A stretch of 64,000 nt of DNA from Catenulispora sp. EB89. Lineage in GTDB: Bacteria > Actinomycetota > Actinomycetes > Streptomycetales > Catenulisporaceae. The notes under the pieces were generated by a model. It had not been told where the DNA came from and did no database searches. It saw only the letters and a program-made list of their open reading frames with translations. The stretch lies in the NCBI RefSeq assembly GCF_041261445.1, contig NZ_JBGCCU010000001.1, forward strand, positions 124,001 through 188,000. Reading direction: 5' to 3'. A program made the position numbers and the translations under genes. This document shows, in pieces, positions 1-64,000 of the stretch (position 1 is the first letter of the stretch; each line of letters starts with the position of its first letter).

Positions 1-835
<835 letters not shown>

Positions 836-896
836 TCAGGGACACCGTAGCGCGCGTACCGTGATCCGCGTCAATGCCAGGGGAACGGGAGCACCG

Positions 897-1094
897 ATGA
901 TCGGCAAACAGGGCCGGGTGACGGGGCGCATCGCGCCGGGGCTGGTCGGCGAGGTGATAGTGGAGATCCGCGGCGGCAGCGAGGCGTTCCACGCGTACGC
1001 GATGACGCCGGGGACGGAGATCCCGAAGGACGCGCTGGTGGTCGTGGTGGAGTACCAGGCGCCTCGGACGGTCTATGTGGAGCAGCTGTTGTAG
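897..1094 (+). CDS. Small NfeD-like OB-fold protein
   Basis: A 65-residue protein (starts MIGKQGRVTGRIAPG, ends VYVEQLL). It resembles only the C-terminal OB-fold domain of NfeD proteins, with no membrane segment. The ATG at 897 is chosen because GGGGAACGGGAG precedes it; the reading frame stays open far upstream, but that extension runs antisense through the thiC leader. NfeD partners usually sit beside flotillin/SPFH genes, and a flotillin starts 1.1 kb downstream on the same strand. The intervening DUF2975-HTH pair looks like an insertion into that pairing. The family call is by motif and context only. Confidence 0.7.
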   Translation: MIGKQGRVTGRIAPGLVGEVIVEIRGGSEAFHAYAMTPGTEIPKDALVVVVEYQAPRTVYVEQLL

Positions 1095-1116
1095 GGGTTT
1101 CTCAGGGTCTTGTGGT

Positions 1117-1163
1117 TATCGAAAGTCGATGGCATCGTTTCTCGATACCATCGACTTTCGATA
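1117..1163. promoter_or_regulatory. Triple operator: three tandem YATCG-N5-CGATR palindromes
   Basis: Three 15-bp palindromic elements are spaced exactly 16 bp apart: TATCGAAAGTCGATG (1117-1131), CATCGTTTCTCGATA (1133-1147) and CATCGACTTTCGATA (1149-1163). The outer two are also perfect 16-bp inverted repeats of each other. The array ends just before the Shine-Dalgarno (GGGGGA) of the DUF2975 gene. Inference: a binding array for the co-transcribed HTH protein. Confidence 0.7.
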
Positions 1164-1176
1164 TGGGGGAACGGTC

Positions 1177-1822
1177 GTGGAAGCTTTCGCGAAGAAGAGG
1201 GCTGCCAAGGTTCGGAATCCGCTGGAACCGCTGATGACGCTCAACTGGATGGTGTTGAGCCTGGTGCTCGGCAGTTTCGCTTGGGACATCATCGACACGC
1301 TGTTCGGCAGCGGCAGCATCCTGGGATACGGACACTATGTCTCGGTCTGCGCGGACACCGGCGGCATGGGAGCACGCGCTGACAGCACAAACTGGCTGTT
1401 TCCAACCGCGCGCTGGTGTCACCGCTGACGCGACGCACGTCCGGCTGTGCACCGACCAGCCCTCCGCCGGCCAGCGGTGGTGGTACACGCTGGACAACCT
1501 GCCGGGGACGGTGACCTTGATCGGCGTGGTGCTGATCGCGTTTCTCGCGCTTGCAGCAGCCCACCGCAAGGGCCTGTACACCTCGGGATTCGCCACCAGG
1601 CTCCGCTTCCTCGGGTGGTTTCTGGTGGCCGACTCGGTACTCCGCCCGGCCGTCGAGCACTATGCGGCGCGCAAGCTGTGGGCCACCTTGGCCGCCGGCC
1701 CCATCGATCACCGGTGGGCTGTGCTCTGGATCTATCTGTTCGCCGGGCTGGCTCTGCTGTCCTTGGCCCGCATCATGCGCGTCGGCACCGAGATGCGCGA
1801 AGACCTGGAGGGCGTCGTCTGA
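1177..1822 (+). pseudogene. DUF2975 membrane protein, interrupted by a single-base frameshift
   Basis: The start is GTG 1177, with GGGGGA 7 bases upstream. The first frame reads VEAFAKKRAAKVRNP, then a membrane segment (WMVLSLVLGSFAWDIIDTLF), and stops at 1428 after TNWLFPTARWCHR. The +1 frame resumes the family pattern with RAGVTADATHVRLCTDQPS, followed by membrane segments around VTLIGVVLIAFLALAAA and AVLWIYLFAGLALLSLARI, to a stop at 1822. The frames join cleanly if one base near 1408-1418 is skipped, giving about 215 residues, the usual DUF2975 size. This is either a real inactivating mutation or a sequencing error. The stop overlaps the next gene's ATG by one base, as in other DUF2975-HTH pairs. 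Confidence 0.75.
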
Positions 1823-2061
1823 TGCCGCCGGACAACGCCGACGCCCACTCGATCGGCGTGCACCTGGACCGTCTGCTGGAAGCGCGTGGTCTGACCCTGA
1901 CCGAGCTCGCCGACCGGGTCGGGGTCACCGTCGTGAACCTGTCCGTGCTGAAGAACGGCCGGGCGAAGGCCATCCGTTTCAGCACCCTGACTGCCCTGTG
2001 CCGGGAGCTCGGCTGCCAGCCCGGGGACCTGCTCAGCTACCAGCCCGACGGGCTGGAATGA
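1822..2061 (+). CDS. Xre-family HTH regulator (YozG-like), partner of DUF2975
   Basis: A 79-residue protein that is essentially one Xre/Cro-type helix-turn-helix: LEARGLTLTELADRVGVTVV followed by LSVLKNGRAKAIRFSTL and LCRELGCQPGDLLSY. This architecture is typical of the small regulator encoded after DUF2975 genes. The ATG overlaps the preceding stop by one base, so translation is coupled. It is the natural candidate to bind the triple YATCG-N5-CGATR array at 1117-1163 (inference). No effector domain is present. Confidence 0.85.
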   Translation: MPPDNADAHSIGVHLDRLLEARGLTLTELADRVGVTVVNLSVLKNGRAKAIRFSTLTALCRELGCQPGDLLSYQPDGLE

Positions 2062-2214
2062 ATGCGTGAGGCATGCATGTTCCGGGTGTGAGCGTGCTGT
2101 GAGAAACGCAAGCGCGATGCAAACGCCCGGGCCATTCTTCGGCGGTTCCGCCGGGAGTAGAACTTCCCTTGGCACTCCGCAGGGTACGGAGGCCACACGG
2201 GAAGGATGTGAACG

Positions 2215-3897
2215 GTGCCTACTGCCGTTCCGTACGTCATCGGGGGAGTCGTACTCCTCGTCGCAGTGCTCATATTCCTGTTCAAGGCCATGTGGCGGGT
2301 GGCCGAGCCGAACCAGGCGCTGATCGTCTCCGGGCGGCGGCACCGGGGGACCGGCGGGGACGGGCTGGGCTTTCGCATCGTCACCGGGGGCGGCAGCTTC
2401 GTGCTGCCGGGTGTGCAGGTGGTGCGGCGGTTGTCGCTGGACCTGAACGAGTCCGGGCTGGAAGTCGAGTGCGTCACCCGGCAGGGGATCCCGTTGCACG
2501 TCAAGGGGGTGGTGATCTTCAAGGTCGGGGACGATCACGCCTCGATCGCGAACGCCGCGCGGCGGTTCCTGGACCAGCAGGCGCAGATGGGGGTCCGCGT
2601 CCACAACATCTTCGCCGGGCATCTGCGCTCCATCGTCGGCAACCTGACCGTCGAGGAGATGATCCGGGAGCGCGAGCGGCTCACCGAGCAGACCCGCGCC
2701 ACCAGCGGCACCGAGATGGAGAAGCTCGGCCTGATCATCGACTCGCTGCAGATCCAGGAGATCGACGACCCGACCGGGTACATCAGGGCCCTGGCGGCGC
2801 CGCACGCCGCCGCAGTCAACCGGGACGCCCGCATCGCGCAGGCCGCCGCCGACCAGAGCGCCACCGAGGCCGAGGCGGAGGCCAACGCCCGCAAGGCCGA
2901 GGCGATGCGCAAGACCAGCATCCAGCAGGCCGGCTACCAGGCCGAGGTGGAGGAGGCGCAGGCCCGCGCGAAGCAGGCCGGGCCGCTGGCCGACGCGCGG
3001 GCCCGGCAGGACGTCGTGGTGCAGGAGACCCGCGTCGCCGAGCTGGAGGCCCAGCGCAAGGAGCAGCAGCTGCAGGTCGAGGTCCGCAAGCCCGCGGACG
3101 CCAAGGCCTACGAGACCGTCACGCTGGCCCAGGCCGAGCGCGAGGCGAAGATCCACGAGGCCGAGGCGGAGGCCAAGGAGACCGAGCTGCGGGCGCTGGC
3201 CGAGGCGCACCGGGTGAAGGCCGCGGCCGAGGCGGAGTCGCAGGCCAAGCGCGCGATGGGCCAGGCGTCCGCGGACGCCGCGCAGGCCCAGGCGCTCGCC
3301 GACGCCGAAGCGCGCCGGGCCCGCGGCCTGGCCGACGCCGAAGCCCGCCGGGCCGAGGGTCTGGCCGAGGCCGAAGCCCGTCAGGCCCGCGGTCTGGCCG
3401 ACGCCGAGTCCCGCCGCGCCGAGGGTCTGGCGAACGCGGACGCCCGCAAGGCCGAGGGCGCGGCGAACGCCGAGGCGGTCCGGGCCCGCGGTCTGGCCGA
3501 GGCCGACGCCGCCAAGGCGCTGGGCCTGGCCGAGGCCGAGGCGATCAAGGCCCGCGGCGAGGCGCTGGCCGAGCACCAGGACGCCGTCATCAACCAGCAG
3601 CTGGTCGCGCAGCTGCCGCTGGTGGTCGAGGCGGGCGCCAAGTCCTTCGAGAACGTCGAGCACATGGTGCTGCTCAACGGCGCCGACGGCGTCACCGACG
3701 TCTTCGGCAAGGCCCTGACGATGGGCGGCACCGGCCTCGGCCTGGCGCGCCAGATGCTGGCCACGATGGGCGAGCAGAACGGCAAGGCCGCCGTGGCGAG
3801 CAAGCCGGCCCGGAAGGAGGCGGTCGAGATCACCGAGATCACCGAGACCGTCGAGGCCATCGAGACCGTCGAGGCCACACAGACCCGCGCAGAGTAG
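2215..3897 (+). CDS. Flotillin-like SPFH/band 7 membrane scaffold protein
   Basis: 560 residues from GTG 2215 (GGGAAGG upstream). Residues 5-25 form a single membrane anchor (VIGGVVLLVAVLIFLF). The SPFH domain follows (about 30-210: WRVAEPNQALIVSG, GIPLHVKGVVIFKVGDD, LRSIVGNLTVEEMI). Residues 215-470 are a long Ala/Glu/Arg coiled coil, the flotillin region. Within it, from about residue 360, an 11-12 residue unit of type GLADAEARRAR is repeated about eight times. Flotillins organise membrane microdomains. The small NfeD-like gene upstream supports the call. A strong hairpin terminator follows the stop. Confidence 0.92.
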   Translation: MPTAVPYVIGGVVLLVAVLIFLFKAMWRVAEPNQALIVSGRRHRGTGGDGLGFRIVTGGGSFVLPGVQVVRRLSLDLNESGLEVECVTRQGIPLHVKGVVIFKVGDDHASIANAARRFLDQQAQMGVRVHNIFAGHLRSIVGNLTVEEMIRERERLTEQTRATSGTEMEKLGLIIDSLQIQEIDDPTGYIRALAAPHAAAVNRDARIAQAAADQSATEAEAEANARKAEAMRKTSIQQAGYQAEVEEAQARAKQAGPLADARARQDVVVQETRVAELEAQRKEQQLQVEVRKPADAKAYETVTLAQAEREAKIHEAEAEAKETELRALAEAHRVKAAAEAESQAKRAMGQASADAAQAQALADAEARRARGLADAEARRAEGLAEAEARQARGLADAESRRAEGLANADARKAEGAANAEAVRARGLAEADAAKALGLAEAEAIKARGEALAEHQDAVINQQLVAQLPLVVEAGAKSFENVEHMVLLNGADGVTDVFGKALTMGGTGLGLARQMLATMGEQNGKAAVASKPARKEAVEITEITETVEAIETVEATQTRAE

Positions 3898-3916
3898 CGC
3901 GGCGCGCAACGGGGGT

Positions 3917-3944
3917 GGGCCCGGCGGATTCATCCGCCGGGCCC
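3917..3944 (+). terminator. Hairpin terminator after the flotillin gene
   Basis: Perfect 13-bp inverted repeat: GGGCCCGGCGGAT (3917-3929) and ATCCGCCGGGCCC (3932-3944) with a 2-nt spacer, starting 20 bases after the stop. There is no T-run, as is usual in high-GC actinomycetes. Confidence 0.75.
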
Positions 3945-3950
3945 GTCGCA

Positions 3951-4028
3951 GTGTTCGGGTGCAGTGTTCGGGTGCAGTGTTCGGGTGCAGTGTTCGGGTG
4001 CAGTGTTCGGGTGCAGCGTTCGGGTGCA
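3951..4028. repeat. Tandem 13-bp repeat, six copies plus a degenerate seventh
   Basis: The unit GTGTTCGGGTGCA occurs five times exactly (3951-4015), then once as GCGTTCGGGTGCA (4016-4028). A decayed seventh copy lies at 4029-4041. The array starts 6 bases after the flotillin terminator. It lies between convergent transcription units and has no coding role. Confidence 0.95.
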
Positions 4029-4116
4029 GCGTTCTGGTTCGGGCGACACGGAAGCACCGCCCGAGAGTCAGGCGGTCTGGGGGAATAAAAGCCCTGCCAG
4101 GGGGAAGGAACGACGA

Positions 4117-4140
4117 TGAGACCCGCGTACGCGGGTCTCA
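4117..4140. other. Perfect 24-bp palindrome
   Basis: TGAGACCCGCGTACGCGGGTCTCA is a perfect dyad and can also fold as a 10-bp stem with a GTAC loop. It lies in the 405-base gap between the flotillin and DUF5326 genes, which point toward each other. It could be the minus-strand terminator or a protein-binding site. The rest of the gap holds the terminator, the 13-bp array and a 9-bp direct repeat (ACGTTCGTC twice, 4203-4220). No gene was recognised there. Confidence 0.6.
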
Positions 4141-4302
4141 CCAGTTCCATGGGCTCCCACCGGTTTCAGGGTTTCCCCCTAGTCCCGGTGAGCCCAGGGA
4201 CAACGTTCGTCACGTTCGTCACACGGGTCGCGGCGGACACCGCCGACCGCGACACCGGATCCCGATCCCCCGTCACGCGCCGGCCGGCCTCCGGCGGGTC
4301 TC

Positions 4303-4527
4303 CTAGTAGAGACCCTTGCGCTGCTTGTCGCGCAGCTTCTTCCGGCGGTAGGCCGGAATCTCCATCATGACCTTGTGGTATCCCCAGTACAGCGCGCCGA
4401 CGACGGCGGCGGCGATGACCAGGGTCACGATGCCGTGCAGGATGAAGCCCACGATCGCGCTGATGATCCAGAAACTGACCACGATGCCCGCGATCGGTAG
4501 TGCGATCCACTTGAGCCAGAAGGGCAT
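4303..4527 (-). CDS. Small DUF5326-like membrane protein
   Basis: 74 residues from ATG 4527, preceded by GGTGGGG at good spacing. The frame stays open to 4581, but that upstream ATG lacks a ribosome site. The protein begins MPFWLKWIALPIAG and has two hydrophobic segments (about 6-28 and 30-52), then a basic tail with YRRKKLRDKQRK. The aromatic WLKWIA start and short hydrophobic body match actinobacterial DUF5326 proteins of unknown function. It appears monocistronic. Confidence 0.7.
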   Translation of the reverse strand: MPFWLKWIALPIAGIVVSFWIISAIVGFILHGIVTLVIAAAVVGALYWGYHKVMMEIPAYRRKKLRDKQRKGLY

Positions 4528-4841
4528 TGCCACCCCACCTTGTCTTGTCGTTTCTCTCCAGAACCGAAGGTCCTGTACCACTCAACGTCGTGGCCTACGC
4601 TTCCAGTTCCCAGGTAACCACGCGATATGTCGCGTTGGCAAGCGACCTTCGTAGGGGATCCGCCGCCGCCGGGACGGCGGTGGGGCAACCGTGGGGCGCA
4701 TGAGGCGGGTGGGGCTGAAGTTGCGCGAAGTGCTTTTGAGGATGTTGAGATACCCGGGGCCGGAGTGGCTCAATGTGCTGATGTGCGAACAGTGCACTGA
4801 TGTGCGTGCCCGCGCGGCGGGTGCCCCAGCGTCCGGGCACG
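4528..4841. other. Intergenic stretch without a supported gene
   Basis: This holds the promoter side of the DUF5326 gene. It also holds a repeated CTGATGTGCG (near 4780 and 4796) and a GTGCCCG...CGGGCAC inverted repeat (about 4806-4840). Short reading frames here lack ribosome sites or recognisable protein sequence. Confidence 0.5.
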
Positions 4842-4904
4842 AAAAAAGACCCCTGCAATCCTTCGGGCCCGGCGCCTGCGCGCCGGGCCCTACTAGCAGG
4901 GATC
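4842..4904 (-). terminator. Rho-independent terminator of the MarR gene
   Basis: On the minus strand an outer GATCCCTGC / GCAGGGGTC stem encloses a perfect 11-bp inner stem (GGGCCCGGCGC / GCGCCGGGCCC). A run of six T (complement of 4842-4847) follows. It lies 34 bases after the MarR stop and is one of the few canonical terminators in the window. Confidence 0.9.
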
Positions 4905-4937
4905 TTGCCGATTGTCGCCGCGGGTGAGCCGGGTGGC

Positions 4938-5582
4938 TCAGCGCGCGGTCTTCTTGGCCGTCTTCTTGGCGGTCTTCTTCGCGGCCGCCTTCTTCACGGT
5001 CTTCTTGGCCGCCGCCTTCTTGGCCGGAGCGGCCTTGGCCGCAGCGGTCTTCTTGGCGGGAGCCTTCTTCGCCGTCTTCTTGGCCGTGGTCCGCACCGCC
5101 CGCTTCACCGGCTTCGGGGCGGCCTCCTCCTTGGTGAAGGGGGCACGCGCCTGGTCCAGCAGCTTGGCGAACGTCGCCTGGTCCTTGACGGCCATGGTGC
5201 CGGCCAGCGTCTTCTCGACGGCCAGCACCTCCTTGTCGGCCCTGGCCAGGATCCGCTTGCCGGCAGTGGTGATCGTGGTCTCCATGGCACGACCCTGGCC
5301 GGGCACCGAGCGGCGCTCGATGTACCCCTTGAGGGTCAGGTTGCCCAGGACCGTGGTCATGGTCTGGGGGGTGACCAGGCATCGCCGGGCCAACTCCGCT
5401 CCACTGATGCCGGGCTCGTCATTGATGACGAGCAGGGCTGTGTACTGGGGGACCGTCACGCCCATCGGCCGAAGCACGGCGTCCTTGGCCCCGCTGAGTT
5501 CCTGTTCGAGGCTCTTGACCTTGTGGCCGAGCCGCTGTTCCACCGCAGTCATGGTGTGAGCATATCCGGCAAAACCCTTCAT
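4938..5582 (-). CDS. MarR-family regulator with histone-H1-like Lys/Ala tail
   Basis: 214 residues from ATG 5582; ATG 5552 (MTAVEQRLGHKVK) is equally possible, and neither has a strong ribosome site. Residues 20-145 form a MarR winged helix: VTVPQYTALLVINDEPGISG, then the recognition part ARRCLVTPQTMTTVLGNLTL, then the wing KGYIERRSVPGQGRAMET. From residue 155 the protein becomes a roughly 60-residue basic tail built of AKKT, PAKK and KKTAKK units. Such tails occur on actinobacterial HU and Streptomyces HrdB-type proteins and bind DNA non-specifically. On a MarR protein the tail is unusual. The gene has its own terminator. Confidence 0.9.
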   Translation of the reverse strand: MKGFAGYAHTMTAVEQRLGHKVKSLEQELSGAKDAVLRPMGVTVPQYTALLVINDEPGISGAELARRCLVTPQTMTTVLGNLTLKGYIERRSVPGQGRAMETTITTAGKRILARADKEVLAVEKTLAGTMAVKDQATFAKLLDQARAPFTKEEAAPKPVKRAVRTTAKKTAKKAPAKKTAAAKAAPAKKAAAKKTVKKAAAKKTAKKTAKKTAR

Positions 5583-5945
5583 GAACCAATTCAGGGCCGT
5601 TCGTGGGATACCGACCCTGATAGCCAGGCGTGAAACCAGCCTTCTGCATCCGCCGATCAGGCGACATCAGTGGACGATGACGGAATCCAGTCACCGTCTG
5701 CTTGCCAGAGTACGGGTACACGGGAATGTGTGGAGCACCGGTGGTCGATTTCTTAGAAAGCTGTGACCTCGGCAAGCCCCGCGAGTCCCCTCGAAGTCCT
5801 CTTACGCCACAGTGAGCGCATCAAGGAACGCGGAGGGTGTCCGAACGGGGTGCGAACGATGTGGCTTTCATGTTCTGTTCTTGATGAAGAACGCCTCCGT
5901 GTCAAGCCCTCGACTCGCGATATGGGACCGTGCGAGCATGCCGCG
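5583..5945. other. Divergent intergenic region, no gene recognised
   Basis: 363 bases between the divergent MarR and holin-like genes, with lower GC than the flanking genes. It contains an imperfect GGGATACC...GGTC-like dyad near 5610. No ribosome site, RNA motif or recognisable peptide was found. It presumably holds both promoters. Confidence 0.4.
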
Positions 5946-6344
5946 GTGAAGAAGCTGCTGCTGAAGATCGGTATCAACGGCGTCGCCCTGTGGGTCACCA
6001 CGCTGGTGGTGTCCGGCGTGAAGATCGTGGTCGATCCCAACGCCCAGAACGCCACCAGGGAGAAGGTGCTCACGGTACTCATAGTGGCGGTCATCTTCGC
6101 CGCCGTGAACACCCTGGTGAAACCCCTGGTGCAGATCGCGACATTCGGGTTGTTCATCCTGACCCTGGGACTGATCACCTTCGTGATCAACGCGCTCATG
6201 CTGTTGCTCACCTCGAAGATCTGCGAGCACTACGACGTGCGGTTCCACGTGGACGGCCTGGGATCGGCGCTGATCGGCGCGCTCGTCATCAGCGTGGTCT
6301 CCATCGCGCTGCACGCGATGCTCCCGGACGACGTCAAGCGCTGA
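5946..6344 (+). CDS. Four-TM phage-holin-family membrane protein
   Basis: 132 residues from GTG 5946 (KKLLLKIGINGVALWVTTLV); ATG 5922 is an in-frame alternative. Four hydrophobic segments are visible: about 7-25, 40-60 (VLIVAVIFAAVNTLVKPLV), 62-88 (TFGLFILTLGLITFVINALM) and 105-128. The order and the VNTLVKP and TLGLITFVINA stretches match the chromosomal 4-TMS 'phage holin family' (PF04020). These are found in almost all actinobacteria without linked phage genes, so the name does not imply lysis. No phage genes are nearby. Confidence 0.85.
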   Translation: MKKLLLKIGINGVALWVTTLVVSGVKIVVDPNAQNATREKVLTVLIVAVIFAAVNTLVKPLVQIATFGLFILTLGLITFVINALMLLLTSKICEHYDVRFHVDGLGSALIGALVISVVSIALHAMLPDDVKR

Positions 6345-6348
6345 GAAA

Positions 6349-6365
6349 CCGCCCGAGCGGGGCGG
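6349..6365 (+). terminator. Short hairpin after the holin-like gene
   Basis: CCGCCC (6349-6354) pairs with GGGCGG (6360-6365) across a 5-nt loop, directly after the stop codon. It is weak and lacks a T-run. Confidence 0.4.
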
Positions 6366-6419
6366 AATCGGTGGTGGCGGGCTACGTCCAACGGGCTCAC
6401 CTGCGGCTACGATCGCCAT

Positions 6420-7319
6420 ATGGCGAGTACTGTCGCGGACCGCGTGGCCGCCCTGCTGAACAGGGCCGTGCTCGGCGTGGCCGCCGTCGGAGGCGGCTCT
6501 TTCGGGAAGACGTACCGCATACAGTTCTTCACCGGCGGCGCGGCGTTCGTGAAGACGTTGGACCACGCCGCGAAGGTGGCCGGGCCCGGATACTTCGACG
6601 CCGAGGCCGCCGGTCTGCGCTGGCTGCGCGAGGCGGTCGGCGAGGACGGCGCCTCCGGCGGCGTGCGGGTCCCCGAGGTGCTGGGCGTGGCCGAGGACAT
6701 CCTGGTCACCTCCTGGATCGCCCCGGGCCGGCCGACCCCCGACGGCGCCGAGGAGTTCGGCCGCCGGCTGGCCTCCCTGCACGCCCGCGGCGCGCACAGC
6801 TTCGGCGCCGAGTGGCCCGGCTACATCGCGGTCCTGCCGTTGGACAACGGCGGCGACGAGGACTGGGCCACCTTCTACGTCGAGCGCCGGGTGCTCCCCT
6901 ACGTCCGCCTGGCCCGCGACCGCGGCCACCTGGACGCCGAGGGCGCACAGGTGATCGAGGAGGTCTGCACCCGCATCGACTTCCTGGCCGGCGAGGAGGA
7001 ACGGCCCTCGCGGATCCACGGCGACGCCTGGAGCGGCAACATCCTGTGGGACGGCCGGGGCGAGGGCTGGTTCATCGATCCCGCGGCGCACGGCGGCCAC
7101 CGCGAGACCGACCTGGCGATGCTGGCGCTGTTCCCGCCCCCGTATCTGGACCGGATCATCGCGTCCTACGACGAGGTGCACCCCCTGGCCGACGGCTGGC
7201 AGGAGCGGGTGCCGCTGCACCAGCTGCACCCACTGCTGGTCCACGCGGCGCTGTACGGGTCCGACTACGGGGTGCGCGCGGCGTCGGTGGCCCGGGAGTT
7301 GGCCGAGCGGCTGCGGTGA
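6420..7319 (+). CDS. Fructosamine kinase family protein
   Basis: 299 residues, the family length. It has the aminoglycoside-phosphotransferase-like fold: a glycine-rich loop GGGSFGKTYRI (about 25), the invariant Lys in AAFVKTL, the catalytic loop HGDAWSGNILW (about 200) and the metal-binding DPAAHGGHRETDLAM. Fructosamine-3-kinases phosphorylate ketoamine adducts of glycated proteins, leading to deglycation. Bacterial members often act on ribulosamines or free substrates, so the exact substrate is unknown. The gene is monocistronic and convergent with the surface-protein locus. Confidence 0.93.
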   Translation: MASTVADRVAALLNRAVLGVAAVGGGSFGKTYRIQFFTGGAAFVKTLDHAAKVAGPGYFDAEAAGLRWLREAVGEDGASGGVRVPEVLGVAEDILVTSWIAPGRPTPDGAEEFGRRLASLHARGAHSFGAEWPGYIAVLPLDNGGDEDWATFYVERRVLPYVRLARDRGHLDAEGAQVIEEVCTRIDFLAGEEERPSRIHGDAWSGNILWDGRGEGWFIDPAAHGGHRETDLAMLALFPPPYLDRIIASYDEVHPLADGWQERVPLHQLHPLLVHAALYGSDYGVRAASVARELAERLR

Positions 7320-7341
7320 CGTGCGGCCCGCGGCAGGGCGG

Positions 7342-8355
7342 CTATGAGGATTCGTTCTCAGGAATCTCAGGCGTCTCAGCCGTCGCGTTTTCGAGCTCTG
7401 GGGTCGGAAGCACCAGCGCCGGCGCCGCCGGTTCCACCGGGGACGGCCCCGGGAAAGGCTCTGGGACGGCCGTACCGCGCCTGCGGACCGCCAAGAGGCA
7501 CAGCACCCCCAGAACGAGCGCGAAAGGCGCCACAAGCTCGCCCCAGGGGCGTACGGCCGCTGACAGGGTGCGGACGGTGACCGGGTTCCCGGGCGCGCCG
7601 ATCGCGACTCCGATCTCGTAGTCGCGGAACCAGCCGCCGGGCAGGGCCAGCTCGCAGGTCAGCGTCCGGCGACCGCCGACCGGCAGGTCGCCGCCGGTCC
7701 AGGCCACGGGGTAGCGGCCGACCTGCTTGGCGCCGCGCGACACGGTCAGCACGACGCCGGGGTCCGGGGCCGGCCCGCCGCCGAGGTTCGCGAAGGTCAC
7801 CGTGACCTGCGCCGACCCGTCCGCCCCGAGCTGGGACAAGAACGGAGAGTCGCCGACGGCCGTGGCGTCCATCAGCTTCGCCGTGCCGGCCGGGGTCGGC
7901 GCCGCCTGCGGCAGATAGCGCAGGCCGGGGATGCTGATCGGGGCGTCCACGGGGTCGGCGGCAGCACCGTCGAACGGCGCCGCGTGCACCGTGCAGGGGC
8001 ACGGGGTCGGCGGCTCCACGACCGGCAGGCTCCGGTGGAACCCGCCGGCGGCGTCCGTCGTCGCGATGACCGCGGCCGCGATGGCGCAGGAGTTCGACGT
8101 TCCGCCGATGCCGCATATCTCCACCTGCAACCGGGCCCCGGCGGGGAACCCGCTGCCGGTCACGCTGATGTACTCCCCCAGCTTCGCCGTGCTCTTGGAC
8201 AGCGCCAGGGCGGGACCGTCGGCGGCGCCGGTGTGCACATCCGAAACGACCGGAGCGGCGGACGAGGCATACCCGGCATACGCAGCGGACACGGCAGGCG
8301 TCACCGGGCCGACCGCCAGCAGGATCGCCGCGGCAGAAGCGGCCAGCCCGCGCAT
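7342..8355 (-). CDS. Membrane-anchored exoprotein with neocarzinostatin-like domain
   Basis: 337 residues. A signal peptide (MRGLAASAAAILLAVGPVTP, cut near residue 24) is followed by a domain (about 50-150) with the neocarzinostatin-family pattern: ISVTGSGFPAGARLQVEICG, with paired Cys in GGTSNSC and PCPCTVHA. A second beta-rich domain (165-270) precedes a C-terminal membrane segment (LVAPFALVLGVLCLLAV) and a Pro/Glu-rich tail facing inward. Its ATG overlaps the stop of the DUF916 gene by one base, so the two are co-translated. Neocarzinostatin-like domains here probably serve as structural Ig-like modules, not chromophore binders (inference). Confidence 0.75.
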   Translation of the reverse strand: MRGLAASAAAILLAVGPVTPAVSAAYAGYASSAAPVVSDVHTGAADGPALALSKSTAKLGEYISVTGSGFPAGARLQVEICGIGGTSNSCAIAAAVIATTDAAGGFHRSLPVVEPPTPCPCTVHAAPFDGAAADPVDAPISIPGLRYLPQAAPTPAGTAKLMDATAVGDSPFLSQLGADGSAQVTVTFANLGGGPAPDPGVVLTVSRGAKQVGRYPVAWTGGDLPVGGRRTLTCELALPGGWFRDYEIGVAIGAPGNPVTVRTLSAAVRPWGELVAPFALVLGVLCLLAVRRRGTAVPEPFPGPSPVEPAAPALVLPTPELENATAETPEIPENESS

Positions 8356-9383
8356 CAGGGCGCCGCGGCCTTCGACGGCTCGCGCCCGGCTGGGAGCGGC
8401 AGAGGGCTCCGACGCCGCCGCCAGAACACCAGCGCCACCAGCAGCGCGAGCACCACGAGTACGACCACCAGCAGGGTGAACCAGGGAATCAGGGTCACCG
8501 AGGCCTCAGCCGTCGATGTCACCGGCGGAGAAGCGGACTCGTCGGTGACATCGAGATGCAGAGTTCCGATCTCAAAGGGCGGCATGTTCTTCCACACCTG
8601 TGAGAAATCGACGCTCTGTCCCGGCAGGATCTGCGGAAGCTGAACCGTCCGGTCTATCAGCGTCCCGAAGATTCCCGTCGCATGGAGATGCGCTTTCGGG
8701 GACTCCAGCAAGTTGCCGCTATTAGTGACCGTTGCAGTAACCGTCCCGTCACTGTCACTCACATAGGCCGGGAAAGGTGCGGATCCGGAGACTTTCAGGT
8801 TGGTGACCGTCAGACCGCCGACAGCGGGACCGTCGACATGCACATAGAGCCGCGCGGCGACGACGCGCTTGATGCCGACCCGGACGTTCCCCTGCTGCTG
8901 CACGCTCTCCACGGCGGTGTCCATACCGGAGACGCCGCCTACGTGATCGCCTGGAGAGGCGTTCTGAGGAATCGCTATAGAGATCGGCACGACAGTGGAG
9001 GTACGCGCTGGAACAGTGATAGTCGGGAACGCGGTGCGCACCCAGGAACCGACGCCGGTCATCGGGTACCCGTGGTCCCGCAGCGCGAACTGGCCGTCCT
9101 TCGGGGTGTTGTAGCCGTCTGCGCCGTACACGTAGTAGGTGATCGGGTGGTCGGTGTAGTTGGACACCGCGAGACCGTCCTGCAGAGTGCTGCCCGGCCG
9201 GCCCTCCAGGATGAAGTACTGGCGCGCGCCGGCCGGCGAACCCGGCTTCGGCGCGGGCTGCACGGACCATGACCCGCTGTCCGCCCTGGCGTCTGCGCTC
9301 CCGAAGGCGATGGAGACACCGACGAGTAACGCGACGGCCAGGAGCACCGACGCTATGCGGTTGCGCATACCCCGACCGACCAC
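8355..9383 (-). CDS. DUF916 / WxL-interacting-protein homologue, membrane anchored
   Basis: 342 residues from GTG 9383, chosen because GGAGA lies 7 bases upstream; ATG 9368 is the alternative. A signal peptide (MRNRIASVLLAVALLVG...ADA) leads into a WxLIP peptidoglycan-binding-type domain (about 35-165). Its stretches GRPGSTLQDGLAVSNYTDHP, VTVP-type core TITVPARTSTVVPISIAIP and DHVGGVSGM match the DUF916 pattern. A second Ig-like domain (170-290) corresponds to the host-binding half. A C-terminal membrane helix (WFTLLVVVLVVLALLVALVF) with RRRR stop-transfer closes the protein. In Firmicutes such proteins bind WxL proteins, and a WxL gene lies directly upstream. Confidence 0.85.
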   Translation of the reverse strand: MVGRGMRNRIASVLLAVALLVGVSIAFGSADARADSGSWSVQPAPKPGSPAGARQYFILEGRPGSTLQDGLAVSNYTDHPITYYVYGADGYNTPKDGQFALRDHGYPMTGVGSWVRTAFPTITVPARTSTVVPISIAIPQNASPGDHVGGVSGMDTAVESVQQQGNVRVGIKRVVAARLYVHVDGPAVGGLTVTNLKVSGSAPFPAYVSDSDGTVTATVTNSGNLLESPKAHLHATGIFGTLIDRTVQLPQILPGQSVDFSQVWKNMPPFEIGTLHLDVTDESASPPVTSTAEASVTLIPWFTLLVVVLVVLALLVALVFWRRRRSPLPLPAGREPSKAAAP

Positions 9384-9463
9384 CGCGTTCTCTCCAGAGC
9401 TCTGCACAGTGATCTCCACAGCGATCTCCTCGGCAAGTCGGCCGGTGTGGTACTCATGGCTGT

Positions 9464-9504
9464 GGCTTCCGGTGGGGCGAATGGACCTCGCCCCACCGGA
9501 AGCC
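9464..9504 (-). terminator. 16-bp hairpin between the WxL and DUF916 genes
   Basis: GGCTTCCGGTGGGGCG (9464-9479) and CGCCCCACCGGAAGCC (9489-9504) form a perfect 16-bp stem with a 9-nt loop, 7 bases after the WxL stop. It may reduce read-through, making the secreted WxL protein more abundant than its membrane partner. Confidence 0.75.
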
Positions 9505-9511
9505 GCTCGCG

Positions 9512-11197
9512 TCACTGCAAGGTGATGGTGACCGTGCCTGTGTAGGTGCCCTGCAGGACGTACGCGGGGACCGTCAGACTCAGCCCGCCGTTGATCAGGA
9601 AGTCGCCGCCGGTGACGGTCGGCGGGTTGGTCCCGCCTGCCGCCTGCGAGCACAGCGTGACCGCCGTGGTGGTGCTCAGCGCGCCGCCGGAGCCGGCCGT
9701 CGGGGTCGACGGGTACGGCGGGGAACCGGCCGGGTTGCCGGCGCACTTCAGGCCGCCGACCGACACGTTGCCCGCCGGGATCGGCGCGGCGCCGCTGTCG
9801 GCGTACGGCCCGCCGGTGAGCGCCAGGTCCGACATCGTGGCGTTCAGGACCCATCCGTTGGTGGTGCCGCGGAAGTCCTGGACGTCGACCTGCTGGAGCG
9901 TTCCGGCCTGGGTGTGCGCGGTGCCGTTCAGGGTCACGCCCGGGAAGGCCACCGCGCCGGTGTTCTCCGTCATCTGCAACGGCCCGCCGGTGACTGCCAC
10001 GTTCGCGCTCTGCGGTACCGAGCAGGTGCCCGTTGCGGAGACGGCCGCGCCGGCCGCGTCAGCGGAGCAGGAGTTGCCGGCGAAGGTGAACGCCGCCGCC
10101 GCGCGCAGGGTCGTGCTCGGCGCGCCGCCGACCAGTTCCGCGGCGCCGATGGCGGCGATCGCGGTGCTGGGGACCGTGTAGCTGCCGGACAGGTGCCCGG
10201 AGGCGTCCGCGGTCAGCGTCGCGGGGCTGCCGACGGGGTTGTTGGACGCGTCCACCCCGCTGACCGCCACGGTCGCGCCGGGATCCCAGTTGCCGCCGGA
10301 CAGGCCGACGACGGTGCCCGGGCCGCCGGACGACGGCGACGCGCTCAGCGTCGGCGCGCCCAGCACGGTCACCGCGGTCGGGACCGCGCCGCTGGTGCTA
10401 CCGGTCAGGACCAGCGAGCCGGCCCCGGTGGCAGCCGCCGCGGGAACCCCGAGGGAACCGGAGATCGCGCCGCCTGCCGGGACGGTTATCGCCGTGCCCG
10501 GGGTCGCGGTGCCCGCGCTGTCGATGAACGACGGGGTGACCGTCTCCCCGGCGATCCAGCCGGCCCCGGTGAAGCTCACCGTGCCGCCGGGCCGCACGTA
10601 GGCGCTGCCCACGGAGGCCGAGGCGTTGGTCGCGGTGACCGTGGCCGCCGCGCTGGCGCCGCTGGCCGTGCACTGGATGACGATGCCGAACTGGGCCACG
10701 TCCTGCTCGTTGTTCCCGGGCGTGAACGTGTACGTGCCGGCCGTCGTCGGGGTGAAGGTGGCGGTGAAGTCCGGGATCTGGAACGTCCCGCCGGTGGCGA
10801 CCGGTGCCGGCGGGAACGCCGCCGAGGGTCCGGCCGTGATCGTGCTGCTGGCCGCTCCGCCGACCAGGATCTGGGCCTTCGCGGTGGCCGCGTTGGCGAT
10901 CGGGATGCCCGGGGAGGGAGCCGTCGACAGCGAGTAGTGCCAGGTGATGGTGACCGGCGACCCGACGGCGACGGAACTCGCCGAGGGGGTCAGGGTCACC
11001 TGGCTGCTGTAGTTCGGCGGCGGTGCCGCGAGCGCCGGGTTGCTGCTGGTGCAGCTGCCGAAGGTCACGGTCGTGGTTCCGGCCTCGGCGATCGGCGCCA
11101 GGGCCGTCGCGGTGGCGAGTGCCACGGCGAGCGTGCCGGCCAGGGCTATGGCCCGGCCGGGTCTTGTCCTGTGTCTTGATCCGAACCCTTGTCTCAC
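9512..11197 (-). CDS. Secreted WxL-domain surface protein
   Basis: 561 residues from GTG 11197 (GAGAGGG 9 bases upstream; the longer open frame lacks a ribosome site). Signal peptide: IALAGTLAVALATATALAPI. Residues 40-185 form a domain shared with the neighbouring LPHTG protein (FGSCTSSNPALAAPPPNY; AGTYTFTPGNNEQDVAQFGI). Two Ig-like repeats follow (about 190-360). The C-terminal ~190 residues fit a WxL domain: GTCSVPQSANVAV, LQQVDVQDFRGTTNGWVLNA with the first WxL motif as WVL, and a final GTYTGTVTITL in which the second motif is ITL, its Trp replaced by Ile. WxL domains bind peptidoglycan non-covalently. They are best known from low-GC Firmicutes. Confidence 0.85.
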   Translation of the reverse strand: MRQGFGSRHRTRPGRAIALAGTLAVALATATALAPIAEAGTTTVTFGSCTSSNPALAAPPPNYSSQVTLTPSASSVAVGSPVTITWHYSLSTAPSPGIPIANAATAKAQILVGGAASSTITAGPSAAFPPAPVATGGTFQIPDFTATFTPTTAGTYTFTPGNNEQDVAQFGIVIQCTASGASAAATVTATNASASVGSAYVRPGGTVSFTGAGWIAGETVTPSFIDSAGTATPGTAITVPAGGAISGSLGVPAAAATGAGSLVLTGSTSGAVPTAVTVLGAPTLSASPSSGGPGTVVGLSGGNWDPGATVAVSGVDASNNPVGSPATLTADASGHLSGSYTVPSTAIAAIGAAELVGGAPSTTLRAAAAFTFAGNSCSADAAGAAVSATGTCSVPQSANVAVTGGPLQMTENTGAVAFPGVTLNGTAHTQAGTLQQVDVQDFRGTTNGWVLNATMSDLALTGGPYADSGAAPIPAGNVSVGGLKCAGNPAGSPPYPSTPTAGSGGALSTTTAVTLCSQAAGGTNPPTVTGGDFLINGGLSLTVPAYVLQGTYTGTVTITLQ

Positions 11198-11276
11198 TGG
11201 TGGTGCCCTCTCTTCTGTGAGGGGGTGACAAACCCACGGGCCGGCGGCCCGCAGGGGTGGGTTGTCGTACACCGGT

Positions 11277-11293
11277 TCTGATGGAGCGTCAGA
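11277..11293. promoter_or_regulatory. 17-bp operator upstream of the WxL gene
   Basis: TCTGATGGAGCGTCAGA is an imperfect palindrome 80 bases upstream of the WxL start. Two relatives lie upstream of the LPHTG gene (12246 and 12268). This shared spacing and sequence implies one regulator for both genes (inference). Confidence 0.65.
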
Positions 11294-11404
11294 TATTCAC
11301 GGTCAGCTCGGATGCGAAGTCAATACGCACGTTCGAACACCGGGCCGCCGCCGGAGCGCGGATTGCGGGTGAATCAGAGCTTTTCGGTAGCACTGCGCCC
11401 CGGT

Positions 11405-12190
11405 TCAGCCGTGGCTTCCGCGCCGCCGGCGGGTGGCGTACAGGCTCGTACCGCCGAGCGCGGCCGCGAGCACCACGCCGCCGGCCAGCCACCGGCCGTC
11501 GAAGCCGGTGTGCGGCAGGACGCCGGTGGACGACGTCGACGAGCTGCTGGTCGCGGCGCTGCTGCTACTGCCAGCCGAGGTCGTCGAAGGGCTCGACGAG
11601 CTCCCGCCGCCGGTCGCCGGTGTGACGGTGATCGTCAAGGCGGAACCGGACGCAGAGGCCTTACACCCGATGGTGAGGGGTGGCTGGGCGATGTCCTGTT
11701 CGTTGTCGCCGGGCGTGAACGTGTAGGTCCCGGGCGCCTTGGCCGTGAACGTCGCGGTCATGTCAGGGATCTGGAACGTACCCCCGGCCGGGACGATGGC
11801 CGGCGGGAAGGTGCCCGACGGCCCGGCGGTGATCGACGAGCTCGCCGCGCCGCCGACGACGATCGTCGCCTTCGCGGTGGCCACGTTCGCTATCGGGATA
11901 CCGGCCGGTCCGGGGGCGGTGGAGATTGAGTAGTGCCACGTGATGGCGATCGGCTTGCCCACCTGGAACGAAGAACTCTGAGTCTTCAGCGTCACGTGCG
12001 AGACGTAGTTCGGCGGCGGCGCGGACAGCGCCGTGTTGCTGCTGGTACAGCTCCCGTAACCGACGTCCACCGGGTCCGCGCTGGCACTCGGCGCGAACAC
12101 CGCCAGCGCCGCCGCGGCGACCGTGACGGCGCCTCCCACTGCTGCGACCCGTTCGGTAACCCGCTTTCTGGGCACGTGTTGACGACCCAT
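11405..12190 (-). CDS. LPHTG-anchored surface protein (sortase substrate)
   Basis: 261 residues with an ideal ribosome site (AGGAGG, 6 bases before ATG 12190). The signal peptide is at 1-38 (AAALAVFAPSASA). Residues 40-185 are paralogous to the N-terminal domain of the adjacent WxL protein: YGSCTSSNTALSAPPPNY, ITAGPSGTFPP, GTYTFTPGDNEQDIAQ. A Ser-rich stalk (190-225) leads to a cell-wall sorting signal: LPHTG, a hydrophobic helix (WLAGGVVLAAALGGTSLY) and the basic tail ATRRRRGSHG. The sortase gene lies 97 bases upstream, so covalent anchoring by it is likely. The same ectodomain is therefore displayed by two different anchors. Confidence 0.9.
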   Translation of the reverse strand: MGRQHVPRKRVTERVAAVGGAVTVAAAALAVFAPSASADPVDVGYGSCTSSNTALSAPPPNYVSHVTLKTQSSSFQVGKPIAITWHYSISTAPGPAGIPIANVATAKATIVVGGAASSSITAGPSGTFPPAIVPAGGTFQIPDMTATFTAKAPGTYTFTPGDNEQDIAQPPLTIGCKASASGSALTITVTPATGGGSSSSPSTTSAGSSSSAATSSSSTSSTGVLPHTGFDGRWLAGGVVLAAALGGTSLYATRRRRGSHG

Positions 12191-12245
12191 GGATGCCTCC
12201 TGACATCGAACGACAGATCGAACTGCCTAGCCATTGATGGAGGAA

Positions 12246-12284
12246 TCTGATGGAGTGTCAATAGTCATCTGACGGATCGTCAGA
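12246..12284. promoter_or_regulatory. Two tandem 17-bp operators upstream of the LPHTG gene
   Basis: TCTGATGGAGTGTCAA (12246-12261) and the near-perfect palindrome TCTGACGGATCGTCAGA (12268-12284; arms TCTGACG and CGTCAGA) match the element upstream of the WxL gene. Consensus: TCTGAYGGAKYGTCA. They lie 56-94 bases before the LPHTG start, between the sortase stop and that gene. Confidence 0.7.
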
Positions 12285-12287
12285 CCC

Positions 12288-13025
12288 TCAGGAGCGGGGG
12301 CGGGTGGCGATCAGATGCCCGGTCACGATCATCCGCTGCGTGGAGGACCACCAAGGATTGCAGGTCGTCAGGGTCATGAGATCCTGCGTCGGCTGGACCC
12401 CGGGCTCGCCGGGCACCGGGTCCACCACCGCGAGATCCGTGGGCTGGACGATCACCGGGTCGGCGTCGATCCGGTAGGTGTACCAGTTCTGCGCGGTCTC
12501 CACGTAGACCAGGTCGCCGGCGCGCATCTCGTCGAGGTGGCGAAACGGCTCGCCGTGCGTCTTGCGGTGGCCGGCCACCGCGAAGTTGCCGACCTCGCCG
12601 GGCAGCGCGGTGCCCGGGTAGTGGCCGGTGGCCTTGTTCAGGATGTCCAGCCCGACGCCTTCGAGGACCGGGATGCCGGTGTCGTCGGGCTTTGATTCGT
12701 CAGGCCCCGACGCGCCGGTGCCGGAGCCCAGGCGCGGGATGTACAGGATCGCGACGTCGTCGCCGTTGTGCAGCACCGGCGGCGGAGGCGGGGCCGGGAC
12801 CGGGGCGGACTCGCCGTGCGGCGCCGGGGCGGCCGGGTGCGCGGGCGCCGTGGCCGTCCACTGCTTGTGCATGACGTTCACTTCGTGGGTCATGTCCCGC
12901 CGACCGACCACGTTCGTGTAATAGAGCTGATACACGATGAACAGTGCCAGCAGTGCGGAGAAGGTGACCAGCAGCTCGCCGACCGTCCGCACCGCGATAC
13001 GCAGAATCGCCCCTGCCCTCGCCAT
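12288..13025 (-). CDS. Class E sortase
   Basis: 245 residues. There is one N-terminal membrane helix (LLVTFSALLALFIVYQLYYT), then a Pro/Ala-rich linker (75-100) and the sortase barrel. The catalytic residues are visible: His in FAVAGHRKTHG, Cys in LMTLTTCNPWW, and Arg in STQRMIVTGH. The AILYIPRLG start of the barrel and the TLTTCNP signature fit class E, the actinobacterial housekeeping type that prefers LAxTG. The adjacent substrate has LPHTG. It heads the surface-protein locus transcribed on the minus strand. Confidence 0.95.
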   Translation of the reverse strand: MARAGAILRIAVRTVGELLVTFSALLALFIVYQLYYTNVVGRRDMTHEVNVMHKQWTATAPAHPAAPAPHGESAPVPAPPPPPVLHNGDDVAILYIPRLGSGTGASGPDESKPDDTGIPVLEGVGLDILNKATGHYPGTALPGEVGNFAVAGHRKTHGEPFRHLDEMRAGDLVYVETAQNWYTYRIDADPVIVQPTDLAVVDPVPGEPGVQPTQDLMTLTTCNPWWSSTQRMIVTGHLIATRPRS

Positions 13026-13067
13026 AGTGGCGCAGAGTAGGGGCGACTCCGTGAAATGCGAAGAGGC

Positions 13068-14897
13068 TTAGAAGGCCTCCTCCGGCACGTCCATCAGCGA
13101 GTTGTCGGTCGCCTCGACGATCGCGCGCTGCCCGGCCAGCAGCGGCAGCGTGTTGCGGGCGAAGAACTTCGCCGCCGCGATCTTGCCGGTGTAGAACGCC
13201 ACGTCCCGGTCGGCCGCGCCGTCGGCCAGCGCCGCCTGCGCGACGGTGGCGCCGCGCAGCAGCAGCCAGGAGACGACGACGTCGCCGAGGGCGAACAGGA
13301 AGCGCACGGTGTTCTGCGCGACGATGTGCAGCTGCCGCGGGTCCGACAGCGACTCGCCGGCCTTGTCGAGCATCGCCTTGAGCATCGCGCCGACCTCGCC
13401 CTGCGCGACGGCCAGCAGCCGGCGCTCGCGGGCCAGGTCCTCGCCGCCCGGGTCGGCGGCCAGGAAGCCGGAGATCTGCTCGGTCAGGGCGGTGAGCGCG
13501 ACGCCGCCGTCCTTCACGATCTTGCGGAAGAACAGGTCCAGCGACTGGATCGCGGTGGTGCCCTCGTACAGCGAGTCGATCTTGGCGTCGCGGATGTACT
13601 GCTCCAGCGGGTACTCCTGCAGGAAGCCGGAGCCGCCGAAGATCTGCAGCGCCTGCGCCAGCTGCTCGTAGGACTTCTCCGAGCCGTAGCCCTTGACGAT
13701 CGGCAGCAGCAGGTCGTTCATGCGCACCGCGTCCTGGTCCTCGGTGCCGGCGGCGCGGGCCTGCTCGATCGTGTCCTGGAAGGTCGCGGTGTAGAGCACC
13801 AGGGAGCGCATGCCCTCGACGTAGGCCTTCTGCGTCATCAGCGAGCGGCGCACGTCGGCGTGGTGCGTGATGGTCACGCGCGGGGCGTCCTTGCCCGGGG
13901 TGGTCAGGTCCGCGCCCTGCACGCGCTCCTTGGCGTACTCCAGCGCGTTCAGGTAGCCGGTGGACAGCGTGGAGATGGCCTTGGTGCCGACCATCATGCG
14001 CGCGAACTCGATGATGTTGAACATCTGCGCGATGCCGTCGTGCACCTCGCCGAGCAGCCAGCCCTTGGCCGGGACGCCGGCCTGGCCGAAGGTGACCTCG
14101 CAGGTGGTGGAGGCCTTCAGGCCCATCTTGTGCTCGACGTTGGTGACGAAGGCGCCGTTGCGCTCGCCGAGTTCGCCGGTCTCCCAGTCGAACTCGAACT
14201 TCGGGACGATGAACAGCGACAGGCCCTTGGTGCCGGGGCCGGCGCCCTCGGGGCGGGCCAGCACCAGGTGGATGATGTTGTCGCTGAGGTCGTGCTCGCC
14301 GGAGGTGATGAACCGCTTCACGCCGTCGATGTGCCAGGTGCCGTCGGCCTGCTGGACCGCCTTGGTGCGGCCGGCGCCCACGTCGGAGCCGGCGTCCGGC
14401 TCGGTGAGCACCATGGTGGAGCCCCACTGGCCCTCGACCATGCAGCGCGCGACCTTGCGCTGCTCCTCGGTGCCCAGGTTCCAGACCACGGTCGCGAAGT
14501 CGGCGCCGGAGGAGTACATCCAGATCGCCGGGTTCGCGCCCAGCACCAGCTCGGCCACCGACCAGCGCAGGGTGCGCGGGGTCGGGGTGCCGCCGAGCTC
14601 GACCGGCAGGCCCAGGCGCCACCACTCGGCGTCCATGAACTGCTTGTAGGAGCGCTTGAAGCTCTCCGGCAGGGTGGCCGAGTTGGTGTCCGGGTAGAAG
14701 ATCGGCGGGTTGCGGTCGGAGTCGAGCAGGCTCGGCGCCAGCTCGTCCACGGCCAGCCGCTCGACCTCGGCCAGGATCTCCTTGGCGGTGTCGACGTCCA
14801 TGTCGGCGTACTCGCCGGTCCCGTAGACCTCGCCGCGCCCGAACACCTCGAAGAGGTTGAACTCGATGTCGCGCAGGTTCGACTTGTAGTGGCTCAT
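13068..14897 (-). CDS. Acyl-CoA dehydrogenase (FadE5-like)
   Basis: 609 residues, the long actinobacterial type with about 200 extra residues over classical dehydrogenases. Order of domains: N-terminal helical domain (1-160), middle beta domain ([20 protein letters not shown], the FAD/substrate signature, then [11 protein letters not shown]), and C-terminal domain with [17 protein letters not shown] and the catalytic-Glu region [14 protein letters not shown] (near 440). A further helical extension runs to the end. It catalyses the first step of fatty acid beta-oxidation. It is monocistronic with an upstream region rich in small dyads. Confidence 0.93.
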
Positions 14898-14948
14898 CGC
14901 CGTAGGCTCCCGCTGTCCCGGACCGGCTCAGGGTTTACGTTCCGGTCG

Positions 14949-15000
14949 TACTGGTGAGTAATATGCTCTCCCCAGGATGCTACCCACTGGTAACTAGTGG
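14949..15000. promoter_or_regulatory. Possible TetR-type operators between acyl-CoA dehydrogenase and sseB
   Basis: Two dyads sharing ACTGGT occur: TACTGGTGAGTA (14949-14960) and CCACTGGTAACTAGTGG (14984-15000, 5-bp perfect arms). Their position about 50-100 bases upstream of the dehydrogenase suits a fatty-acid-responsive repressor, but no regulator gene is adjacent. Confidence 0.35.
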
Positions 15001-15097
15001 CAAGCCCGCACCCCGCCCTATTCGCCACCCGGACCGGTGAGGTGGATCACGCGAGCGCGGTGCACTGCCCCCGAAGCGCCGGGTAGGCTCTCATGAC

Positions 15098-15499
15098 GTG
15101 TACGGCTATCCCCAGGAGCCCCCGCCGTCCCAGGTGGCCAACGCCGCCCTGAGCGACGCCATCCGCGCGTTCGCCGGCGGCGTGATGGGCCCGGAGGACT
15201 TCTACACCGTGTTCAACAGCGCGAAGATCTACTGCCCGCGCGGCGAGCAGCCAGGCTTCCTGGCGCTGCACGACACCCCGGAGCCGGTGATCCCGATGTT
15301 CAGCTCGCTGACGGAGCTGCGGGCGTACTCGGGCGAGGAGTCGCGCTACTTCACGGTGACCGGCGGCGAGGTGCTGGACCTGCTGCCCACGGGGTACGGG
15401 ATCGTGCTGGACATCGAGGGGGAGCACCGGATCGTGTTCGACGCGAAGGCGATCGAGCAGATGACGGCTTATGCGATGCAGCGGTTGTATGGGGCTTAG
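15098..15499 (+). CDS. SseB-family protein
   Basis: 133 residues from GTG 15098. The core matches SseB N-terminal domains (PF07179): FLALHDTPEPVIPMFSSLTE, LRAYSGEESRYFTVTGGEVL and DLLPTGYGIVLDIEGEHRIV. Function in actinobacteria is unknown; enterobacterial SseB relates to serine metabolism, and the name should not be over-read. No convincing Shine-Dalgarno is present, so the mRNA may be leaderless. It converges with the Uma2-type gene with only 6 bases between stops. Confidence 0.8.
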   Translation: MYGYPQEPPPSQVANAALSDAIRAFAGGVMGPEDFYTVFNSAKIYCPRGEQPGFLALHDTPEPVIPMFSSLTELRAYSGEESRYFTVTGGEVLDLLPTGYGIVLDIEGEHRIVFDAKAIEQMTAYAMQRLYGA

Positions 15500-15505
15500 T
15501 CGCTT

Positions 15506-16170
15506 CTAGGCGGGCCAGGCCGTCCACTCGGCGGTGTCGATGGTCACGCCGAACGGCTCCGGCAGGACGATCGGCTCGCCGAATTCCCAGGCGACAGCGG
15601 ACTCGTAGCGGCTGGTTTCCGGATTCGGATCGAAGTAGAGCGTCGCGCGCGCAACGCGTGGATCCCGGTCGACCAGCAGGTAGTACTCGACGCCGGCGGA
15701 GGCGTAGTCGGTCCACTTGGTCATGATCCGGTTCCCGTTCTTCCGCCGGTGCTGAGGGCCGGGCTCGCGGTCGTGATCGGCGTTCGACGGCGACGTAATC
15801 TCGATCGCCATGGCCATGTCCAACGGGCCGATGACCACCGCGTCCGCCGCGCTGGCCTCGTCAGAGCGCGCCCGATCCATCACGGCCACGTCGGGGATCC
15901 AGCCCCTGCTGGATGGCTCGCCGACTTCGGTTCCGATGACTGCCACCCAGGGGAAGGCTGGATCGGTGTCACCGGCCTGCTCGATCACGTGCGCAATGCG
16001 CAAAGCCATCCTGTTGTGCTTGAAGCGAGCGGCAGGTGACACGACGATGTCCCCCTCGATGATCTCGGCGCGGAACCCCTCCGGCAGCCCGAGAAAACGC
16101 TCAAGCTCGCCGCGGACCCACATCTCGTACGGCGAGTCCGGGAGCGGCAACTCCACATAGCCAACGCTCA
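15506..16170 (-). CDS. Uma2-family (DUF820) nuclease-like protein; start codon split by a group II intron
   Basis: Uma2 proteins have a PD-(D/E)xK nuclease-like fold of unknown role. Visible core: FRAEIIEGDIVVSPAARFKH, RGWIPDVAVMDRA (catalytic-type Asp), AMAIEITSPSNADHD and YYLLVDRDPRVARATLYF. The genomic ATG at 16279 would add 36 residues, but that stretch is group II intron RNA domains IV-VI. Joining the exons at 18701 and 16170 places A next to TG and creates ATG, giving MSVGYVELPLPDSPYEMWV and 221 residues. Expression of the native form therefore depends on intron splicing. Coordinates are the 3' exon; the first base of the start codon is at 18701. Confidence 0.85.
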
Positions 16171-16246
16171 GTCGGGTAGCCGAAGTGGATTGCTCCACTC
16201 CGGCCCCCTCAGAACCGGACGTGCGGGCTTTCCCCGCATCCGGCTC
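16171..16246 (-). ncRNA. Group II intron domains V and VI
   Basis: Domain V (16212-16246): GAGCCGGA pairs with TCCGGTTC, the upper stem is closed by a GAAA loop, and the catalytic AGC triad is in place near the 5' end. Domain VI: GCCGGAGTGGA pairs with TCCACTTCGGC around a GCAA loop. A lower GGG/CCC stem leaves TA bulged, putting the branch-point A at 16177, 7 bases from the 3' end as expected. Confidence 0.9.
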
Positions 16247-16275
16247 AAGCGGACCCTGATGGCGGTCCGGGGTTT

Positions 16276-18042
16276 TCATGCTTCCTTGGCCCTTCTGTGG
16301 TCACCGGCATGGTGGTGTCGGTGGCAGTCAGCGTGTACGAGACGAAGGTTGGCTCGTGTGTCGGTCCCGCCGAATTGCCGGTAGACGAAGTGGTGCGTGT
16401 TCAGTGCCTTCGTCGGTGCCGCGAACCAGGCTGCCCACTCATCCGGGCTTTCCGGTTCGAGATCGGCGTCGGGGATCAGCGGCTGTTTGCACAGCGGGCA
16501 GAGCCCCTGTTGGCGCGCGGCGAGGTTGAGTGACGCTCTGGTGATCGTCCTCGGGAGCCTGCCACGTCGGCGGATCGCCCAATAGTCGACCAGCAGCGGG
16601 TCGTCTGGGGAGTTGCTCCCCTTGACCATGATGTGCCTGTCGATACTGGTCCAAGCGAACTTGTAGAGGTAGGTGCCGCTGTCGCGGTCACCGAACACCC
16701 ACTTGTCCATCCTGGTCGAGTTGAACCGGCCGAAGTACCTGGTCATCGTCCAGTTCCTCGGCTTCATCGGGTGGGAATGCTTGGCCCACTTCCAGGTGAG
16801 CGTCCACATGTGGCTGTCCAAGTCGGTGAACGCCTTCTTGGACACCACCGTCCGGTAGTAGGTGGCCCAGCCTTTGATGATCGGGTTGAGCCGCTTGATC
16901 ACGGCTGCCGCGTTGGCTCCCCGCAAGGAGAGCATCTCGGCACGCAACCGTTCCCGGACTCTCCCGATGGCCTTCTTGCTCGGCTTGATCAGCAGCTTCC
17001 CGCTGTAGCGGCGGATGTTGAACCCCAAGAAATCGAAGCCGTCATCGAGGTGGACGATGCTTGTCTTCTCCTCGTTGAAAGCGACTCCTCGGGGCTGCAT
17101 CCACCGGGCGAGTACCTCGCGGATCTGGTGCGCCTGTTCCTCGCTGTGACACAAGACTGCGAAGTCGTCGGCGTACCTGACCAGCATCGGGGCGTCGGCC
17201 GGGGCTTTCCCGTCCTTCCATACCCGATGCCCAGCAGCTGCTTCCATGCCATGTAGCGCGATGTTCAACAGCAACGGGCTGATCACGCCACCTTGCGGAG
17301 TTCCCTCCAGGGTCGGCGCGAACTGGCCGCGATCCATCACCCCGGCCTTGAGCCAGCTTCGGATCGCATCCCTGGCTGGGAACGTCCCGAGGCTGTTCAT
17401 CAGGTAGTCGTGGCTGATGCGGTCGAATGCCGCTGTCAGATCCGCGTCCAGGATCCACGGCCTTCGCGCGGTCTTGTGACCGGCGATGCAGAAGATCTGT
17501 GCGATCGCGTCGTGACAGCCCCGGCCGGGCCGGAAGCCGTAGCTCCTGGACTCGAACCGGGCTTCCCACTCAGGCTCCAGCGCGTTCTTCACGCGGGCCT
17601 GCTCGATCCGGTCCCTGATGACCGGAATCCCTAGCGGGCGCTGTTTCCCGTTGGCCTTCGGGATGTACACGCGCCGAACCGGCTGAGCCTTGCCGGGGCT
17701 GCTCTCCGCTGAGATCTGCGCGGCCACCATCCCCCGCTGCTGCGGGGTGAGGATGACCTCCCGGTCAATGCCGGCCGTCCGGCGGCCTTGGCTCTGCAGT
17801 GTCACCCGCTTGACGCTTACCAGCGTGTTCGCGTGCGAGCGCAGCATGAGCTTCTGCAAGTTGCGGACCCTTTTCAGGTCCCCTTCCCTGGCTGCCGTGA
17901 AGATCCGCTGCCTCAGTTGCCGTACCGCCGCCTCGGTGGTGGCCCAGTCGATGCTGGTCCACTCCGCCGCGTGGTCCTCAGGTCCGTTCGTCGGCGCGGA
18001 GGACCGCGACGCGACTTGCTTCGTTGCCACACCCGCCTCCAA
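16276..18042 (-). CDS. ltrA: Group II intron reverse transcriptase/maturase with HNH endonuclease
   Basis: 588 residues, full length. N-terminal RT-0 region (RQLRQRIFTAAREGDLKRV), RT motifs KANGKQRPLGIPVIRDRI, RSYGFRPGRGCHDAI, DLTAAFDRISH, GTPQGGVISPLLLNIAL and the catalytic LVRYADDFAVL. The maturase domain X (about 400-470: LNPIIKGWATYYR) follows. The C-terminal HNH nuclease has CPLCKQPL and NTHHFVYRQFGGTD...LVHADCHRHHH. All catalytic residues are present, so it can assist splicing and target-primed retrohoming. It is encoded in domain IV of the surrounding intron. The stop overlaps an ATG that falsely extends the Uma2 frame. Confidence 0.95.
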   Translation of the reverse strand: MEAGVATKQVASRSSAPTNGPEDHAAEWTSIDWATTEAAVRQLRQRIFTAAREGDLKRVRNLQKLMLRSHANTLVSVKRVTLQSQGRRTAGIDREVILTPQQRGMVAAQISAESSPGKAQPVRRVYIPKANGKQRPLGIPVIRDRIEQARVKNALEPEWEARFESRSYGFRPGRGCHDAIAQIFCIAGHKTARRPWILDADLTAAFDRISHDYLMNSLGTFPARDAIRSWLKAGVMDRGQFAPTLEGTPQGGVISPLLLNIALHGMEAAAGHRVWKDGKAPADAPMLVRYADDFAVLCHSEEQAHQIREVLARWMQPRGVAFNEEKTSIVHLDDGFDFLGFNIRRYSGKLLIKPSKKAIGRVRERLRAEMLSLRGANAAAVIKRLNPIIKGWATYYRTVVSKKAFTDLDSHMWTLTWKWAKHSHPMKPRNWTMTRYFGRFNSTRMDKWVFGDRDSGTYLYKFAWTSIDRHIMVKGSNSPDDPLLVDYWAIRRRGRLPRTITRASLNLAARQQGLCPLCKQPLIPDADLEPESPDEWAAWFAAPTKALNTHHFVYRQFGGTDTRANLRLVHADCHRHHHAGDHRRAKEA

Positions 18043-18700
18043 CGTCTAACTTGTCCTTCGGTTCTGGCTTCCTTGCTGCTTCACGTCACAGGTCCACCTG
18101 ATCCGCGTGGGCTCCCTTTCGGGCCGGGCATCAGTCCCGTATCCGACGGGTTATTGCTACGCGGCTGAGGCCAGTCGCATAGTTTTCCCCTGGGCTTTCG
18201 CCCCATCGGCATTCGCTTCTCGGATCATCCTGTTCCCGCTGGAGGATTGGGCCTTCGTTACCTCCGGCTTACCGGCCATCGGCCGGACTCCAACGGGGTT
18301 TCCACGTTCCGCTCCGCCAAGATGCGGTCGGGTTGGGCTCCCTCTTAACCCCGGGACCTGCGGTGTCCTGCCCCCGGACGCCCAACTCCGGGAGTCGCAT
18401 GGCGCTCTTCCGCGCCAGGTCCTAGAACCGCCGCCTGCATCGCCATCGACGCGGCCTAGCTGTAACGAGGTGTCATCAAGGGTTCATTCGCATTAGCCCG
18501 TCCGACCTTCCCCTTCACCTGTTGCCGCCCGATGGCGCGGGCCGCTCTTGGGTTTGACCGATTCGGCTTCACACCCCGCCGTTACCAGCGACGCATGCGA
18601 ACCTGGGGACAGATCTTGGACACTGATCCGCGACGATCTATATGGACACTCTGACCTCAAAATAGATCGTCCGCTTGCACGGAGCGACTGCGTGTCGCAC

Positions 18701-18810
18701 TGGGAGACCAACTTTCAGGTGGAACTCGATCTGACTCCATAAGTTCAGCGTAGCCAGTCGGTCACCGCAGGCGAATGTCTTTCAATCACCTGTTCGGCCT
18801 AATGTGATTG
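18701..18810 (-). promoter_or_regulatory. 5' exon and leader of the Uma2-family gene
   Basis: Between the thioredoxin stop and the intron lie 110 bases, ending in GTTGGTCTCCCA. The final A (18701) is the first base of the spliced ATG. No strong ribosome site is visible (GAAAG is 12 bases away). A TTGAAA near the start is a possible -35 box. Confidence 0.5.
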
Positions 18811-19227
18811 TCAGCGCCCGTACTTCAGGAAGTCCAGCAGGTCCGCGGGCTTCATCTTCCGCGCGCGGGCGAACTCGCCGTCGGCGGAGTCGAAGCGGAT
18901 CTTGCCCTCGGGGTTGAGGACCGACAGGGACGGTATGCCGCCGGCGATCGGGTGGTTGAAGTCGGCGTCGATGTCGCTGTTCTGGTCGCGTTGGCCTCGG
19001 TCGGTGCCGACGCTCACGGTCACCAGGTGGTACTTCTGTGCCAGGAGCTCCGCCACCTCGGGGTCGCGGGTCCAGTCCTCGAAGGCGGTGCAGTCGGGAC
19101 ACCAGCGGGCGCCGAGGGCCAGCAGGATGTCCTTGCCGTCGGCGGCTGCGGCTCTGCGGGCATCGGCGAGGTCGGCTCGGGGGTCGCGGGCGGGGTCGAA
19201 GAGCTCCGTGGGCGCGTCCATGGTCAC
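18811..19227 (-). CDS. Thioredoxin-family protein
   Basis: 138 residues from GTG 19227, which forms a GTGA overlap with the livF stop; ATG 19221 is the alternative. The thioredoxin fold has the redox motif in LLALGARWCPDCTAFEDW (WCPDC) and the cis-Pro in GGIPSLSVLNPEG. It resembles single-domain cytoplasmic thioredoxin-like proteins of the DsbD-gamma/YbbN type; no signal peptide is present. It is the last gene of the Liv-type operon, an unusual partner for an amino acid transporter. Confidence 0.88.
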   Translation of the reverse strand: MTMDAPTELFDPARDPRADLADARRAAAADGKDILLALGARWCPDCTAFEDWTRDPEVAELLAQKYHLVTVSVGTDRGQRDQNSDIDADFNHPIAGGIPSLSVLNPEGKIRFDSADGEFARARKMKPADLLDFLKYGR

Positions 19228-19886
19228 AAGGTAGCCGGGTCGAAGTCGGTGGGGGAACCCGTCGCGGCCAGTTCGCCGCGGCGCAGGACGTGGACGCGGT
19301 CGGCGAGGGCCAAGGCTTCGCGGGGGTGGGGTTCGGCGAGGACGACGGCGCGGTCGGGGTGGGCCGCGGCCAGGGCTGCGAGGACGTCGTAGAGGCGGGT
19401 CGCCAGGACCGGGGCCAGCCCGTGCGAGAGCTCGTCGACCAGGAGCAGCTGCCAGGGTGCCAGGAGCGCGCGGGACAGGGCGAGCATCTGCTGTTCGCCG
19501 CCGGACAGCAGGGCTACGCGGCGGCGCGACAGGGTACTGAGGTCGGGGAACGCGTCGAAGGCCGGCGTGAGGTCGCGGCCCGCGGCGAACAGGTCCAGGT
19601 TCTCGCGCACGGCCAAGGTGCGGAACACCCCGCCCTCGTCGGGGATCAGCATCACGCCGGCGGCGGCGCGGCGGCCGATGGTCGCGCGGGTGATGTCAGA
19701 GCCCTGCCATCGGATCCGGCCGGAGGAAGCACGCAGGTAGCCGGCGACCGCGCGCAGCAGCGTGGACTTACCGGCGCCGTTGCGACCCAGGACCGCGGTC
19801 ACCTCGCCCTGCACGACGGTGAGGCTGACGCCGTGCAACGCCTCCAGAGGGCCGTAGCGGACGCGCAGCGCGTCGAGGGTGAGCAT
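19224..19886 (-). CDS. livF: Branched-chain amino-acid-type ABC transporter ATPase (LivF)
   Basis: 220 residues from ATG 19886, one base after the livG stop. Walker A GRNGAGKST (about 36), signature LLSGGEQQMLALSRAL, Walker B LLLVDELSHGLAP, and H-loop replaced by AEPHPREAL. It is the shorter of the two ATPases that energise Liv/urea/amide permeases. The Asp-Glu catalytic pair is intact. The substrate cannot be told from sequence because no binding protein is encoded in the operon. Confidence 0.9.
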   Translation of the reverse strand: MLTLDALRVRYGPLEALHGVSLTVVQGEVTAVLGRNGAGKSTLLRAVAGYLRASSGRIRWQGSDITRATIGRRAAAGVMLIPDEGGVFRTLAVRENLDLFAAGRDLTPAFDAFPDLSTLSRRRVALLSGGEQQMLALSRALLAPWQLLLVDELSHGLAPVLATRLYDVLAALAAAHPDRAVVLAEPHPREALALADRVHVLRRGELAATGSPTDFDPATL

Positions 19887-19887
19887 C

Positions 19888-20679
19888 TCAGGACTCACCG
19901 ACGTAAATCTCGCGCGCCACATCGGAGGCGAACACCTCGGCGGGACTGCCGGAGAGCAGCACACGCCCGGCGACCATGAGGTACGCGCGGTCGGCGACGG
20001 CCGTGACGAAGCGCATGTCGTGCTCCACGAGCAGGATCGCGAGGTCGTCGGCGGCGAGCGCGCGCAGCACCTCGGCGAGGCGGGCGATCTGCTGGTCGTC
20101 AAGTCCGGACGCCGGCTCGTCGAGCAGCAGCGCGGCGGGTTCGGCGGCGAGCGCCCGGCCGACCTCGACCAGCCGCATGGTGCCGGTGGGCAGGGACCCG
20201 GCGGGGACGTCGGCCAGCGGCGTGAGGCCGAGACGGTCCAGGACGGCGGCGGTGGTGGCCTGCAGGGCGGCGCGGCGGGGGTCGGGCAGACCGAGCAGTC
20301 CCGCCAGCAGCGGACGGCCGCGGCGGTTCTCGGCGCCGACCCGGATGTTCTCGGCGACGGTGAGGCCGGCGAACAGTTCGATGCGCTGGAAGGTCCAGGC
20401 GACCCCGGCGCGGGCTCGGGCATGCGGTGGCAGGCCGCTGAGAACTAAGCGCGAAGAAGCTGAGTCGGCGCCATCGGAAGCAGCGCCGACCAGCGTCACC
20501 ATCCCGGCATCCGCCGTGTCCAAGCCGGTGACGCAGTGGAACAGCGTCGTCTTCCCGGCCCCGTTCGGCCCGATCAGTGCCGTCACCGCGCCGGCAGGCA
20601 CGTCCAAGTCCGCGTCGTCGACCGCGCTCACTCCGCCGAACCGCCGACTCAATCCCCTGACTTCCAGTCCGCCGTTCAT
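19888..20679 (-). CDS. livG: Branched-chain amino-acid-type ABC transporter ATPase (LivG)
   Basis: 263 residues from ATG 20679, which overlaps the permease stop (ATGA). Walker A GPNGAGKTT, Q-loop AWTFQRIELFAGLTV, Walker B ALLLDEPASGLDD and H-loop LVEHDM are standard. The signature is LPTGTMRLVEVGRAL, not LSGGQ, a variant seen in several LivG proteins. The insert after Walker A (GAASDGADSASS) is longer than usual. It pairs with LivF below the fused permease. Confidence 0.9.
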   Translation of the reverse strand: MNGGLEVRGLSRRFGGVSAVDDADLDVPAGAVTALIGPNGAGKTTLFHCVTGLDTADAGMVTLVGAASDGADSASSRLVLSGLPPHARARAGVAWTFQRIELFAGLTVAENIRVGAENRRGRPLLAGLLGLPDPRRAALQATTAAVLDRLGLTPLADVPAGSLPTGTMRLVEVGRALAAEPAALLLDEPASGLDDQQIARLAEVLRALAADDLAILLVEHDMRFVTAVADRAYLMVAGRVLLSGSPAEVFASDVAREIYVGES

Positions 20680-22589
20680 GACACCCGCCGCTCCCGCACC
20701 CGCGCCGCCGCCGCGCGCCCCGCCGGGCTCAGCCGACGGCTCACCGCACGCTCCGGCGGCCGGGCCAGCCAGTCCCCCGCACGCCGCACCGCCGCCCCGA
20801 TCCCGCCCGGGAAGCGCCCCAGCAGCACGGCGCCGATGCCGATCAACAGCCCCGACACCCCCACCACCGTCCCGACGTCCACCGCGACCAGCGCCGCGGC
20901 CCCGACCACGGCGCCCAGCGCCGAGTCCACGCCCCACACCGCGACCGCGGCGAACCACACCAGGCCCTGCACCGGATCGAAGTCCGTGGGGTTGAACGCC
21001 TGCGCGGCGGAGGTCGTCAGCGCGCCGCCGAGCCCGGCCAGTCCGGCCGCGCAGGCGAACACGAACACCTTCATGCGCCGCACATCGATGCCCGCCGAGA
21101 CGGCTGCCGCCTCCGAATCGCGCAACGCCACCAGCGCGCGCCCCAGCGGGCCGGTGTGCAGCGAGCGGACCAGCAGCAGCGCGAGCAGTAGGCAGGCGAG
21201 TTCGAGGCCGTAGAACCAGTGGTCGTCGGTGAAGCCCGGAGGACGGGAGACCACCAGTCCGCCGACGAACACCGGCTGGGCGAACACGAACCGCGCTACC
21301 ACCGCCGCCGTGGCGAAGGTGGTCAGCGCGAGATAGAGGCCGCGGCGGTGGATGGCGGGGTATCCGGTCAGCCAGCCCAACGGCACCACCAGCAACGGTC
21401 CGAGGAACAGCGCCAGCAGCCACGGCACCCCGGCTCCGGCCAGCTTGGCCATGAACAGCGCCCCGAGCCCGGCGTACCCGGCCTGCCCCAGCGAGATCTG
21501 GCCGGCGTACCCGGTGGCGACCACCAGCGAGACGAACACCACCGCGAGCGCCGGCACCGCCAGCGAGGCCCGCAGATCCGCCGGGTCGAAGAACAGCGGC
21601 AGCGCCAGGACCAAGGACAGCGCGCCCAGCGGCAGCCGGCTGATCGCGTCAGGGTTCGAAGTCCGGCGCGCGCCGACCCGGTGCAGTCCCCCGCCGACCG
21701 GCCCGGAGTCCCGGATCCCCAGCCGGGGCACCACCATCAGCGCCGCGAACAGCACCAGCACGAACAGGTTCGTGTGGAACGCGTCCACCAGCCCCTGCCA
21801 GCGCACCGGCGGATGCACCGCGGTCAGCTCGGTCTGCCCGATCCCGATCGCCAGCGCCGCCAGCACGGCCACCGGCAGCGACGTCAGCCGGGCCAGCACC
21901 GCGACGCCCATCGTCTCCAGCACGGTCAGGGTCAGGCTGTACGGGTCCAGGTGGTAGATCGGCGCCCAGAGCACGCCCGCGACGCCGGCCAGGAACGACC
22001 CGAAGGCCCAGCCCCCGGCGGCGAGCCGGTCGGCGGGGAGCAGCGCGGCGGCCAGGTCGCGGTCGTCCACCACGGCCCGCACCATCAGCCCGACCCGGGT
22101 GGCGCGCAGCAGGAAGGTCAACAGCACGGCGATCAGCGCCACGACGCAGAGCTCGACGATGGTCGCGTAGGGGAGGGTCAGCGAGCCCGGCAGCCGCACC
22201 GATCCGGCGGGCAGCAACGACGGCGCGTCGACGTAGGAGCGCCCTCCCCACAAAAGGAAGACCAGTCCGAGCTGGAGCACCAGCACCCCGAGCGTCGCCA
22301 CCAGCAGCCCGGACGCGCCGCTGCGCCGCAGCGGCCGGTACACCAGCCGCTCCAGCACCAGCCCGACGCCCGGGGCGACGACCCCCAGCACCAGCAGGGC
22401 GGCCACGGCCACCGGCATCCGCCACACCCGCACGCACTGCCACATCACGTAGGCACAGAACACCGCGTTGGATCCGAAGGCGATGTTGAACACGCCGGTC
22501 ACCCGATACGTGGCCAGCAGCCCCACCGCGGCGAGTGCCGCCACGCACCCGATCGCCAGTCCGTTCAGCGCGAGACCGGCGTAGAACAT
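20676..22589 (-). CDS. Fused LivH-LivM permease
   Basis: 637 residues, about twice a single Liv permease. Residues 1-300 are LivH-like (AIGCVAALAAVGLLATYRVT; EAA-type loop VVDDRDLAAALLPADRLAAG). Residues 320-610 are LivM-like (VATGYAGQISLGQAGYAGLG; ALRDSEAAAVSAGIDVRRMK). Both halves carry the cytoplasmic coupling loops that contact LivG/LivF. Such fusions are common in actinobacteria. It is preceded by a small membrane protein 7 bases upstream and overlaps livG by 4 bases. Confidence 0.92.
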   Translation of the reverse strand: MFYAGLALNGLAIGCVAALAAVGLLATYRVTGVFNIAFGSNAVFCAYVMWQCVRVWRMPVAVAALLVLGVVAPGVGLVLERLVYRPLRRSGASGLLVATLGVLVLQLGLVFLLWGGRSYVDAPSLLPAGSVRLPGSLTLPYATIVELCVVALIAVLLTFLLRATRVGLMVRAVVDDRDLAAALLPADRLAAGGWAFGSFLAGVAGVLWAPIYHLDPYSLTLTVLETMGVAVLARLTSLPVAVLAALAIGIGQTELTAVHPPVRWQGLVDAFHTNLFVLVLFAALMVVPRLGIRDSGPVGGGLHRVGARRTSNPDAISRLPLGALSLVLALPLFFDPADLRASLAVPALAVVFVSLVVATGYAGQISLGQAGYAGLGALFMAKLAGAGVPWLLALFLGPLLVVPLGWLTGYPAIHRRGLYLALTTFATAAVVARFVFAQPVFVGGLVVSRPPGFTDDHWFYGLELACLLLALLLVRSLHTGPLGRALVALRDSEAAAVSAGIDVRRMKVFVFACAAGLAGLGGALTTSAAQAFNPTDFDPVQGLVWFAAVAVWGVDSALGAVVGAAALVAVDVGTVVGVSGLLIGIGAVLLGRFPGGIGAAVRRAGDWLARPPERAVSRRLSPAGRAAAARVRERRVS

Positions 22590-22596
22590 CGCGCGC

Positions 22597-22902
22597 CTAC
22601 TCCTCGGTCCCGACGGTCCCGGCCGTGCTGTCGTCCACGGCCTCGGTGAACAGCGCGTGCAACTCGGCGATCCGGCGGGCGGTGTCAGGGTCCGTTGTCC
22701 CAGACACCGCGAGCACGAATCCGCAGACCACCAGCACCGCGCCGGGTATCGAAGCAGAGGCCAGATACGGTAGTTGCTTCGCCGCGATCGCCTCGCCGGA
22801 TATCAGATACCAGCCGAGGACCAACAGCAGGATCCCGACGAAGCCGACGGCCCCGCCGAGCGCCACGCGCGTCCGCCGATCAAGGTCATCGAGGCGGGAC
22901 AT
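22597..22902 (-). CDS. Small two-TM membrane protein, first gene of the Liv-type operon
   Basis: 101 residues from ATG 22902 (AAGG 10 bases upstream; the ATG at 22932 overlaps this ribosome site and is less likely). It starts MSRLDDLDRRTRVALG, has two hydrophobic helices (about 15-35, GFVGILLLVLGWYLIS, and 48-68, IPGAVLVVCGFVLAV) and an acidic C-terminal tail. I do not recognise the family. The 7-base spacing to the permease places it in the same operon, possibly as an accessory subunit. Confidence 0.7.
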   Translation of the reverse strand: MSRLDDLDRRTRVALGGAVGFVGILLLVLGWYLISGEAIAAKQLPYLASASIPGAVLVVCGFVLAVSGTTDPDTARRIAELHALFTEAVDDSTAGTVGTEE

Positions 22903-23021
22903 AGGTGGGACACCTTCCTCCGTCGACATCAATGAGGCGGGTGTGTCTGTGGACCCTTACTGGAGATGATGGTATGTCAGGTGGAAGAGGCCGGGAATAC
23001 TCTTCAGGAGCGTGATCCTCC

Positions 23022-23630
23022 GTGACATCAAGACGCACATCGCTCGTTCGTACCGGCGCAACCCTGGCCGTCGCGGCACTCCTCGCCGCCGGCTGTTCCT
23101 CCAGCAAGTCCTCGCCGTCGGCGAGCGGTAGCAGCACCTCCACCGGAGGTTCGAGCAGTTCCAGCTCCAGTTCCGCCGCGGGCGGTTCCAGCAGTTCCAG
23201 TTCCAGCAGCTCGTCCAGCTCGTCCAGCTCCGCGACCGGGGGTCAGCCCACCGACGTCGCGGGCGCCACCCAGCAGGTGAAGGACGCGTACAACAAGTTC
23301 TTCGACAACAGCATCGACGCCGCGACCAAGGGGTCGATGGTGCAGAACGCCGCCCAGGTCCAGGCGCTGCTCACGGCGCTGGCCGCGGCGGCCAGCGGCG
23401 AGAAGTCCTCGATCCAGGTGAACACCGTGACGTTCGACAGCGCCACGCACGCCAAGGTCGACTTCGCGATCCTGCTCAACGGCCAGCCGGCGCTGCCGCA
23501 CGCCACCGGCGACGCGATCTACGACTCGGCGTCCGGGCACTGGCAGGTCGCGGACTCCACGCTGTGCCAACTGGCGGGCATCACGCCGGGCGTCAACCCG
23601 ACGGCGTTGAAGGCCGCCGGCTGCAGCTGA
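23022..23630 (+). CDS. Lipoprotein with Ser-rich linker and Mtb12-like domain
   Basis: 202 residues from GTG 23022 (CAGGAG 11 bases upstream). The signal ends in lipobox LLAAGC, Cys25. Residues 26-72 are nearly pure Ser/Gly, a wall-spanning stalk. The C-terminal domain (75-202; VKDAYNKFFDNSIDAATKGS, ATHAKVDFAILLNGQ, GHWQVADSTLCQLAG) resembles the mycobacterial low-molecular-weight antigen Mtb12/CFP-2 fold. I call this by pattern, so the family is moderately sure and the function unknown. Confidence 0.75.
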   Translation: MTSRRTSLVRTGATLAVAALLAAGCSSSKSSPSASGSSTSTGGSSSSSSSSAAGGSSSSSSSSSSSSSSSATGGQPTDVAGATQQVKDAYNKFFDNSIDAATKGSMVQNAAQVQALLTALAAAASGEKSSIQVNTVTFDSATHAKVDFAILLNGQPALPHATGDAIYDSASGHWQVADSTLCQLAGITPGVNPTALKAAGCS

Positions 23631-23667
23631 GGCACGGCGGGCACGAACGGGTAACGGGTAGCGGCGG

Positions 23668-26118
23668 CTAGCCGGCTTCGGCAGGCTCCGTCGCCGCACT
23701 CTTGCTGTGTGCGCTCAGATAGTGCCACAGCACCTCCAAGGCGACGCACGCCACCGCGGCGATCGCCAGGCCCGTGGTCCACTGGTACCACGGTCCGAAG
23801 TGCAGATCGAAGAAGTGCCGGCCGTACGGCAGCGCGACGCAGAGCACGAACAAGCCGGCCATCGACGCGATGAGCACGACCTTCCACCAGACGATCGGCC
23901 GCGCCACCAGCTGCACGATGTACAGGCTGCACGCGAACAGCGAGATCATCGCAGTGGTCTGAGCCTCCCCCAGCGCGTCCGTCTCGCCGCGCGCCACCCA
24001 GTACGCGACGAACACCTCGATCCCGGCGACCAGGCCGGCCGGGATCGCGAAGCGCAGCACCCGGCGCACGAAGCCGGGCTTGGCGCGCTCGTAGTTCGGC
24101 GCCAGCGCCAGGAAGAACGCCGGGATCCCGATGGTCAGCGCGGCGATCAGCGTGGTGTGCCGGGGCAGGAAGGGGTATTCGAGCTGGAAGATGCCGACCA
24201 GGATCACCAGCACGAACGAGTAGACCGACTTCACCAGGAACAGGTTGGCGACCCGCTCGATGTTGCCGATCACCCGGCGGCCCTCGGCGACCACCTCCGG
24301 CAGCGTGGCGAAGCGGTCGTCCAGCAGCACGATCTGCGCGACCGCCCTGGTCGCCCCGGCGCCGGAGCCCATCGCCACGCCGATGTCGGCGTCCTTCAGG
24401 GCCAGCACGTCGTTGACGCCGTCGCCGGTCATGGCCACGGTGTGCCCGCGCGACTGGAGCGCCTTGACCATCTCGCGCTTCTGCTGCGGGGTCACCCGGC
24501 CGAAGACGGAGTGCTCGGCGACGTCCTCGGCGAACGCGGCGGCGTCGCCCTCGGGCAGCGTCCGGGCGTCCTTCGGATCGGCCGCGCCGGGCAGCTTCAG
24601 GGAGGCCGCGACCGCGCCGACCGACACGGCGTTGTCGCCGGAGATCACCTTCAGCGCGACGCTCTGCTTCTCGAAGTACTCCAGCGTGGAGCGGGCGTCG
24701 GAGCGGACCCGCTGGCGCAGCGTGATCAGCGCGACCGGGGTGATCGAGCCCTCGACCACGGCGTCCACCGGGCCCTCGGCGCGGGCCAGCATCAGGACCC
24801 GCAGGCCGGTGGCGCCGAGCTTCTCCGCCCGGTCGGCGGCCGGGGTGTCGCGGCCCAGGACGTCAGGGGCACCGAGCAGCCAGGTGCCCTTGTCGTCGGC
24901 GAAGGTGACCCCGGACCACTTTCGGGCCGAGGAGAACGGCGCGACCTGCGCGGCGGTCCAGCCGGCCGCCGGTCCCGGGAACTGCTCCATGACCGCCTGC
25001 ATCGTGGCGTTCGGGCGTTCCTCGGCCGCACCGAGAGCGGCCAGGACGGTCGGCACGTCGGCGCCGGACACGCCGGACGACGCGCTAGTCGTGCCAGCCG
25101 CGCCACCCGCACCGACCGCATCACCAGCGCCGGCCGCGCCACCAGCGCCCGGCAGCTCCTCGATCGCGTCGAAGGCCATCCCGCCCTCGGTCAGCGTCCC
25201 GGTCTTGTCCAGGCACACGGTGTCCACCCGCGCCAGCCCCTCGATCGCCGGCAGCTCCTGCACCAGGCAGTTCTTCTGGCCCAGCCGGATCACCCCGACC
25301 GCGAACGCCACCGAGGTCAGCAGCACCAGGCCCTCCGGGACCATCGGCACCAGCCCGGCGATGGTGCGGCTGATCCCGGAGCGGACCCCGCCGGCCCGGT
25401 TCAGCTGGGTCACCACCTGCAGGATCCCGGCCGGGACCATCAGCAGGGTCATGTACTTCAGGATGTTGTTGATGCCGGAGCGCAGCTCGGAGTCGACCAG
25501 CGTGAACTTCTGCGCCTCCTCGGCCAGCTTGGCGGCGTAGGCCTGGTGCCCGACCTTGGTGGCCTCGAAGGCGCCGGAGCCGGCCGCCACGAAGGATCCG
25601 GACATCACCGGGTCGCCGGCCCGCTTGAGCACCGGGTCGGACTCGCCGGTGAGCAGCGACTCGTCGACCTCCAGGGCGTCGGCGCGCGCCACCGTGCCGT
25701 CCACCACCACGCGGTCGCCCGGACCGAGCACGATCACGTCGCCGAGCACAATCCGCGAGGCCTCGATCTCCTGCTCGGCGCCGTCGCGCAGGACCCGGGG
25801 CCGGGCCTCGCCGACCACCGCCAGCGAGTCCAGGGTCTGCTTCGCACGCCATTCCTGCAGGATGCCGATCGCGGAGTTGGCGACGATGACGAACCCGAAC
25901 AACGCGTCCTGGATCGGCCCGACGGCCAGCTCGATCACGAACAGCGTGCCGATGATCGCGTTGAACGGCGTGAAGACGTTCGAACGCACGATCTCGGACA
26001 TCGAGCGCGAGGTCCTCGCCGGGACGTCGTTCACCTCGCCAGCCGCGACACGCTGCTCGACCTGGGCCGAAGTGAGCCCCGAGAGCGGCTCGGCCACAGC
26101 TGTCCCAGGATGCGTCAT
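23668..26118 (-). CDS. ctpE: CtpE-like P-type ATPase (probable Ca2+ transporter)
   Basis: 816 residues from ATG 26118 (ATG 26127 is also possible; the longer frame upstream is non-coding). All P-type motifs are present: LLTGESDPVLK, MVPEGLVLLTSVAFAVGV (PEGL in M4), phosphorylation site VCLDKTGTLTEGG, and hinge AMTGDGVNDVLALKDADIGV. Local sequence such as KFTLVDSELRSGINNILKYM and QELPAIEGLARVDTVCLDK closely follows mycobacterial CtpE, a calcium-uptake ATPase. Ten hydrophobic segments fit the P2/P3 layout. An Ala/Gly-rich low-complexity insert (GAGGAAGAGDAVGAGGAAG) sits after the phosphorylation site in the cytoplasmic domain. Confidence 0.88.
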   Translation of the reverse strand: MTHPGTAVAEPLSGLTSAQVEQRVAAGEVNDVPARTSRSMSEIVRSNVFTPFNAIIGTLFVIELAVGPIQDALFGFVIVANSAIGILQEWRAKQTLDSLAVVGEARPRVLRDGAEQEIEASRIVLGDVIVLGPGDRVVVDGTVARADALEVDESLLTGESDPVLKRAGDPVMSGSFVAAGSGAFEATKVGHQAYAAKLAEEAQKFTLVDSELRSGINNILKYMTLLMVPAGILQVVTQLNRAGGVRSGISRTIAGLVPMVPEGLVLLTSVAFAVGVIRLGQKNCLVQELPAIEGLARVDTVCLDKTGTLTEGGMAFDAIEELPGAGGAAGAGDAVGAGGAAGTTSASSGVSGADVPTVLAALGAAEERPNATMQAVMEQFPGPAAGWTAAQVAPFSSARKWSGVTFADDKGTWLLGAPDVLGRDTPAADRAEKLGATGLRVLMLARAEGPVDAVVEGSITPVALITLRQRVRSDARSTLEYFEKQSVALKVISGDNAVSVGAVAASLKLPGAADPKDARTLPEGDAAAFAEDVAEHSVFGRVTPQQKREMVKALQSRGHTVAMTGDGVNDVLALKDADIGVAMGSGAGATRAVAQIVLLDDRFATLPEVVAEGRRVIGNIERVANLFLVKSVYSFVLVILVGIFQLEYPFLPRHTTLIAALTIGIPAFFLALAPNYERAKPGFVRRVLRFAIPAGLVAGIEVFVAYWVARGETDALGEAQTTAMISLFACSLYIVQLVARPIVWWKVVLIASMAGLFVLCVALPYGRHFFDLHFGPWYQWTTGLAIAAVACVALEVLWHYLSAHSKSAATEPAEAG

Positions 26119-26329
26119 GCGTCCCATCAGAACCTGAACCCACGGTTGGCCGCAAATCGGAGAATCTGTCCGGGGCGTAAATATGAATTCGCCTACGTAC
26201 CGGTCCCGGATCAGGGACCGCATTCGCTCGTGTGGCCTAACCTCGTCACCGCGGCATGCCCGCGCATTTCGGGACGCGCCCCCACGCCGGGCGCAGCGCC
26301 GCGCTGACGACAGGCCAAGGAGCCAATTC

Positions 26330-28378
26330 ATGTCTGACTCTGCTTTGCGCCGGCCGCTGGCGCTGACCGCGACGATAGCCACCTCGGTGGCCGCGGCGGC
26401 CGGACTCATCGCCCCGGCGGCGAACGCCACCACGCCGAGCCCGAGCGGCACCGCGACCCTCACCTTCTCCGGGGGCAACTCCTCGGCGCCGACCCATGTC
26501 GCCGCCGTCACCGGGACCAAGTACGGGCTCGCCTTCGCCCCGCAGATGCGGGACCTCGCGTGGGCCCCGACCGGCGCCCGGGCCGCGTGGGTGGACACCA
26601 CCACCGGGGCGATCATGGCCGGCGTCCCCGGTGGCGCGGCCCAGATGATCGCCCCCGTCCCGCCCAACGGGACCGTCCGCAGCCACCCGACGTGGATCGA
26701 CGGCGGGTCGAAGGTCGTGTGGTCGGAGAAGGACCCCGGCACGAACCCCGACACGAAGCAGCCCTACAACTTCGTGTTGAACTGGGCCTACGGCAACGGT
26801 ATCCAGGGCACCGGCGGTGCCCCGGCCGTCCAGACGCTGCAGGCCGCGGCCGGGAGTGATGTCGTCCACCCCGACGCGGTGGGCTCGCTGCTGGTCTACC
26901 AGGTCAACACGCCGGGCAAGGCCTCGCAGATCTACCTGTGGGACCGCTCGCAGGCGGCCTCGACGCCGGTCCTGATCGCCACCGGCTGGGACCCGTCGAT
27001 CTCGGCGGACGGCACGCACGTCGCCTTCGTCGCCGCGACGCCGACCCCGGCCAACGCCGGCAACAACATCTACACGATCGCTCTGAGCAACCCCGCCGCC
27101 ACCTTGAACCAGGTGACCAACGGCGGCGGCTTCGAGAACCCGGTGTGGACCCCGGACGGCTCCGGCCTGGTGTTCCAGGCGCTGGACAGCACCGGCAAGG
27201 ACGTCGACACCATGTCGGTCCCGGCCGCCGCCGCCAAGAGCGCCGCCTACACCGAGGTCGTCCCCGGCACCAAGGTCATCGGCCTGCCGGCCTTCCAGCC
27301 GACGGTCCGCGACCACGTGGAGCGCATCGCCGGCGCCGACCGCCTGGGCACCGCCATCAAGGTCTCCCAGTCGCACTGGGCCACCGCGGGCGCCAAGAAC
27401 TCCCAGGGCGTGGCGGCCAAGGCGGTCGTGCTCAGCCGCTCCGACCAGTTCGCCGACGCGCTCGGCGGCTCGGCGCTGGCCGCGAAGGTCGGCGGCCCGC
27501 TGCTGCTGACCGGGACGTCCGGCCTGGACTCGGCGGTGAAGGCGGAGATCCAGCGCGTGCTGGGCCCCGGCGACGGCGCCAAGACGGTGTTCGTACTCGG
27601 CGGCACGCAAGCGCTGTCCCCGGCCGTGGCGAACGCTCTGACCGCGCTGAACTACCACGTGCAGCGGGTCGCCGGCCAGGACCGCTTCTCGACCGCGGTG
27701 GCGATCGCGAACACCATCACCGGTCCCGGCGTCGCCCCGGACTACATCCTGGTGGCCACCGGCGAAGGCTTCGCCGACCCGCTGTCCGCCGGTGCCGCGG
27801 CCGGCGCGATCAACGCGCATCAGGGCAAGAACGCGGTCGTGCTGCTCACCGACGACGCGGTGATGCCGCAGCCGACAGTCCAGTACCTGGCCCCGCTTAC
27901 CGGCCGTACCAATCTGAACTCGGACCCGCAGCACACGAAGCCTGCGAACTTCATCGAGCTGGACGGCATCGGCGGCCAGGCGGCCAAGGCACTGGGGTCG
28001 CACTGGATCCCGGCCGGCTACCAGTCCGGCTCGTTCCTGGGCCTGTGGGGCGACGACCGGTATCTGACCTCGGCCCTGGTCGCGCGGTACTTCTTCGGCT
28101 CCGCCAACGCGGTCGGCCTGGCCACCGGGATGAACTGGGCCGACGCCCTGTCCGGCGGCGCCGAGATGGGCACCGAGAACGGTCCGCTGCTGCTGGTCAA
28201 CCCGAAGACCGGGGTACCGAGCGGGGCCGCGCAGTGGCTGGGGCAGGACAACGGCCAGTTCAACCGGGCCGAGATCTTCGGTGGAAACGTCGCGGTCCCC
28301 GGGAGCGTCGACAAGGTAGTGGGCGGACTCATCGGCGGGAGCGGCGGGGTGGACTACCCGTCGAACCCGATGGTCTGA
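26330..28378 (+). CDS. Secreted TolB-like propeller protein with three cell-wall-binding repeats 2
   Basis: 682 residues from ATG 26330 (AAGGAG, 8 bases upstream). A signal peptide ends near AAPAANA (36). Residues 45-320 carry WD40/TolB-type propeller blades (MRDLAWAPTGARAAWVD; DPSISADGTHVAFVAA; ENPVWTPDGSGLVFQA). Three CWB2 repeats (PF04122) follow, starting at RIAGADRLGTA, RVAGQDRFSTA and WGDDRYLTSA, each with the motifs FADALGGSAL, FVLGGTQALSP and GPLLL. In Clostridioides, CWB2 domains attach S-layer proteins to an anionic wall polymer. Divergent from ctpE; ends at a strong terminator. Confidence 0.92.
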   Translation: MSDSALRRPLALTATIATSVAAAAGLIAPAANATTPSPSGTATLTFSGGNSSAPTHVAAVTGTKYGLAFAPQMRDLAWAPTGARAAWVDTTTGAIMAGVPGGAAQMIAPVPPNGTVRSHPTWIDGGSKVVWSEKDPGTNPDTKQPYNFVLNWAYGNGIQGTGGAPAVQTLQAAAGSDVVHPDAVGSLLVYQVNTPGKASQIYLWDRSQAASTPVLIATGWDPSISADGTHVAFVAATPTPANAGNNIYTIALSNPAATLNQVTNGGGFENPVWTPDGSGLVFQALDSTGKDVDTMSVPAAAAKSAAYTEVVPGTKVIGLPAFQPTVRDHVERIAGADRLGTAIKVSQSHWATAGAKNSQGVAAKAVVLSRSDQFADALGGSALAAKVGGPLLLTGTSGLDSAVKAEIQRVLGPGDGAKTVFVLGGTQALSPAVANALTALNYHVQRVAGQDRFSTAVAIANTITGPGVAPDYILVATGEGFADPLSAGAAAGAINAHQGKNAVVLLTDDAVMPQPTVQYLAPLTGRTNLNSDPQHTKPANFIELDGIGGQAAKALGSHWIPAGYQSGSFLGLWGDDRYLTSALVARYFFGSANAVGLATGMNWADALSGGAEMGTENGPLLLVNPKTGVPSGAAQWLGQDNGQFNRAEIFGGNVAVPGSVDKVVGGLIGGSGGVDYPSNPMV

Positions 28379-28400
28379 GGCCCCACGGGCCGTAGCAAGT

Positions 28401-28444
28401 GAAGCAGACGGCGCGGGCTCGTCCGAGCCCGCGCCGTCTGCTTC
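28401..28444 (+). terminator. 21-bp hairpin terminator
   Basis: A perfect 21-bp inverted repeat (28401-28421 and 28424-28444; core GGCGCGGGCTCG / CGAGCCCGCGCC) with a 2-nt spacer lies 22 bases after the first CWB2 gene and before the next. Confidence 0.88.
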
Positions 28445-28473
28445 GGGGAAACAAAGGGCGGGGTGTGGGTTAG

Positions 28474-30369
28474 GTGTCGGCGTTGTTCCATCGGTGGCCC
28501 AAGCGGGTCACGGCAGCGGTCTGTGCGACCGCTCTGGCCATGGCGGGGCTCGCCACCTGGCTGCTCAGCGCGACCGCGAGCCCGCCGACACCGGAGGCCG
28601 TGCCGAGCACGGTCTACTCCGGCGCCGGCTTCGACCCCTGCTGGGCCCCGGACAACGCCTCGATGGACGCCTGGCTGCAGTCGCCGTACCGCGCCGTCGG
28701 GATCTATCTCGGGGGACTGCGTTACGCGCCGGGCTGCAAGCCGCAGAACACCGCGAACCTCACCAAGGACTGGGTCGGCCGCCAGGCCGCGAACGGCTGG
28801 CGGTTCCTGCCGCTCTACGTCGGGAGCCAGGCCGAGTACAAGGACGCGAGCGGCAACACCCAGAGCGACTTCACGAACCTCACCCCGGCCACCGCGTTCC
28901 AGCTCGGCTCCTCCGAGGCCGACGACGCGGCGAACCTGGCGCGCGGCCTGAACTTCCCGCCCGCCTCGGTCATCTACGACGACATGGAGAACTACGACGC
29001 CAGCTACACCCAGCTGGTCATCTCCTACTCGCAGGGCTGGACCCAGGAACTGCACCGCAACGGCTTCCGCTCCGGCTGGTACTCCAGCTCCAGCACCGGG
29101 ATCAAGGACCAGTCGGCGGCGTACGGCGCGAGCTCGCCCGACGTCCTCGACATCGCCGCGTGGAACAACACGAACACCACCGCCGACCCGAACGTGCAGC
29201 CCTCGCAGTGGGCGAACCACCAGCGCGTGCACCAGACCCAGGGCGGGCACGACGAGACCTACGGCGGCGTCACGATCAACATCGACACCGACTGGTTCGA
29301 CGTCGGCCAGGCCAGCCGGGCCACGGTCGAGCGGCTGGCCGGGTTCGACCGCGACCTGACCGCGGTGCTGGCCAGCGTGCGCACCTTCGACTGCCACGGC
29401 TGCGGCAACGCGGGCCGCGACCAGGCCAAGTCCGCGGTGCTCAGCCGCGACGACACCTTCGCCGACGCCCTCGGCGGCTCGGCCCTGGCCGCGCAGGCCG
29501 ACGGTCCGCTGCTGCTCACCGGCACCAAGGCGATGAACCCGGCCACGATGAACGAGCTGCACCGGATCCTGGTCCCGGGCTCGACGGTGTACCTGCTCGG
29601 TGGCACGCAGGCGCTGTCCCCGGCGGTGGAACGCGCGATCAGTGCCAACGGCTTCGTGCCCCGGCGCGTCGCCGGCGGCGACCGCTTCGGGACCGCCGTG
29701 AACATCGCCCGCACCATCTCCCCGAACGGACCGCCGTCCAGCGTCCTGATCGCCACCGGCGTCGACTTCCCCGACGCACTGGCCGCCGGAGCCACCGCCG
29801 GAGCCCTCGGTATCGCCGCGCAGACGCCGACGCCCGGCGCACCGGCCCCGCAGCCCGGCGACGTCTCCCACAACGGTGCGGTGGTCGTCCTCAGCAACGG
29901 CGCGACCCTGCCGCCGGCGACCCGCGACTACCTGGCCGGCATGGACCCGAACGCCACCAAGATGTACGGCATCGGCGGCAAGGCCGTAGCCGCGGTGCAC
30001 ACCGCGTTCCCGTCCTGGACCAACTGGGTGAACTTCACCCCGCTGTTCGGCGCGGACCGCTACGGCACCGCGGCAGCCGTCGCCGCCCGCTTCGCCTACC
30101 TGCCCACCTCGGTGGTCGTCGCCTCCGGCGCCAACTGGCCGGACGCCCTGTCCGGCGGCGCGATGGCCGCGCACCGCGGCGTGCCGCTGCTGCTGACGGA
30201 CCCGAAGACACTGCCCGCACCGACCGCCTACTATCTCGGCGCGAAGAACAACCCGATCACCACCGCGACGCTGGTCGGCGGCCCGGCGGCGATCTCGCCG
30301 GCCGCGGCGACGGCGCTGGGCAACACGTTCAGCTACCCGGGCCAGTGGGATTCGGTGACCATCAAGTAG
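28474..30369 (+). CDS. DUF1906 glycoside-hydrolase-like domain fused to three CWB2 repeats
   Basis: 631 residues from GTG 28474. Signal anchor at 10-36. The DUF1906 domain (about 48-290) is a TIM-barrel glycosidase-like module as in mycobacterial Rv2525c: STVYSGAGFDPCWAPDNASM, RAVGIYLGGLRY, acidic strand ASVIYDDMENYD, GFRSGWYSSSST and INIDTDWFD. The CWB2 repeats (300-630) begin RLAGFDRDLTA, RVAGGDRFGTA and FGADRYGTA. A putative wall-polymer-acting domain is thus tethered to the wall. The first CWB2 repeat is less canonical. Terminators flank both sides, so it is monocistronic. Confidence 0.92.
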   Translation: MSALFHRWPKRVTAAVCATALAMAGLATWLLSATASPPTPEAVPSTVYSGAGFDPCWAPDNASMDAWLQSPYRAVGIYLGGLRYAPGCKPQNTANLTKDWVGRQAANGWRFLPLYVGSQAEYKDASGNTQSDFTNLTPATAFQLGSSEADDAANLARGLNFPPASVIYDDMENYDASYTQLVISYSQGWTQELHRNGFRSGWYSSSSTGIKDQSAAYGASSPDVLDIAAWNNTNTTADPNVQPSQWANHQRVHQTQGGHDETYGGVTINIDTDWFDVGQASRATVERLAGFDRDLTAVLASVRTFDCHGCGNAGRDQAKSAVLSRDDTFADALGGSALAAQADGPLLLTGTKAMNPATMNELHRILVPGSTVYLLGGTQALSPAVERAISANGFVPRRVAGGDRFGTAVNIARTISPNGPPSSVLIATGVDFPDALAAGATAGALGIAAQTPTPGAPAPQPGDVSHNGAVVVLSNGATLPPATRDYLAGMDPNATKMYGIGGKAVAAVHTAFPSWTNWVNFTPLFGADRYGTAAAVAARFAYLPTSVVVASGANWPDALSGGAMAAHRGVPLLLTDPKTLPAPTAYYLGAKNNPITTATLVGGPAAISPAAATALGNTFSYPGQWDSVTIK

Positions 30370-30398
30370 GACTGGCGCCGCAGTGGCGCCGAAACCAA

Positions 30399-30434
30399 CG
30401 AGCGGGCCGTGTCGAATGCGACACGGCCCGTTCG
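30399..30434 (+). terminator. Hairpin terminator after the DUF1906-CWB2 gene
   Basis: GGGCCGTGTCG (30404-30414) pairs with CGACACGGCCC (30419-30429) around AATG, with weaker flanking pairing. It lies 35 bases after the stop. Confidence 0.8.
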
Positions 30435-30482
30435 ACGCTTTGCTGGAAACCATCACGCACACCCGGCAAGGAGCACGAAAAA

Positions 30483-31079
30483 ATGACCGTCACCGCGAAC
30501 ATGTCCATGTCCCTCGACGGCTTCGTCAACCACCCCACCGACGGCGTGGACACCCTGTTCGGCTGGTACAGCCGCGGCGACGTGGTCACGGAGACCGTCG
30601 GCGACCAGGACTGGGAGTTCAAGACCGACGCCCACGAGGCCGAGGGCCTGGAGGACGCCAAGTCCTCGCTCGGCGCCATCCTCTACGGCCGCCGCTCCTT
30701 CGACGCGGCCGGCGGCTGGAACGGCCTGCACCCGCTCGGTGTGCCGGTCGTGGTGCTGACCCATCGCGTCCCGGAGAGCTGGCCGCGCGAGGGGTCCTCG
30801 GTCCACTTCGTCACCGAGGGCGGCGTCTCAGCGGCGATCGCCAAGGGGCAGGAGCTCGGCGGCGGCCAGACGGTGGTCATCGGCAGCGCCGACCTGACCC
30901 AGCAGGCCCTGAACGAGGGGCTGCTCGACGAGCTCACCGTGGACCTGGTCGCGGCGATGCTCGGCGAGGGCACGCGGTTCTTCGACAATCTGAAGGGCGC
31001 GCCCTACGAGCTGGAGCAGACCTCGGTGCGCCCCGGCAACGGCGTGACGCACCTCGGCTACCGCGTGGTCAAGCACTGA
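30483..31079 (+). CDS. Dihydrofolate-reductase-family (RibD C-terminal-like) protein
   Basis: 198 residues from ATG 30483 with AAGGAG 9 bases upstream. It shows the RibD_C/DHFR-like pattern: VTANMSMSLDGFVNHP, AILYGRRSFDAAGGWNG, VPVVVLTHRVP, VVIGSADLTQQALNEGLLDE and LGEGTRFFDNL. Members bind NADPH, but most have no established substrate; it is not the main DHFR. Its last 11 bases overlap the end of the convergent gtrA-like gene. Confidence 0.9.
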   Translation: MTVTANMSMSLDGFVNHPTDGVDTLFGWYSRGDVVTETVGDQDWEFKTDAHEAEGLEDAKSSLGAILYGRRSFDAAGGWNGLHPLGVPVVVLTHRVPESWPREGSSVHFVTEGGVSAAIAKGQELGGGQTVVIGSADLTQQALNEGLLDELTVDLVAAMLGEGTRFFDNLKGAPYELEQTSVRPGNGVTHLGYRVVKH

Positions 31080-31596
31080 CCTCGGAAGCGGGCGCCTCCG
31101 AAGCGGGCGCCCCCGGAACGGACCGGGCCCCGGTTCCGCCACCGGGCCCGGCCTTCTCCAGCTCCGGGCCCGTCTCCGTCTCCAGCGCCGTCTCTGGCTT
31201 GAACACCCAGTGCTTGTACAGCCAGAAGTTGTACAGCGTGATGACCACCGTCGACAGCGGCTTCGCGATCAGGTAGTTCACCCCGGCGCCGGTCAGCGAG
31301 TACATCAGCACCTGCGTGACACCCAGGTTCACGCACACCAGCAGCGCGAAGCGCACCGTCTGCTTGTGCATCGCGCCCTCGCGTGCGCCGTGGTCGGCGA
31401 ACGTCAGCATCCGGTTGATCGAGAAGTTCACGCCGAACGCGATCAGGTACGCCAACCCCGTCGCCAGCCACAGCGGGAACTTCATCAGGCCGTGCGTCAG
31501 ATACAGCACGACCTCTTCGGTCACCAGCGCCGAACCGCCGCTGAACGCATAACGGACGAACGTGTTCTTCGCCAGCGTCCTGATCAGCCCCGTCAT
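31069..31596 (-). CDS. GtrA-family membrane protein
   Basis: 175 residues with four membrane helices (about 13-33, 38-58, 80-100, 107-127), PF04138. Typical stretches are RYAFSGGSALVTEEVVLYLT, AFGVNFSINRMLTF and LIAKPLSTVVITLYNFWLYK. GtrA proteins are thought to flip polyprenyl-phosphate sugars or help their transfer outside the membrane. The C-terminal 45 residues are a Glu/Pro/Ala-rich tail. Its ATG overlaps the YfhO stop (ATGA), so it is translationally coupled in the gtrB-yfhO-gtrA operon. Confidence 0.9.
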   Translation of the reverse strand: MTGLIRTLAKNTFVRYAFSGGSALVTEEVVLYLTHGLMKFPLWLATGLAYLIAFGVNFSINRMLTFADHGAREGAMHKQTVRFALLVCVNLGVTQVLMYSLTGAGVNYLIAKPLSTVVITLYNFWLYKHWVFKPETALETETGPELEKAGPGGGTGARSVPGAPASEAPASEVSA

Positions 31597-34505
31597 GACA
31601 GCGCGTCCTGCGGGACCTGGGCCTCGCCCGCGCCCTCACCGGCAGCCGGCTCGGCAGCCCCGGCAACCGCCGCACGCCGCCGCTGGAACCACCAGACACC
31701 GCCCAGCGCCAACAGGCCCACCGTGCTGCCTCCGATACCCGCGTAGAGCCCCGGAGGGGTGAAGGACATCGAGATCCGGTGAGTCCCGGCCGGAACCGGG
31801 ACGCCGGTGAAGGTACCGAGCAGGTCAGTCGTCTTCACCGACTTGCCGTCGACCGTGACCGACCAGCCCGGGATCGTCGGGACCGAGAGGAAGACGGTGG
31901 CCGCGGTGTCCCCGGTGGTGGTCGCCGCCAGGCCGGTGTCGTTCCAGTGCACGCCGGTCACCCCGCCGACGCGCAGCTGCGTCAGCTTCGCGTCGACGGC
32001 GGTCGGGTCCAGGCCGCGGATCGGGCTGGCGGGCACCGTGTACGAGTTGTGCAACGGCAGGTTCTCGCTGAACATCGTGACCGTGAACGAGCCGGCCTGG
32101 ACGCTGCCCAGGTCCTGGATGCCGTTGTCGAAGCCGCCGGGGTAGGCGATGTTCGCCAGGTCGTGCGCGGGGACGTCGACCGTCCGCGGCGCCGGCCGGT
32201 TCTGGCCGTCCACCCGGACGTAGGACAGCCCGGTGGGCTGCGCGGTCGGCGCGTACATGTACAGCTGCCGCGGTCCCGAGGACTGGCACTGCCACACGAT
32301 CTTGTCGCTGTAGAGCTGCTTGTCCGCGCGCGCCTTGGTCGGGACCTTGATCGACACGCTGCCGTCGGCGGCCGGCGTGACGCTCACGCCGTCGCTGGCG
32401 GTGACGGTCGGGCTGCCGCACATCGACTGGAACGCGCCGGGCATCCCGAACGCCTGCTCCTGTGCGGCGAAGGGGGAATTCGACGGCCCCGGCGCCGTGA
32501 AGTCCGCCAGGTCGGTACCGGTGAGCCGGAACCCGACCGGCAACGTGTCATCGATCTTGTAGACCGTGGTGATGTCCGGTGCCGGAGCAGGCGCCCCGGG
32601 CTTGGCCGCCGCGGTGTCGTTGTACGTCTTCTGCAGCGTCGCGCCGAGGCGGTCGATCGTGCCGTCCGGCGTCTCGCGCGTGGTGCCGACCAGGTACTGG
32701 TAGCCCAGGAGCGCGTCGGTGAACAGCGTGGCGCCGGTGTGCGCGGACCAGACGTACGAGGGGTAGTGCGAGAAGCCCAGGTTCGCCATGTTCTCGTGCA
32801 GGCTCGCCGCGGACAGCGAGGAGAAGTGCGTGAACGCGAAGTTGCCGAAGCGCAGGCCGTCGTTGGTGCTGCGCAGGTTCTGGTCGAAGCCCTCGGCGCG
32901 GAAGAACTCGTCGTTGCTCGGCTGCAGCGAGGTGAGCGCGGTTCCGTAGGACTTGCTCGGCGAGTTGTACCAGTTGGCCCACGTGATAGAGCCGTTGCTG
33001 GTGCTCGGCTGTTTGCCGAGCGCCTTCTGGCCGATCAGCGAGGCCGAGCCCGAGGCGTCCACGGCCAGCACCGCGACGGCGGCCACCGCGGCGATCTTCG
33101 GAGTGGCCAGCTGCTTGGGCATCCAGCCCAGCCACTTGACCATCGGCTCGTCCGCGGGCCGCACCCGCAGATACAGCGCGAACGACAGGAGCGCGGTACC
33201 GACGACCAGGATCAGCGCGTCGAACTGCACGACCGCCGGCCGGATGATCCACGGGTAGCTCTGGCGCCCCCAGTACAGCACCACGAACCACGCCGCCGCG
33301 CTCACCCCGAGCCACTTGATCTGCTTCACCGAGTCGATGCCGACCCAGGCCCGGAACGCCAGGAACGCCAGCAGCGCGGTGATCAGGAACGCGAAGCGGA
33401 ACGGGAAGGCGTTCGGCATCTGGCCGCCGTGCATCAGGATGTAGAGCGGCTTGATCTCCATCGCCAGGATCAGGAACGCCAGAATCGCGCCGAAGGCGAT
33501 CCGCTCGGCCCGCTTGATGCTCTTCACCATGAAGAACAGCGGCACCAGCACCAGGATCAGCGTCGCGGACCCGACGTTCGGCGTCAGCGACGTCCCGGCG
33601 TCGGTGGTGCCGCCGAAGAACCGCACCAGCATCGACAGCACCGGGATCGGCGGGTTCACCGAGGCGTCGACGTGCAGGCTCGTCTTCTGCTTCAGGCCGC
33701 CGAAGTAGGTCGGCACGATGAAGGCCGCGGCGAGCAGCCCGCCGATGACGCCGGCCACGGCGAACCTGCCGGCGGTGCGTAGGAAGTCGGCGCGCTCGAA
33801 ACGCTCGCGGACACCGACGTAGCGCGCCAGCGCGTACATGCACACGAAGACGCAGACCATCGCGCCGGTGTAGAAGTCGATGACCAGGTTCAGACCGATC
33901 GCGATCGCCAGCGCGGTGACCCGGCCCCTGGCCAGCAGCCGCTCCACGCCGAGCAGCGCCCACGGCAGCAGGTACAGCGAGTCCAGCCACATGATGTTGA
34001 ACGCGTAGATCAGGGAGAAGGCACCCAGCGCGTAGGCGGTGGACAGGACCACGATGACGGTCTTGTTCACCACCGAGTGCAGTCCCTGGCTGACGTCGCC
34101 ACGGAACTTGCGCAGGAACAGCGCCATCCCCAGGCTCGCCGACGCCAGCTTCAGCAGCGTGATGAAGCCGATCATTATCGGCAGCCGGTGGTCCGAGGCG
34201 AACAGCGTCAGCAGCCCGAAGGGACTGGTCAGGTAGTACGCCACGATCGGCCAGAAGTTCATGCCGCCGTCGGCGCGCCAGGTGAACAGCAGCGAGCCGT
34301 GGCCGGTGAGCGCCTGGTCGAAGTACGAGTAGAACTGCGCGTACTGGTTGTTCAGGTCGATCATGAACACCGTGTACGTGCCGTGCGGGTCGAAGGGGTA
34401 GATCCCGCGGTCGGCCAGTATCGCCCCGTAGACCACCGCCGGGACGACGAAGGCGAGGACCAGGTACAGATTGCGGCGCAGGCCCCGCCAGACGGTTCTG
34501 CTCAC
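31593..34505 (-). CDS. YfhO-family membrane glycosyltransferase-like protein
   Basis: 970 residues from GTG 34505, overlapping the upstream stop by GTGA. The N-terminal ~530 residues hold about a dozen membrane helices of GT-C type. Typical features are the extracytoplasmic acidic motif FMIDLNNQYAQFYSYF, WRADGGMNFWPIVAYYLTSP and INPP-like ASVNPPIPVLSMLVRFFGG. A large outer domain (about 560-930) ends in a last helix (GIGGSTVGLLALGGVWWF). In Firmicutes YfhO-type enzymes transfer sugars from undecaprenyl carriers to lipo- or wall teichoic acid. With GtrB and GtrA the module likely decorates a surface polymer or protein. Confidence 0.93.
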   Translation of the reverse strand: MSRTVWRGLRRNLYLVLAFVVPAVVYGAILADRGIYPFDPHGTYTVFMIDLNNQYAQFYSYFDQALTGHGSLLFTWRADGGMNFWPIVAYYLTSPFGLLTLFASDHRLPIMIGFITLLKLASASLGMALFLRKFRGDVSQGLHSVVNKTVIVVLSTAYALGAFSLIYAFNIMWLDSLYLLPWALLGVERLLARGRVTALAIAIGLNLVIDFYTGAMVCVFVCMYALARYVGVRERFERADFLRTAGRFAVAGVIGGLLAAAFIVPTYFGGLKQKTSLHVDASVNPPIPVLSMLVRFFGGTTDAGTSLTPNVGSATLILVLVPLFFMVKSIKRAERIAFGAILAFLILAMEIKPLYILMHGGQMPNAFPFRFAFLITALLAFLAFRAWVGIDSVKQIKWLGVSAAAWFVVLYWGRQSYPWIIRPAVVQFDALILVVGTALLSFALYLRVRPADEPMVKWLGWMPKQLATPKIAAVAAVAVLAVDASGSASLIGQKALGKQPSTSNGSITWANWYNSPSKSYGTALTSLQPSNDEFFRAEGFDQNLRSTNDGLRFGNFAFTHFSSLSAASLHENMANLGFSHYPSYVWSAHTGATLFTDALLGYQYLVGTTRETPDGTIDRLGATLQKTYNDTAAAKPGAPAPAPDITTVYKIDDTLPVGFRLTGTDLADFTAPGPSNSPFAAQEQAFGMPGAFQSMCGSPTVTASDGVSVTPAADGSVSIKVPTKARADKQLYSDKIVWQCQSSGPRQLYMYAPTAQPTGLSYVRVDGQNRPAPRTVDVPAHDLANIAYPGGFDNGIQDLGSVQAGSFTVTMFSENLPLHNSYTVPASPIRGLDPTAVDAKLTQLRVGGVTGVHWNDTGLAATTTGDTAATVFLSVPTIPGWSVTVDGKSVKTTDLLGTFTGVPVPAGTHRISMSFTPPGLYAGIGGSTVGLLALGGVWWFQRRRAAVAGAAEPAAGEGAGEAQVPQDALS

Positions 34506-35596
34506 TGGATTCCGTTCAGCTCTCGCGCCCCGGGGACGCCGTTGACCGGGTCGGACTGGTCGCCGGCCGCGGACGCGGCAGTCGGCGCGGAGGTGGTGTG
34601 CGTGGCGGGCGCCACGGTCCCGGTCACCAGGCGGTGGTCGCCAGAGATGGCCAGGAAGTCGCTCTGGTGCCGCAGCGGGCCGGACTCGGTCTCCTTGACC
34701 AGGTAGTGCGGCCGCTGCTTGGCCTCGTAGTAGATGCGGCCGACGTACTCGCCGATCACCCCGACCGTGAACATCTGCAGGCCGCCGATGCCGACGATGG
34801 CGGCGATGGTCGTGACGTAGCCGGGGGTGTGGTTGCCGTGCAGCATCGCCGCCACGATGATCCACAGCATGTAGGCGAAGGAGACGCTGAAGAACAGGAA
34901 GCCCAGGTAGATGACCAGGCGAAGCGGCTTGTTGTTGAACGACAGCAGCGAGTCCACGCCGTAGTCCAGCAGCCGCCGGAAGGACCACTTGGTCTCCCCG
35001 GCCTCGCGCACCGCGTTGCGGTAGTTGAAGGTGACGGCGTCGAAACCGATCCAGGCGTACAGGCCCTTGGAGAACCGGTTGTACTCCGGCATCGCCAGCA
35101 GCGCGTCGACCGCGCGCCGGGACAGCAGCCGGAAGTCGCCGACCCCGTCCACCAGCTCGACGTCCACCATCCTGTTGATCAGCTTGTAGTAGGCGCGGGA
35201 GATGAACGACCGCACCTTCTTGTCGCCCTCGCGGTCCCGCTGCGCGATGACCTGGTCGAAGCCGGTCCGGTGCAGGTCGACCATGCGTCCCAGCAGTTCC
35301 GGAGGGTGCTGCAGGTCGGCGTCGATGATGATCACCGCGTCCCCGCTGGCCCGCTTCAGCCCGGCCAGCATCGCCGGCTCCTTGCCGAAGTTGCGGCTCA
35401 GGGCGACGTATTTGACCCCGGGATCCTCGGCCGCGAGCTTCTTCATCAGCTCCAGGGTGCCGTCCCGGGAGCCGTCGTCGACGAAGACCAACTCGACCTC
35501 GTCCGCTATCCCCGCGGTCTCGGCCCGCACCACCTCGTGGAACCTCGCCAAAACCGCTTCTTCGTTGAAGCACGGGACGACCAGGGACAGACGCAT
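34502..35596 (-). CDS. GtrB-like polyprenyl-phosphate glycosyltransferase (GT2)
   Basis: 364 residues from ATG 35596 (GGAG 6 bases upstream). GT2 catalytic domain: LSLVVPCFNEEAVL, VFVDDGSRDGTL, IIIDADLQHPPELL (DxD) and VIAQRDREGDKKVRSFISRA. Two C-terminal membrane helices (about 230-285: VIYLGFLFFSVSFAYMLWII) are as in GtrB/DPM1-type enzymes, which load a sugar onto polyprenyl phosphate at the cytoplasmic face. A disordered Thr/Ala tail follows. First gene of the coupled gtrB-yfhO-gtrA operon and divergent from a CWB2 gene. Confidence 0.93.
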   Translation of the reverse strand: MRLSLVVPCFNEEAVLARFHEVVRAETAGIADEVELVFVDDGSRDGTLELMKKLAAEDPGVKYVALSRNFGKEPAMLAGLKRASGDAVIIIDADLQHPPELLGRMVDLHRTGFDQVIAQRDREGDKKVRSFISRAYYKLINRMVDVELVDGVGDFRLLSRRAVDALLAMPEYNRFSKGLYAWIGFDAVTFNYRNAVREAGETKWSFRRLLDYGVDSLLSFNNKPLRLVIYLGFLFFSVSFAYMLWIIVAAMLHGNHTPGYVTTIAAIVGIGGLQMFTVGVIGEYVGRIYYEAKQRPHYLVKETESGPLRHQSDFLAISGDHRLVTGTVAPATHTTSAPTAASAAGDQSDPVNGVPGARELNGIQ

Positions 35597-35854
35597 GGGA
35601 TCTCCGGTTATGGACGTGGACTGCGGGGCCAGGCTACCCGAGCACGCCGCGACGGACGGCATTACTGCAGTGAGGACGCATGTTTTCGGACAGCCGGTTG
35701 CGTCGGCGGGATGTCTGCCTCCCGCGATCGCACAGGGTACCGGATCACGGATTCATAACTTTCGACAACCAGTTCGGCGTTGCGGCGTCCAACGAAGCGC
35801 AAGGCATCGCGAAACCATCCCGTCGAGTCCCATGCAACCCGCAGGAGTCGTGTC

Positions 35855-37843
35855 ATGCGTCCCACTCTCCGCAAGTCTCTGGCGGCTTCTGCCGTCCTCG
35901 CCAGTTCCGTCGCGGCGATCGCGGTCGGCTCCGCGGGCTCGGCCCAGGCCGCCAGCCCCGGATCGGCCGACTCGCCGTTGAGCATCAGCGACGGTTCGGG
36001 AAACATCACGTTCAGCACGCACACGGTACACATCGGCGGCTCCGTCACGGATGCCGCGTGGTCGCCGGACGGCAGCCACGTCGCCTACATCGACGGCAAC
36101 GGGCAGCTCGCCGTCGCCAACGCTTCCGGGGGCGACGTCCGGGAGCTCACGCACAGCAGCGCCACCCGCTCGCACCCGACGTGGGAGGACGGCGGCTCGG
36201 AGATCGTCTTCGCCGAGGGGCCGGCCGGAGCGTCGAAGCTGATGTCGGTGGACGCCAACGGTCTGACCATGGGCGCGCCGACGGTCGAGACGCCGGTCGC
36301 CGAGACCGTCGGCGACAAGGGCTCGGACACCGCGCCGGACGCGACCTACCGGCCCTGGAACCCCTACGACCCGAACACCATGCCGCTGAGCCGCCTCGTC
36401 TTCCAGGAGGACGGCCAGGTGATGATCCTGGACCGGAACTCCCGCGGGCCGCGGGCCGTGAAGCTGGTGGACGGCACCGACCCCTCGATCGCGCCGGACG
36501 GGCACGCGGTGGCCTTCGTCGACGCCGGCGGCCAGATCGACACCGTCGCGCTGCCGGTCCCGTTCGACTCGCACGGCAACCCGGCACCGGTGATCACCCA
36601 CGTGACGAACCTGGCCGTGCCCGGCTTCTCGCACCTGACCTGGTCGCCGGACAGCAAGACGATCGCCGCCGAGGGCATGATCCTGCACATGGGCCCGACG
36701 CCGCCGGAGCCCAAGGACGTGGTGACGGTCCCGGCCGCCGGCGGCACCCCGACCGAGGTGCGCGGCACCCCGGGGATCCCGTCCTACCAGCCGCTGAACG
36801 TCAAGCAGCTGGACCGGGTCGCGGGCGCGGACCGGATCGGGACCGCGATCGAGGCCTCGCGGTCGGTCTGGCCGAGCGGCTCGAACAACGGCCCGCACGC
36901 CGACAGCGTGGTGCTGTCGCGCTCGGACCAGTTCGCCGACGCGCTCGGCGGCTCGGCGCTGGCCCAGCGGGTCAGCGGCCCGCTGCTGCTGACCCAGAGC
37001 ACCGGCCTGAACCCGGCGGTGCGCGCGGAGATCAGCCGGGTCCTCGGTGCGCCGAGTTCGAACCCGCAGCTGACCAAGACCGTGTATCTGCTCGGCGGCG
37101 AGCAGGCCCTGTCCCCGGCGGTGTTCAACGCCGTGAAGGCCATGGGCTACAAGGTCCAGCGGATCGGCGGCGCCGACCGGTTCGCCACGTCGGTCGCGGT
37201 GGCCGACAAGATCACCTACGGCAACGCCGCGTCCCGGATCTTCGTGGCCACCGGGGAGAACTTCGCCGACGCGCTGTCGGCGGGCGCCGCAGCCTCCACG
37301 TCGACCGGGAGCCCCGGCTACGGCACGGTCATCGTCCTCACCGACGACAAGAAGATGCCCGCCTCGACCGCGGCCTACCTGAACCGCACCGCGCACAACG
37401 GCTCGGCCACGAGCGTCCCGGTCTACGCGATCGGCGGCCAGGCCGACACCGCGCTGCGCACGATCGGCTTCGGCACCAGCGGCTCGAAGCAGTTCACGCC
37501 GGTCTGGGGCGCCGACCGCTACGCCACCTCGCTGCTGGTCGCGAAGGACTTCTTCGACGGCCCCGCCAAGGTCGGTTTCGCGACCGGCGTGAACTGGACC
37601 GACGCGCTGTCCGGCGGCGCCCTGATGGGCCGCCTGAACGGGCCGCTGCTGCTGACCGACCCGAAGGCCGGCCCGAGCGCGGACGTGACCACGTGGCTGC
37701 ACCGCACCGCGCCGCAGCTCACCATGGGGCTGATCTTCGGCGGCGACGTCGCGGTGGCGCCGTCGGTGAACTCGGCGGTCGCCGACGCCATCACCGGGCC
37801 GTCCGGGGTCAGCGTGGAAACGAACGCGACCAACCTCTACTGA
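35855..37843 (+). CDS. Secreted propeller protein with three CWB2 repeats
   Basis: 662 residues from ATG 35855 (GCAGGAG, 7 bases upstream). Signal peptide to about residue 33 (SAQAA). Propeller-like blades: VTDAAWSPDGSHVAYIDGNG, HPTWEDGGSEIVFAEG, DPSIAPDGHAVAFVDAGG, LTWSPDSKTIAAEG. CWB2 repeats from about 325 start at RVAGADRIGTA, RIGGADRFATS and GADRYATSLLV, with FADALGGSALA, LLGGEQALSPAV and WTDALSGGALMG. The architecture equals the genes at 26330 and 38685, pointing to duplication. Two 11-bp direct repeats (CAGCTGTCCGG) follow the stop. Confidence 0.92.
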   Translation: MRPTLRKSLAASAVLASSVAAIAVGSAGSAQAASPGSADSPLSISDGSGNITFSTHTVHIGGSVTDAAWSPDGSHVAYIDGNGQLAVANASGGDVRELTHSSATRSHPTWEDGGSEIVFAEGPAGASKLMSVDANGLTMGAPTVETPVAETVGDKGSDTAPDATYRPWNPYDPNTMPLSRLVFQEDGQVMILDRNSRGPRAVKLVDGTDPSIAPDGHAVAFVDAGGQIDTVALPVPFDSHGNPAPVITHVTNLAVPGFSHLTWSPDSKTIAAEGMILHMGPTPPEPKDVVTVPAAGGTPTEVRGTPGIPSYQPLNVKQLDRVAGADRIGTAIEASRSVWPSGSNNGPHADSVVLSRSDQFADALGGSALAQRVSGPLLLTQSTGLNPAVRAEISRVLGAPSSNPQLTKTVYLLGGEQALSPAVFNAVKAMGYKVQRIGGADRFATSVAVADKITYGNAASRIFVATGENFADALSAGAAASTSTGSPGYGTVIVLTDDKKMPASTAAYLNRTAHNGSATSVPVYAIGGQADTALRTIGFGTSGSKQFTPVWGADRYATSLLVAKDFFDGPAKVGFATGVNWTDALSGGALMGRLNGPLLLTDPKAGPSADVTTWLHRTAPQLTMGLIFGGDVAVAPSVNSAVADAITGPSGVSVETNATNLY

Positions 37844-37902
37844 CCGGCTCCGAGCCGGCCCAGTAGTTCCGGCAGCTGTCCGGCAGCTGTCCGGCGGGCG
37901 TA

Positions 37903-38574
37903 TCAGGACCCGCGCATCGCCCTCAGAAGGGCCGCGTAGCGCGCTTCCGCGGCCGGCTCGTCGGCGAGCAGGTAAGGCGGGCACTCCGGGATCCCCGGAG
38001 TGCCCGCTTCGTCGTCCACGGCCTTCAGCAGCTCCGGCAGCTGCTCGTCGCCGAGCTCGTGCGGCCGGAACTCCCGCAGGCCGCGGAAGCGGAACATCAC
38101 GTACTCCCCGACCGAGGCTTCGAACTCTTCGAATCCCACCACCGCGCCGCCGAAGCCGCGCTGCTCGCCGCGGGCGATCTCGAACCCGAGCGCGGCGACG
38201 TCGTTGGCACGCCGGGCGTTGGGCCGGGCCAGCCAGGGGCAGACCACGGCGGCGTAGAGCATGCAGACGCGGTGCCCCGGCGGCTCGACGGTCGCGGCGT
38301 CGTTGGCGTATTCGTCCCCTGCGGTCAGCGCCGCCTCGATGGCATCCGCCTCCGGCCCCGCGACCACCCGCCAGACCGGCTCGCCGGGCGCCATCGGCGT
38401 CCCGCAGATGGAGCACCGGCGTTCGGCGGCGCAGATCAGGATCCTGGCGGTTCCGGTCGCGGCGAACCGGGGTTCGCCGTCCTCCCAGGGCGTGATCGCC
38501 AACACCGGATATCCCCGCAGATCACGCGGCCGGGCGGCGATGCGGGCCGGTGTCGGGACCTCCTCGAAACGCAT
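37903..38574 (-). CDS. Conserved hypothetical protein with CxxC zinc-type motif
   Basis: 223 residues from ATG 38574 (ATG 38592 in frame is possible). I do not recognise the family. Visible: RRCSICGTPMAPGEPVWRVV, a CxxC followed by later Cys in HRVCMLYAAVVCPWL, which could complete a zinc site. Tyr/Phe-rich middle GEYVMFRFRGLREFRP and an acidic C-terminus. No signal or membrane segment, so cytoplasmic. It sits alone between two CWB2 genes on the opposite strand; no role in the surface is evident. Confidence 0.75.
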   Translation of the reverse strand: MRFEEVPTPARIAARPRDLRGYPVLAITPWEDGEPRFAATGTARILICAAERRCSICGTPMAPGEPVWRVVAGPEADAIEAALTAGDEYANDAATVEPPGHRVCMLYAAVVCPWLARPNARRANDVAALGFEIARGEQRGFGGAVVGFEEFEASVGEYVMFRFRGLREFRPHELGDEQLPELLKAVDDEAGTPGIPECPPYLLADEPAAEARYAALLRAMRGS

Positions 38575-38684
38575 GGTTCCCAGTATGAACATAACGAATT
38601 CGCAACGGGGCCCAACCCTTCGATCAACGGTGCGTCATATCGTGCGACAGGGCTTTGAACATGAGTGCTCAGGGGAGACGCACA

Positions 38685-40694
38685 ATGCGTAGCAAGTCCA
38701 TCAAGAAGTCTTTGGCGGCCACCGCCGTCCTCGCCAGCTCCGTCGTCACAGGCGTCGGACTGGCCGGCAGCGCGCAGGCGACGACGGCGGGGGCGTCGAA
38801 CTCACCGCTGACGATCACCAACGGCACCCACACGGTGCTCTACAGCGGCCAGGCCTGGACCTACCAGGGGAACATCGCCCAGGCGTCCTGGGCGCCGGAC
38901 GGCAGCCGCATCGCCTATGTCGACGGCAACGGCAACGTGGTCACCGAGCGCGCCGGCGGGGGCGGCATCGCGGTGGTCGCGCCGGCCAAGGCCGGCGCCA
39001 CGCGGTCGAACCCGACCTGGGTCGACAACGGCAAGGCGATCGTCTTCGCCGAGAAAGTGAACGGCGCCTCGAAGCTGGAGGCGGTCCCGGCCTACCTCGC
39101 GCCGGGCACCCAGGTCGACGAGACGGACCCGCTGAGCTTCCTGGGGGGCCAGAAGTTCACCGAGGGTGCCGAGAGCGCGCCCGACTCCAACGGCGATCTG
39201 CTGGCATTCCAGCACTTCAACTCGGCGACCCAGCAGACCGACATCTACGTCCAGGACAGCTTCGGCCGTGGGAGCGCCGGACCCGTCCTGCTCGCGGCCA
39301 ACGGGGACTCGCCGACCGTCTCGCCCGACGGCAAGACCATCGCGTTCCTGCGCAGGGACTCCAGCGGCTACGAGCAGATCTGGACCGCCGCCTGGCACGG
39401 GCAGGACCCGAACTTCCCGCCCGGCACCCCGAAGCAGCTCACCAGCGGCACCAAGAACCACATCGCCCCGACCTACTCGCCGGACGGCACCCGGATCGCC
39501 TATGAGGCGAGCACGCAGACCAGCGGCAAGCCGGAAGACGTCGAGTCCATCGCCGCCAACGGCACCGGGCAGCGCGTGGAGTCGAACACCTGGGGCTTCC
39601 CGTCCTACCGGCCGTCCAACCCGAACACCATGGTCCGGCTGCAGGGCAGCGACCGGATCGGCACGGCGATCGCCGCCTCGCAGGCCGAGTGGACCACCGC
39701 CCCCGGCAACCCGGGTGCGAACAAGTACCCGGCGAACAACGTCGTGCTGAGCCGCTCCGACCAGTTCGCCGACGCGCTCGGCGGCAGCACCCTGGCCACC
39801 TCGGTGGGCGCCCCGCTGCTGCTCACCCCGAGCGACCACCTCGACGCCGGCGTCAAGGCCGAGATCGCGCGAGTGCTCGGACCGGCCAAGGCCGGCAAGA
39901 CCGTCTACGTGCTCGGCGGCGAGCAGGCACTGTCCCCGGCCGTGGCCAACGCGGTGCACGCCATGGGCTACACCGTGAAGCGGCTCGCCGGCGCCGACCG
40001 GTACGCGACCTCGGTGGCGATCGCCAACGAGGTCACCCGCACCACCCAGCCCGGCAGCGGCTGGCAGCAGCCGGAGCGGGTCCTGGTCGCCACCGGCAAC
40101 CTGTCCCCGGACGCGCTGTCGGCGGGCGCCGCGGCGGAGTCCGGCGGCCACAACGGTCCCTTCAGCGGCGTGGTGATCCTGACCGACGACAAGAAGATGC
40201 CGGCGTCCACGGCTGCCTACCTGGCGCAGGTCAAGGCGCACAACAACGCGAGCTACCCGACCCCGGTCTACGGCGTCGGCGGAGCGGCGGACACCGCGCT
40301 CACCAGCATCGGCTTCCAGCACACCCCGCTGGTCGGCGCGACCCGCTACGAGACCTCGTACCTGGTCGCCCGCACCTTCTTCGGCAGCTGGGACGAGGGC
40401 CAGGGCTCGGCGCCCACCAACGTCGGCTTCGCCACCGGCGCCAACTGGGCCGACGCCCTGTCCGGCGGCGCGTTCATGGGCATGAAGGGCGGCCCGCTGC
40501 TGCTGGTCAACCCGGCGACCGGCGAGCCGGCCAGCGAGGCCGAGGCGTGGCTGACCGGCTTCTCCTCGAGCATCACCACCGGCTACGTCTTCGGCGGCAC
40601 GGCGGCCGTGCCCTCGGTCACCGACTCCGGCGTGGGCAACCTGATCGGCGCCATGGGCGGCCAGGTGAACTACGTGGTCAACCCGAAGAACTGA
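38685..40694 (+). CDS. Secreted propeller protein with three CWB2 repeats
   Basis: 669 residues from ATG 38685, chosen for GGGGAG 7 bases upstream over ATG 38655. The N-terminus (SIKKSLAATAVLASSVV) is strikingly like that of the 35855 gene. Signal ends near SAQATT. Blades: AQASWAPDGSRIAYVDGNGN, SPTVSPDGKTIAFLRRD, APTYSPDGTRIAYEAST. CWB2 repeats begin RLQGSDRIGTA, RLAGADRYATS and GATRYETSYLV. It is the fourth CWB2 protein in 14 kb. A 15-bp bidirectional terminator separates it from copA. Confidence 0.92.
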   Translation: MRSKSIKKSLAATAVLASSVVTGVGLAGSAQATTAGASNSPLTITNGTHTVLYSGQAWTYQGNIAQASWAPDGSRIAYVDGNGNVVTERAGGGGIAVVAPAKAGATRSNPTWVDNGKAIVFAEKVNGASKLEAVPAYLAPGTQVDETDPLSFLGGQKFTEGAESAPDSNGDLLAFQHFNSATQQTDIYVQDSFGRGSAGPVLLAANGDSPTVSPDGKTIAFLRRDSSGYEQIWTAAWHGQDPNFPPGTPKQLTSGTKNHIAPTYSPDGTRIAYEASTQTSGKPEDVESIAANGTGQRVESNTWGFPSYRPSNPNTMVRLQGSDRIGTAIAASQAEWTTAPGNPGANKYPANNVVLSRSDQFADALGGSTLATSVGAPLLLTPSDHLDAGVKAEIARVLGPAKAGKTVYVLGGEQALSPAVANAVHAMGYTVKRLAGADRYATSVAIANEVTRTTQPGSGWQQPERVLVATGNLSPDALSAGAAAESGGHNGPFSGVVILTDDKKMPASTAAYLAQVKAHNNASYPTPVYGVGGAADTALTSIGFQHTPLVGATRYETSYLVARTFFGSWDEGQGSAPTNVGFATGANWADALSGGAFMGMKGGPLLLVNPATGEPASEAEAWLTGFSSSITTGYVFGGTAAVPSVTDSGVGNLIGAMGGQVNYVVNPKN

Positions 40695-40728
40695 TCGCGC
40701 ACCAGGACTCAGAGCACTCAGGGCACAG

Positions 40729-40767
40729 CGAAGCCCCGCAGACACCAGGGGGGTCTGCGGGGCTTCG
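40729..40767. terminator. Bidirectional hairpin terminator between CWB2 gene and copA
   Basis: CGAAGCCCCGCAGAC (40729-40743) and GTCTGCGGGGCTTCG (40753-40767) form a perfect 15-bp stem with a 9-nt loop, between convergent genes. Confidence 0.85.
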
Positions 40768-40793
40768 GCTTGTCCGCGGCAGGCGGCGCCGGA

Positions 40794-43091
40794 CTACCGG
40801 AACCGGCGCAGCCGCAGGCTGTTGCTCACCACGAACACCGACGAGAACGCCATCGCGGCCCCGGCGATCATCGGGTTCAGCAGCCCGGCGGCGGCCAGCG
40901 GCAGCGCCGCCACGTTGTAGCCGAACGCCCAGAACAAGTTCCCCTTGATGGTGCCCAGGGTGCGGCGGGAGAGCCGGATCGCGGTGGCCGCGGTCCGCAG
41001 GTCGCCGCCGACCAGGGTCAGGTCGCCGGCCTCGATCGCGGCGTCGGTGCCGGTGCCCATGGCCAGCCCGAGGTCGGCCTGGGCCAGGGCGGCCGCGTCG
41101 TTCACGCCGTCGCCGACCATCGCGACCACGCGGCCCTCGGCCTGCAGCCGCTTCACCGCCTCGACCTTGCCCACCGGCAGCACCTCGGCCAGCACCTCGT
41201 CGATGCCGACCTCGGCGGCCACCGCGCGGGCCACGGTCTCGTTGTCGCCGGTGAGCAGCACCGGGGTCAGGCCCAGGGCCCGCAGCTCGCGGATCGCCTC
41301 GGCGCTGGTCGGCTTCACCGCGTCGGCGACCTCCAGGACCGCCCGGGCCCGGCCGTCCCAGCCGACCGCGATCGCGGTGCGGCCCGCCGCCTCGGCCGCG
41401 GCCTTGGCCGAGGCCAGCTCCGGCGTCAGGTGCTGGGCCCACTCGGCCAGCAGCTTCTCCCGGCCGACCACGACCGCGTGGCCGTCCACCACGCCCTGGA
41501 CTCCCAGGCCTTCGACGTTCTCGAAGCCCTCGACCTCGGGCAGGGCCCCGGTCCGCTCGGCCGCGGCGGCCGCGACCGCCTTGGCGATCGGGTGCTCGCT
41601 GGCCGCCTCCAGCGCGCCGGCCAGCCGCAGCGCCTCGTCCTCGGACTCGCCGTCGGCCACGGCCACGCCGACCAGCGCCATGGCGCCGGTGGTGACGGTG
41701 CCGGTCTTGTCCAGCACGATCGTGTCCACCTTGCGGGTGTTCTCCAGCACCTCCGGGCCCTTGATCAGGACGCCGAGCTGCGCGCCGCGGCCGGTGCCGA
41801 CCATCAGCGCGGTCGGCGTGGCCAGGCCCAGGGCGCAGGGGCAGGCGATGATCAGGACGCTGACCGCGGCCGCGAAGGCCGTCGCGACGCCGCCGGAACC
41901 GACCAGCAGCCAGAAGGCCAGCGTGGCCAGGGACAGCAGGATCACCGTCGGGACGAAGACCGCGGAGATCCGGTCCGCCAGCCGCTGCGCGGCGGCCTTG
42001 CCGTTCTGTGCCTCCTCGACCAGCTTCGCCATCCGGGACAGCTGGGTGTCGGCGCCGACCCGGGTCGCCCGCGCCACCAGCCGGCCGGAGGTGTTCACGG
42101 TGGCGCCGGTGACGGCGTCGCCCGGGGCGACGTCCACCGGGACCGACTCGCCGGTGAGCATCGAGGCGTCGACCGCCGAGCGGCCCTGCTCCACCAGGCC
42201 GTCGGTGGCCACCTTCTCCCCGGGCCGGACCACGAACAGGTCGCCGACGGCCAGCTCGCCGATCGGGATCCGCACCTCGGCGCCGGCGCGCAGCACCGCG
42301 ACGTCCTTCGCGCCGAGCGTCATCAGGGCCCGCAGAGCCGCGCCGGAGCGCCGCTTCGCCTTGTGCTCGAAATACCGCCCGGCCAGGATGAACGCGGTCA
42401 CGCCCGAGGCCGCCTCGAGGTAGAGGGACCCGGAGCCGTCGGTGCGGGAGATCGCGAAGTCGAAGCCGTGCTTCATCCCCGGCATCCCGGCGTCGCCGAA
42501 GAACAGGGCCCACAGCGACCAGAGGAAGGCCGCTGAAACACCGACGGACACCAGCGTGTCCATGGTGGCGGCACGGTGCCGCAGGTTGGTCCAGGCCGCC
42601 TTGTGGAAAGGCCAGGCCGCGTAGGTGACCACCGGCGCGGACAGCGTCAGCGAGGCCCACTGCCAGTTGCGGAACTGCAGGGCCGGGATCATCGCCATCA
42701 GGATCACCGGCACGGACAGCACGACCGCGGTGGTCAGGCGCTGCCGCAGCGCGCCGGCGCGGCGTTCGTCCTCCAGCTCGGCGGCCGTCTTCGGCGGCTC
42801 GCCGTCGGCCGACGCCGGCCCGGCGGTCGGCGGCGCCGGCGGCTCGGGCAGGGCGGCGGTGTAGCCGGCCGCCTCGACCACGGCGACCAGATCGGTCGGC
42901 GCGTAGCCGGCCGGGAAGGTGACCTTCGCCTTCTCGGTGGCGTAGTTCACGGTGGCCGTGACGCCCTCGAGCTTGTTCAGCTTGCGCTCGATCCGCGACG
43001 CGCAGGAGGCGCAGGTCATGCCACCGATGGCCAACTCGACATCGTTCAGAGGGCCGGACTCCGCCGGCACCTCCAGGGTGGTCTCCGCCAT
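40794..43091 (-). CDS. copA: Copper-exporting P1B-type ATPase CopA
   Basis: 765 residues. One N-terminal heavy-metal-associated domain ([18 protein letters not shown], CxxC). P-type core: [10 protein letters not shown], the P1B-1 metal site [12 protein letters not shown] in the sixth helix, phosphorylation site [11 protein letters not shown], the SEHPIAKAV His-Pro motif and [20 protein letters not shown]. Eight membrane helices are expected. CPC together with the two-helix N-terminal arrangement assigns Cu+ export. A CsoR-type box 50 bases upstream supports copper-responsive control. No copZ or csoR gene is adjacent. Confidence 0.95.
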
Positions 43092-43142
43092 CGCTGCCTC
43101 CGCATGTGGAACGAGGATCAGTGTCTCATCAGCGCCAACGCT

Positions 43143-43159
43143 ATACCCCATGGGGGTAT
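43143..43159. promoter_or_regulatory. CsoR-type copper operator
   Basis: ATACCCCATGGGGGTAT is a perfect palindrome (ATACCCC / GGGGTAT, 3-nt centre) like known actinobacterial CsoR boxes. It lies 51 bases upstream of copA and 90 bases before the divergent DUF1906 gene. Confidence 0.85.
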
Positions 43160-43249
43160 TCCGCCAGCGGCCGGTCAGCTGATCCGACGATTGGGCCGCC
43201 GGGGTTCCTTCGCGTGAGTGCTGCCGCGACACCGGGTAGGCGGTCCGTC

Positions 43250-44392
43250 ATGCGTCTGCTCCGTCTCACCGCCCTGACCGCAGTCCTGACCCTGAGCTGC
43301 GGCGAAGCCGCCTCGGCCGCGGTCGGGCCGCTGTCCGGGCTCAAAGCGGTGAGCTACGCGGGCACCACGGTCGAGGTCCCGGTGGGCTGGCCGGTGCACG
43401 ACCTGACGGCCGCGCCGCATACCTGTATCCGGTATGACCGGCACGCGGTGTACCTCGGCGACCCGGGGCCGGACCAGAACTGCCCGGCGGGCGCCGTGGG
43501 CCGCACGGAGACCGTGCGCATCGCCTCGGACGGCAAGGTGACCCGGACCTACGGCTACCGCCGGTCCGCGGACGAGGCGGACGTGCCGGACGGGCCGAAC
43601 GCGCCGGACGCCGAGCCGCAGACCGCGCCGCGCAGCCGCTCACGCCTCCCCGAGCGCACCATCAAGGCCGCCGCCACCTACTCCGGCCTGGGCTTCGACA
43701 CCTGCGCGGCGCCGTCCGCCGACGCCATGCAGGCCTGGGCCGGCGCCTCGCCGTACCACGCGGTCGGCATCTACATCGGCGGCATCGACCGCGCCTGCCC
43801 GGACGGCAACCTGACCCCGGGCTGGATCCAGACGGTGGCCCGGCAGGGCTGGAAGTTCTTCCCGATCTACGTCGGCCTGCAGGCGCCCTGCTGGAAGGAC
43901 CCCGGCGGCGGCCACCCGGCGCTGATCGCCCGCAGCCGCCGCTGGACCCAGGGCCAGGAGGCCGCGAACGACGCGGCGAACCGCGCGGCGTACTTCGGCA
44001 TCGCCCCGGGCAGCCCGATCTACTTCGACATGGAGTACTACCCGCGCAACGACGCCGGCTGCACCCAGGACGTCCAGGCGTTCCTGAGCGCCTGGACCGA
44101 CCAGCTGCACGCGCGCGGATTCATCTCAGGGATCTACAGCAGCTCCAAGGGCGCGATCGCGGACATGGCGCTGGTGTACGAGAGCGAGGCGGCCTACCGC
44201 GCGGACGTGGCGTGGTTCGCGCACTGGGACAAGGTCCCGCAGCTGTTCGGCGACCCGACGCTGAGCGACCGGTACTGGCCCGGGCCGCGGCGGATCAAGC
44301 AGTACCAGGGCGGCCACAACGAGACGTACGGCGGAAAGCGGCTGAACATCGACCTGAACATGCTGAACGCGCCGGTGGCGGCGCTGAAGTAG
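43250..44392 (+). CDS. Secreted DUF1906 glycoside-hydrolase-like protein
   Basis: 380 residues from ATG 43250 (GTG 43214 is an in-frame alternative). Signal peptide 1-24. An N-terminal module (25-120) has two Cys and ends in a Pro/Glu/Arg-rich linker. The DUF1906 domain (about 140-375) follows: AATYSGLGFDTCAAPSADAM, HAVGIYIGGIDRACP, SPIYFDMEYYP (acidic strand end), GFISGIYSSSKGAI and KRLNIDLNML. It parallels the 28474 protein but lacks CWB2 repeats, so it may be free or held by the N-terminal module. It ends at a 23-bp terminator. Confidence 0.88.
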   Translation: MRLLRLTALTAVLTLSCGEAASAAVGPLSGLKAVSYAGTTVEVPVGWPVHDLTAAPHTCIRYDRHAVYLGDPGPDQNCPAGAVGRTETVRIASDGKVTRTYGYRRSADEADVPDGPNAPDAEPQTAPRSRSRLPERTIKAAATYSGLGFDTCAAPSADAMQAWAGASPYHAVGIYIGGIDRACPDGNLTPGWIQTVARQGWKFFPIYVGLQAPCWKDPGGGHPALIARSRRWTQGQEAANDAANRAAYFGIAPGSPIYFDMEYYPRNDAGCTQDVQAFLSAWTDQLHARGFISGIYSSSKGAIADMALVYESEAAYRADVAWFAHWDKVPQLFGDPTLSDRYWPGPRRIKQYQGGHNETYGGKRLNIDLNMLNAPVAALK

Positions 44393-44397
44393 CGCCA

Positions 44398-44444
44398 GAC
44401 GTCGAACGGGCCGGACCGCAGTGCGGTCCGGCCCGTTCGACGTC
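44398..44444. terminator. Perfect 23-bp hairpin, bidirectional terminator
   Basis: Arms 44398-44420 and 44422-44444 are exact complements (core AACGGGCCGGACCGC / GCGGTCCGGCCCGTT). It separates the convergent DUF1906 and SYG-rich genes and is the longest perfect stem in the window. Confidence 0.9.
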
Positions 44445-44457
44445 AGATCTCTGAGAC

Positions 44458-46170
44458 TCAGCGCTCCGACGGCCGGCCGGGACGGGTCGCCGGACGGCGC
44501 CCCATCGTCCCGCGCTGCGGCGGGTTGGCGGCAGCGGCGGGGCGGCGCGGCTGGACGGGGTTGCGGTCGCTGGAGCGGCCCGGGTCCTGCGGCTCGGCGG
44601 GACGGCCGTAGCCGTCGCGGGGCTGCGCCGGACGGGGACGCGGCTGCTGGCCGGAGGCACCGGGGACGCCGGGCACCGGACGCGGGGCGGCCGACTGCGG
44701 CGGACGTGGCTGGTGCGAGGATCCGCTGGCGCCGTTGGGACCCGGACGGCGCGGCGCGGCCGCACGCGGCTCCCAGTCGGCGCCGCTCTCGCGGGGACGG
44801 CTCGCCGGCGGCAGCGCGGCCTGCGGCGTCGCGCCGCCTCCGTAGCCGCCGCGCCCGGCACCCGGGTTCGAGCTCGAATACGGCTTCGGCGCGGGCGGCG
44901 CCGGCGGCTTGGGCGGCGCCGGACGGCCCATGACCGGAGCCGGCGGCACGGCCGGGAACCCGCCGGTGCCGGTCCCGTCCGCGGGCTCGAACCAGCCGCT
45001 CTCCGCCGCGCTCGCGCCGGTGGTGACCGGGAGGTAGGACGTCTGGGCCGCGTCGTATGAACTGCTCGCAGTGTACGAGCCGGTCGAGTAAGTGCTCTGA
45101 CCCAGCGGATCCGACGCGGACGAGTACGAGGACTGATCCAGGGAGTCGGTCAGCGGATCCGCGAGATTCGCGTACGGGCTGGCCGCGTAGGCGCTCGTGG
45201 AACTGGACGAGCCGTAGCCGCCGGCGGAGCTCGCCGTGGAACCGTACCCGGACGCAGAGCTCGTAGAAGACCCGTACGCGCTCGATCCGGAGCTGTAGCC
45301 GTCCGTGGCAGACGAGCCGTAAGCGCTGGTCGAGCCGTAAGCGCTGGTCGGGCTGTAAGCGCTGGTCGAGCTGTAGGTGCCGCTCGAAGCGGCGCTCGAT
45401 CCCGCGGTCTCGTAGCCGCTCGACGAGCCGTACCCGCTCGTCTGGCTGTAACCGCCGCTCGCGCCGGAGGAGCTGTAGCCGGTCGCAGGGCTCGAACTCG
45501 CCGTGCTTCCGTACAGGGCGTCGCTGCTCGCGCCGTACGTCCCGGAGCTGCTGTACGTCCCGGAGCTGCTGTACGACCCCGAGCTGCCCAGGGCGCTCTG
45601 CGAGCCGAACCCGGAACCGGAGCCGAAGGCGTCGGAGGAGCCCGCCGAGCTCGACGCGGAGGAACCGAGCGCCGGGGTGGACCCGAAGCCCGACCCGGAC
45701 GTCGAGTACCCGCCGGACCCGCTCGCCACGCTGGGCAGCGCCGGAGCCGGGGGCACCGGCGGCCCGCTCTGCGCCACCGCGGCCATCGCCATCGGCAGCA
45801 GGTCCATCGAGGTGGTCCCGAGCCCGTCGGCCGGACACACCCGGACCAGCTCGCCGACCGTCAGCGCCAGCTCGGTGGCCAGGTCCAGGGACCGCGGCTG
45901 CATCGGGTTCTCCCGCATCCACCAGCAGGCGATCTGCACGATCGAGCCGGCGGCGTGCGGACAGGTGCGGATCGCCCCGCGCAGCTGCAGCGGCTGGGGA
46001 CCGGACACGGTGATCCGGAACCAGGTGCCCTCGCGGAAGCCCAGCGCCGGGTGGCCCAGGGAGTCCTGCAACACGACGTGGTACTGGCGCTCGAGCTCAC
46101 GCTGGCCACCGGCCCCGGGGGCGCTCAAGGCCGAGCTGTTCCTCTGCTGCTCGCCGTAGGCGACGCTCAT
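44458..46170 (-). CDS. Large protein with conserved N-domain and Ser/Tyr/Gly-rich low-complexity region
   Basis: 570 residues. Residues 1-130 form an ordered domain I do not recognise (QYHVVLQDSLGHPALGFREG, WFRITVSGPQPLQLRGAIRT, QIACWWMRENPM). Residues 145-400 are almost only Ser, Tyr, Gly, Ala and Thr, with dozens of SAYGSTSAYGSS and SGYGSSSGYE-type units. Residues 405-570 are a Pro/Arg/Gly/Gln-rich basic tail (PRRPGPNGASG, GRPAEPQD). No signal peptide or membrane helix, so presumably cytoplasmic. The layout (SYG-rich then Arg/Gly-rich) resembles eukaryotic FUS-type phase-separating proteins. Function unknown. The codon pattern is coherent, supporting a real gene. Confidence 0.82.
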   Translation of the reverse strand: MSVAYGEQQRNSSALSAPGAGGQRELERQYHVVLQDSLGHPALGFREGTWFRITVSGPQPLQLRGAIRTCPHAAGSIVQIACWWMRENPMQPRSLDLATELALTVGELVRVCPADGLGTTSMDLLPMAMAAVAQSGPPVPPAPALPSVASGSGGYSTSGSGFGSTPALGSSASSSAGSSDAFGSGSGFGSQSALGSSGSYSSSGTYSSSGTYGASSDALYGSTASSSPATGYSSSGASGGYSQTSGYGSSSGYETAGSSAASSGTYSSTSAYSPTSAYGSTSAYGSSATDGYSSGSSAYGSSTSSASGYGSTASSAGGYGSSSSTSAYAASPYANLADPLTDSLDQSSYSSASDPLGQSTYSTGSYTASSSYDAAQTSYLPVTTGASAAESGWFEPADGTGTGGFPAVPPAPVMGRPAPPKPPAPPAPKPYSSSNPGAGRGGYGGGATPQAALPPASRPRESGADWEPRAAAPRRPGPNGASGSSHQPRPPQSAAPRPVPGVPGASGQQPRPRPAQPRDGYGRPAEPQDPGRSSDRNPVQPRRPAAAANPPQRGTMGRRPATRPGRPSER

Positions 46171-46244
46171 CGGCTGCCTGACCGTTCTCCGGACTGCGAG
46201 TCCGGAACCGTGCTCGAAGTCACCATGTATCGCCCGCCTCGGCT

Positions 46245-46454
46245 CTAAAGAGCGGAATTGAGGCGGCCCCCGTTGCCGCTGTGTCCGCAGTGCTGTGTGT
46301 GATCAATGTCCACTGATGTGGTGGGATCGTTGCGCAAACGGTACTCAATACTGGGGCCCAGCGGTAGGGCATCCACTAAGAACAAGCCGTGATTTCTGTG
46401 GCCTGCCCACAACTTCCAGATCCGGCCCGTGCGGGTGCGACCCTCGATTGTCAT
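46245..46454 (-). CDS. Possible small protein with a TTA codon
   Basis: 69-residue frame from ATG 46454 with GAGGGGG about 8 bases upstream (MTIEGRTRTGRIWKLW; KLWAGHRNHGLFLVDALPLG). It fills most of the otherwise empty 314-base gap between the SYG-rich and ECF genes, on the strand opposite the sigma factor. Third-position GC is clearly lower than in neighbours and one TTA codon occurs, rare in such genomes. It could be a foreign or bldA-controlled gene, or chance. Confidence 0.35.
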   Translation of the reverse strand: MTIEGRTRTGRIWKLWAGHRNHGLFLVDALPLGPSIEYRLRNDPTTSVDIDHTQHCGHSGNGGRLNSAL

Positions 46455-46484
46455 CTCGGCGCCCCCTCGGCATAACGTTGTCGC

Positions 46485-47057
46485 GTGACGGCGGACAGAG
46501 ACGAGGAGTTCTCTCGCTATGTCACTGAGCGGTCCGGTGCCCTCCTGCGCGTCGCCTATCTGCTGACCGGGAACCGCGCCGACGCCGAGGACCTGCTGCA
46601 GACCGCGCTGGCCAAGACCTATCTGTCCTGGGCCCGCATCCAGGACAAGGGCGCGCTCGACGGCTACGTGCGGCGCGTCCTGGTGAACACCCAGACCTCC
46701 TGGTGGCGCAAGCGCCGCGTCGAGGAATACGCCACCGACCAGCTGCCCGAGCAGGTCTGGGAGGACACGCGCCCGGCGGAGATCGAACTGCGCTCCACGG
46801 TCTGGAAGTCGCTGGCGCAGTTGCCGCGCCGCCAACGCGCGGTGGTCGTCCTGCGGTATTACGAGGACCTCTCCGAAGCGGAGACCGCCGAGGTAATGGG
46901 GATCTCAGTCGGCACGGTGAAATCAACGGCTTCACGAGCCCTTGCCAAACTCCGGACGGACGGCGCATTGCGCGACGCCCGCGTCGCCATCCCCGCGCCA
47001 CTTCGCCCGCCTGCCCCCGAACCCCTTCCGAAATCCGCCAGGGTCGATGCAGACTGA
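46485..47057 (+). CDS. SigE-type ECF RNA polymerase sigma factor
   Basis: 190 residues from GTG 46485. Region 2: YVTERSGALLRVAYLLTGNR, AEDLLQTALAKTYLSWARI. Region 4: AQLPRRQRAVVVLRYYEDLS and ETAEVMGISVGTVKSTASRA. This is the SigE70/SigE-family ECF type common in actinomycetes. No Shine-Dalgarno is visible; a TAACGT (46472-46477) lies 7 bases before GTG, fitting a leaderless transcript. No anti-sigma gene is adjacent. The C-terminal 30 residues are a Pro-rich tail. Confidence 0.92.
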   Translation: MTADRDEEFSRYVTERSGALLRVAYLLTGNRADAEDLLQTALAKTYLSWARIQDKGALDGYVRRVLVNTQTSWWRKRRVEEYATDQLPEQVWEDTRPAEIELRSTVWKSLAQLPRRQRAVVVLRYYEDLSEAETAEVMGISVGTVKSTASRALAKLRTDGALRDARVAIPAPLRPPAPEPLPKSARVDAD

Positions 47058-47100
47058 CCGGTGTACCGCCCGGTAACCTCAACCCCTCAGGAGGTCAGCG

Positions 47101-48726
<1,626 letters not shown>

Positions 48727-48842
48727 AAGCGTTGTAGACCCGCGCCTGAAGGCCTCTTCAACAGAAAAGTCCGCAGTGTAGAGTGCCGAGAACTTGAGCA
48801 CCTGGAACATCAGTAGTAATCGGCAGGGGAGGCACCGCGGAC

Positions 48843-49760
48843 ATGCGGATATCTCGGCGGTTTTCGCGCAGCACCGCTGCCGGCGCGGCGTCGGTGCTCG
48901 CCGCGCTCGCAATGACAGCGTGTTCCAGTAGCTCCTCCAGCGGCTCCGCGGCTACGAGCGCCGCGCAGTCGCAGTCCGCGGCGGACGCCAACGCGAACGC
49001 CAACGAGAACGACGTGCAGGTCCTCAACTCCTTGCAGCTCAATACCCAGGAGTTGGACAGCGCATTCGCCACGGACAGCCAGTGGAAGACGTGGCCCACC
49101 GCGGACACCGCGAAGATCCTGCTCAAGCAGACGTGGGCCTGCACCCAGAACATGATCGACACCTCGAAGAAGTCGCTGCAGCCGGTCACCTCGTTCTTCA
49201 TGGCCGGCCCGCTGCCCAACGACCCGCCGACCACGCCGGCGTCCACGACCTCCTCCTCGTCGTCGAGCCACAACTACAACCACAAGAGCGGCTCGTCGTC
49301 GACCCCGACCTCGACCGGGTCCAGCAGCTCCTCCTCGGCGCTCGGCGCCGACGGAAACCCCGTGCACTGGGTGGTCAGCACGGCGATCGCCTACCAGACG
49401 GCCGACGCGGCGCAGGCCGCCGTGCAGGGCATGGGCGCCATCGACCCGAACGCGCCCGGCTGCGGCGGGCCCAAGGACGGCGCCACGGACGAGATCGTCG
49501 GCGGTGGCGGCGCGGTCGAGCCGTCCTGGGTCAACTCCCAGGGGGTGTTCGTGTTCACCGACACCCACACCAACGTCACGATTTCCGCGGTCGCACAACG
49601 CCGGGGACGGTATGTCGTCCTGACGTACACCCGCGGGAGTGCCACGAGCGACGCCGGGTATTACGACCTCGAAGAGGGCTCGGACACCAAGCCCGCGGCC
49701 GCCGCCGCCACGGCCGTGCTCGGCCAGCTGACGGCCTCGGTCGTGGGCGCCAACAACTGA
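48843..49760 (+). CDS. Lipoprotein of unknown function
   Basis: 305 residues from ATG 48843 (GGGGAGG 10 bases upstream). Lipobox LAMTAC with Cys27. Ser/Ala/Asn-rich linker (28-57), then an exterior domain (FATDSQWKTWPTADTAKILL, KQTWACTQNMID), a second Ser/His/Thr linker (130-170) and a C-terminal domain (GNPVHWVVSTAIAYQTADAA, PSWVNSQGVFVFTDTHTNVT, RRGRYVVLTYTRGS). The last part resembles extracytoplasmic sensor domains of the PknH type only loosely. Its place between two ECF sigma genes suggests an envelope sensor, but this is inference. Confidence 0.78.
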   Translation: MRISRRFSRSTAAGAASVLAALAMTACSSSSSSGSAATSAAQSQSAADANANANENDVQVLNSLQLNTQELDSAFATDSQWKTWPTADTAKILLKQTWACTQNMIDTSKKSLQPVTSFFMAGPLPNDPPTTPASTTSSSSSSHNYNHKSGSSSTPTSTGSSSSSSALGADGNPVHWVVSTAIAYQTADAAQAAVQGMGAIDPNAPGCGGPKDGATDEIVGGGGAVEPSWVNSQGVFVFTDTHTNVTISAVAQRRGRYVVLTYTRGSATSDAGYYDLEEGSDTKPAAAAATAVLGQLTASVVGANN

Positions 49761-49880
49761 ACCGCCCGCACCACTTCCGAGCCGCCGGGAGCCACCGACG
49801 AGGTCCAGCGCCACCTGAGCTGTCCAAGCACTGTGCAGATCCAGCAAGCTGCCGACACTTGTGAAGGCCACTGATAACGG

Positions 49881-50375
49881 ATGCGGTCGGGAACCGAGGA
49901 CTTCCGCGAGTTCGTCGCGGCCCGCCAGGGTGCGCTGCGGCGGACCGCGTACCTGCTGTGCGGCGACTGGCACCAGGCCCAGGACCTGACGCAGCAGACG
50001 CTGGCCAAGCTGTTCGTGGCGTGGCCGCGGGTGCGCGCCGTGGAGGCCGTCGACTCCTACGCGCGCCAGGTCCTGGTGCGCACGTACATCGACGAGTCCC
50101 GCAAGCGCCGCAACCACGAACTGGTCACCGCGGAGCTGCCGGACTCCGGCACCGAGGGCCCGGAGATCGAGACCCGGCTGGCGCTGATGGCCGCGCTCAA
50201 GCAGCTCTCGCCGCGCCAGCGTGCCGTCGTGGCACTGCGGTTCTGGGACGATATGAGCGTAGAAGCCACCGCCGAGGCGCTCGGGATGAAGGCCAACACC
50301 GTGAAGTCGGACACCGCACGCGCGTTGGCGAAACTCAAAGGGCTGCTCGACTCGTCTGTACACCAGGCGGTCTGA
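49881..50375 (+). CDS. SigE-type ECF RNA polymerase sigma factor
   Basis: 164 residues from ATG 49881. Region 2: FREFVAARQGALRRTAYLLC, AQDLTQQTLAKLFVAWPRV. Region 4: QLSPRQRAVVALRFWDDMSV and EATAEALGMKANTVKSDTAR. Same subfamily as the 46485 protein but clearly diverged. A membrane protein starts 35 bases downstream with its own strong ribosome site and is the likely partner. No Shine-Dalgarno is obvious before the sigma gene. Confidence 0.92.
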   Translation: MRSGTEDFREFVAARQGALRRTAYLLCGDWHQAQDLTQQTLAKLFVAWPRVRAVEAVDSYARQVLVRTYIDESRKRRNHELVTAELPDSGTEGPEIETRLALMAALKQLSPRQRAVVALRFWDDMSVEATAEALGMKANTVKSDTARALAKLKGLLDSSVHQAV

Positions 50376-50410
50376 ACGATGAGGGCGGAGCCGGCGAAGG
50401 GAGGACACGG

Positions 50411-50779
50411 ATGAACGCGGTGAACGCGTCCGCGGGCGAGGACGCGATGCGCGGTCTGATGGAGACCGCCTTCACCGCCGGGGAACCGGCGCTGCCGCAC
50501 GTCGACGACGTGATGGCGACCGTGGAGGTCCTCGGCGGGCACATCCGGCACCGGCAGCGGGTGCGCAACGGCCTGGCGGCCGGCGTGCTCTGCGTCGCGG
50601 GATTCAGCATGGTGGCCGGCATCGCCGCGGTGGCACACTCGAACCACTCGGGAGGGACCAGCGTGGTGACCCCCGGCGGCAGCGGGGGTCCGGTGCCCGC
50701 GCCGGTCACGGATACCGATTCGCAGAGCGGCGGCGCGCAGAGCAGCGGGACCAGCGGCGGGACGGTCGCCGTTCCCTGA
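50411..50779 (+). CDS. Single-TM protein downstream of ECF sigma, possible anti-sigma
   Basis: 122 residues from ATG 50411 (GGGAGGAC, 7 bases upstream). N-terminal cytoplasmic part of about 55 residues (AMRGLMETAFTAGEPALPHV, DDVMATVEVLGGHIRHRQRV), one membrane helix (GLAAGVLCVAGFSMVAGIAAV) and a Gly/Ser/Thr-rich exterior tail. The layout is that of small anti-sigma or sigma-linked membrane proteins of the SigE70 group. No zinc-binding HxxxCxxC motif is present. Function rests on context alone. Confidence 0.75.
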   Translation: MNAVNASAGEDAMRGLMETAFTAGEPALPHVDDVMATVEVLGGHIRHRQRVRNGLAAGVLCVAGFSMVAGIAAVAHSNHSGGTSVVTPGGSGGPVPAPVTDTDSQSGGAQSSGTSGGTVAVP

Positions 50780-50820
50780 GGCGGGCTGAGCGCCGGGCAT
50801 TTCGAGCCCCGGGAGGGCGG

Positions 50821-52191
50821 ATGCGACGGACCTTCGTGCTCGGAGCGGGTCTGACCCTGCTCGGGACCGCACTGCTGGGGACGGCGGCGTGCGGGACCAG
50901 GCTGCCGGATTCGGCTTTCGCCGCGCAGAGCCCCGGTGAGAGCCCTGGTGCACCGGGGACATCCGGCGCCTCCGCGAACCCGGCCAGCGATGTCGGCGTC
51001 ACCCCGGCCTCGATCAAGATCGGGATGATCGACTCGGTGGACTCGCTGCTCGGACCGGACACGTTCTCCGGTCCGATGTACGGCGCGCAGGCCTTCTTCA
51101 AGGCGCTGAACGCCGCCGGCGGGGTCAACGGCCGGCAGATCACTTTCGTGACGTGCGACGACCAGGGGGTCGGCGGCACGAACGTGTCGTGCGCGCACAC
51201 GCTGATCGACCAGGACAAGGTGTTCGCGTTCGCGGGCAACTCGGCCTTCCAGTACGACGGCGCGTCCTACGTCTCGGCCAAGGACGTGCCGGACATCGGC
51301 GGCGAGCCGATCAGCAACGCCTACGACCAGTACCCGCACCTGTACTCGATCTACGGCAGCGACTATCCGCGCGACGGCAAGAGCATCGGGTGGCAGGGGA
51401 AGCTGTATTCCTCGACCGAGGCCGAGCACTACGCGAAGACGGTGTTGCACGCACACGTCGCCGGGCTCGTCTCGTACAACCAGGCGGACTCGGCGCGGTA
51501 CGCGTCCTATGAGGCCGAGGCGCTGCGCAAGGAGGGGTTCACGGTCGTCCCGGAGCAGTTGGACATCGCGTTGGCCGACTTCGATTCCGCGGCGCTGGAC
51601 ATGAAGAACAAGGGCGTGGACGTCGTCTTCGACACCATCGACACCGACGGGAACGCCAGGCTGTGCAAGGCGATCGAGGACGCCGGGGTGCCGATCGTGG
51701 CGAAGATGACGACGGTGCAGAGTTGGGACGCCACGGTCGCCGCGACGTACAAGGACGCGCCGAAGTGCCGAAACCTGTTGTACGCCAACTCTTCCGACGC
51801 CAACTACGAGGACACGTCGAACCCGGCGGTGAAGGCGTTCCGGGACGCGATGGCGAAGTACTTCCCGGACCGGGAGGGGAAGCTGTCGGAGTGGGAGATC
51901 GACGGGTGGGCGTCGGCGCAGTGGCTCACTGACGCGGTGGCGTCGTGCGGGGCCGATGTGACGCGGGTGTGCGTCGAGAAGTTCATGAACTCCGGGAAAC
52001 CCTATGACGCGCACGGGATCATCACGCCGGCGGCCTTCGATGTGAAGGCGCCGACGGGGACGACGCACGCGTGCTTCAACGTCGCGCAGTGGCAGGACTC
52101 TGCGAATGGCGGGCAGGGCGGCTGGGTGACGCGGGTGCCCGATATGGACACGAACTGCTACGACGTACCTCAGGTTGCTTATTCGCCGTAG
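50821..52191 (+). CDS. Periplasmic-type amino-acid/amide-binding lipoprotein (LivK-like, type 1)
   Basis: 456 residues from ATG 50821 with GGGAGGG upstream. Lipobox GTAAC (Cys24). Peripla_BP_6-type fold: SIKIGMIDSVDSLLGPDTFS, GAQAFFKALNAAGGVNGRQI (the LivK-like helix and loop), FVTCDDQG, KVFAFAGNSAFQYDGASY, EGFTVVPEQLDIALADFDSA. It would deliver a ligand to a Liv-type permease, but none is adjacent. The Liv operon at 19-22.9 kb lacks such a protein and is a possible partner. Its last 13 bases overlap the convergent btuD-like gene. Confidence 0.88.
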   Translation: MRRTFVLGAGLTLLGTALLGTAACGTRLPDSAFAAQSPGESPGAPGTSGASANPASDVGVTPASIKIGMIDSVDSLLGPDTFSGPMYGAQAFFKALNAAGGVNGRQITFVTCDDQGVGGTNVSCAHTLIDQDKVFAFAGNSAFQYDGASYVSAKDVPDIGGEPISNAYDQYPHLYSIYGSDYPRDGKSIGWQGKLYSSTEAEHYAKTVLHAHVAGLVSYNQADSARYASYEAEALRKEGFTVVPEQLDIALADFDSAALDMKNKGVDVVFDTIDTDGNARLCKAIEDAGVPIVAKMTTVQSWDATVAATYKDAPKCRNLLYANSSDANYEDTSNPAVKAFRDAMAKYFPDREGKLSEWEIDGWASAQWLTDAVASCGADVTRVCVEKFMNSGKPYDAHGIITPAAFDVKAPTGTTHACFNVAQWQDSANGGQGGWVTRVPDMDTNCYDVPQVAYSP

Positions 52192-52973
52192 CCGCGGTGT
52201 TTTTCGCGGATCAGGTGGACGACAGGTCGTCCTTCGCCATCATCGAGGACTCGCACGCGAGCTCCGTAGTGCTCGGCGATCCGTTGCTCTGTAAGGACTT
52301 CGCGGGCCGTGCCGCAAGCGACGACCTCCCCTTCGACGAGAAGAGTCAGCTCGTCGGCGTACTGCGCGGCGAGGCTGAGGTCGTGCAGGGTGCTGATGAC
52401 GGTCAGGCCCTCGGTCGCGCGCAGCTCGTCAACCAGGTCCAGGACCTGCTGCTGGTGGCCGAGGTCCAGGGCGGTGGTCGGCTCGTCGAGCAGCAGGACG
52501 CCGGCCTGCTGGGCCAGCGCGCGGGCCAGGACGACGCGCTGGCGTTCGCCGCCGGACATCGCGCCGAGCCGCCGGCCGGAGAATCCGGCCAGGTCCAGGC
52601 GCTCCAGCGCGCTCTCGGCGACCGCGCGATCGGTCCGGGACTCAACACCGAGGTAGCCCAGGTGCGGCGTGCGGCCGAGCAGGACGTACTCGGAGACGGT
52701 CATGTCGCCGGGAAGCTGCGGCTGCTGCGGGACGTAGGCGATGAGGCGGGCCCGGTGTTTGGCGGAGAGCTTCGCGACGGCCTCGCCGCCGACGCTGATG
52801 TCGCCCTCGTACGGCAGGATGCCGACGATCGCCTTGAGCAGCGTGGACTTGCCCGCGCCGTTCGGTCCGAGCACGGCGTGCCAGGCCCCGGCGGCCACGT
52901 CGAGGTCGACGCCGTGCAGGATCGGCTTGCGGTCCAGCCGCACCCGCACCCCGGCGGCCTTGACCGCGCTCAC
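52179..52973 (-). CDS. btuD: Cobalamin ABC transporter ATPase (BtuD-like)
   Basis: 264 residues from GTG 52973, overlapping the permease stop by GTGA. FecE/BtuD-type ATPase: Walker A GPNGAGKST (about 35), signature MSGGERQRVVLARALAQQ, Walker B GVLLLDEPTTALDLGHQ and H-loop TLHDLSLAAQYAD. Family sequence alone cannot separate haem, siderophore and cobalamin uptake. The cobalamin riboswitch at the head of the operon decides for vitamin B12 or a related corrinoid. Confidence 0.85.
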   Translation of the reverse strand: MSAVKAAGVRVRLDRKPILHGVDLDVAAGAWHAVLGPNGAGKSTLLKAIVGILPYEGDISVGGEAVAKLSAKHRARLIAYVPQQPQLPGDMTVSEYVLLGRTPHLGYLGVESRTDRAVAESALERLDLAGFSGRRLGAMSGGERQRVVLARALAQQAGVLLLDEPTTALDLGHQQQVLDLVDELRATEGLTVISTLHDLSLAAQYADELTLLVEGEVVACGTAREVLTEQRIAEHYGARVRVLDDGEGRPVVHLIREKHRGYGE

Positions 52974-54271
52974 CGGTCACGCTCCCGCGTGGCCCGCAGG
53001 ATGACCAGGAAGAACGGCGCCCCGACGAACGAGGTGACGACCCCGATCGGCAGCTCGGCCGGCGCCAGCACGGTCCGCGCCAGCAGATCGGCCAACACCA
53101 GGAACGCCCCACCGACCAGCAGGCTCATCGGCAGCAGCAGCCGATGCCCGGGCCCGGCGACACGCCGCACGACATGCGGCACCACCAGCCCGACGAAGCC
53201 GATGATGCCGCTGACCGCCACCGCCGTCGCGGTCGCCAGCGACGCGGCGGCCAGCACGATCACGCGCGTGCGCACCGGATGCAGGCCGAGCGTGGCGGCC
53301 TCGTCGTCGCCGAGCGCGAGGACGTCGAGATGCCGGGCGTGCACAGTGACGATCAGGACACTGATGACGGCATAGGGCAGCGCCAACCGCACCAACGACC
53401 AGTCGGCGGCAGCGAAACTCCCGAACAGCCACGAGTACACCTGCCGCACGTCCGCGGTGCTCCGCTGCATGACGAATGCCTGCACCGCCCCGACGAACGA
53501 ACTGACGGCGACCCCGGCGAGGATGAGCGAAGCGGTGCCCCCGCGACCCACGAACGTGCCGAGCACATAACTGGCGAGCACCCCGCCGAGCGCCCCGACG
53601 AACGCCGCGAGCGGCACAGCGCCGATCCCGGCCACGGTGTGCTCAGGCCCGCCGCCGTAGACGATGACGAGCGTCGCGGCCATCCCGGCACCGGCCGAAG
53701 CCCCGATGGTCCCGGAATCGGACAACGGATTCCGGAAGACACCCTGATACGCGGCACCGGCCTGCGCGAGCAGCGCCCCGACGAGCGTCGCGAGCACGAC
53801 GCGCGGCAGCCGAATCTGGTCGAGCACACTCAGCTGCACCGGCCCGAGCCCCGTGCGGAGGTCGACGAAGGGGAGCTTGTCGAGGAGGGCCTTGGCGGTG
53901 CCGGCGACCGGGAGGCCCGCCGCGCCGCCGAGGCTGGAGACGAGGACGGCGAGGAGGAGGACGAGGAGGCCGGTGAGGAGGGCGATGGTGGGGCGGGTTG
54001 GGTGGATTCGGCGGGTTCGGCGGCGGGCGCTGCTTTCCGCCGCAAGGCTGATGCCCGCAAGCTCCGGTGCGCCAGCCGCAGCTTCCTTCGCCGCACCGCT
54101 GGTGCCCGCAAGCTCGGGTACGCCGACCGCAGCTTTCTTCGCCGCACCGCCGCCACTCTCTGCCTGCCCCGCCGCCGCAGCACCGTGCTCGGCGTGCGTG
54201 TGCGCGTGCGCGGAGTCGCCGCCGCCCAGGCTGCTCACGTCGGCCGGCACCGGATCCGTCCCTCGCCCCAT
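52970..54271 (-). CDS. btuC: Cobalamin ABC transporter permease (BtuC/FecCD family)
   Basis: 433 residues from ATG 54271 (GGGGAGG very close upstream; GTG starts a few codons on are possible). About 95 extra N-terminal residues precede the permease: His-rich AHAHTHAEHG and two tandem copies of a 17-residue Ala/Lys-rich unit (VPELAGTSGAAKEAA, APELAGIS). The FecCD core follows: DQIRLPRVVLATLVGALLAQ, AYQGVFRNPLSDSGTIGASA, GSFAAADW, VSGIIGFVGLVVPHVVR and LPIGVVTSFVGAPFFLVIL. About ten helices. Overlaps btuD by 4 bases. Confidence 0.85.
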   Translation of the reverse strand: MGRGTDPVPADVSSLGGGDSAHAHTHAEHGAAAAGQAESGGGAAKKAAVGVPELAGTSGAAKEAAAGAPELAGISLAAESSARRRTRRIHPTRPTIALLTGLLVLLLAVLVSSLGGAAGLPVAGTAKALLDKLPFVDLRTGLGPVQLSVLDQIRLPRVVLATLVGALLAQAGAAYQGVFRNPLSDSGTIGASAGAGMAATLVIVYGGGPEHTVAGIGAVPLAAFVGALGGVLASYVLGTFVGRGGTASLILAGVAVSSFVGAVQAFVMQRSTADVRQVYSWLFGSFAAADWSLVRLALPYAVISVLIVTVHARHLDVLALGDDEAATLGLHPVRTRVIVLAAASLATATAVAVSGIIGFVGLVVPHVVRRVAGPGHRLLLPMSLLVGGAFLVLADLLARTVLAPAELPIGVVTSFVGAPFFLVILRATRERDR

Positions 54272-54282
54272 CTCCTCCCCGC

Positions 54283-55269
54283 TCAGCCCTGGGCCTGGTT
54301 CACGGCCTTCGCGATCTGCTGCACCAGCTGCACCAGGCGCGGGCCCCAGCGCGAGGCGATGTCGTCGTCGAGGCCGACGACGGTGCCCTTCGCGGCGTTC
54401 TTCACCGCGGGGATCGCCGACCAGCCGGGGCGGGCGGCGACGGTGGCGGCGGTCTGCTGGCAGCACTTGGTGTCGGCCAGGAAGATCAGGTCGGGCGCCG
54501 AGGTGACCAGGTACTCGTCGGACAGCTGGGGGTAGCCGCCGCCGGTCTTGTCCGCCGGATCGGCGATGTTGGTGAGGCCGAACTGCGCGAAGATCGAGCC
54601 GATGAAGGTCTTCGAGGTCGCGCTGTAGTTCCCCGGCGTGCCGACCTCGTAGTAGTACTTCAGGGGACTGGTCGGCTTCTTCGTGGCCGCGATGGCTGCG
54701 GTGATCTGCTGCTTCATACCCGCGACCGTGGTGGCGGCCGGCCCGGCGTGACCGGTGGCGGCGCCGAGTTCGGTGATCTGGCTGTAGGCGTCGTCCAGCG
54801 TGTTCGGGGCGTCGAACCACAGCACCGGCACGTTCAGCTTCCCGAGCTGCTCCACGATCTGCGAGCTGTCGTCGGCGACGACCACCAGGTCCGGGTTGTA
54901 CTTCGCGATCGCCTCGGCGTTCGGCTTGTAGCCGGACAACGTCGTCTTCGGCGCCGTGGCAGGGAAGTTCGACTGGTCGTCGACCGCGACGACCTGCGAG
55001 CCCGCACCGATCTGGAACAGATCCTCGGTGGCCGACGGTGACAGCGACACGATCTTCTTGGGTTCGGCGGCCAGCTTCACCGCACCGTTCTTCGCGGTGA
55101 TGGTCGCCGGGAACGCGGCCGTGCTGGAAGCGGCGGTCGTCGCGGTGGTCGACGCCCCTGAGCCAGCCGACGCCGACTTCGACGACGAACACCCGGCGGC
55201 CAGCAGCGCCGAGGCCGCGACGACGCCGACGGCCACCCGCCGCGTCAGAATGTGCAGACGAGAATGCAC
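54283..55269 (-). CDS. btuF: Cobalamin-binding lipoprotein (BtuF-like)
   Basis: 328 residues from GTG 55269, chosen for GGAGGAG 8 bases upstream; the longer open frame runs into the riboswitch. Signal with lipobox LLAAGC (Cys27), a Ser/Ala/Thr linker, then a type III binding fold: KKIVSLSPSATEDLFQIGAG, VVAVDDQSNFP, YNPDLVVVADDSSQIVEQL, long backbone helix DDAYSQITELGAATG, PDLIFLADTKCCQQTAATV. KIVSLSPSATE is characteristic of BtuF-type proteins. First gene of btuFCD. Confidence 0.88.
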   Translation of the reverse strand: MHSRLHILTRRVAVGVVAASALLAAGCSSSKSASAGSGASTTATTAASSTAAFPATITAKNGAVKLAAEPKKIVSLSPSATEDLFQIGAGSQVVAVDDQSNFPATAPKTTLSGYKPNAEAIAKYNPDLVVVADDSSQIVEQLGKLNVPVLWFDAPNTLDDAYSQITELGAATGHAGPAATTVAGMKQQITAAIAATKKPTSPLKYYYEVGTPGNYSATSKTFIGSIFAQFGLTNIADPADKTGGGYPQLSDEYLVTSAPDLIFLADTKCCQQTAATVAARPGWSAIPAVKNAAKGTVVGLDDDIASRWGPRLVQLVQQIAKAVNQAQG

Positions 55270-55378
55270 GAAGTCAGCTCCTCCGGCTGATCCGCGGTCC
55301 GCACAGCACGCACCGACCCAGATGAGGCGTGAAGCGCACAGCCGGACCGCCCCGAACCGCGAGGGCCGAACGTTGGCA

Positions 55379-55490
55379 CACCGCGTGAGGCGACCTGGCT
55401 CACTCCGAAGGGCGGAGCTCACAGTTGCGGGACAGCGCCGGACTCCCACCGGCTTCGCTGCACACGTTGTGGACGGCGCACACCGCCGTC
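55379..55490 (-). promoter_or_regulatory. Cobalamin riboswitch of btuFCD
   Basis: On the minus strand the leader has the B12-box landmarks: GAAGCCGGTGGGAGTCCGGC, then GCTGTCCCGCAACTGTGA, then GAGTGAGCCAGGTCGCC. These are the conserved core of adenosylcobalamin riboswitches. The core lies about 110-220 bases before btuF. The rest of the 394-base gap (55270-55663) holds the switching region and the btuF leader; no gene was seen. Confidence 0.95.
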
Positions 55491-55663
55491 GCCCCTGACG
55501 CTAGCAAGCGCCAGGGCGCGCGCCTAACGCCGAACGGGGCGACGGCTGGTGATCTGCACTACTCCGAGCGGGTGCTTTCCGGCCCGGTGTCCTTCCGCCG
55601 GCGGTTGACCGGGCCGGATACTGGACGCAGGGTGGTGTGATCCCCCGGGAATATAGCGCCGAA

Positions 55664-56494
55664 TCACGGCCAAACCGGCGCCCGCTTCTCCACAAACGCC
55701 CGCACACCCTCGGCCCGGTCCGCCGAGAAAGCCGTCGCCCGCCAAGCCCCGTCCTCCACATCCAGCCCCGCGGCCAGCGGCAGGTCGGCGCCGACCTTCA
55801 GCGCGTGCTTCGCGTTGCGGACCCCGATCGGCGAGTTCTTCGCGATCTGCTGCGCCAGCTCCAGTGCCGCGTCGCGCGCTGTCGAGGCTCCTGTGATCCG
55901 GCGGTCCACCATGCCGAAGCGGTCGGCTTCGTCGGCGTCGATGCGGCGGGCCGTGAAGATCAGGTCGGCGGCGCGGTTCGTGCCGATGCGGCGTACCAGG
56001 GTCTGCGTGCCGCCGCCGCCGGGGATGACGCCGACTGAGACCTCCGGCAGGCCGAAGACCGCGCCGTCGTCGGCCACGATCAGGTCGCAGGCCAGGGCCA
56101 GTTCGCAGCCGCCGCCGAGGGCGTAGCCGGAGACCGCGGCGATGACCGGCATCGGCAGGGAGCCGAACGCGCCCCAGGTCCGGCGGAAGGCCGGGCGGGT
56201 GGCGACCAGTTCCGCGTCGCTCATCTGGTTGCGTTCCTTGAGGTCCACGCCGACGCAGAACGCGTGGTTCTTGCCCTCGGCCTCCGGCGGTGCCGACGAC
56301 ACCACCACCGCGCGTACCGCCGGGTCCTCGGCCAGCTCCGGCGCGACGTCGCGGATCGCCGCGGCCATCGCCGTCGAGATGGCGTTCATCGCCGACGCGC
56401 GGTTCAGCACGATCTCCGCGACCACGCCGTTGCCCGACGCGGGGTGCCGCTTCAGGAGTACGCCGTTGTAGTCCTTCACCTGTACCTCAGTCAT
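55664..56494 (-). CDS. Enoyl-CoA hydratase/isomerase (crotonase family)
   Basis: 276 residues from ATG 56494 (ATG 56503 also possible). Crotonase features: AEIVLNRASAMNAISTAMAA, oxyanion-hole region FCVGVDLKERN and SGYALGGGCELALACDLIVA, and the catalytic-Glu stretch AVFGLPEVSVGVIPGGGGTQ. The Glu in LPEV is present; the first Glu of classical hydratases (near GGGCE) is also present. C-terminal helices (VRAFVEKRAPVWP) follow. Likely acts in fatty acid beta-oxidation; the specific substrate is not set by sequence. Confidence 0.92.
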   Translation of the reverse strand: MTEVQVKDYNGVLLKRHPASGNGVVAEIVLNRASAMNAISTAMAAAIRDVAPELAEDPAVRAVVVSSAPPEAEGKNHAFCVGVDLKERNQMSDAELVATRPAFRRTWGAFGSLPMPVIAAVSGYALGGGCELALACDLIVADDGAVFGLPEVSVGVIPGGGGTQTLVRRIGTNRAADLIFTARRIDADEADRFGMVDRRITGASTARDAALELAQQIAKNSPIGVRNAKHALKVGADLPLAAGLDVEDGAWRATAFSADRAEGVRAFVEKRAPVWP

Positions 56495-56518
56495 GCCGCC
56501 CACAGTATGAGATCGCGA

Positions 56519-57769
56519 TTAGAAGCCGAAGGGCAGCCACGGCGCGACGTCGCTCACAAACGCCCGCGACGCCGCCGCCAGCGTCCCGGCCCGCAGCTCC
56601 TCGACCCGTCCGGCGCGGGCGAGGGCGCTCAGCGACAGGCCGCCTAGGTAGGCGCTGCCGAGTTCGCGCACGCCGAGCACCAGGTCGGCCGGGTCCGTCG
56701 TGCGCTCGCAGACCGCGCCGTCGGCGTCGCCGCGGAGCCGCCAGCGGCCGGCGTTCCAGGGGCAGAACGAGTCGGCGACGTCGAACACCACGTCCACCGG
56801 CCCCGCGTAGCGGCGCGCCGTGAGCGCCCGGTCCACGTCCACGAGCCGCAGGTACATGTCGTCCTGCAGCCGGGGCAGCGAGCGCCGGGTGTCGGCCAGC
56901 AGGTGCATCAGCGGGTCGTCGACCGGCACCTGGGCATGGACCTCGCTGGTCAGGTCCAGGTCGAGCAGGAAGCGCCACATCGCGGCGTAGGAGGCGAGGT
57001 CGCGGCCGTAGACCTCCTGCACCCGCACCTTGCAGTCCGGGTGCGCCGGGTTGTCGAAGTCCTCCTTGACCCGGTAGCGCGCGAAGCCCACGGCCCGGCC
57101 GTCGGCGTCCTCGGCCAGGACACAGCGCAGCGGGCCCGCCTCGTCCCGGGCGAACTCGTCGTCGGCCAGCGCCGAGTCCCGCCAGCCCTCGCCGACCCGC
57201 GGCAGCATCCCCGGCCGGCCCGGCCGGTTCGCCTCGAACACCTCCTGGCAGCGGTCGTATCCGTCGGCCGGAGCCAGCATCCGCAGCCGGAACTTGTCGC
57301 TGCCGGGCACCGCCGACAGGCCGTTGTCGCCGCGGGGGACCTTGAGGTTGAGCTGCTGGGTGGCGAGCCCGTAGCCGAAGCGGCCGTAGATCGCCGGCTC
57401 GGACGCCTGCAGGGTCGCCACCGGCTCCTCGCCGCGCTCGTGCCAGCCGTGCAGCTGGTGCCGCATCATCGCGGTCAGGATGCCGCGGCGGCGGTGGGTG
57501 GGCTTCACGGTGATCATCGTGACGCCCGCGGTCGGCACCGTGGCGCCGCCGGGGACCGTCATCTCGAAGGGGAAGGACCCGCCGGTGCTGACCAGTTCGT
57601 CGCCGTCGAAGGCGGCGACCGAACGCTCGCGCGGCAGCAGCCGCATCCACAGGTCGTGCGCCTCCTGCGGCGGGTTCTCGTGGAAGCCGAGGTCGAGTTG
57701 CGCGGTGAAAGCCTCGACCTCGCCGTCCGTGATCGGACGGACGGGATGGGAGGCGGCTTCGAAGCTCAT
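56519..57769 (-). CDS. eis: Eis-like GNAT acetyltransferase
   Basis: 416 residues, the Eis length. N-terminal GNAT domain with acetyl-CoA loop MITVKPTHRRRGILTAMM, a second GNAT-like domain (about 160-290) and a C-terminal SCP-like domain (about 300-416; GPVDVVFDVADSFCPWNAGR) ending in PWLPFGF, whose terminal Phe carboxylate is the Eis catalytic base. LQASEPAIYGRFGYGLATQQ is a family hallmark. Eis proteins acetylate amines, including aminoglycosides and some protein lysines; the natural substrate here is unknown. Confidence 0.92.
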   Translation of the reverse strand: MSFEAASHPVRPITDGEVEAFTAQLDLGFHENPPQEAHDLWMRLLPRERSVAAFDGDELVSTGGSFPFEMTVPGGATVPTAGVTMITVKPTHRRRGILTAMMRHQLHGWHERGEEPVATLQASEPAIYGRFGYGLATQQLNLKVPRGDNGLSAVPGSDKFRLRMLAPADGYDRCQEVFEANRPGRPGMLPRVGEGWRDSALADDEFARDEAGPLRCVLAEDADGRAVGFARYRVKEDFDNPAHPDCKVRVQEVYGRDLASYAAMWRFLLDLDLTSEVHAQVPVDDPLMHLLADTRRSLPRLQDDMYLRLVDVDRALTARRYAGPVDVVFDVADSFCPWNAGRWRLRGDADGAVCERTTDPADLVLGVRELGSAYLGGLSLSALARAGRVEELRAGTLAAASRAFVSDVAPWLPFGF

Positions 57770-57893
57770 AATCCATGGCTAACACCGCTTCGCCCCGACG
57801 GCGAACCAATATTCACCCGCCGGACGCTGTCCACCGGGCCGCCGGCGGTGAACGCGGCCCCCTTCGGCCTGCCCCGCGTGGGAGGCTGAACCC

Positions 57894-58793
57894 ATGCAGG
57901 ATTCCGATCCGATCCGCCTGGCCGGCCCGTGGACGCACCGCGACATCAACGCGAACGGGGCCCGCTTCCACGTCGCCGAGATGGGCGAGGGCCCGCTGGT
58001 GCTGTTCCTGCACGGCTTCCCGGAATTCTGGTGGTCCTGGCGCCACCAGCTCCCGGCGGTGGCCGACGCGGGCTTCCGCGCGGTGGCGATGGACCTGCGC
58101 GGCTACGGCAGCAGCGACAAGACCCCGCGCGGCTACGACCCGCTGACCCTGACCATGGACGTCACCGGCGTCATCCGCGCCCTCGGCCAGTCCAACGCGA
58201 CGCTGGTCGGGCACGGCTGGGGCGCCTTCCTCGGCTGGACCGCGGCGGTCTTCCGGCCGGCCGCGGTGAACCGGCTGGCGGTCACCGGTTCGGCCCATCC
58301 GCGCCGGCTGCGCCAGGCCCTGCTGACCGACCCCAAGCAGATCTCGGCGGCGCGCTTCATGTGGGCCGCGCAGCGGCCGTGGGCCCCGGAGAAGGCCCTG
58401 ACCCGCGACGCCGCGATGCTGGTCGAGCAGCTGCTCACGGAGTGGGGCGCGACCGGCTGGCCGGAGCTGGACGTGGCGCAGCGCTACCGCGACGCGATGC
58501 TCGTGCCCGGCGCCGCGCACTCCTCGCTGGAGTACTACCGCTGGCTCATCAGGTCCCTGGTCCGCCCCGACGGGATGCGGTACGCGCAGCGGATGCGCAC
58601 CGAGGTGCGGGTACCCGTGCTCCATCTGCAGGGCGAGCTCGACAGTGCCCTGCTCCCGCACGTCGCACGCGGCTCGGGCCGGTACGTCACGGCGGCCTAC
58701 CGCTGGCGGCTGCTGGAGGGCATCGGCCACTTCCCGCACGAGGAGGCGCCGATGCGCTTCACCAACGAACTGATCGACTGGCTGAAGAGCTGA
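57894..58793 (+). CDS. Epoxide-hydrolase-like alpha/beta hydrolase with nucleophile Asp replaced by Gly
   Basis: 299 residues with close likeness to actinobacterial epoxide-hydrolase-like proteins: FLHGFPEFWWSWRHQLPAVA (HGxP oxyanion motif), MDLRGYGSSDKTPRGYD, cap domain around RFMWAAQRPWAPEKALTRD, LHLQGELDSALLP and the catalytic His in LLEGIGHFPHEEAP. The nucleophile elbow, normally GHDxGG, reads LVGHGWGAFLGW. The codon GGC stands where GAC would encode the nucleophile. The enzyme may be inactive or work differently. Divergent from the eis-like gene. Confidence 0.88.
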   Translation: MQDSDPIRLAGPWTHRDINANGARFHVAEMGEGPLVLFLHGFPEFWWSWRHQLPAVADAGFRAVAMDLRGYGSSDKTPRGYDPLTLTMDVTGVIRALGQSNATLVGHGWGAFLGWTAAVFRPAAVNRLAVTGSAHPRRLRQALLTDPKQISAARFMWAAQRPWAPEKALTRDAAMLVEQLLTEWGATGWPELDVAQRYRDAMLVPGAAHSSLEYYRWLIRSLVRPDGMRYAQRMRTEVRVPVLHLQGELDSALLPHVARGSGRYVTAAYRWRLLEGIGHFPHEEAPMRFTNELIDWLKS

Positions 58794-58819
58794 CCGCGGC
58801 CGACCGAAGCCGCGACGCG

Positions 58820-59224
58820 ATGCACAGCGTTCGCGACATCTGGGCGGCGTACTGCGTGACCGGGCCCGCAGAAGGGCCTGGGTCTGCCCTGGACATCCTC
58901 AATCAACTGCTCAAATACGACGACAGCGTCATCACTGCGTGCCTCCACGAAGTCCTGAGCCCGAGCGCAGGCGGACGGCGGGCTGCGTTGCTGAAGGCGA
59001 CCGGTTTCCTCGACGCCACTCATGATCGCACCGATCGCTGGACCGACTGGGTGGTCGCCCTGTTCCCCGACCTCAGCCTGTTCGACTTTCTGCAGGCTGT
59101 GGGCTTCCACAATCTCGCCAGACTCGTCGCCCAAGCCGCCGCCGAATCGATGGCCGACGGGGATCTCCCCGGAGCCGGCCGTGATTGGTTTCAAGAGCTC
59201 GAAGACGGCATAGAACGCCACTGA
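58820..59224 (+). CDS. Hypothetical protein, 134 residues
   Basis: Frame from ATG 58820 (MHSVRDIWAAYCVTGPAEGP; DILNQLLKYDDSVITACLHE; FLDATHDRTDRWTDWVVALF; FHNLARLVAQAAAESMADG). Probably an all-helical cytoplasmic protein with Trp-rich and acidic C-terminal part. I do not recognise it. It begins 26 bases after the hydrolase stop, with no clear ribosome site. Codon usage is less extreme than in neighbours, hinting at a more recent or weakly expressed gene. Confidence 0.6.
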   Translation: MHSVRDIWAAYCVTGPAEGPGSALDILNQLLKYDDSVITACLHEVLSPSAGGRRAALLKATGFLDATHDRTDRWTDWVVALFPDLSLFDFLQAVGFHNLARLVAQAAAESMADGDLPGAGRDWFQELEDGIERH

Positions 59225-59269
59225 GGACAGAGGACACCAGCCCGCGAGCGGCCCCAAGTCCCAGTGCGG

Positions 59270-59986
59270 CTAAGGCTTCGCAGAAGTCTTCACGTACAAC
59301 AGCACTGCACACCCGACAGCCATCACCGGCGCCAGGAACCACGTCTCCATCTTGTTGCCGGTCCGCTGGATCAGCGGTATCCCGGTCCGCAGCGTGAACG
59401 GCCAGAACAGCCGGCAGCCGTGGTCGGTCAGGCAGTCGCCGGCCAGGTGCGTCAGCGCCCCGAGCCCGATCGCGAACGGCAGCCAGCTCGGCGCGCTCGC
59501 TATCCAGCGGTCCATCAGCACCGTCCCGCCGCCGGCCAGCAGGATGCAGGGCCCGTAGGCCTCCAGCTTCTCCCCCGGCGGGCACAGGTTCAGCGCGCGG
59601 ACCGCCAGCACCAGCATGAAGAACACGAGCCCGAGGGTGAAGTACCGGCCGAGGTACTTCTCGCCGGCCCAGGTGCCGTAGGTGACGGCCGCGACGAAGG
59701 CCAGCGAGTGCGTGGCGTGCCGGTGCCCGCCGCTGATCTTCGACACGCCCTTGCACAGGTTGTGGGTGATCGGCCCGACCGAGTGCGCGATGGTGCCGTT
59801 CGGGTGGTCGATGTCCGGCAGCAGTGCCGCGCCGGCCGTGATGAAGGTCCCGAACAGCAGGTCCTTGGCCTGGATGTGGGCCGTGGAGCCGTGCATGGCC
59901 GGGTAGGCCAGGACGCTCATCGGCAGCGCGGAGGCGGCCGCCGCCCAGGCCAGTCCGCCGCTGGTCGCGTGTGAGTGCCCGAGCAT
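59270..59986 (-). CDS. YdjM-like metal-dependent membrane hydrolase
   Basis: 238 residues, PF04307 type ('LexA-binding, inner membrane-associated putative hydrolase'). His/Asp metal motifs: MLGHSHATSGGLAW, AALLPDIDHPNGTIAHSVG, GGHRHATHSLAF and GALTHLAGDCLTDHGCRLFW. Several membrane helices between them. The Asp-His pattern resembles membrane phospholipase-type hydrolases. Substrate unknown; the LexA name comes from E. coli and need not apply. Monocistronic. Confidence 0.88.
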   Translation of the reverse strand: MLGHSHATSGGLAWAAAASALPMSVLAYPAMHGSTAHIQAKDLLFGTFITAGAALLPDIDHPNGTIAHSVGPITHNLCKGVSKISGGHRHATHSLAFVAAVTYGTWAGEKYLGRYFTLGLVFFMLVLAVRALNLCPPGEKLEAYGPCILLAGGGTVLMDRWIASAPSWLPFAIGLGALTHLAGDCLTDHGCRLFWPFTLRTGIPLIQRTGNKMETWFLAPVMAVGCAVLLYVKTSAKP

Positions 59987-60120
59987 GCCCGATCCGCCCC
60001 CTGATGGTTCTGTGCCGTTTCTGGCATGAACGTATCAGGAAGGCGCGACGGAGCCGGGCCCGGCAGAAGCCTGAGATCACCGACGCGCGGCCGGACGGCC
60101 GCCGAATCGCCGCCAGGGCC

Positions 60121-61302
60121 TCAGATCGCGCAGGCCTGGGTGTTGACCGGGACGTCGGTGGCGGCGCCGGCGGCCGCGTCGGAGGAGACCTCCTGCGCGG
60201 TCAGCGCGTAGCCGGTGTTCTTGTCCTCCAGGGACTTGGCGAAGACCACGCCGAGCACCTTGCCGTCGGTGGACAGCAGCGGGCCGCCGGAGTTGCCCTG
60301 CTGGACCTGCGCGTAGAGCGCGAACACCTGGCGCCGGACGTTGCCGTTGGAGTAGATGTCGGCGCCGGTGGCCGTGATCTGCTCGCGGATGCGCGCGGCG
60401 TCGACGGTGAACGGGCCGTCCTCGGGGTAGCCGACGACCAGCGAGGAGTCGTTGGCCTTGCCGGTCAGGTCGAAGTTCAGCGGCGACGCCTTCAGGCTGG
60501 GCACGTCCAGCACGGCGATGTCGCGCTTGGGGTCGAAGAGCACCACGGTCGCCGCGTACTGCCGGCCGTTGGACTGCCGCACCACCAGCGAGCGCGTGCC
60601 GCCGACCACGTGCGCGTTCGTCATCACCTTGCCCGGCGCGTAGACGAAGCCGGAGCCCTCGATGTCCTTGCCGCAGGACGGCGCCTGGCCGCGGATCTTC
60701 ACGATCGAGGCCCGGTCCGTGCCGATCACCGGGCTGTTCAGCAGCGCCGGGTCCGGGGCTGGCACGTTCGCCGGGTCCTCGGCCTGGAAGGGCGCGAACA
60801 CCTGCGGGAAGCCGTTGCGGTTCAGGATGTTGGAGAAGCCGTTGAACCACTGGTTCGCACCCTGCGGCAGCACCTGGGTCATGCCCTTCAGGATGCTGGA
60901 GGAGCGCACCTGGTCGCTGATGGTCGGCACCGAGGACGTGAACAGCGCCAGCCCCAGGAACCAGGCCACCATCAGCACCGCGACCACCGACACCACCGCG
61001 CCGCTGACCGCGTCCACCATCTGCGCCGGCTGCCAGGTGATGGCCTCGCGCAGCCGGGCGCCCAGCATCGAGCCGAGCACCTGCCCGACGACCGCCAGCG
61101 CCAGCACCGCGCACAGCGCGATCACCGAGGCCAGCAGGCTGCTGGAGGAACGGTCCAGGAACGTCGGGACGATCACGAATCCGAGCGCCAGCCCGCCGAG
61201 GAACCCGGCGAAGGAGACCACTCCCACGACGAAACCCTGCCGGTACCCGGAGACTGCGAACGCCGCCACGACGAGCAGCAGCAGGATGTCGAGGATGTCC
61301 AT
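60121..61302 (-). CDS. marP: MarP-family membrane serine protease
   Basis: 393 residues. N-terminal four-helix CvpA-like membrane domain (1-160; AVSGYRQGFVVGVVSFAGFL), then a periplasmic trypsin-like protease with triad His in VMTNAHVVGG, Asp in DPKRDIAVLDV and Ser in VQQGNSGGPLLS. Cys in QAPSCGKDIEG and near the C-terminus (NTQACAI) can form the regulatory disulfide known in mycobacterial MarP, which is needed for acid and oxidative stress survival. Its ATG follows the nudix stop with no gap: the nth-nudix-marP order matches that of other actinobacteria. Confidence 0.95.
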   Translation of the reverse strand: MDILDILLLLVVAAFAVSGYRQGFVVGVVSFAGFLGGLALGFVIVPTFLDRSSSSLLASVIALCAVLALAVVGQVLGSMLGARLREAITWQPAQMVDAVSGAVVSVVAVLMVAWFLGLALFTSSVPTISDQVRSSSILKGMTQVLPQGANQWFNGFSNILNRNGFPQVFAPFQAEDPANVPAPDPALLNSPVIGTDRASIVKIRGQAPSCGKDIEGSGFVYAPGKVMTNAHVVGGTRSLVVRQSNGRQYAATVVLFDPKRDIAVLDVPSLKASPLNFDLTGKANDSSLVVGYPEDGPFTVDAARIREQITATGADIYSNGNVRRQVFALYAQVQQGNSGGPLLSTDGKVLGVVFAKSLEDKNTGYALTAQEVSSDAAAGAATDVPVNTQACAI

Positions 61303-62022
61303 CTACTTATCTTCTCCCCCCGGCGCCCCGCGGCTGCGGACCGCCAGCGCCAGCACCTCCTGCGGCAGCGGCTCGACCCGCTCGGTGTCCCACGGCTTTT
61401 CCCATCCGCCCGCCTTCAGCACCCCGTCCAGGAGCGCGGCGGTGAAACCCCAGATCAACAGCGATCCCGCCTCGAACGCCGGGCTCGAGGTCCCCGAAGG
61501 ATTGCCGACGCGCAGCCGGTTGGCCGGATCGACCAGATCGCGCACCGCGATCCGGCAGACCGAGGCGACCTCACGCGGATCCCGTACCCGCACCGGACTC
61601 GGGACACGCCACCAGCCCAGCACCGGCGTCACCAGGAAGTCCGAGGGGAAGACGTACTGCTCGGGAAGGATTCCGAAGACTTGGACGCCGTCCGGGTCCA
61701 GATCGGTTTCCTCGTTGGCCTCCCGCAGCGCGGTGGCCACCGGCCCCTCGCCGGGGTCGACCTGCCCGCCGGGGAAGGCCGGCTGCCCGGGATGGTTCCG
61801 CAGCGTCTTGGAGCGCTCGACGAAAAGCACGTCGGGCCCGTTCTCCGGATCCTCCCCGAACAGGATCAGCACAGCGGAGCGGCGCGGCTCCCCGTCCAGA
61901 TCCGCGGGCCGCTTGAACCGGGGGCCCAGCCCCTTCCCGCTCTCGGCGGCCTGAGCGAGCGGAAGCAACCAGTCGGGCAACGAATCGGCTATCTGAGTTC
62001 CCATGTCGGGAGCAACGCTCAC
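61303..62022 (-). CDS. Nudix hydrolase, CoA-pyrophosphatase type
   Basis: 239 residues from GTG 62022 (GTGA overlap with nth). The CoA-pyrophosphatase signature [20 protein letters not shown] precedes the Nudix box GQVDPGEG...[10 protein letters not shown]. The box is nearly canonical, but the Gly after EE-x is Asp (EETDLDP). The catalytic Glu residues are retained. Members hydrolyse CoA and related compounds. It lies between nth and marP in a translationally coupled operon. Confidence 0.9.
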
Positions 62023-62774
62023 AGCGGCAGACCGCCTTCCCCCGGCTTGTACTTGAGCAACGCCGCCGCCTTCACCGGGTCCTGCTCCCCGATCCCCCGG
62101 CTGGGGCACAGCTTCGCGATCGGGCACGCGCCGCACGCGGGCTTCTTCGCGTGGCAGACCCGCCGGCCGTGGTAGATGACCCGGTGCGAGAGCAGCGTCC
62201 AGTCCTTGCGCGGGAACAGCTCGCCGATGGCGTGCTCGACCTTCACCGGATCCTCGAGGCTGGTCCACCCGAAACGGCGCACCAGGCGCCCGAAGTGGGT
62301 GTCGACGGTGATGCCGGGGACGCCGAACGCGTCGCCGAGGACGACGTTCGCCGTCTTGCGGCCCACCCCCGGAAGCTTCACCAGCTCGTTGAGCTTCCCC
62401 GGAACCGCGCCGCCGTAGTCGGACACCACGGACCGGGACATGCCCAGCAGCGACTTGGCCTTGTTGTGGAAGAAGCCGGTGGGCTTGATCAGCGCCTCGA
62501 GCTCCTCGGGATCGGCGGCGGCCAGATCGGCGGGGGTCGGGTAGCGCTTGAAGAGCGCGGGGGTGACCTTGTTCACGCCGACGTCGGTCGACTGCGCCGA
62601 CAAGATGACGGCGGTCAGGAGCTGGTAGGGGTCCTCGAAGTCGAGCTCGCACTTGGCGTACGGGTACACGTCGCTGAGCTCGCGGTAGATCTTCCGGGCG
62701 CGCCTGACCAGCGCAGTGTGGGTCTCCGGCTTCACCTTCGTCACGTCGGAGACGTCAGCCGCGGCTCGGGTCAT
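62019..62774 (-). CDS. nth: Endonuclease III (DNA glycosylase/AP lyase)
   Basis: 251 residues from ATG 62774 (GTG 62783 also possible). Helix-hairpin-helix with catalytic Lys: [19 protein letters not shown]; catalytic Asp in [15 protein letters not shown]; 4Fe-4S cluster Cys in [19 protein letters not shown] (C-x6-C-x2-C-x5-C). Removes oxidised pyrimidines in base excision repair. First gene of the nth-nudix-marP operon. Confidence 0.96.
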
Positions 62775-62862
62775 GGACTCCACTGTAAGCCGGTGGACCT
62801 AAGAGACGGGTGTGAACCCGCAGTCGTCACTCGGCGGTTCCTCGGTCGGAAGGGCTCGCGAG

Positions 62863-63345
62863 TCAGTCCTTCGGCATGTCGCTGCGAACCCGGCTGACCA
62901 TCGGGCGCGCGTCGGCGACCTGGAGTCGGGCGAACTCGAGGTTCAGCACGCCGGTGTCCACGATGCCGATGGAGACCCGGTAGGCCTGCGCCACGCCCGG
63001 GATCAGCTCATCGGTTATCCAGGCGACCTGGTCGTATGAGTACGTGAGGAGCAGTTCCCTCGGCTTGGCGACGAGGGCGCCGCCGGAGGCGAACACCAGC
63101 AGGCGCTGGTTGGTCAGCCCGAAGTAGAACCGCTTCGGCACGTGGATGCTCGTGCCGGGGACGGCGGCGCGCTTCGAGGTGGCGGCCACCGCGGCGGCCG
63201 CGGCCGCTCCGGCGATGCCCAGGGCGCCGCCGATCATCGCCTTGCGGACTTCGCCGAACCGCATGCCGCGCGTGCCGTACAGCACCTTCTCCTGCGGCTG
63301 CAGGTCGTCCGCCATGAGCTGCCGGATCTTCTCGACGGTCTCCAC
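62863..63345 (-). CDS. Hypothetical protein with Ala-rich hydrophobic segment
   Basis: 160 residues from GTG 63345. N-terminal METVEKIRQLMADDLQPQEK, then an Ala-rich segment (MIGGALGIAGAAAAAAVAAT, about 37-56), then a beta-rich PH-like region (KRFYFGLTNQRLLVFASGGA, LLLTYSYDQVAWITDELIPG, SIGIVDTGVLNLEFARLQVA). I do not recognise the family beyond a PH-like (bPH) resemblance. Probably membrane-associated. Stands alone between nth and an aldo/keto reductase. Confidence 0.72.
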   Translation of the reverse strand: METVEKIRQLMADDLQPQEKVLYGTRGMRFGEVRKAMIGGALGIAGAAAAAAVAATSKRAAVPGTSIHVPKRFYFGLTNQRLLVFASGGALVAKPRELLLTYSYDQVAWITDELIPGVAQAYRVSIGIVDTGVLNLEFARLQVADARPMVSRVRSDMPKD

Positions 63346-63444
63346 GCCGTACCCCCTTTTTGTTCGCGGCAGCCTACAAACGGTGATCGACTTCGGGGGC
63401 CGGATAAATACCCGCAGGCGCGCGTCGGGTCAGTAGGTGCCGGG

Positions 63445-64000
63445 TCAGCGGCCCCCGATGGCGTCGAGCTCGGCGACCGCGTCGGCCGGGAGCACCAGTG
63501 CCGCGGCGGCGATGTTCTCGCGCAGGTGGGCCGGCGAGGAGGTGCCGGGGATCAGGACCGTGGACGAGGAACGCTGGAGCAGCCAGGCCAGCGCCACCTG
63601 CTGCGGTGCGGCGTCCAGGCGCTTCGCCACGTCGGTGAGTGTGTGGGACTGCAGGGAGTTGAAACCGCCGAGGGGGAAGAACGCCGCGTAGGCGATGTTC
63701 TCGGCGGCGCAGCGGTCGAGCAGCGCGTCGTCGGCGCGGTTGGCCAGGTTGTACAGGTTCTGCACGGTCACCACCGGCGCGATGCCCTGGGCCTCGGTGA
63801 GCTGGACGCCGCTGACGCCGCTCAGGCCGAGGTGGCGGATCAGGCCCTGCTCGCGCAGCTCCGCCAGGGCGCCGAACTGCTCGGCGATGGACGCGGTGCT
63901 GCCGCCTTCCATGGACGGAGTGCGCAGGTTCACCACATCCAAGGTGTCCAGGCCCAGATGCCGGAGGTTGTCGTGGACCTGAGCCTTGAGGGCGGCCGGC
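63445..64000 (-). CDS. Aldo/keto reductase, C-terminal part (cut by window edge)
   Basis: About 185 C-terminal residues. Barrel strands and NADPH-site pattern: DNLRHLGLDTLDVVNLRTPS, LREQGLIRHLGLSGVSGVQL, APVVTVQNLYNLANR (YN motif), IAYAAFFPLGG and the cofactor-binding STVLIPGTSSPAHLRENIAA. Reduces aldehydes or ketones with NADPH. The catalytic Asp/Tyr/Lys/His tetrad lies beyond the edge. Stop 99 bases from the upstream hypothetical gene. Confidence 0.92.
   Translation of the reverse strand, partial: PAALKAQVHDNLRHLGLDTLDVVNLRTPSMEGGSTASIAEQFGALAELREQGLIRHLGLSGVSGVQLTEAQGIAPVVTVQNLYNLANRADDALLDRCAAENIAYAAFFPLGGFNSLQSHTLTDVAKRLDAAPQQVALAWLLQRSSSTVLIPGTSSPAHLRENIAAAALVLPADAVAELDAIGGR

Follow-up and report, generated by a model that had tools for sequence, protein, structure and literature searches.

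A group II intron between the A and TG of an ATG codon in Catenulispora sp. EB89, and an actinobacterial intron clade that probably targets start codons

RESULTS

A complete group II intron precedes an Uma2-family coding sequence

The window analysed here, a 64,000-nucleotide stretch of the Catenulispora sp. EB89 genome, carries a complete group II intron of 2530 nt (16171..18700; all intron and exon features below lie on the minus strand) that begins with GTGCG, ends with CTACCCGAC and separates the A from the TG of an ATG codon upstream of an Uma2-family domain. Taking the explanation as a whole, this is probably an intact, mobile-type, IIB-like intron encoding an RT-maturase-HNH protein, a member of a small lineage in actinobacteria whose homing sites are start codons. 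The 11.9-Mb genome contains a single copy.

Domains V and VI (16171..16248) were recognized by a full-length match to RF00029 at 16248-16171 (60.1 bits, E 2.6e-9), which terminates exactly at 16171 with GAC and thus with the terminal AY of group II introns; by its position, 7 nt from the 3′ end, an A is the candidate branch point. RF02012 matched at 18607-18561. At the 5′ end, GTGCG at 18700 fits GUGYG, and the exon-binding site EBS1 described below abuts the splice site with offset 0. The intron-encoded protein (16276..18030) has 584 aa when read from a GTG preceded by GGAGG and carries RVT_N, RVT_1 (YADD), GIIM and HNH domains in Pfam, with NCBIfam TIGR04416 above its cut-off. The closest solved intron-encoded protein is PDB 6me0 chain C (E 2.9e-117), which we take to be the T. 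elongatus TeI4h-type protein and which has the same domain plan.

The uninterrupted site was found in five congeneric genomes (L003-L007), in which alignment to the joined exons runs gap-free through the junction, starting in an upstream thioredoxin-like gene and continuing into Uma2. This defines both intron ends to the nucleotide. The boundaries proposed in the sequence-only reading, GTGCG at 18700 and the last base at 16171, were thus confirmed by both the covariance model and the empty sites, and a displacement of the ends by one base was ruled out by the empty sites together with the EBS1 offset. The 5′ exon finishes with the A of the split codon (18701..18701) and the 3′ exon consists of its TG and the Uma2-family coding sequence (15506..16170). 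Joined, they read ATG AGC GTT GGC TAT, and the junction across 18701/16170 expected of spliced RNA is ATGAGCGTTGG. The fixed ends and the PF05685 domain downstream (E 1.9e-17, 63.7 bits vs a cut-off of 27) bear out the earlier claim that exon joining forms A|TG in front of an Uma2 protein. The Uma2 ORF is intact and 71–79% identical to its orthologues, and the intron is predicted from its sequence to splice in vivo.

Exon-intron pairing is located by covariation

The same reading had supported the splice site by a pairing of 10 of 11 bases between the end of the 5′ exon and GGGAGCCCAAC (intron 359-369; 18342-18332). This element is near-identical in nearly all relatives, which have unrelated exons, and shows no covariation with them; the pairing is a coincidence. 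Exon-binding sites were instead located by an unbiased scan of 34 relatives whose 5′ exons are distinct, in which each 6-nt window within their first 640 nt was compared with the 5′ exon at all offsets between 0 and 19. Pairing was strongest for intron 317-322 with exon −1 to −6, at 4.9 of 6 positions vs 2.75 for mismatched combinations, a value equalled in 0 of 5000 permutations. A second locus emerged at about intron 237-244, opposite exon −8 to −14, and the GGGAGCCCAAC window showed no excess pairing among the 34 relatives. The two best loci are EBS1 and EBS2, and they confirm the same splice site. In the window, EBS1 is TGGGCG (18379..18384), whose TGGG pairs with the IBS1 core CCCA (18701..18704) immediately adjacent to the splice site. 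EBS2 is CAGCT (intron about 239-243; 18458..18462), which pairs with IBS2 AGTTG (18709..18713) through one G-U.

Related introns split start codons

The nearest relatives (L029-L036) have RTs 68–75% identical to that of the window intron, and all join their exons as A|TGA or G|TGA. Together they form a monophyletic clade (support 100/93, recovered in 100% of bootstrap trees) within which the window RT is the sister of L029. At five of the 6 distinct sites of insertion the sequence reads as a start codon: Streptomyces Uma2, TctB, DUF6243, DUF397 and, as the probable one among them, the window Uma2. Once spliced in silico, the introns of four Streptomyces species (L030, L033-L035) restore an Uma2 gene that belongs to another subfamily and is preceded by GGAG. 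A stop closes the frame three codons ahead of the junction ATG in L030, L034 and L035 (the TAG was read directly in L030). Because of this in-frame TAG the start codon is certainly split in Streptomyces Uma2, which upholds start-codon splitting as such; uninterrupted Streptomyces Uma2 genes start at the same position with ATG or GTG. The TctB gene, another host, has a GTG start overlapping the upstream stop.

Mobility of the lineage is indicated by the five empty sites and by one S. ipomoeae genome, in which three intron copies at three sites are identical over 2528 nt. One of these (L032) lies at a site without an evident start codon. The 5′ flank of this copy (L032:560-619) is apparently within a lytic-polysaccharide-monooxygenase-like gene and the 3′ flank seems unrelated, possibly owing to recombination between intron copies or to a draft-assembly join.

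Since other clades insert elsewhere, insertion into start codons by chance is implausible, and a target motif that selects SD-spacer-NTGA is plausible. The Streptomyces members have an EBS2 complementary to the Shine-Dalgarno (SD) sequence (CTCCTAT-ATAGGAG, TAGCTCC-GGAGCTG, TCCCC-GGGGA), with pairings of 7 bp in L030 and L029 and 5 bp in L031 and L036, and the distance from IBS2 to the cut is that of a normal SD-to-start spacing. The EBS2 of the window intron pairs with AGTTG and makes no canonical SD pairing; EBS2-SD pairing was accordingly treated as a feature of the Streptomyces members and not as a requirement for clade membership.

When further clade members were sought, one locus came from an additional genus sample and apparently repeats the L033 site, and a class sample added no clade member. 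The best plasmid matches were about 58–64% identical, and the phage matches were all <60%.

Several related loci show other arrangements. L029 begins with GTGTG instead of GTGCG (L029:3333-3338); exon and intron together then read CTG GTG TGA and create a new in-frame stop for the upstream gene, the TGA of which was split by the insertion. In L166/L170 (G095) a start-codon intron in Streptomyces Uma2 carries an insert of about 1.3 kb that interrupts its RT gene. Related introns L071 and L077 apparently lie inside the RT gene of another group II intron (...GFDFLG / ...TPQGG) and are, judging from these flanks, probable twintrons.

An in-frame ATG is conserved 109 nt before the 3′ splice site

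All clade members have an ATG exactly 109 nt upstream of the 3′ splice site, and its frame stays open through domains V-VI into the host gene; since the insertion phase never differs, a reading frame that runs through the intron's 3′ end matches that of the host in every case. In the window intron this ATG (16277..16279) opens an N-terminally extended Uma2 ORF of 257 aa (15506..16279), readable from unspliced RNA as MKTPDRHQGPLEPDAGKARTSGSEGAGVEQSTSATRL-SVGY. Neither ATG nor GTG was found at −109 in any of 54 distinct non-member introns. Among four divergent members the 30 bases flanking the −109 ATG agree at 3 of 30 columns, and the ATG itself is invariant. Across six close Streptomyces copies, no part of the intron is more conserved than the last 110 nt, which vary at 1 of 110 positions vs a mean of 15, partly because domain V is catalytic. 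An ATGA overlap is the usual form of translational coupling, and in the window intron and L036 the −109 ATG overlaps the RT stop in this way. We propose that the −109 ATG would serve as a substitute start for unspliced RNA.

It had been claimed that annotation pipelines would place the protein start at 16279, inside intron RNA, and that translation of the native protein requires splicing. The ORF from 16279 does exist; since an in-frame ATG is kept at this position throughout the clade, both the view of this start as an artefact and the need for splicing are in doubt.

Alternative readings of the two starts

The junction codon is probably the native start in the window genome, although the earlier statement that the intron splits the Uma2 start codon is now less sure in one respect. 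Comparison of orthologues showed the junction codon to be only ATG or GTG (ATG in four genomes including that of the window, GTG in two), and it also showed an in-frame ATG 39 nt before it (18738..18740; MESDRVPPESWSP-M...) in six of six genomes. The latter could be a leaderless native start, in which case the intron would split internal codon 14, ATG or GTG, and A|TG would resemble a start codon since the target motif of the intron does. We regard this as possible but rather doubtful. It accounts for the conservation in all six genomes of TACGCT-N6-ATG, whose hexamer (18747..18752) is a putative −10 box at the six-base spacing of leaderless actinobacterial genes, and for the absence of stops and indels between the two ATGs, while the two bases before the upstream ATG vary. 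Codons 2–13 counted from ATG 18740, however, have a GC3 of 3/12 (0.25) vs a gene mean of 0.95, a value as low as in none of the N-terminal controls, of which only 14 were compared, and the codon likelihood of the 12 codons before the junction favours non-coding sequence. The SD-like stretch before the junction (−8.2 to −8.6 kcal/mol) ranks in the top 5% among random 22-mers, start codons occupy 4 of the 5 sister sites, and distant homologues begin about 12 residues before the PDSP-like motif, even if such homologues proved not decisive as arbiters of the start. A regulatory leader shared with other genes of the genus was sought as well: within the six genomes the 20-nt ATGGAGTCAGATCGAGTTCC was confined to this locus, bar one match with 3 mismatches. 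Both starts, the junction codon and the upstream ATG, could be used. Elsewhere, two tandem Uma2-family genes (L109 / G010:C20:10123-11742) have long N-terminal open frames and near-identical N-terminal stretches.

A separate question is what the −109 ATG does. The start-codon location could be real and this ATG functionless, a leftover of the RT 3′ end followed by an ORF extended by chance through a GC-rich ribozyme, and we consider this a serious contender, if short of probable. The 36-codon frame is also open in 13 of the 54 non-member introns, and the ATG could go back to a single ancestor of the clade, which has few independent members, so that shared ancestry explains part of its conservation; starts within domains D5/D6 have proved misleading in Clostridium tetani (PMC3919590). 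Against this reading, the ATG is invariant at its exact distance while the neighbouring bases fall to 30–50% identity, it is missing from 54 of 54 non-members, and it lies in the most conserved 110 nt of the six Streptomyces copies. Uma2 genes are multicopy and often dispensable, and an ordinary mobile intron might simply have killed one such non-essential gene with no consequence for expression. We find this unlikely given an Uma2 ORF that is intact at 71–79% identity to its orthologues and an intron whose catalytic parts and RT are intact as well.

DISCUSSION

We tentatively put forward a model, quite conceivable if short of probable, in which this lineage reads the SD through EBS2 much as 16S rRNA does, cuts the start codon and supplies a substitute start in a fixed frame, so that spliced and unspliced RNA would both yield the host protein. 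Insertion follows the N of NTGA; EBS1 pairs with the bases that immediately precede the cut, and EBS2 of the Streptomyces members with the SD (CTCC to GGAG). Upon host transcription, EBS2 and EBS1 of the folding precursor would cover the SD and spacer, and the SD would presumably stay masked by EBS2 until splicing, aided by the maturase, re-forms SD-ATG. In the window, splicing would restore ATG AGC GTT..., probably the native start and possibly codon 14 of a leaderless ORF from 18740. Unspliced RNA may be re-initiated at the ATGA where the RT ends, giving Uma2 in which a 37-residue intron-encoded N-terminus takes the place of the native first residue(s). The intron would spread by retrohoming to other SD-NTGA sites.

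To our knowledge, no substitute codon is known for the group II intron in groEL of Azotobacter vinelandii. That intron is located at the termination codon (PMC4465626); as here, a codon that serves as a translation signal is split and restored on splicing, but it is a stop and not a start codon. A 2015 review recognizes three target specificities of bacterial introns, namely homing sites, terminators and attC (PMC4424553). Class C introns, which use terminators or attC, resemble the present clade as a lineage with a specialised target, whereas start codons are not among the specificities listed (PMC4424553). TeI4 introns, whose protein is the closest solved one, differ from the clade in using other homing sites, e.g. 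tRNA-Ile, with no start-codon specificity reported there (PMC2882425). In C. tetani C.te.I1, annotated starts of downstream genes lie within D5/D6, as here, and are not the starts of the spliced product (PMC3919590); unlike here, splicing fuses ORFs, and there is neither an intron-encoded protein nor a split start codon. By analogy, this case calls for caution about the proposed substitute start. In the c-di-GMP group I intron of C. difficile, splicing sets the usability of the SD and start codon (PMC3984707), as would be the case here, but that intron is riboswitch-controlled and does not belong to a mobile lineage targeting start codons. Our literature search for start-codon-targeting introns or for an anti-SD EBS2 found no description of either, and an older precedent is possible.

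An intron in a bacterium has to leave the gene that it enters functional, and always landing in one phase of the start codon could achieve this in two ways, through splicing and through a start that the intron itself brings. If this is true, the SD-start region would add to the three target specificities of the 2015 review, insertion phase would appear exploitable for protecting a host gene, and annotated proteins that begin inside such introns may be real.

Elsewhere in the window, a partial match to the cobalamin riboswitch (RF00174, 34.1 bits) was detected at 55394-55453 on the minus strand.

Follow-up and report, generated by a model that had tools for sequence, protein, structure and literature searches.

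A tyrosine-rich tract with evenly spaced, conserved tyrosines on an undescribed actinobacterial domain, and its possible role as a condensate scaffold in Catenulispora

The window (the whole stretch of DNA analysed, 64,000 nucleotides from the soil bacterium Catenulispora sp. EB89) contains on its minus strand a gene for a protein composed of a small folded domain, a long low-complexity tract and a basic tail. The gene, its parts and its neighbours are arranged as follows.

43106-44392, plus strand: Rv2525c-like glycoside-hydrolase-like protein, convergent neighbour
44458-46170, minus strand: the whole gene, 570 amino acids, ATG start, stop codon included; orthologues in 10/10 genomes of the genus Catenulispora
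44461-44994, minus strand: basic tail rich in Pro and Arg (residues 393-570), with 23 Arg and a net charge of +15; from composition
44995-45756, minus strand: low-complexity tract rich in Ser, Gly, Ala, Tyr and Thr (residues ~139-392), with 24 Tyr, 3 Phe and neither Lys nor Arg; from composition and pLDDT < 50
45757-45837, minus strand: linker, residues ~112-138, 100% amino acid identity in three species pairs
45838-46083, minus strand: folded domain of four strands and three helices (residues ~30-111); from an AlphaFold2 block with pLDDT 82-97 and the family alignment
46171-46484, no strand: conserved non-coding region separating the gene from a divergent sigma-factor gene; 10/10 genomes agree at 68% of its positions
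46485-47057, plus strand: ECF-type sigma factor (Sigma70_r2, r4_2); from domain matches
47101-48726, plus strand: member of the AMP-binding acyl-CoA ligase family, a neighbour common to other actinobacterial families

A first-pass annotation of this DNA had described about 250 low-complexity residues followed by a basic Pro/Arg/Gly-rich tail, behind an ordered N-terminal domain. The open reading frame, the tract and the tail are real: the tract (254 residues) consists of 35% Ser, 16% Gly, 14% Ala, 9% Tyr and 9% Thr, whereas the tail (178 residues) is 25% Pro, 15% Ala, 14% Gly and 13% Arg, with 12 RP, 9 PR and one RGG motif. The number of Tyr in the tract (24) is close to that of Arg in the tail (23). 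A confident fold was indeed predicted near the N-terminus, but the ordered span covers residues ~30-111 and not 1-130. Order in the full-length AlphaFold model was confined to this domain; residues 112-165, 167-417 and most of the remainder, and with them most of the tract and tail, had pLDDT values below 50, which may partly stem from the shallowness of the alignment (8 sequences). The repeats thought to fill the tract were present at the DNA level as three 18-bp tandem arrays of 2.5-3.5 copies each, but clean tandem repetition is restricted to part of it. Within a sample of 464 kb out of the 11.9-Mb genome (the window and 20 stretches of 20 kb each, with 395 genes of 100 or more amino acids predicted by a simple gene caller), the gene ranked first of 395 both for Ser + Tyr + Gly content (0.72 in 100 residues; next, 0.50) and for Tyr density (14 per 100 residues; next, 12). 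Sample averages were 6.4% Ser, 2.0% Tyr and 9.3% Gly, so that Tyr is ~4.5-fold enriched in the tract; most other Ser/Gly-rich stretches of the sample were nearly devoid of Tyr, and no second similar Tyr tract was found when the whole genome was searched with this one.

The region upstream of the gene (314 bp) does not look coding and contains three blocks that are invariant in 10/10 Catenulispora genomes (30 bp, 46323-46352; 18 bp, 46299-46316; 15 bp, 46274-46288). It occurs once in the genome and was found in the genus only, in 10 of the 21 genomes searched. No Rfam family matched above threshold (two matches lay below it), and scans for sigma-70 promoters and terminators gave no hit. A small open reading frame on its minus strand (46245-46454) was rejected as a coding sequence, since its DNA is conserved but broken by a stop codon or frameshift in some species, and it was read as non-coding. 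The start codon is closely preceded by a short inverted repeat (TTCCGGA ... TCCGGA; 46173-46210); both of its arms are invariant in 10/10 genomes, and it could possibly form a hairpin in the leader. The gene had been noted to lie beside ECF sigma genes, and an ECF-type sigma gene does adjoin it (49881-50375 clusters with it by BLAST); this sigma gene was divergent from the gene in 9/10 Catenulispora gene calls, and none was seen around the gene in the other genera examined. Being a Catenulispora-only neighbour, it says little about function and was rejected as a functional partner. The acyl-CoA ligase was called beyond the sigma gene in 9/10 Catenulispora genomes, and the same ligase is a neighbour in Actinocrinis, in family f3 and in 4/4 f15 neighbourhoods of 20 kb. 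At loci L033-L037 and L082-L085, the family member has, one to three genes away, a large PAS-domain protein that weakly matches histidine kinases and receiver domains. A protein of the PAS/histidine-kinase type (c9) near the gene in Actinospica, Actinocrinis, f3 and f15 has its relative in the genome studied here on another contig and was therefore rejected as an operon partner.

The homology search with the N-terminal part that the first-pass annotation had envisaged, run with residues 1-137 as query, did find relatives, in 15/99 genomes. These comprised 10/10 Catenulispora, 4/4 other genomes of family f1 and the single f3 genome, against none of the 84 f2 genomes; the sister genera possessing the domain are Actinospica and Actinocrinis. 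A profile search across the class matched 30/394 genomes at E up to 0.01: the genome itself, 21 of f21, five of f15 (among them a Sporichthya MAG), one of f10 and two weak chance matches. A set of 296 genomes from the phylum yielded nothing beyond the genome itself and one weak partial match. The weak matches of the class search (G186 and G272, E 0.003-0.004) and of the phylum search (G645, E 0.0015 over 42 residues) were dropped as chance. The gene was present in 21/22 f21 genomes (20/20 of good quality) and in 5/5 f15 genomes. This distribution is that of a single-copy gene vertically kept in certain actinobacterial families, and it indicates an undescribed protein family that almost every genome examined in several of them possesses. 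What surrounds the domain, in contrast, varies. In Catenulispora, the domain comes first and is followed by the long tract and the basic tail; the tract was found in 10/10 genomes examined, one copy being cut by its contig. Actinospica and Actinocrinis proteins also begin with the domain but continue with a shorter Pro/Gly/Ala tail, and the f3 member (116 residues) lacks a tract. In f21, the domain is last in proteins of roughly 130-170 residues without a Tyr tract, and in f15, it is last after ~150-270 disordered-looking residues. Thus, the domain is the old part, and the Tyr tract is an elaboration, in one genus, of tails that are shorter and differently composed in Actinospica and Actinocrinis; since the f3 and f21 members lack it, the tract is dispensable for the ancestral function.

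The domain itself represents an undescribed family of actinobacteria, and neither family nor fold searches matched it significantly. At E up to 1, the protein had no hit in Pfam, NCBIfam or PHROG, and it matched no PDB sequence; the domain gave no significant Foldseek match (lowest E 1.8 for PDB, 0.37 for BFVD), and its best VIA-align Z score was 4.6. Across 16 family members, Pfam matches were weak only, the best (E 0.0081) occurring in 1/16. No known domain could be assigned from these resources, which leaves room for a family that they do not list.

Aromatic residues within the tract are evenly spaced. When each tract with enough aromatics was compared with 5,000 shuffles of itself, gap variation was 0.27-0.50 in the nine testable Catenulispora tracts (9/9) versus 0.85-0.90 in the shuffles (P at most 0.0006), and gaps of four residues or fewer numbered 0-2 versus 5-10 expected. 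The tenth tract (L030), whose gene is cut by its contig, has too few aromatics and was excluded, as was the f3 member, which has no tract. The tails of Actinospica and Actinocrinis were indistinguishable from shuffles in this respect (4/4; P 0.13-0.64). Part of the regularity stems from the 18-bp tandem duplication; the spacing is also even outside the arrays, and it is so in all Catenulispora tracts tested. Selection was assessed by codon alignment of three separate species pairs, the species being related also beyond each pair. Identity was 97% in the domain of each pair, 82-91% in the tract and 93-97% in the tail, and each pair had 17-26 gapped codons in the tract versus none in the domain. 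Not one of 64 aligned Tyr codon pairs of the tract had changed, versus 159 of 1,011 direction-pooled Ser, Gly, Ala and Thr residues (Fisher P = 4e-5), and an amino acid alignment agreed. The contrast was weaker in a plain nucleotide alignment (Tyr, 5/68; Ser/Gly/Ala/Thr, 178/1,010; P = 0.018), four of the five Tyr changes falling in couples that resemble local shifts; the Ser/Gly/Ala/Thr change rate was 16-18% across alignments. If codon positions 1 and 2 had drifted like fourfold sites, 23-24 Tyr changes would be expected (P for five or fewer, 1e-7). Ten Tyr lay in gapped codons, which indicates that Tyr is gained or lost with inserted units but hardly substituted. The alignments show evenly spaced Tyr kept by selection while the Ser, Gly, Ala and Thr between them drift. 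A sticker-spacer composition had been proposed from the outset and is borne out, with even aromatic spacing and selective Tyr retention as added support; conserved stickers and free spacers are what the codon comparison points to, less strongly with plain nucleotide alignment.

The reading that we favour, with about an even chance of being right, is a cytoplasmic scaffold in which a partner-binding domain is carried on a self-associating Tyr/Arg tract and tail that would form a reversible condensate or dynamic cluster. Weak, multivalent Tyr-Tyr and Tyr-Arg contacts between copies would bring about reversible self-association, the basic tail would make further contacts with an acidic polymer (e.g., RNA, DNA or polyphosphate), and a specific partner would be recruited by the folded domain. 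The Tyr/Arg sticker rule has been worked out mainly on eukaryotic proteins. This protein could be a condensate scaffold that occurs naturally in a bacterium; if it condenses, it offers a natural bacterial case in which that rule can be read from comparative genomics, with natural controls provided by the shorter, differently composed tails of the sister genera and the tract-free relatives in other families.

It is rather doubtful, although conceivable, that the tract is instead a passive spacer, a flexible and protease-tolerant tether between domain and basic tail that grew by 18-bp slippage and in which Tyr regularity is a by-product of repeat expansion. The three tandem arrays and the gapped tract codons, which the domain lacks, would be expected of such a tether, and shorter tails suffice in other genera. 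However, a tether requires neither Tyr at several times the sample average nor its retention, and slippage does not account for even spacing outside the arrays and in each tract tested.

The neighbourhood of family f21 bears on a different possibility. Directly downstream of the family member and on the same strand, a low-molecular-weight tyrosine phosphatase gene was found at 21/21 loci (L050-L070), the aligned parts being ~10-145 bases apart. The family could accordingly act in protein phosphorylation signalling as an adaptor whose disordered part has Ser/Thr/Tyr sites that, when phosphorylated, switch partner binding, the Catenulispora tract multiplying such sites. Yet no such phosphatase matched in the Catenulispora, Actinospica, f3 and f15 neighbourhoods searched, the f21 members have no Tyr tract, and the shared operon may be incidental, which makes this adaptor unlikely. 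Of only slightly better standing is an extended form of the scaffold, namely a dedicated cytoplasmic condensate that uses a Tyr/Arg sticker grammar of bacterial origin, separate from that of the FET proteins, was added to the old undescribed domain and would, given the low-molecular-weight tyrosine phosphatase context, assemble in a phospho-tunable manner.

The disordered part could also serve mainly to present a series of short linear motifs to a single conserved partner, without demixing. Of the 21 family proteins tested, 19 have a DPL motif in their disordered part, be it before or after the domain (it is lacking in L032 and L037), with two to five copies in 7/10 Catenulispora proteins, and tract Leu was without change in the three codon-aligned pairs. 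Such a hub would nonetheless leave the 24 evenly spaced Tyr unexplained; the related proteins are not independent, and those of f21 were outside the DPL test, so that we consider it very unlikely.

Ser/Thr/Gly-rich tracts are common in exported proteins, the Rv2525c-like family encoded next door is secreted, and WxG and YxxxD/E motifs mark proteins secreted by the type VII (WXG100/YxxxD/E) route. Nevertheless, export without a classical signal, for example by type VII secretion, with the tract as an adhesive or spacer outside the cell or at its wall, is the least probable reading, because the absence of a secretion signal noted earlier was confirmed (no hydrophobic N-terminus or transmembrane stretch; the maximal 19-residue Kyte-Doolittle mean, 1.06, lies inside the folded domain), LPxTG, WxG and YxxxD/E motifs do not occur in the 570 residues, and most other Ser/Gly-rich proteins of the sample have nearly no Tyr in such stretches. 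The protein is probably cytoplasmic.

The scaffold reading invites comparison with human FUS and the FET family, whose members combine a Gln-rich SYGQ composition with RGG repeats and an RNA-binding domain. The Catenulispora tract, earlier called FUS-like, shares with them the pattern: it is Tyr-rich and disordered by prediction, has Ser/Gly spacers, little charge and evenly distributed aromatics, and is set apart from an Arg-rich region. The likeness does not extend to composition and accessory parts. No homology exists, Ala and Thr stand where FUS has Gln (2% of the tract), the tail is of the Pro/Arg type with its single RGG, and no RNA-binding domain was found with Pfam and NCBIfam at E up to 1. 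FUS is an analogy and not a relative, and on sequence grounds the protein is not a FET family member. According to Lin et al. (2017; PMC5704491), the FUS IDR contains 27 Tyr (24 in the Catenulispora tract), their number rather than their position sets the phase-separation threshold, and phosphorylation raises that threshold. Among bacteria, a precedent is Rho of Bacteroides thetaiotaomicron, a conserved protein that gained a condensing, lineage-specific disordered region of varying composition (PMC10284900). Rho, however, has an established role in termination and is biased towards E/K and Q/N, whereas the bias here is towards Ser, Gly, Ala, Tyr and Thr and the folded domain matches no known function. 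Prokaryotic low-complexity regions have been surveyed (PMC6821194), and no description of this Catenulispora protein was found in the literature listings searched. Families of bacterial prion-like domains likewise place a low-complexity domain in bacterial proteins and are described as sporadic within their range (Harrison, 2019; PMC6400439), whereas the Gln-poor Catenulispora tract is present in every genome of the genus examined. Sticker-and-spacer proteins are already known; here, one is found on an undescribed domain.
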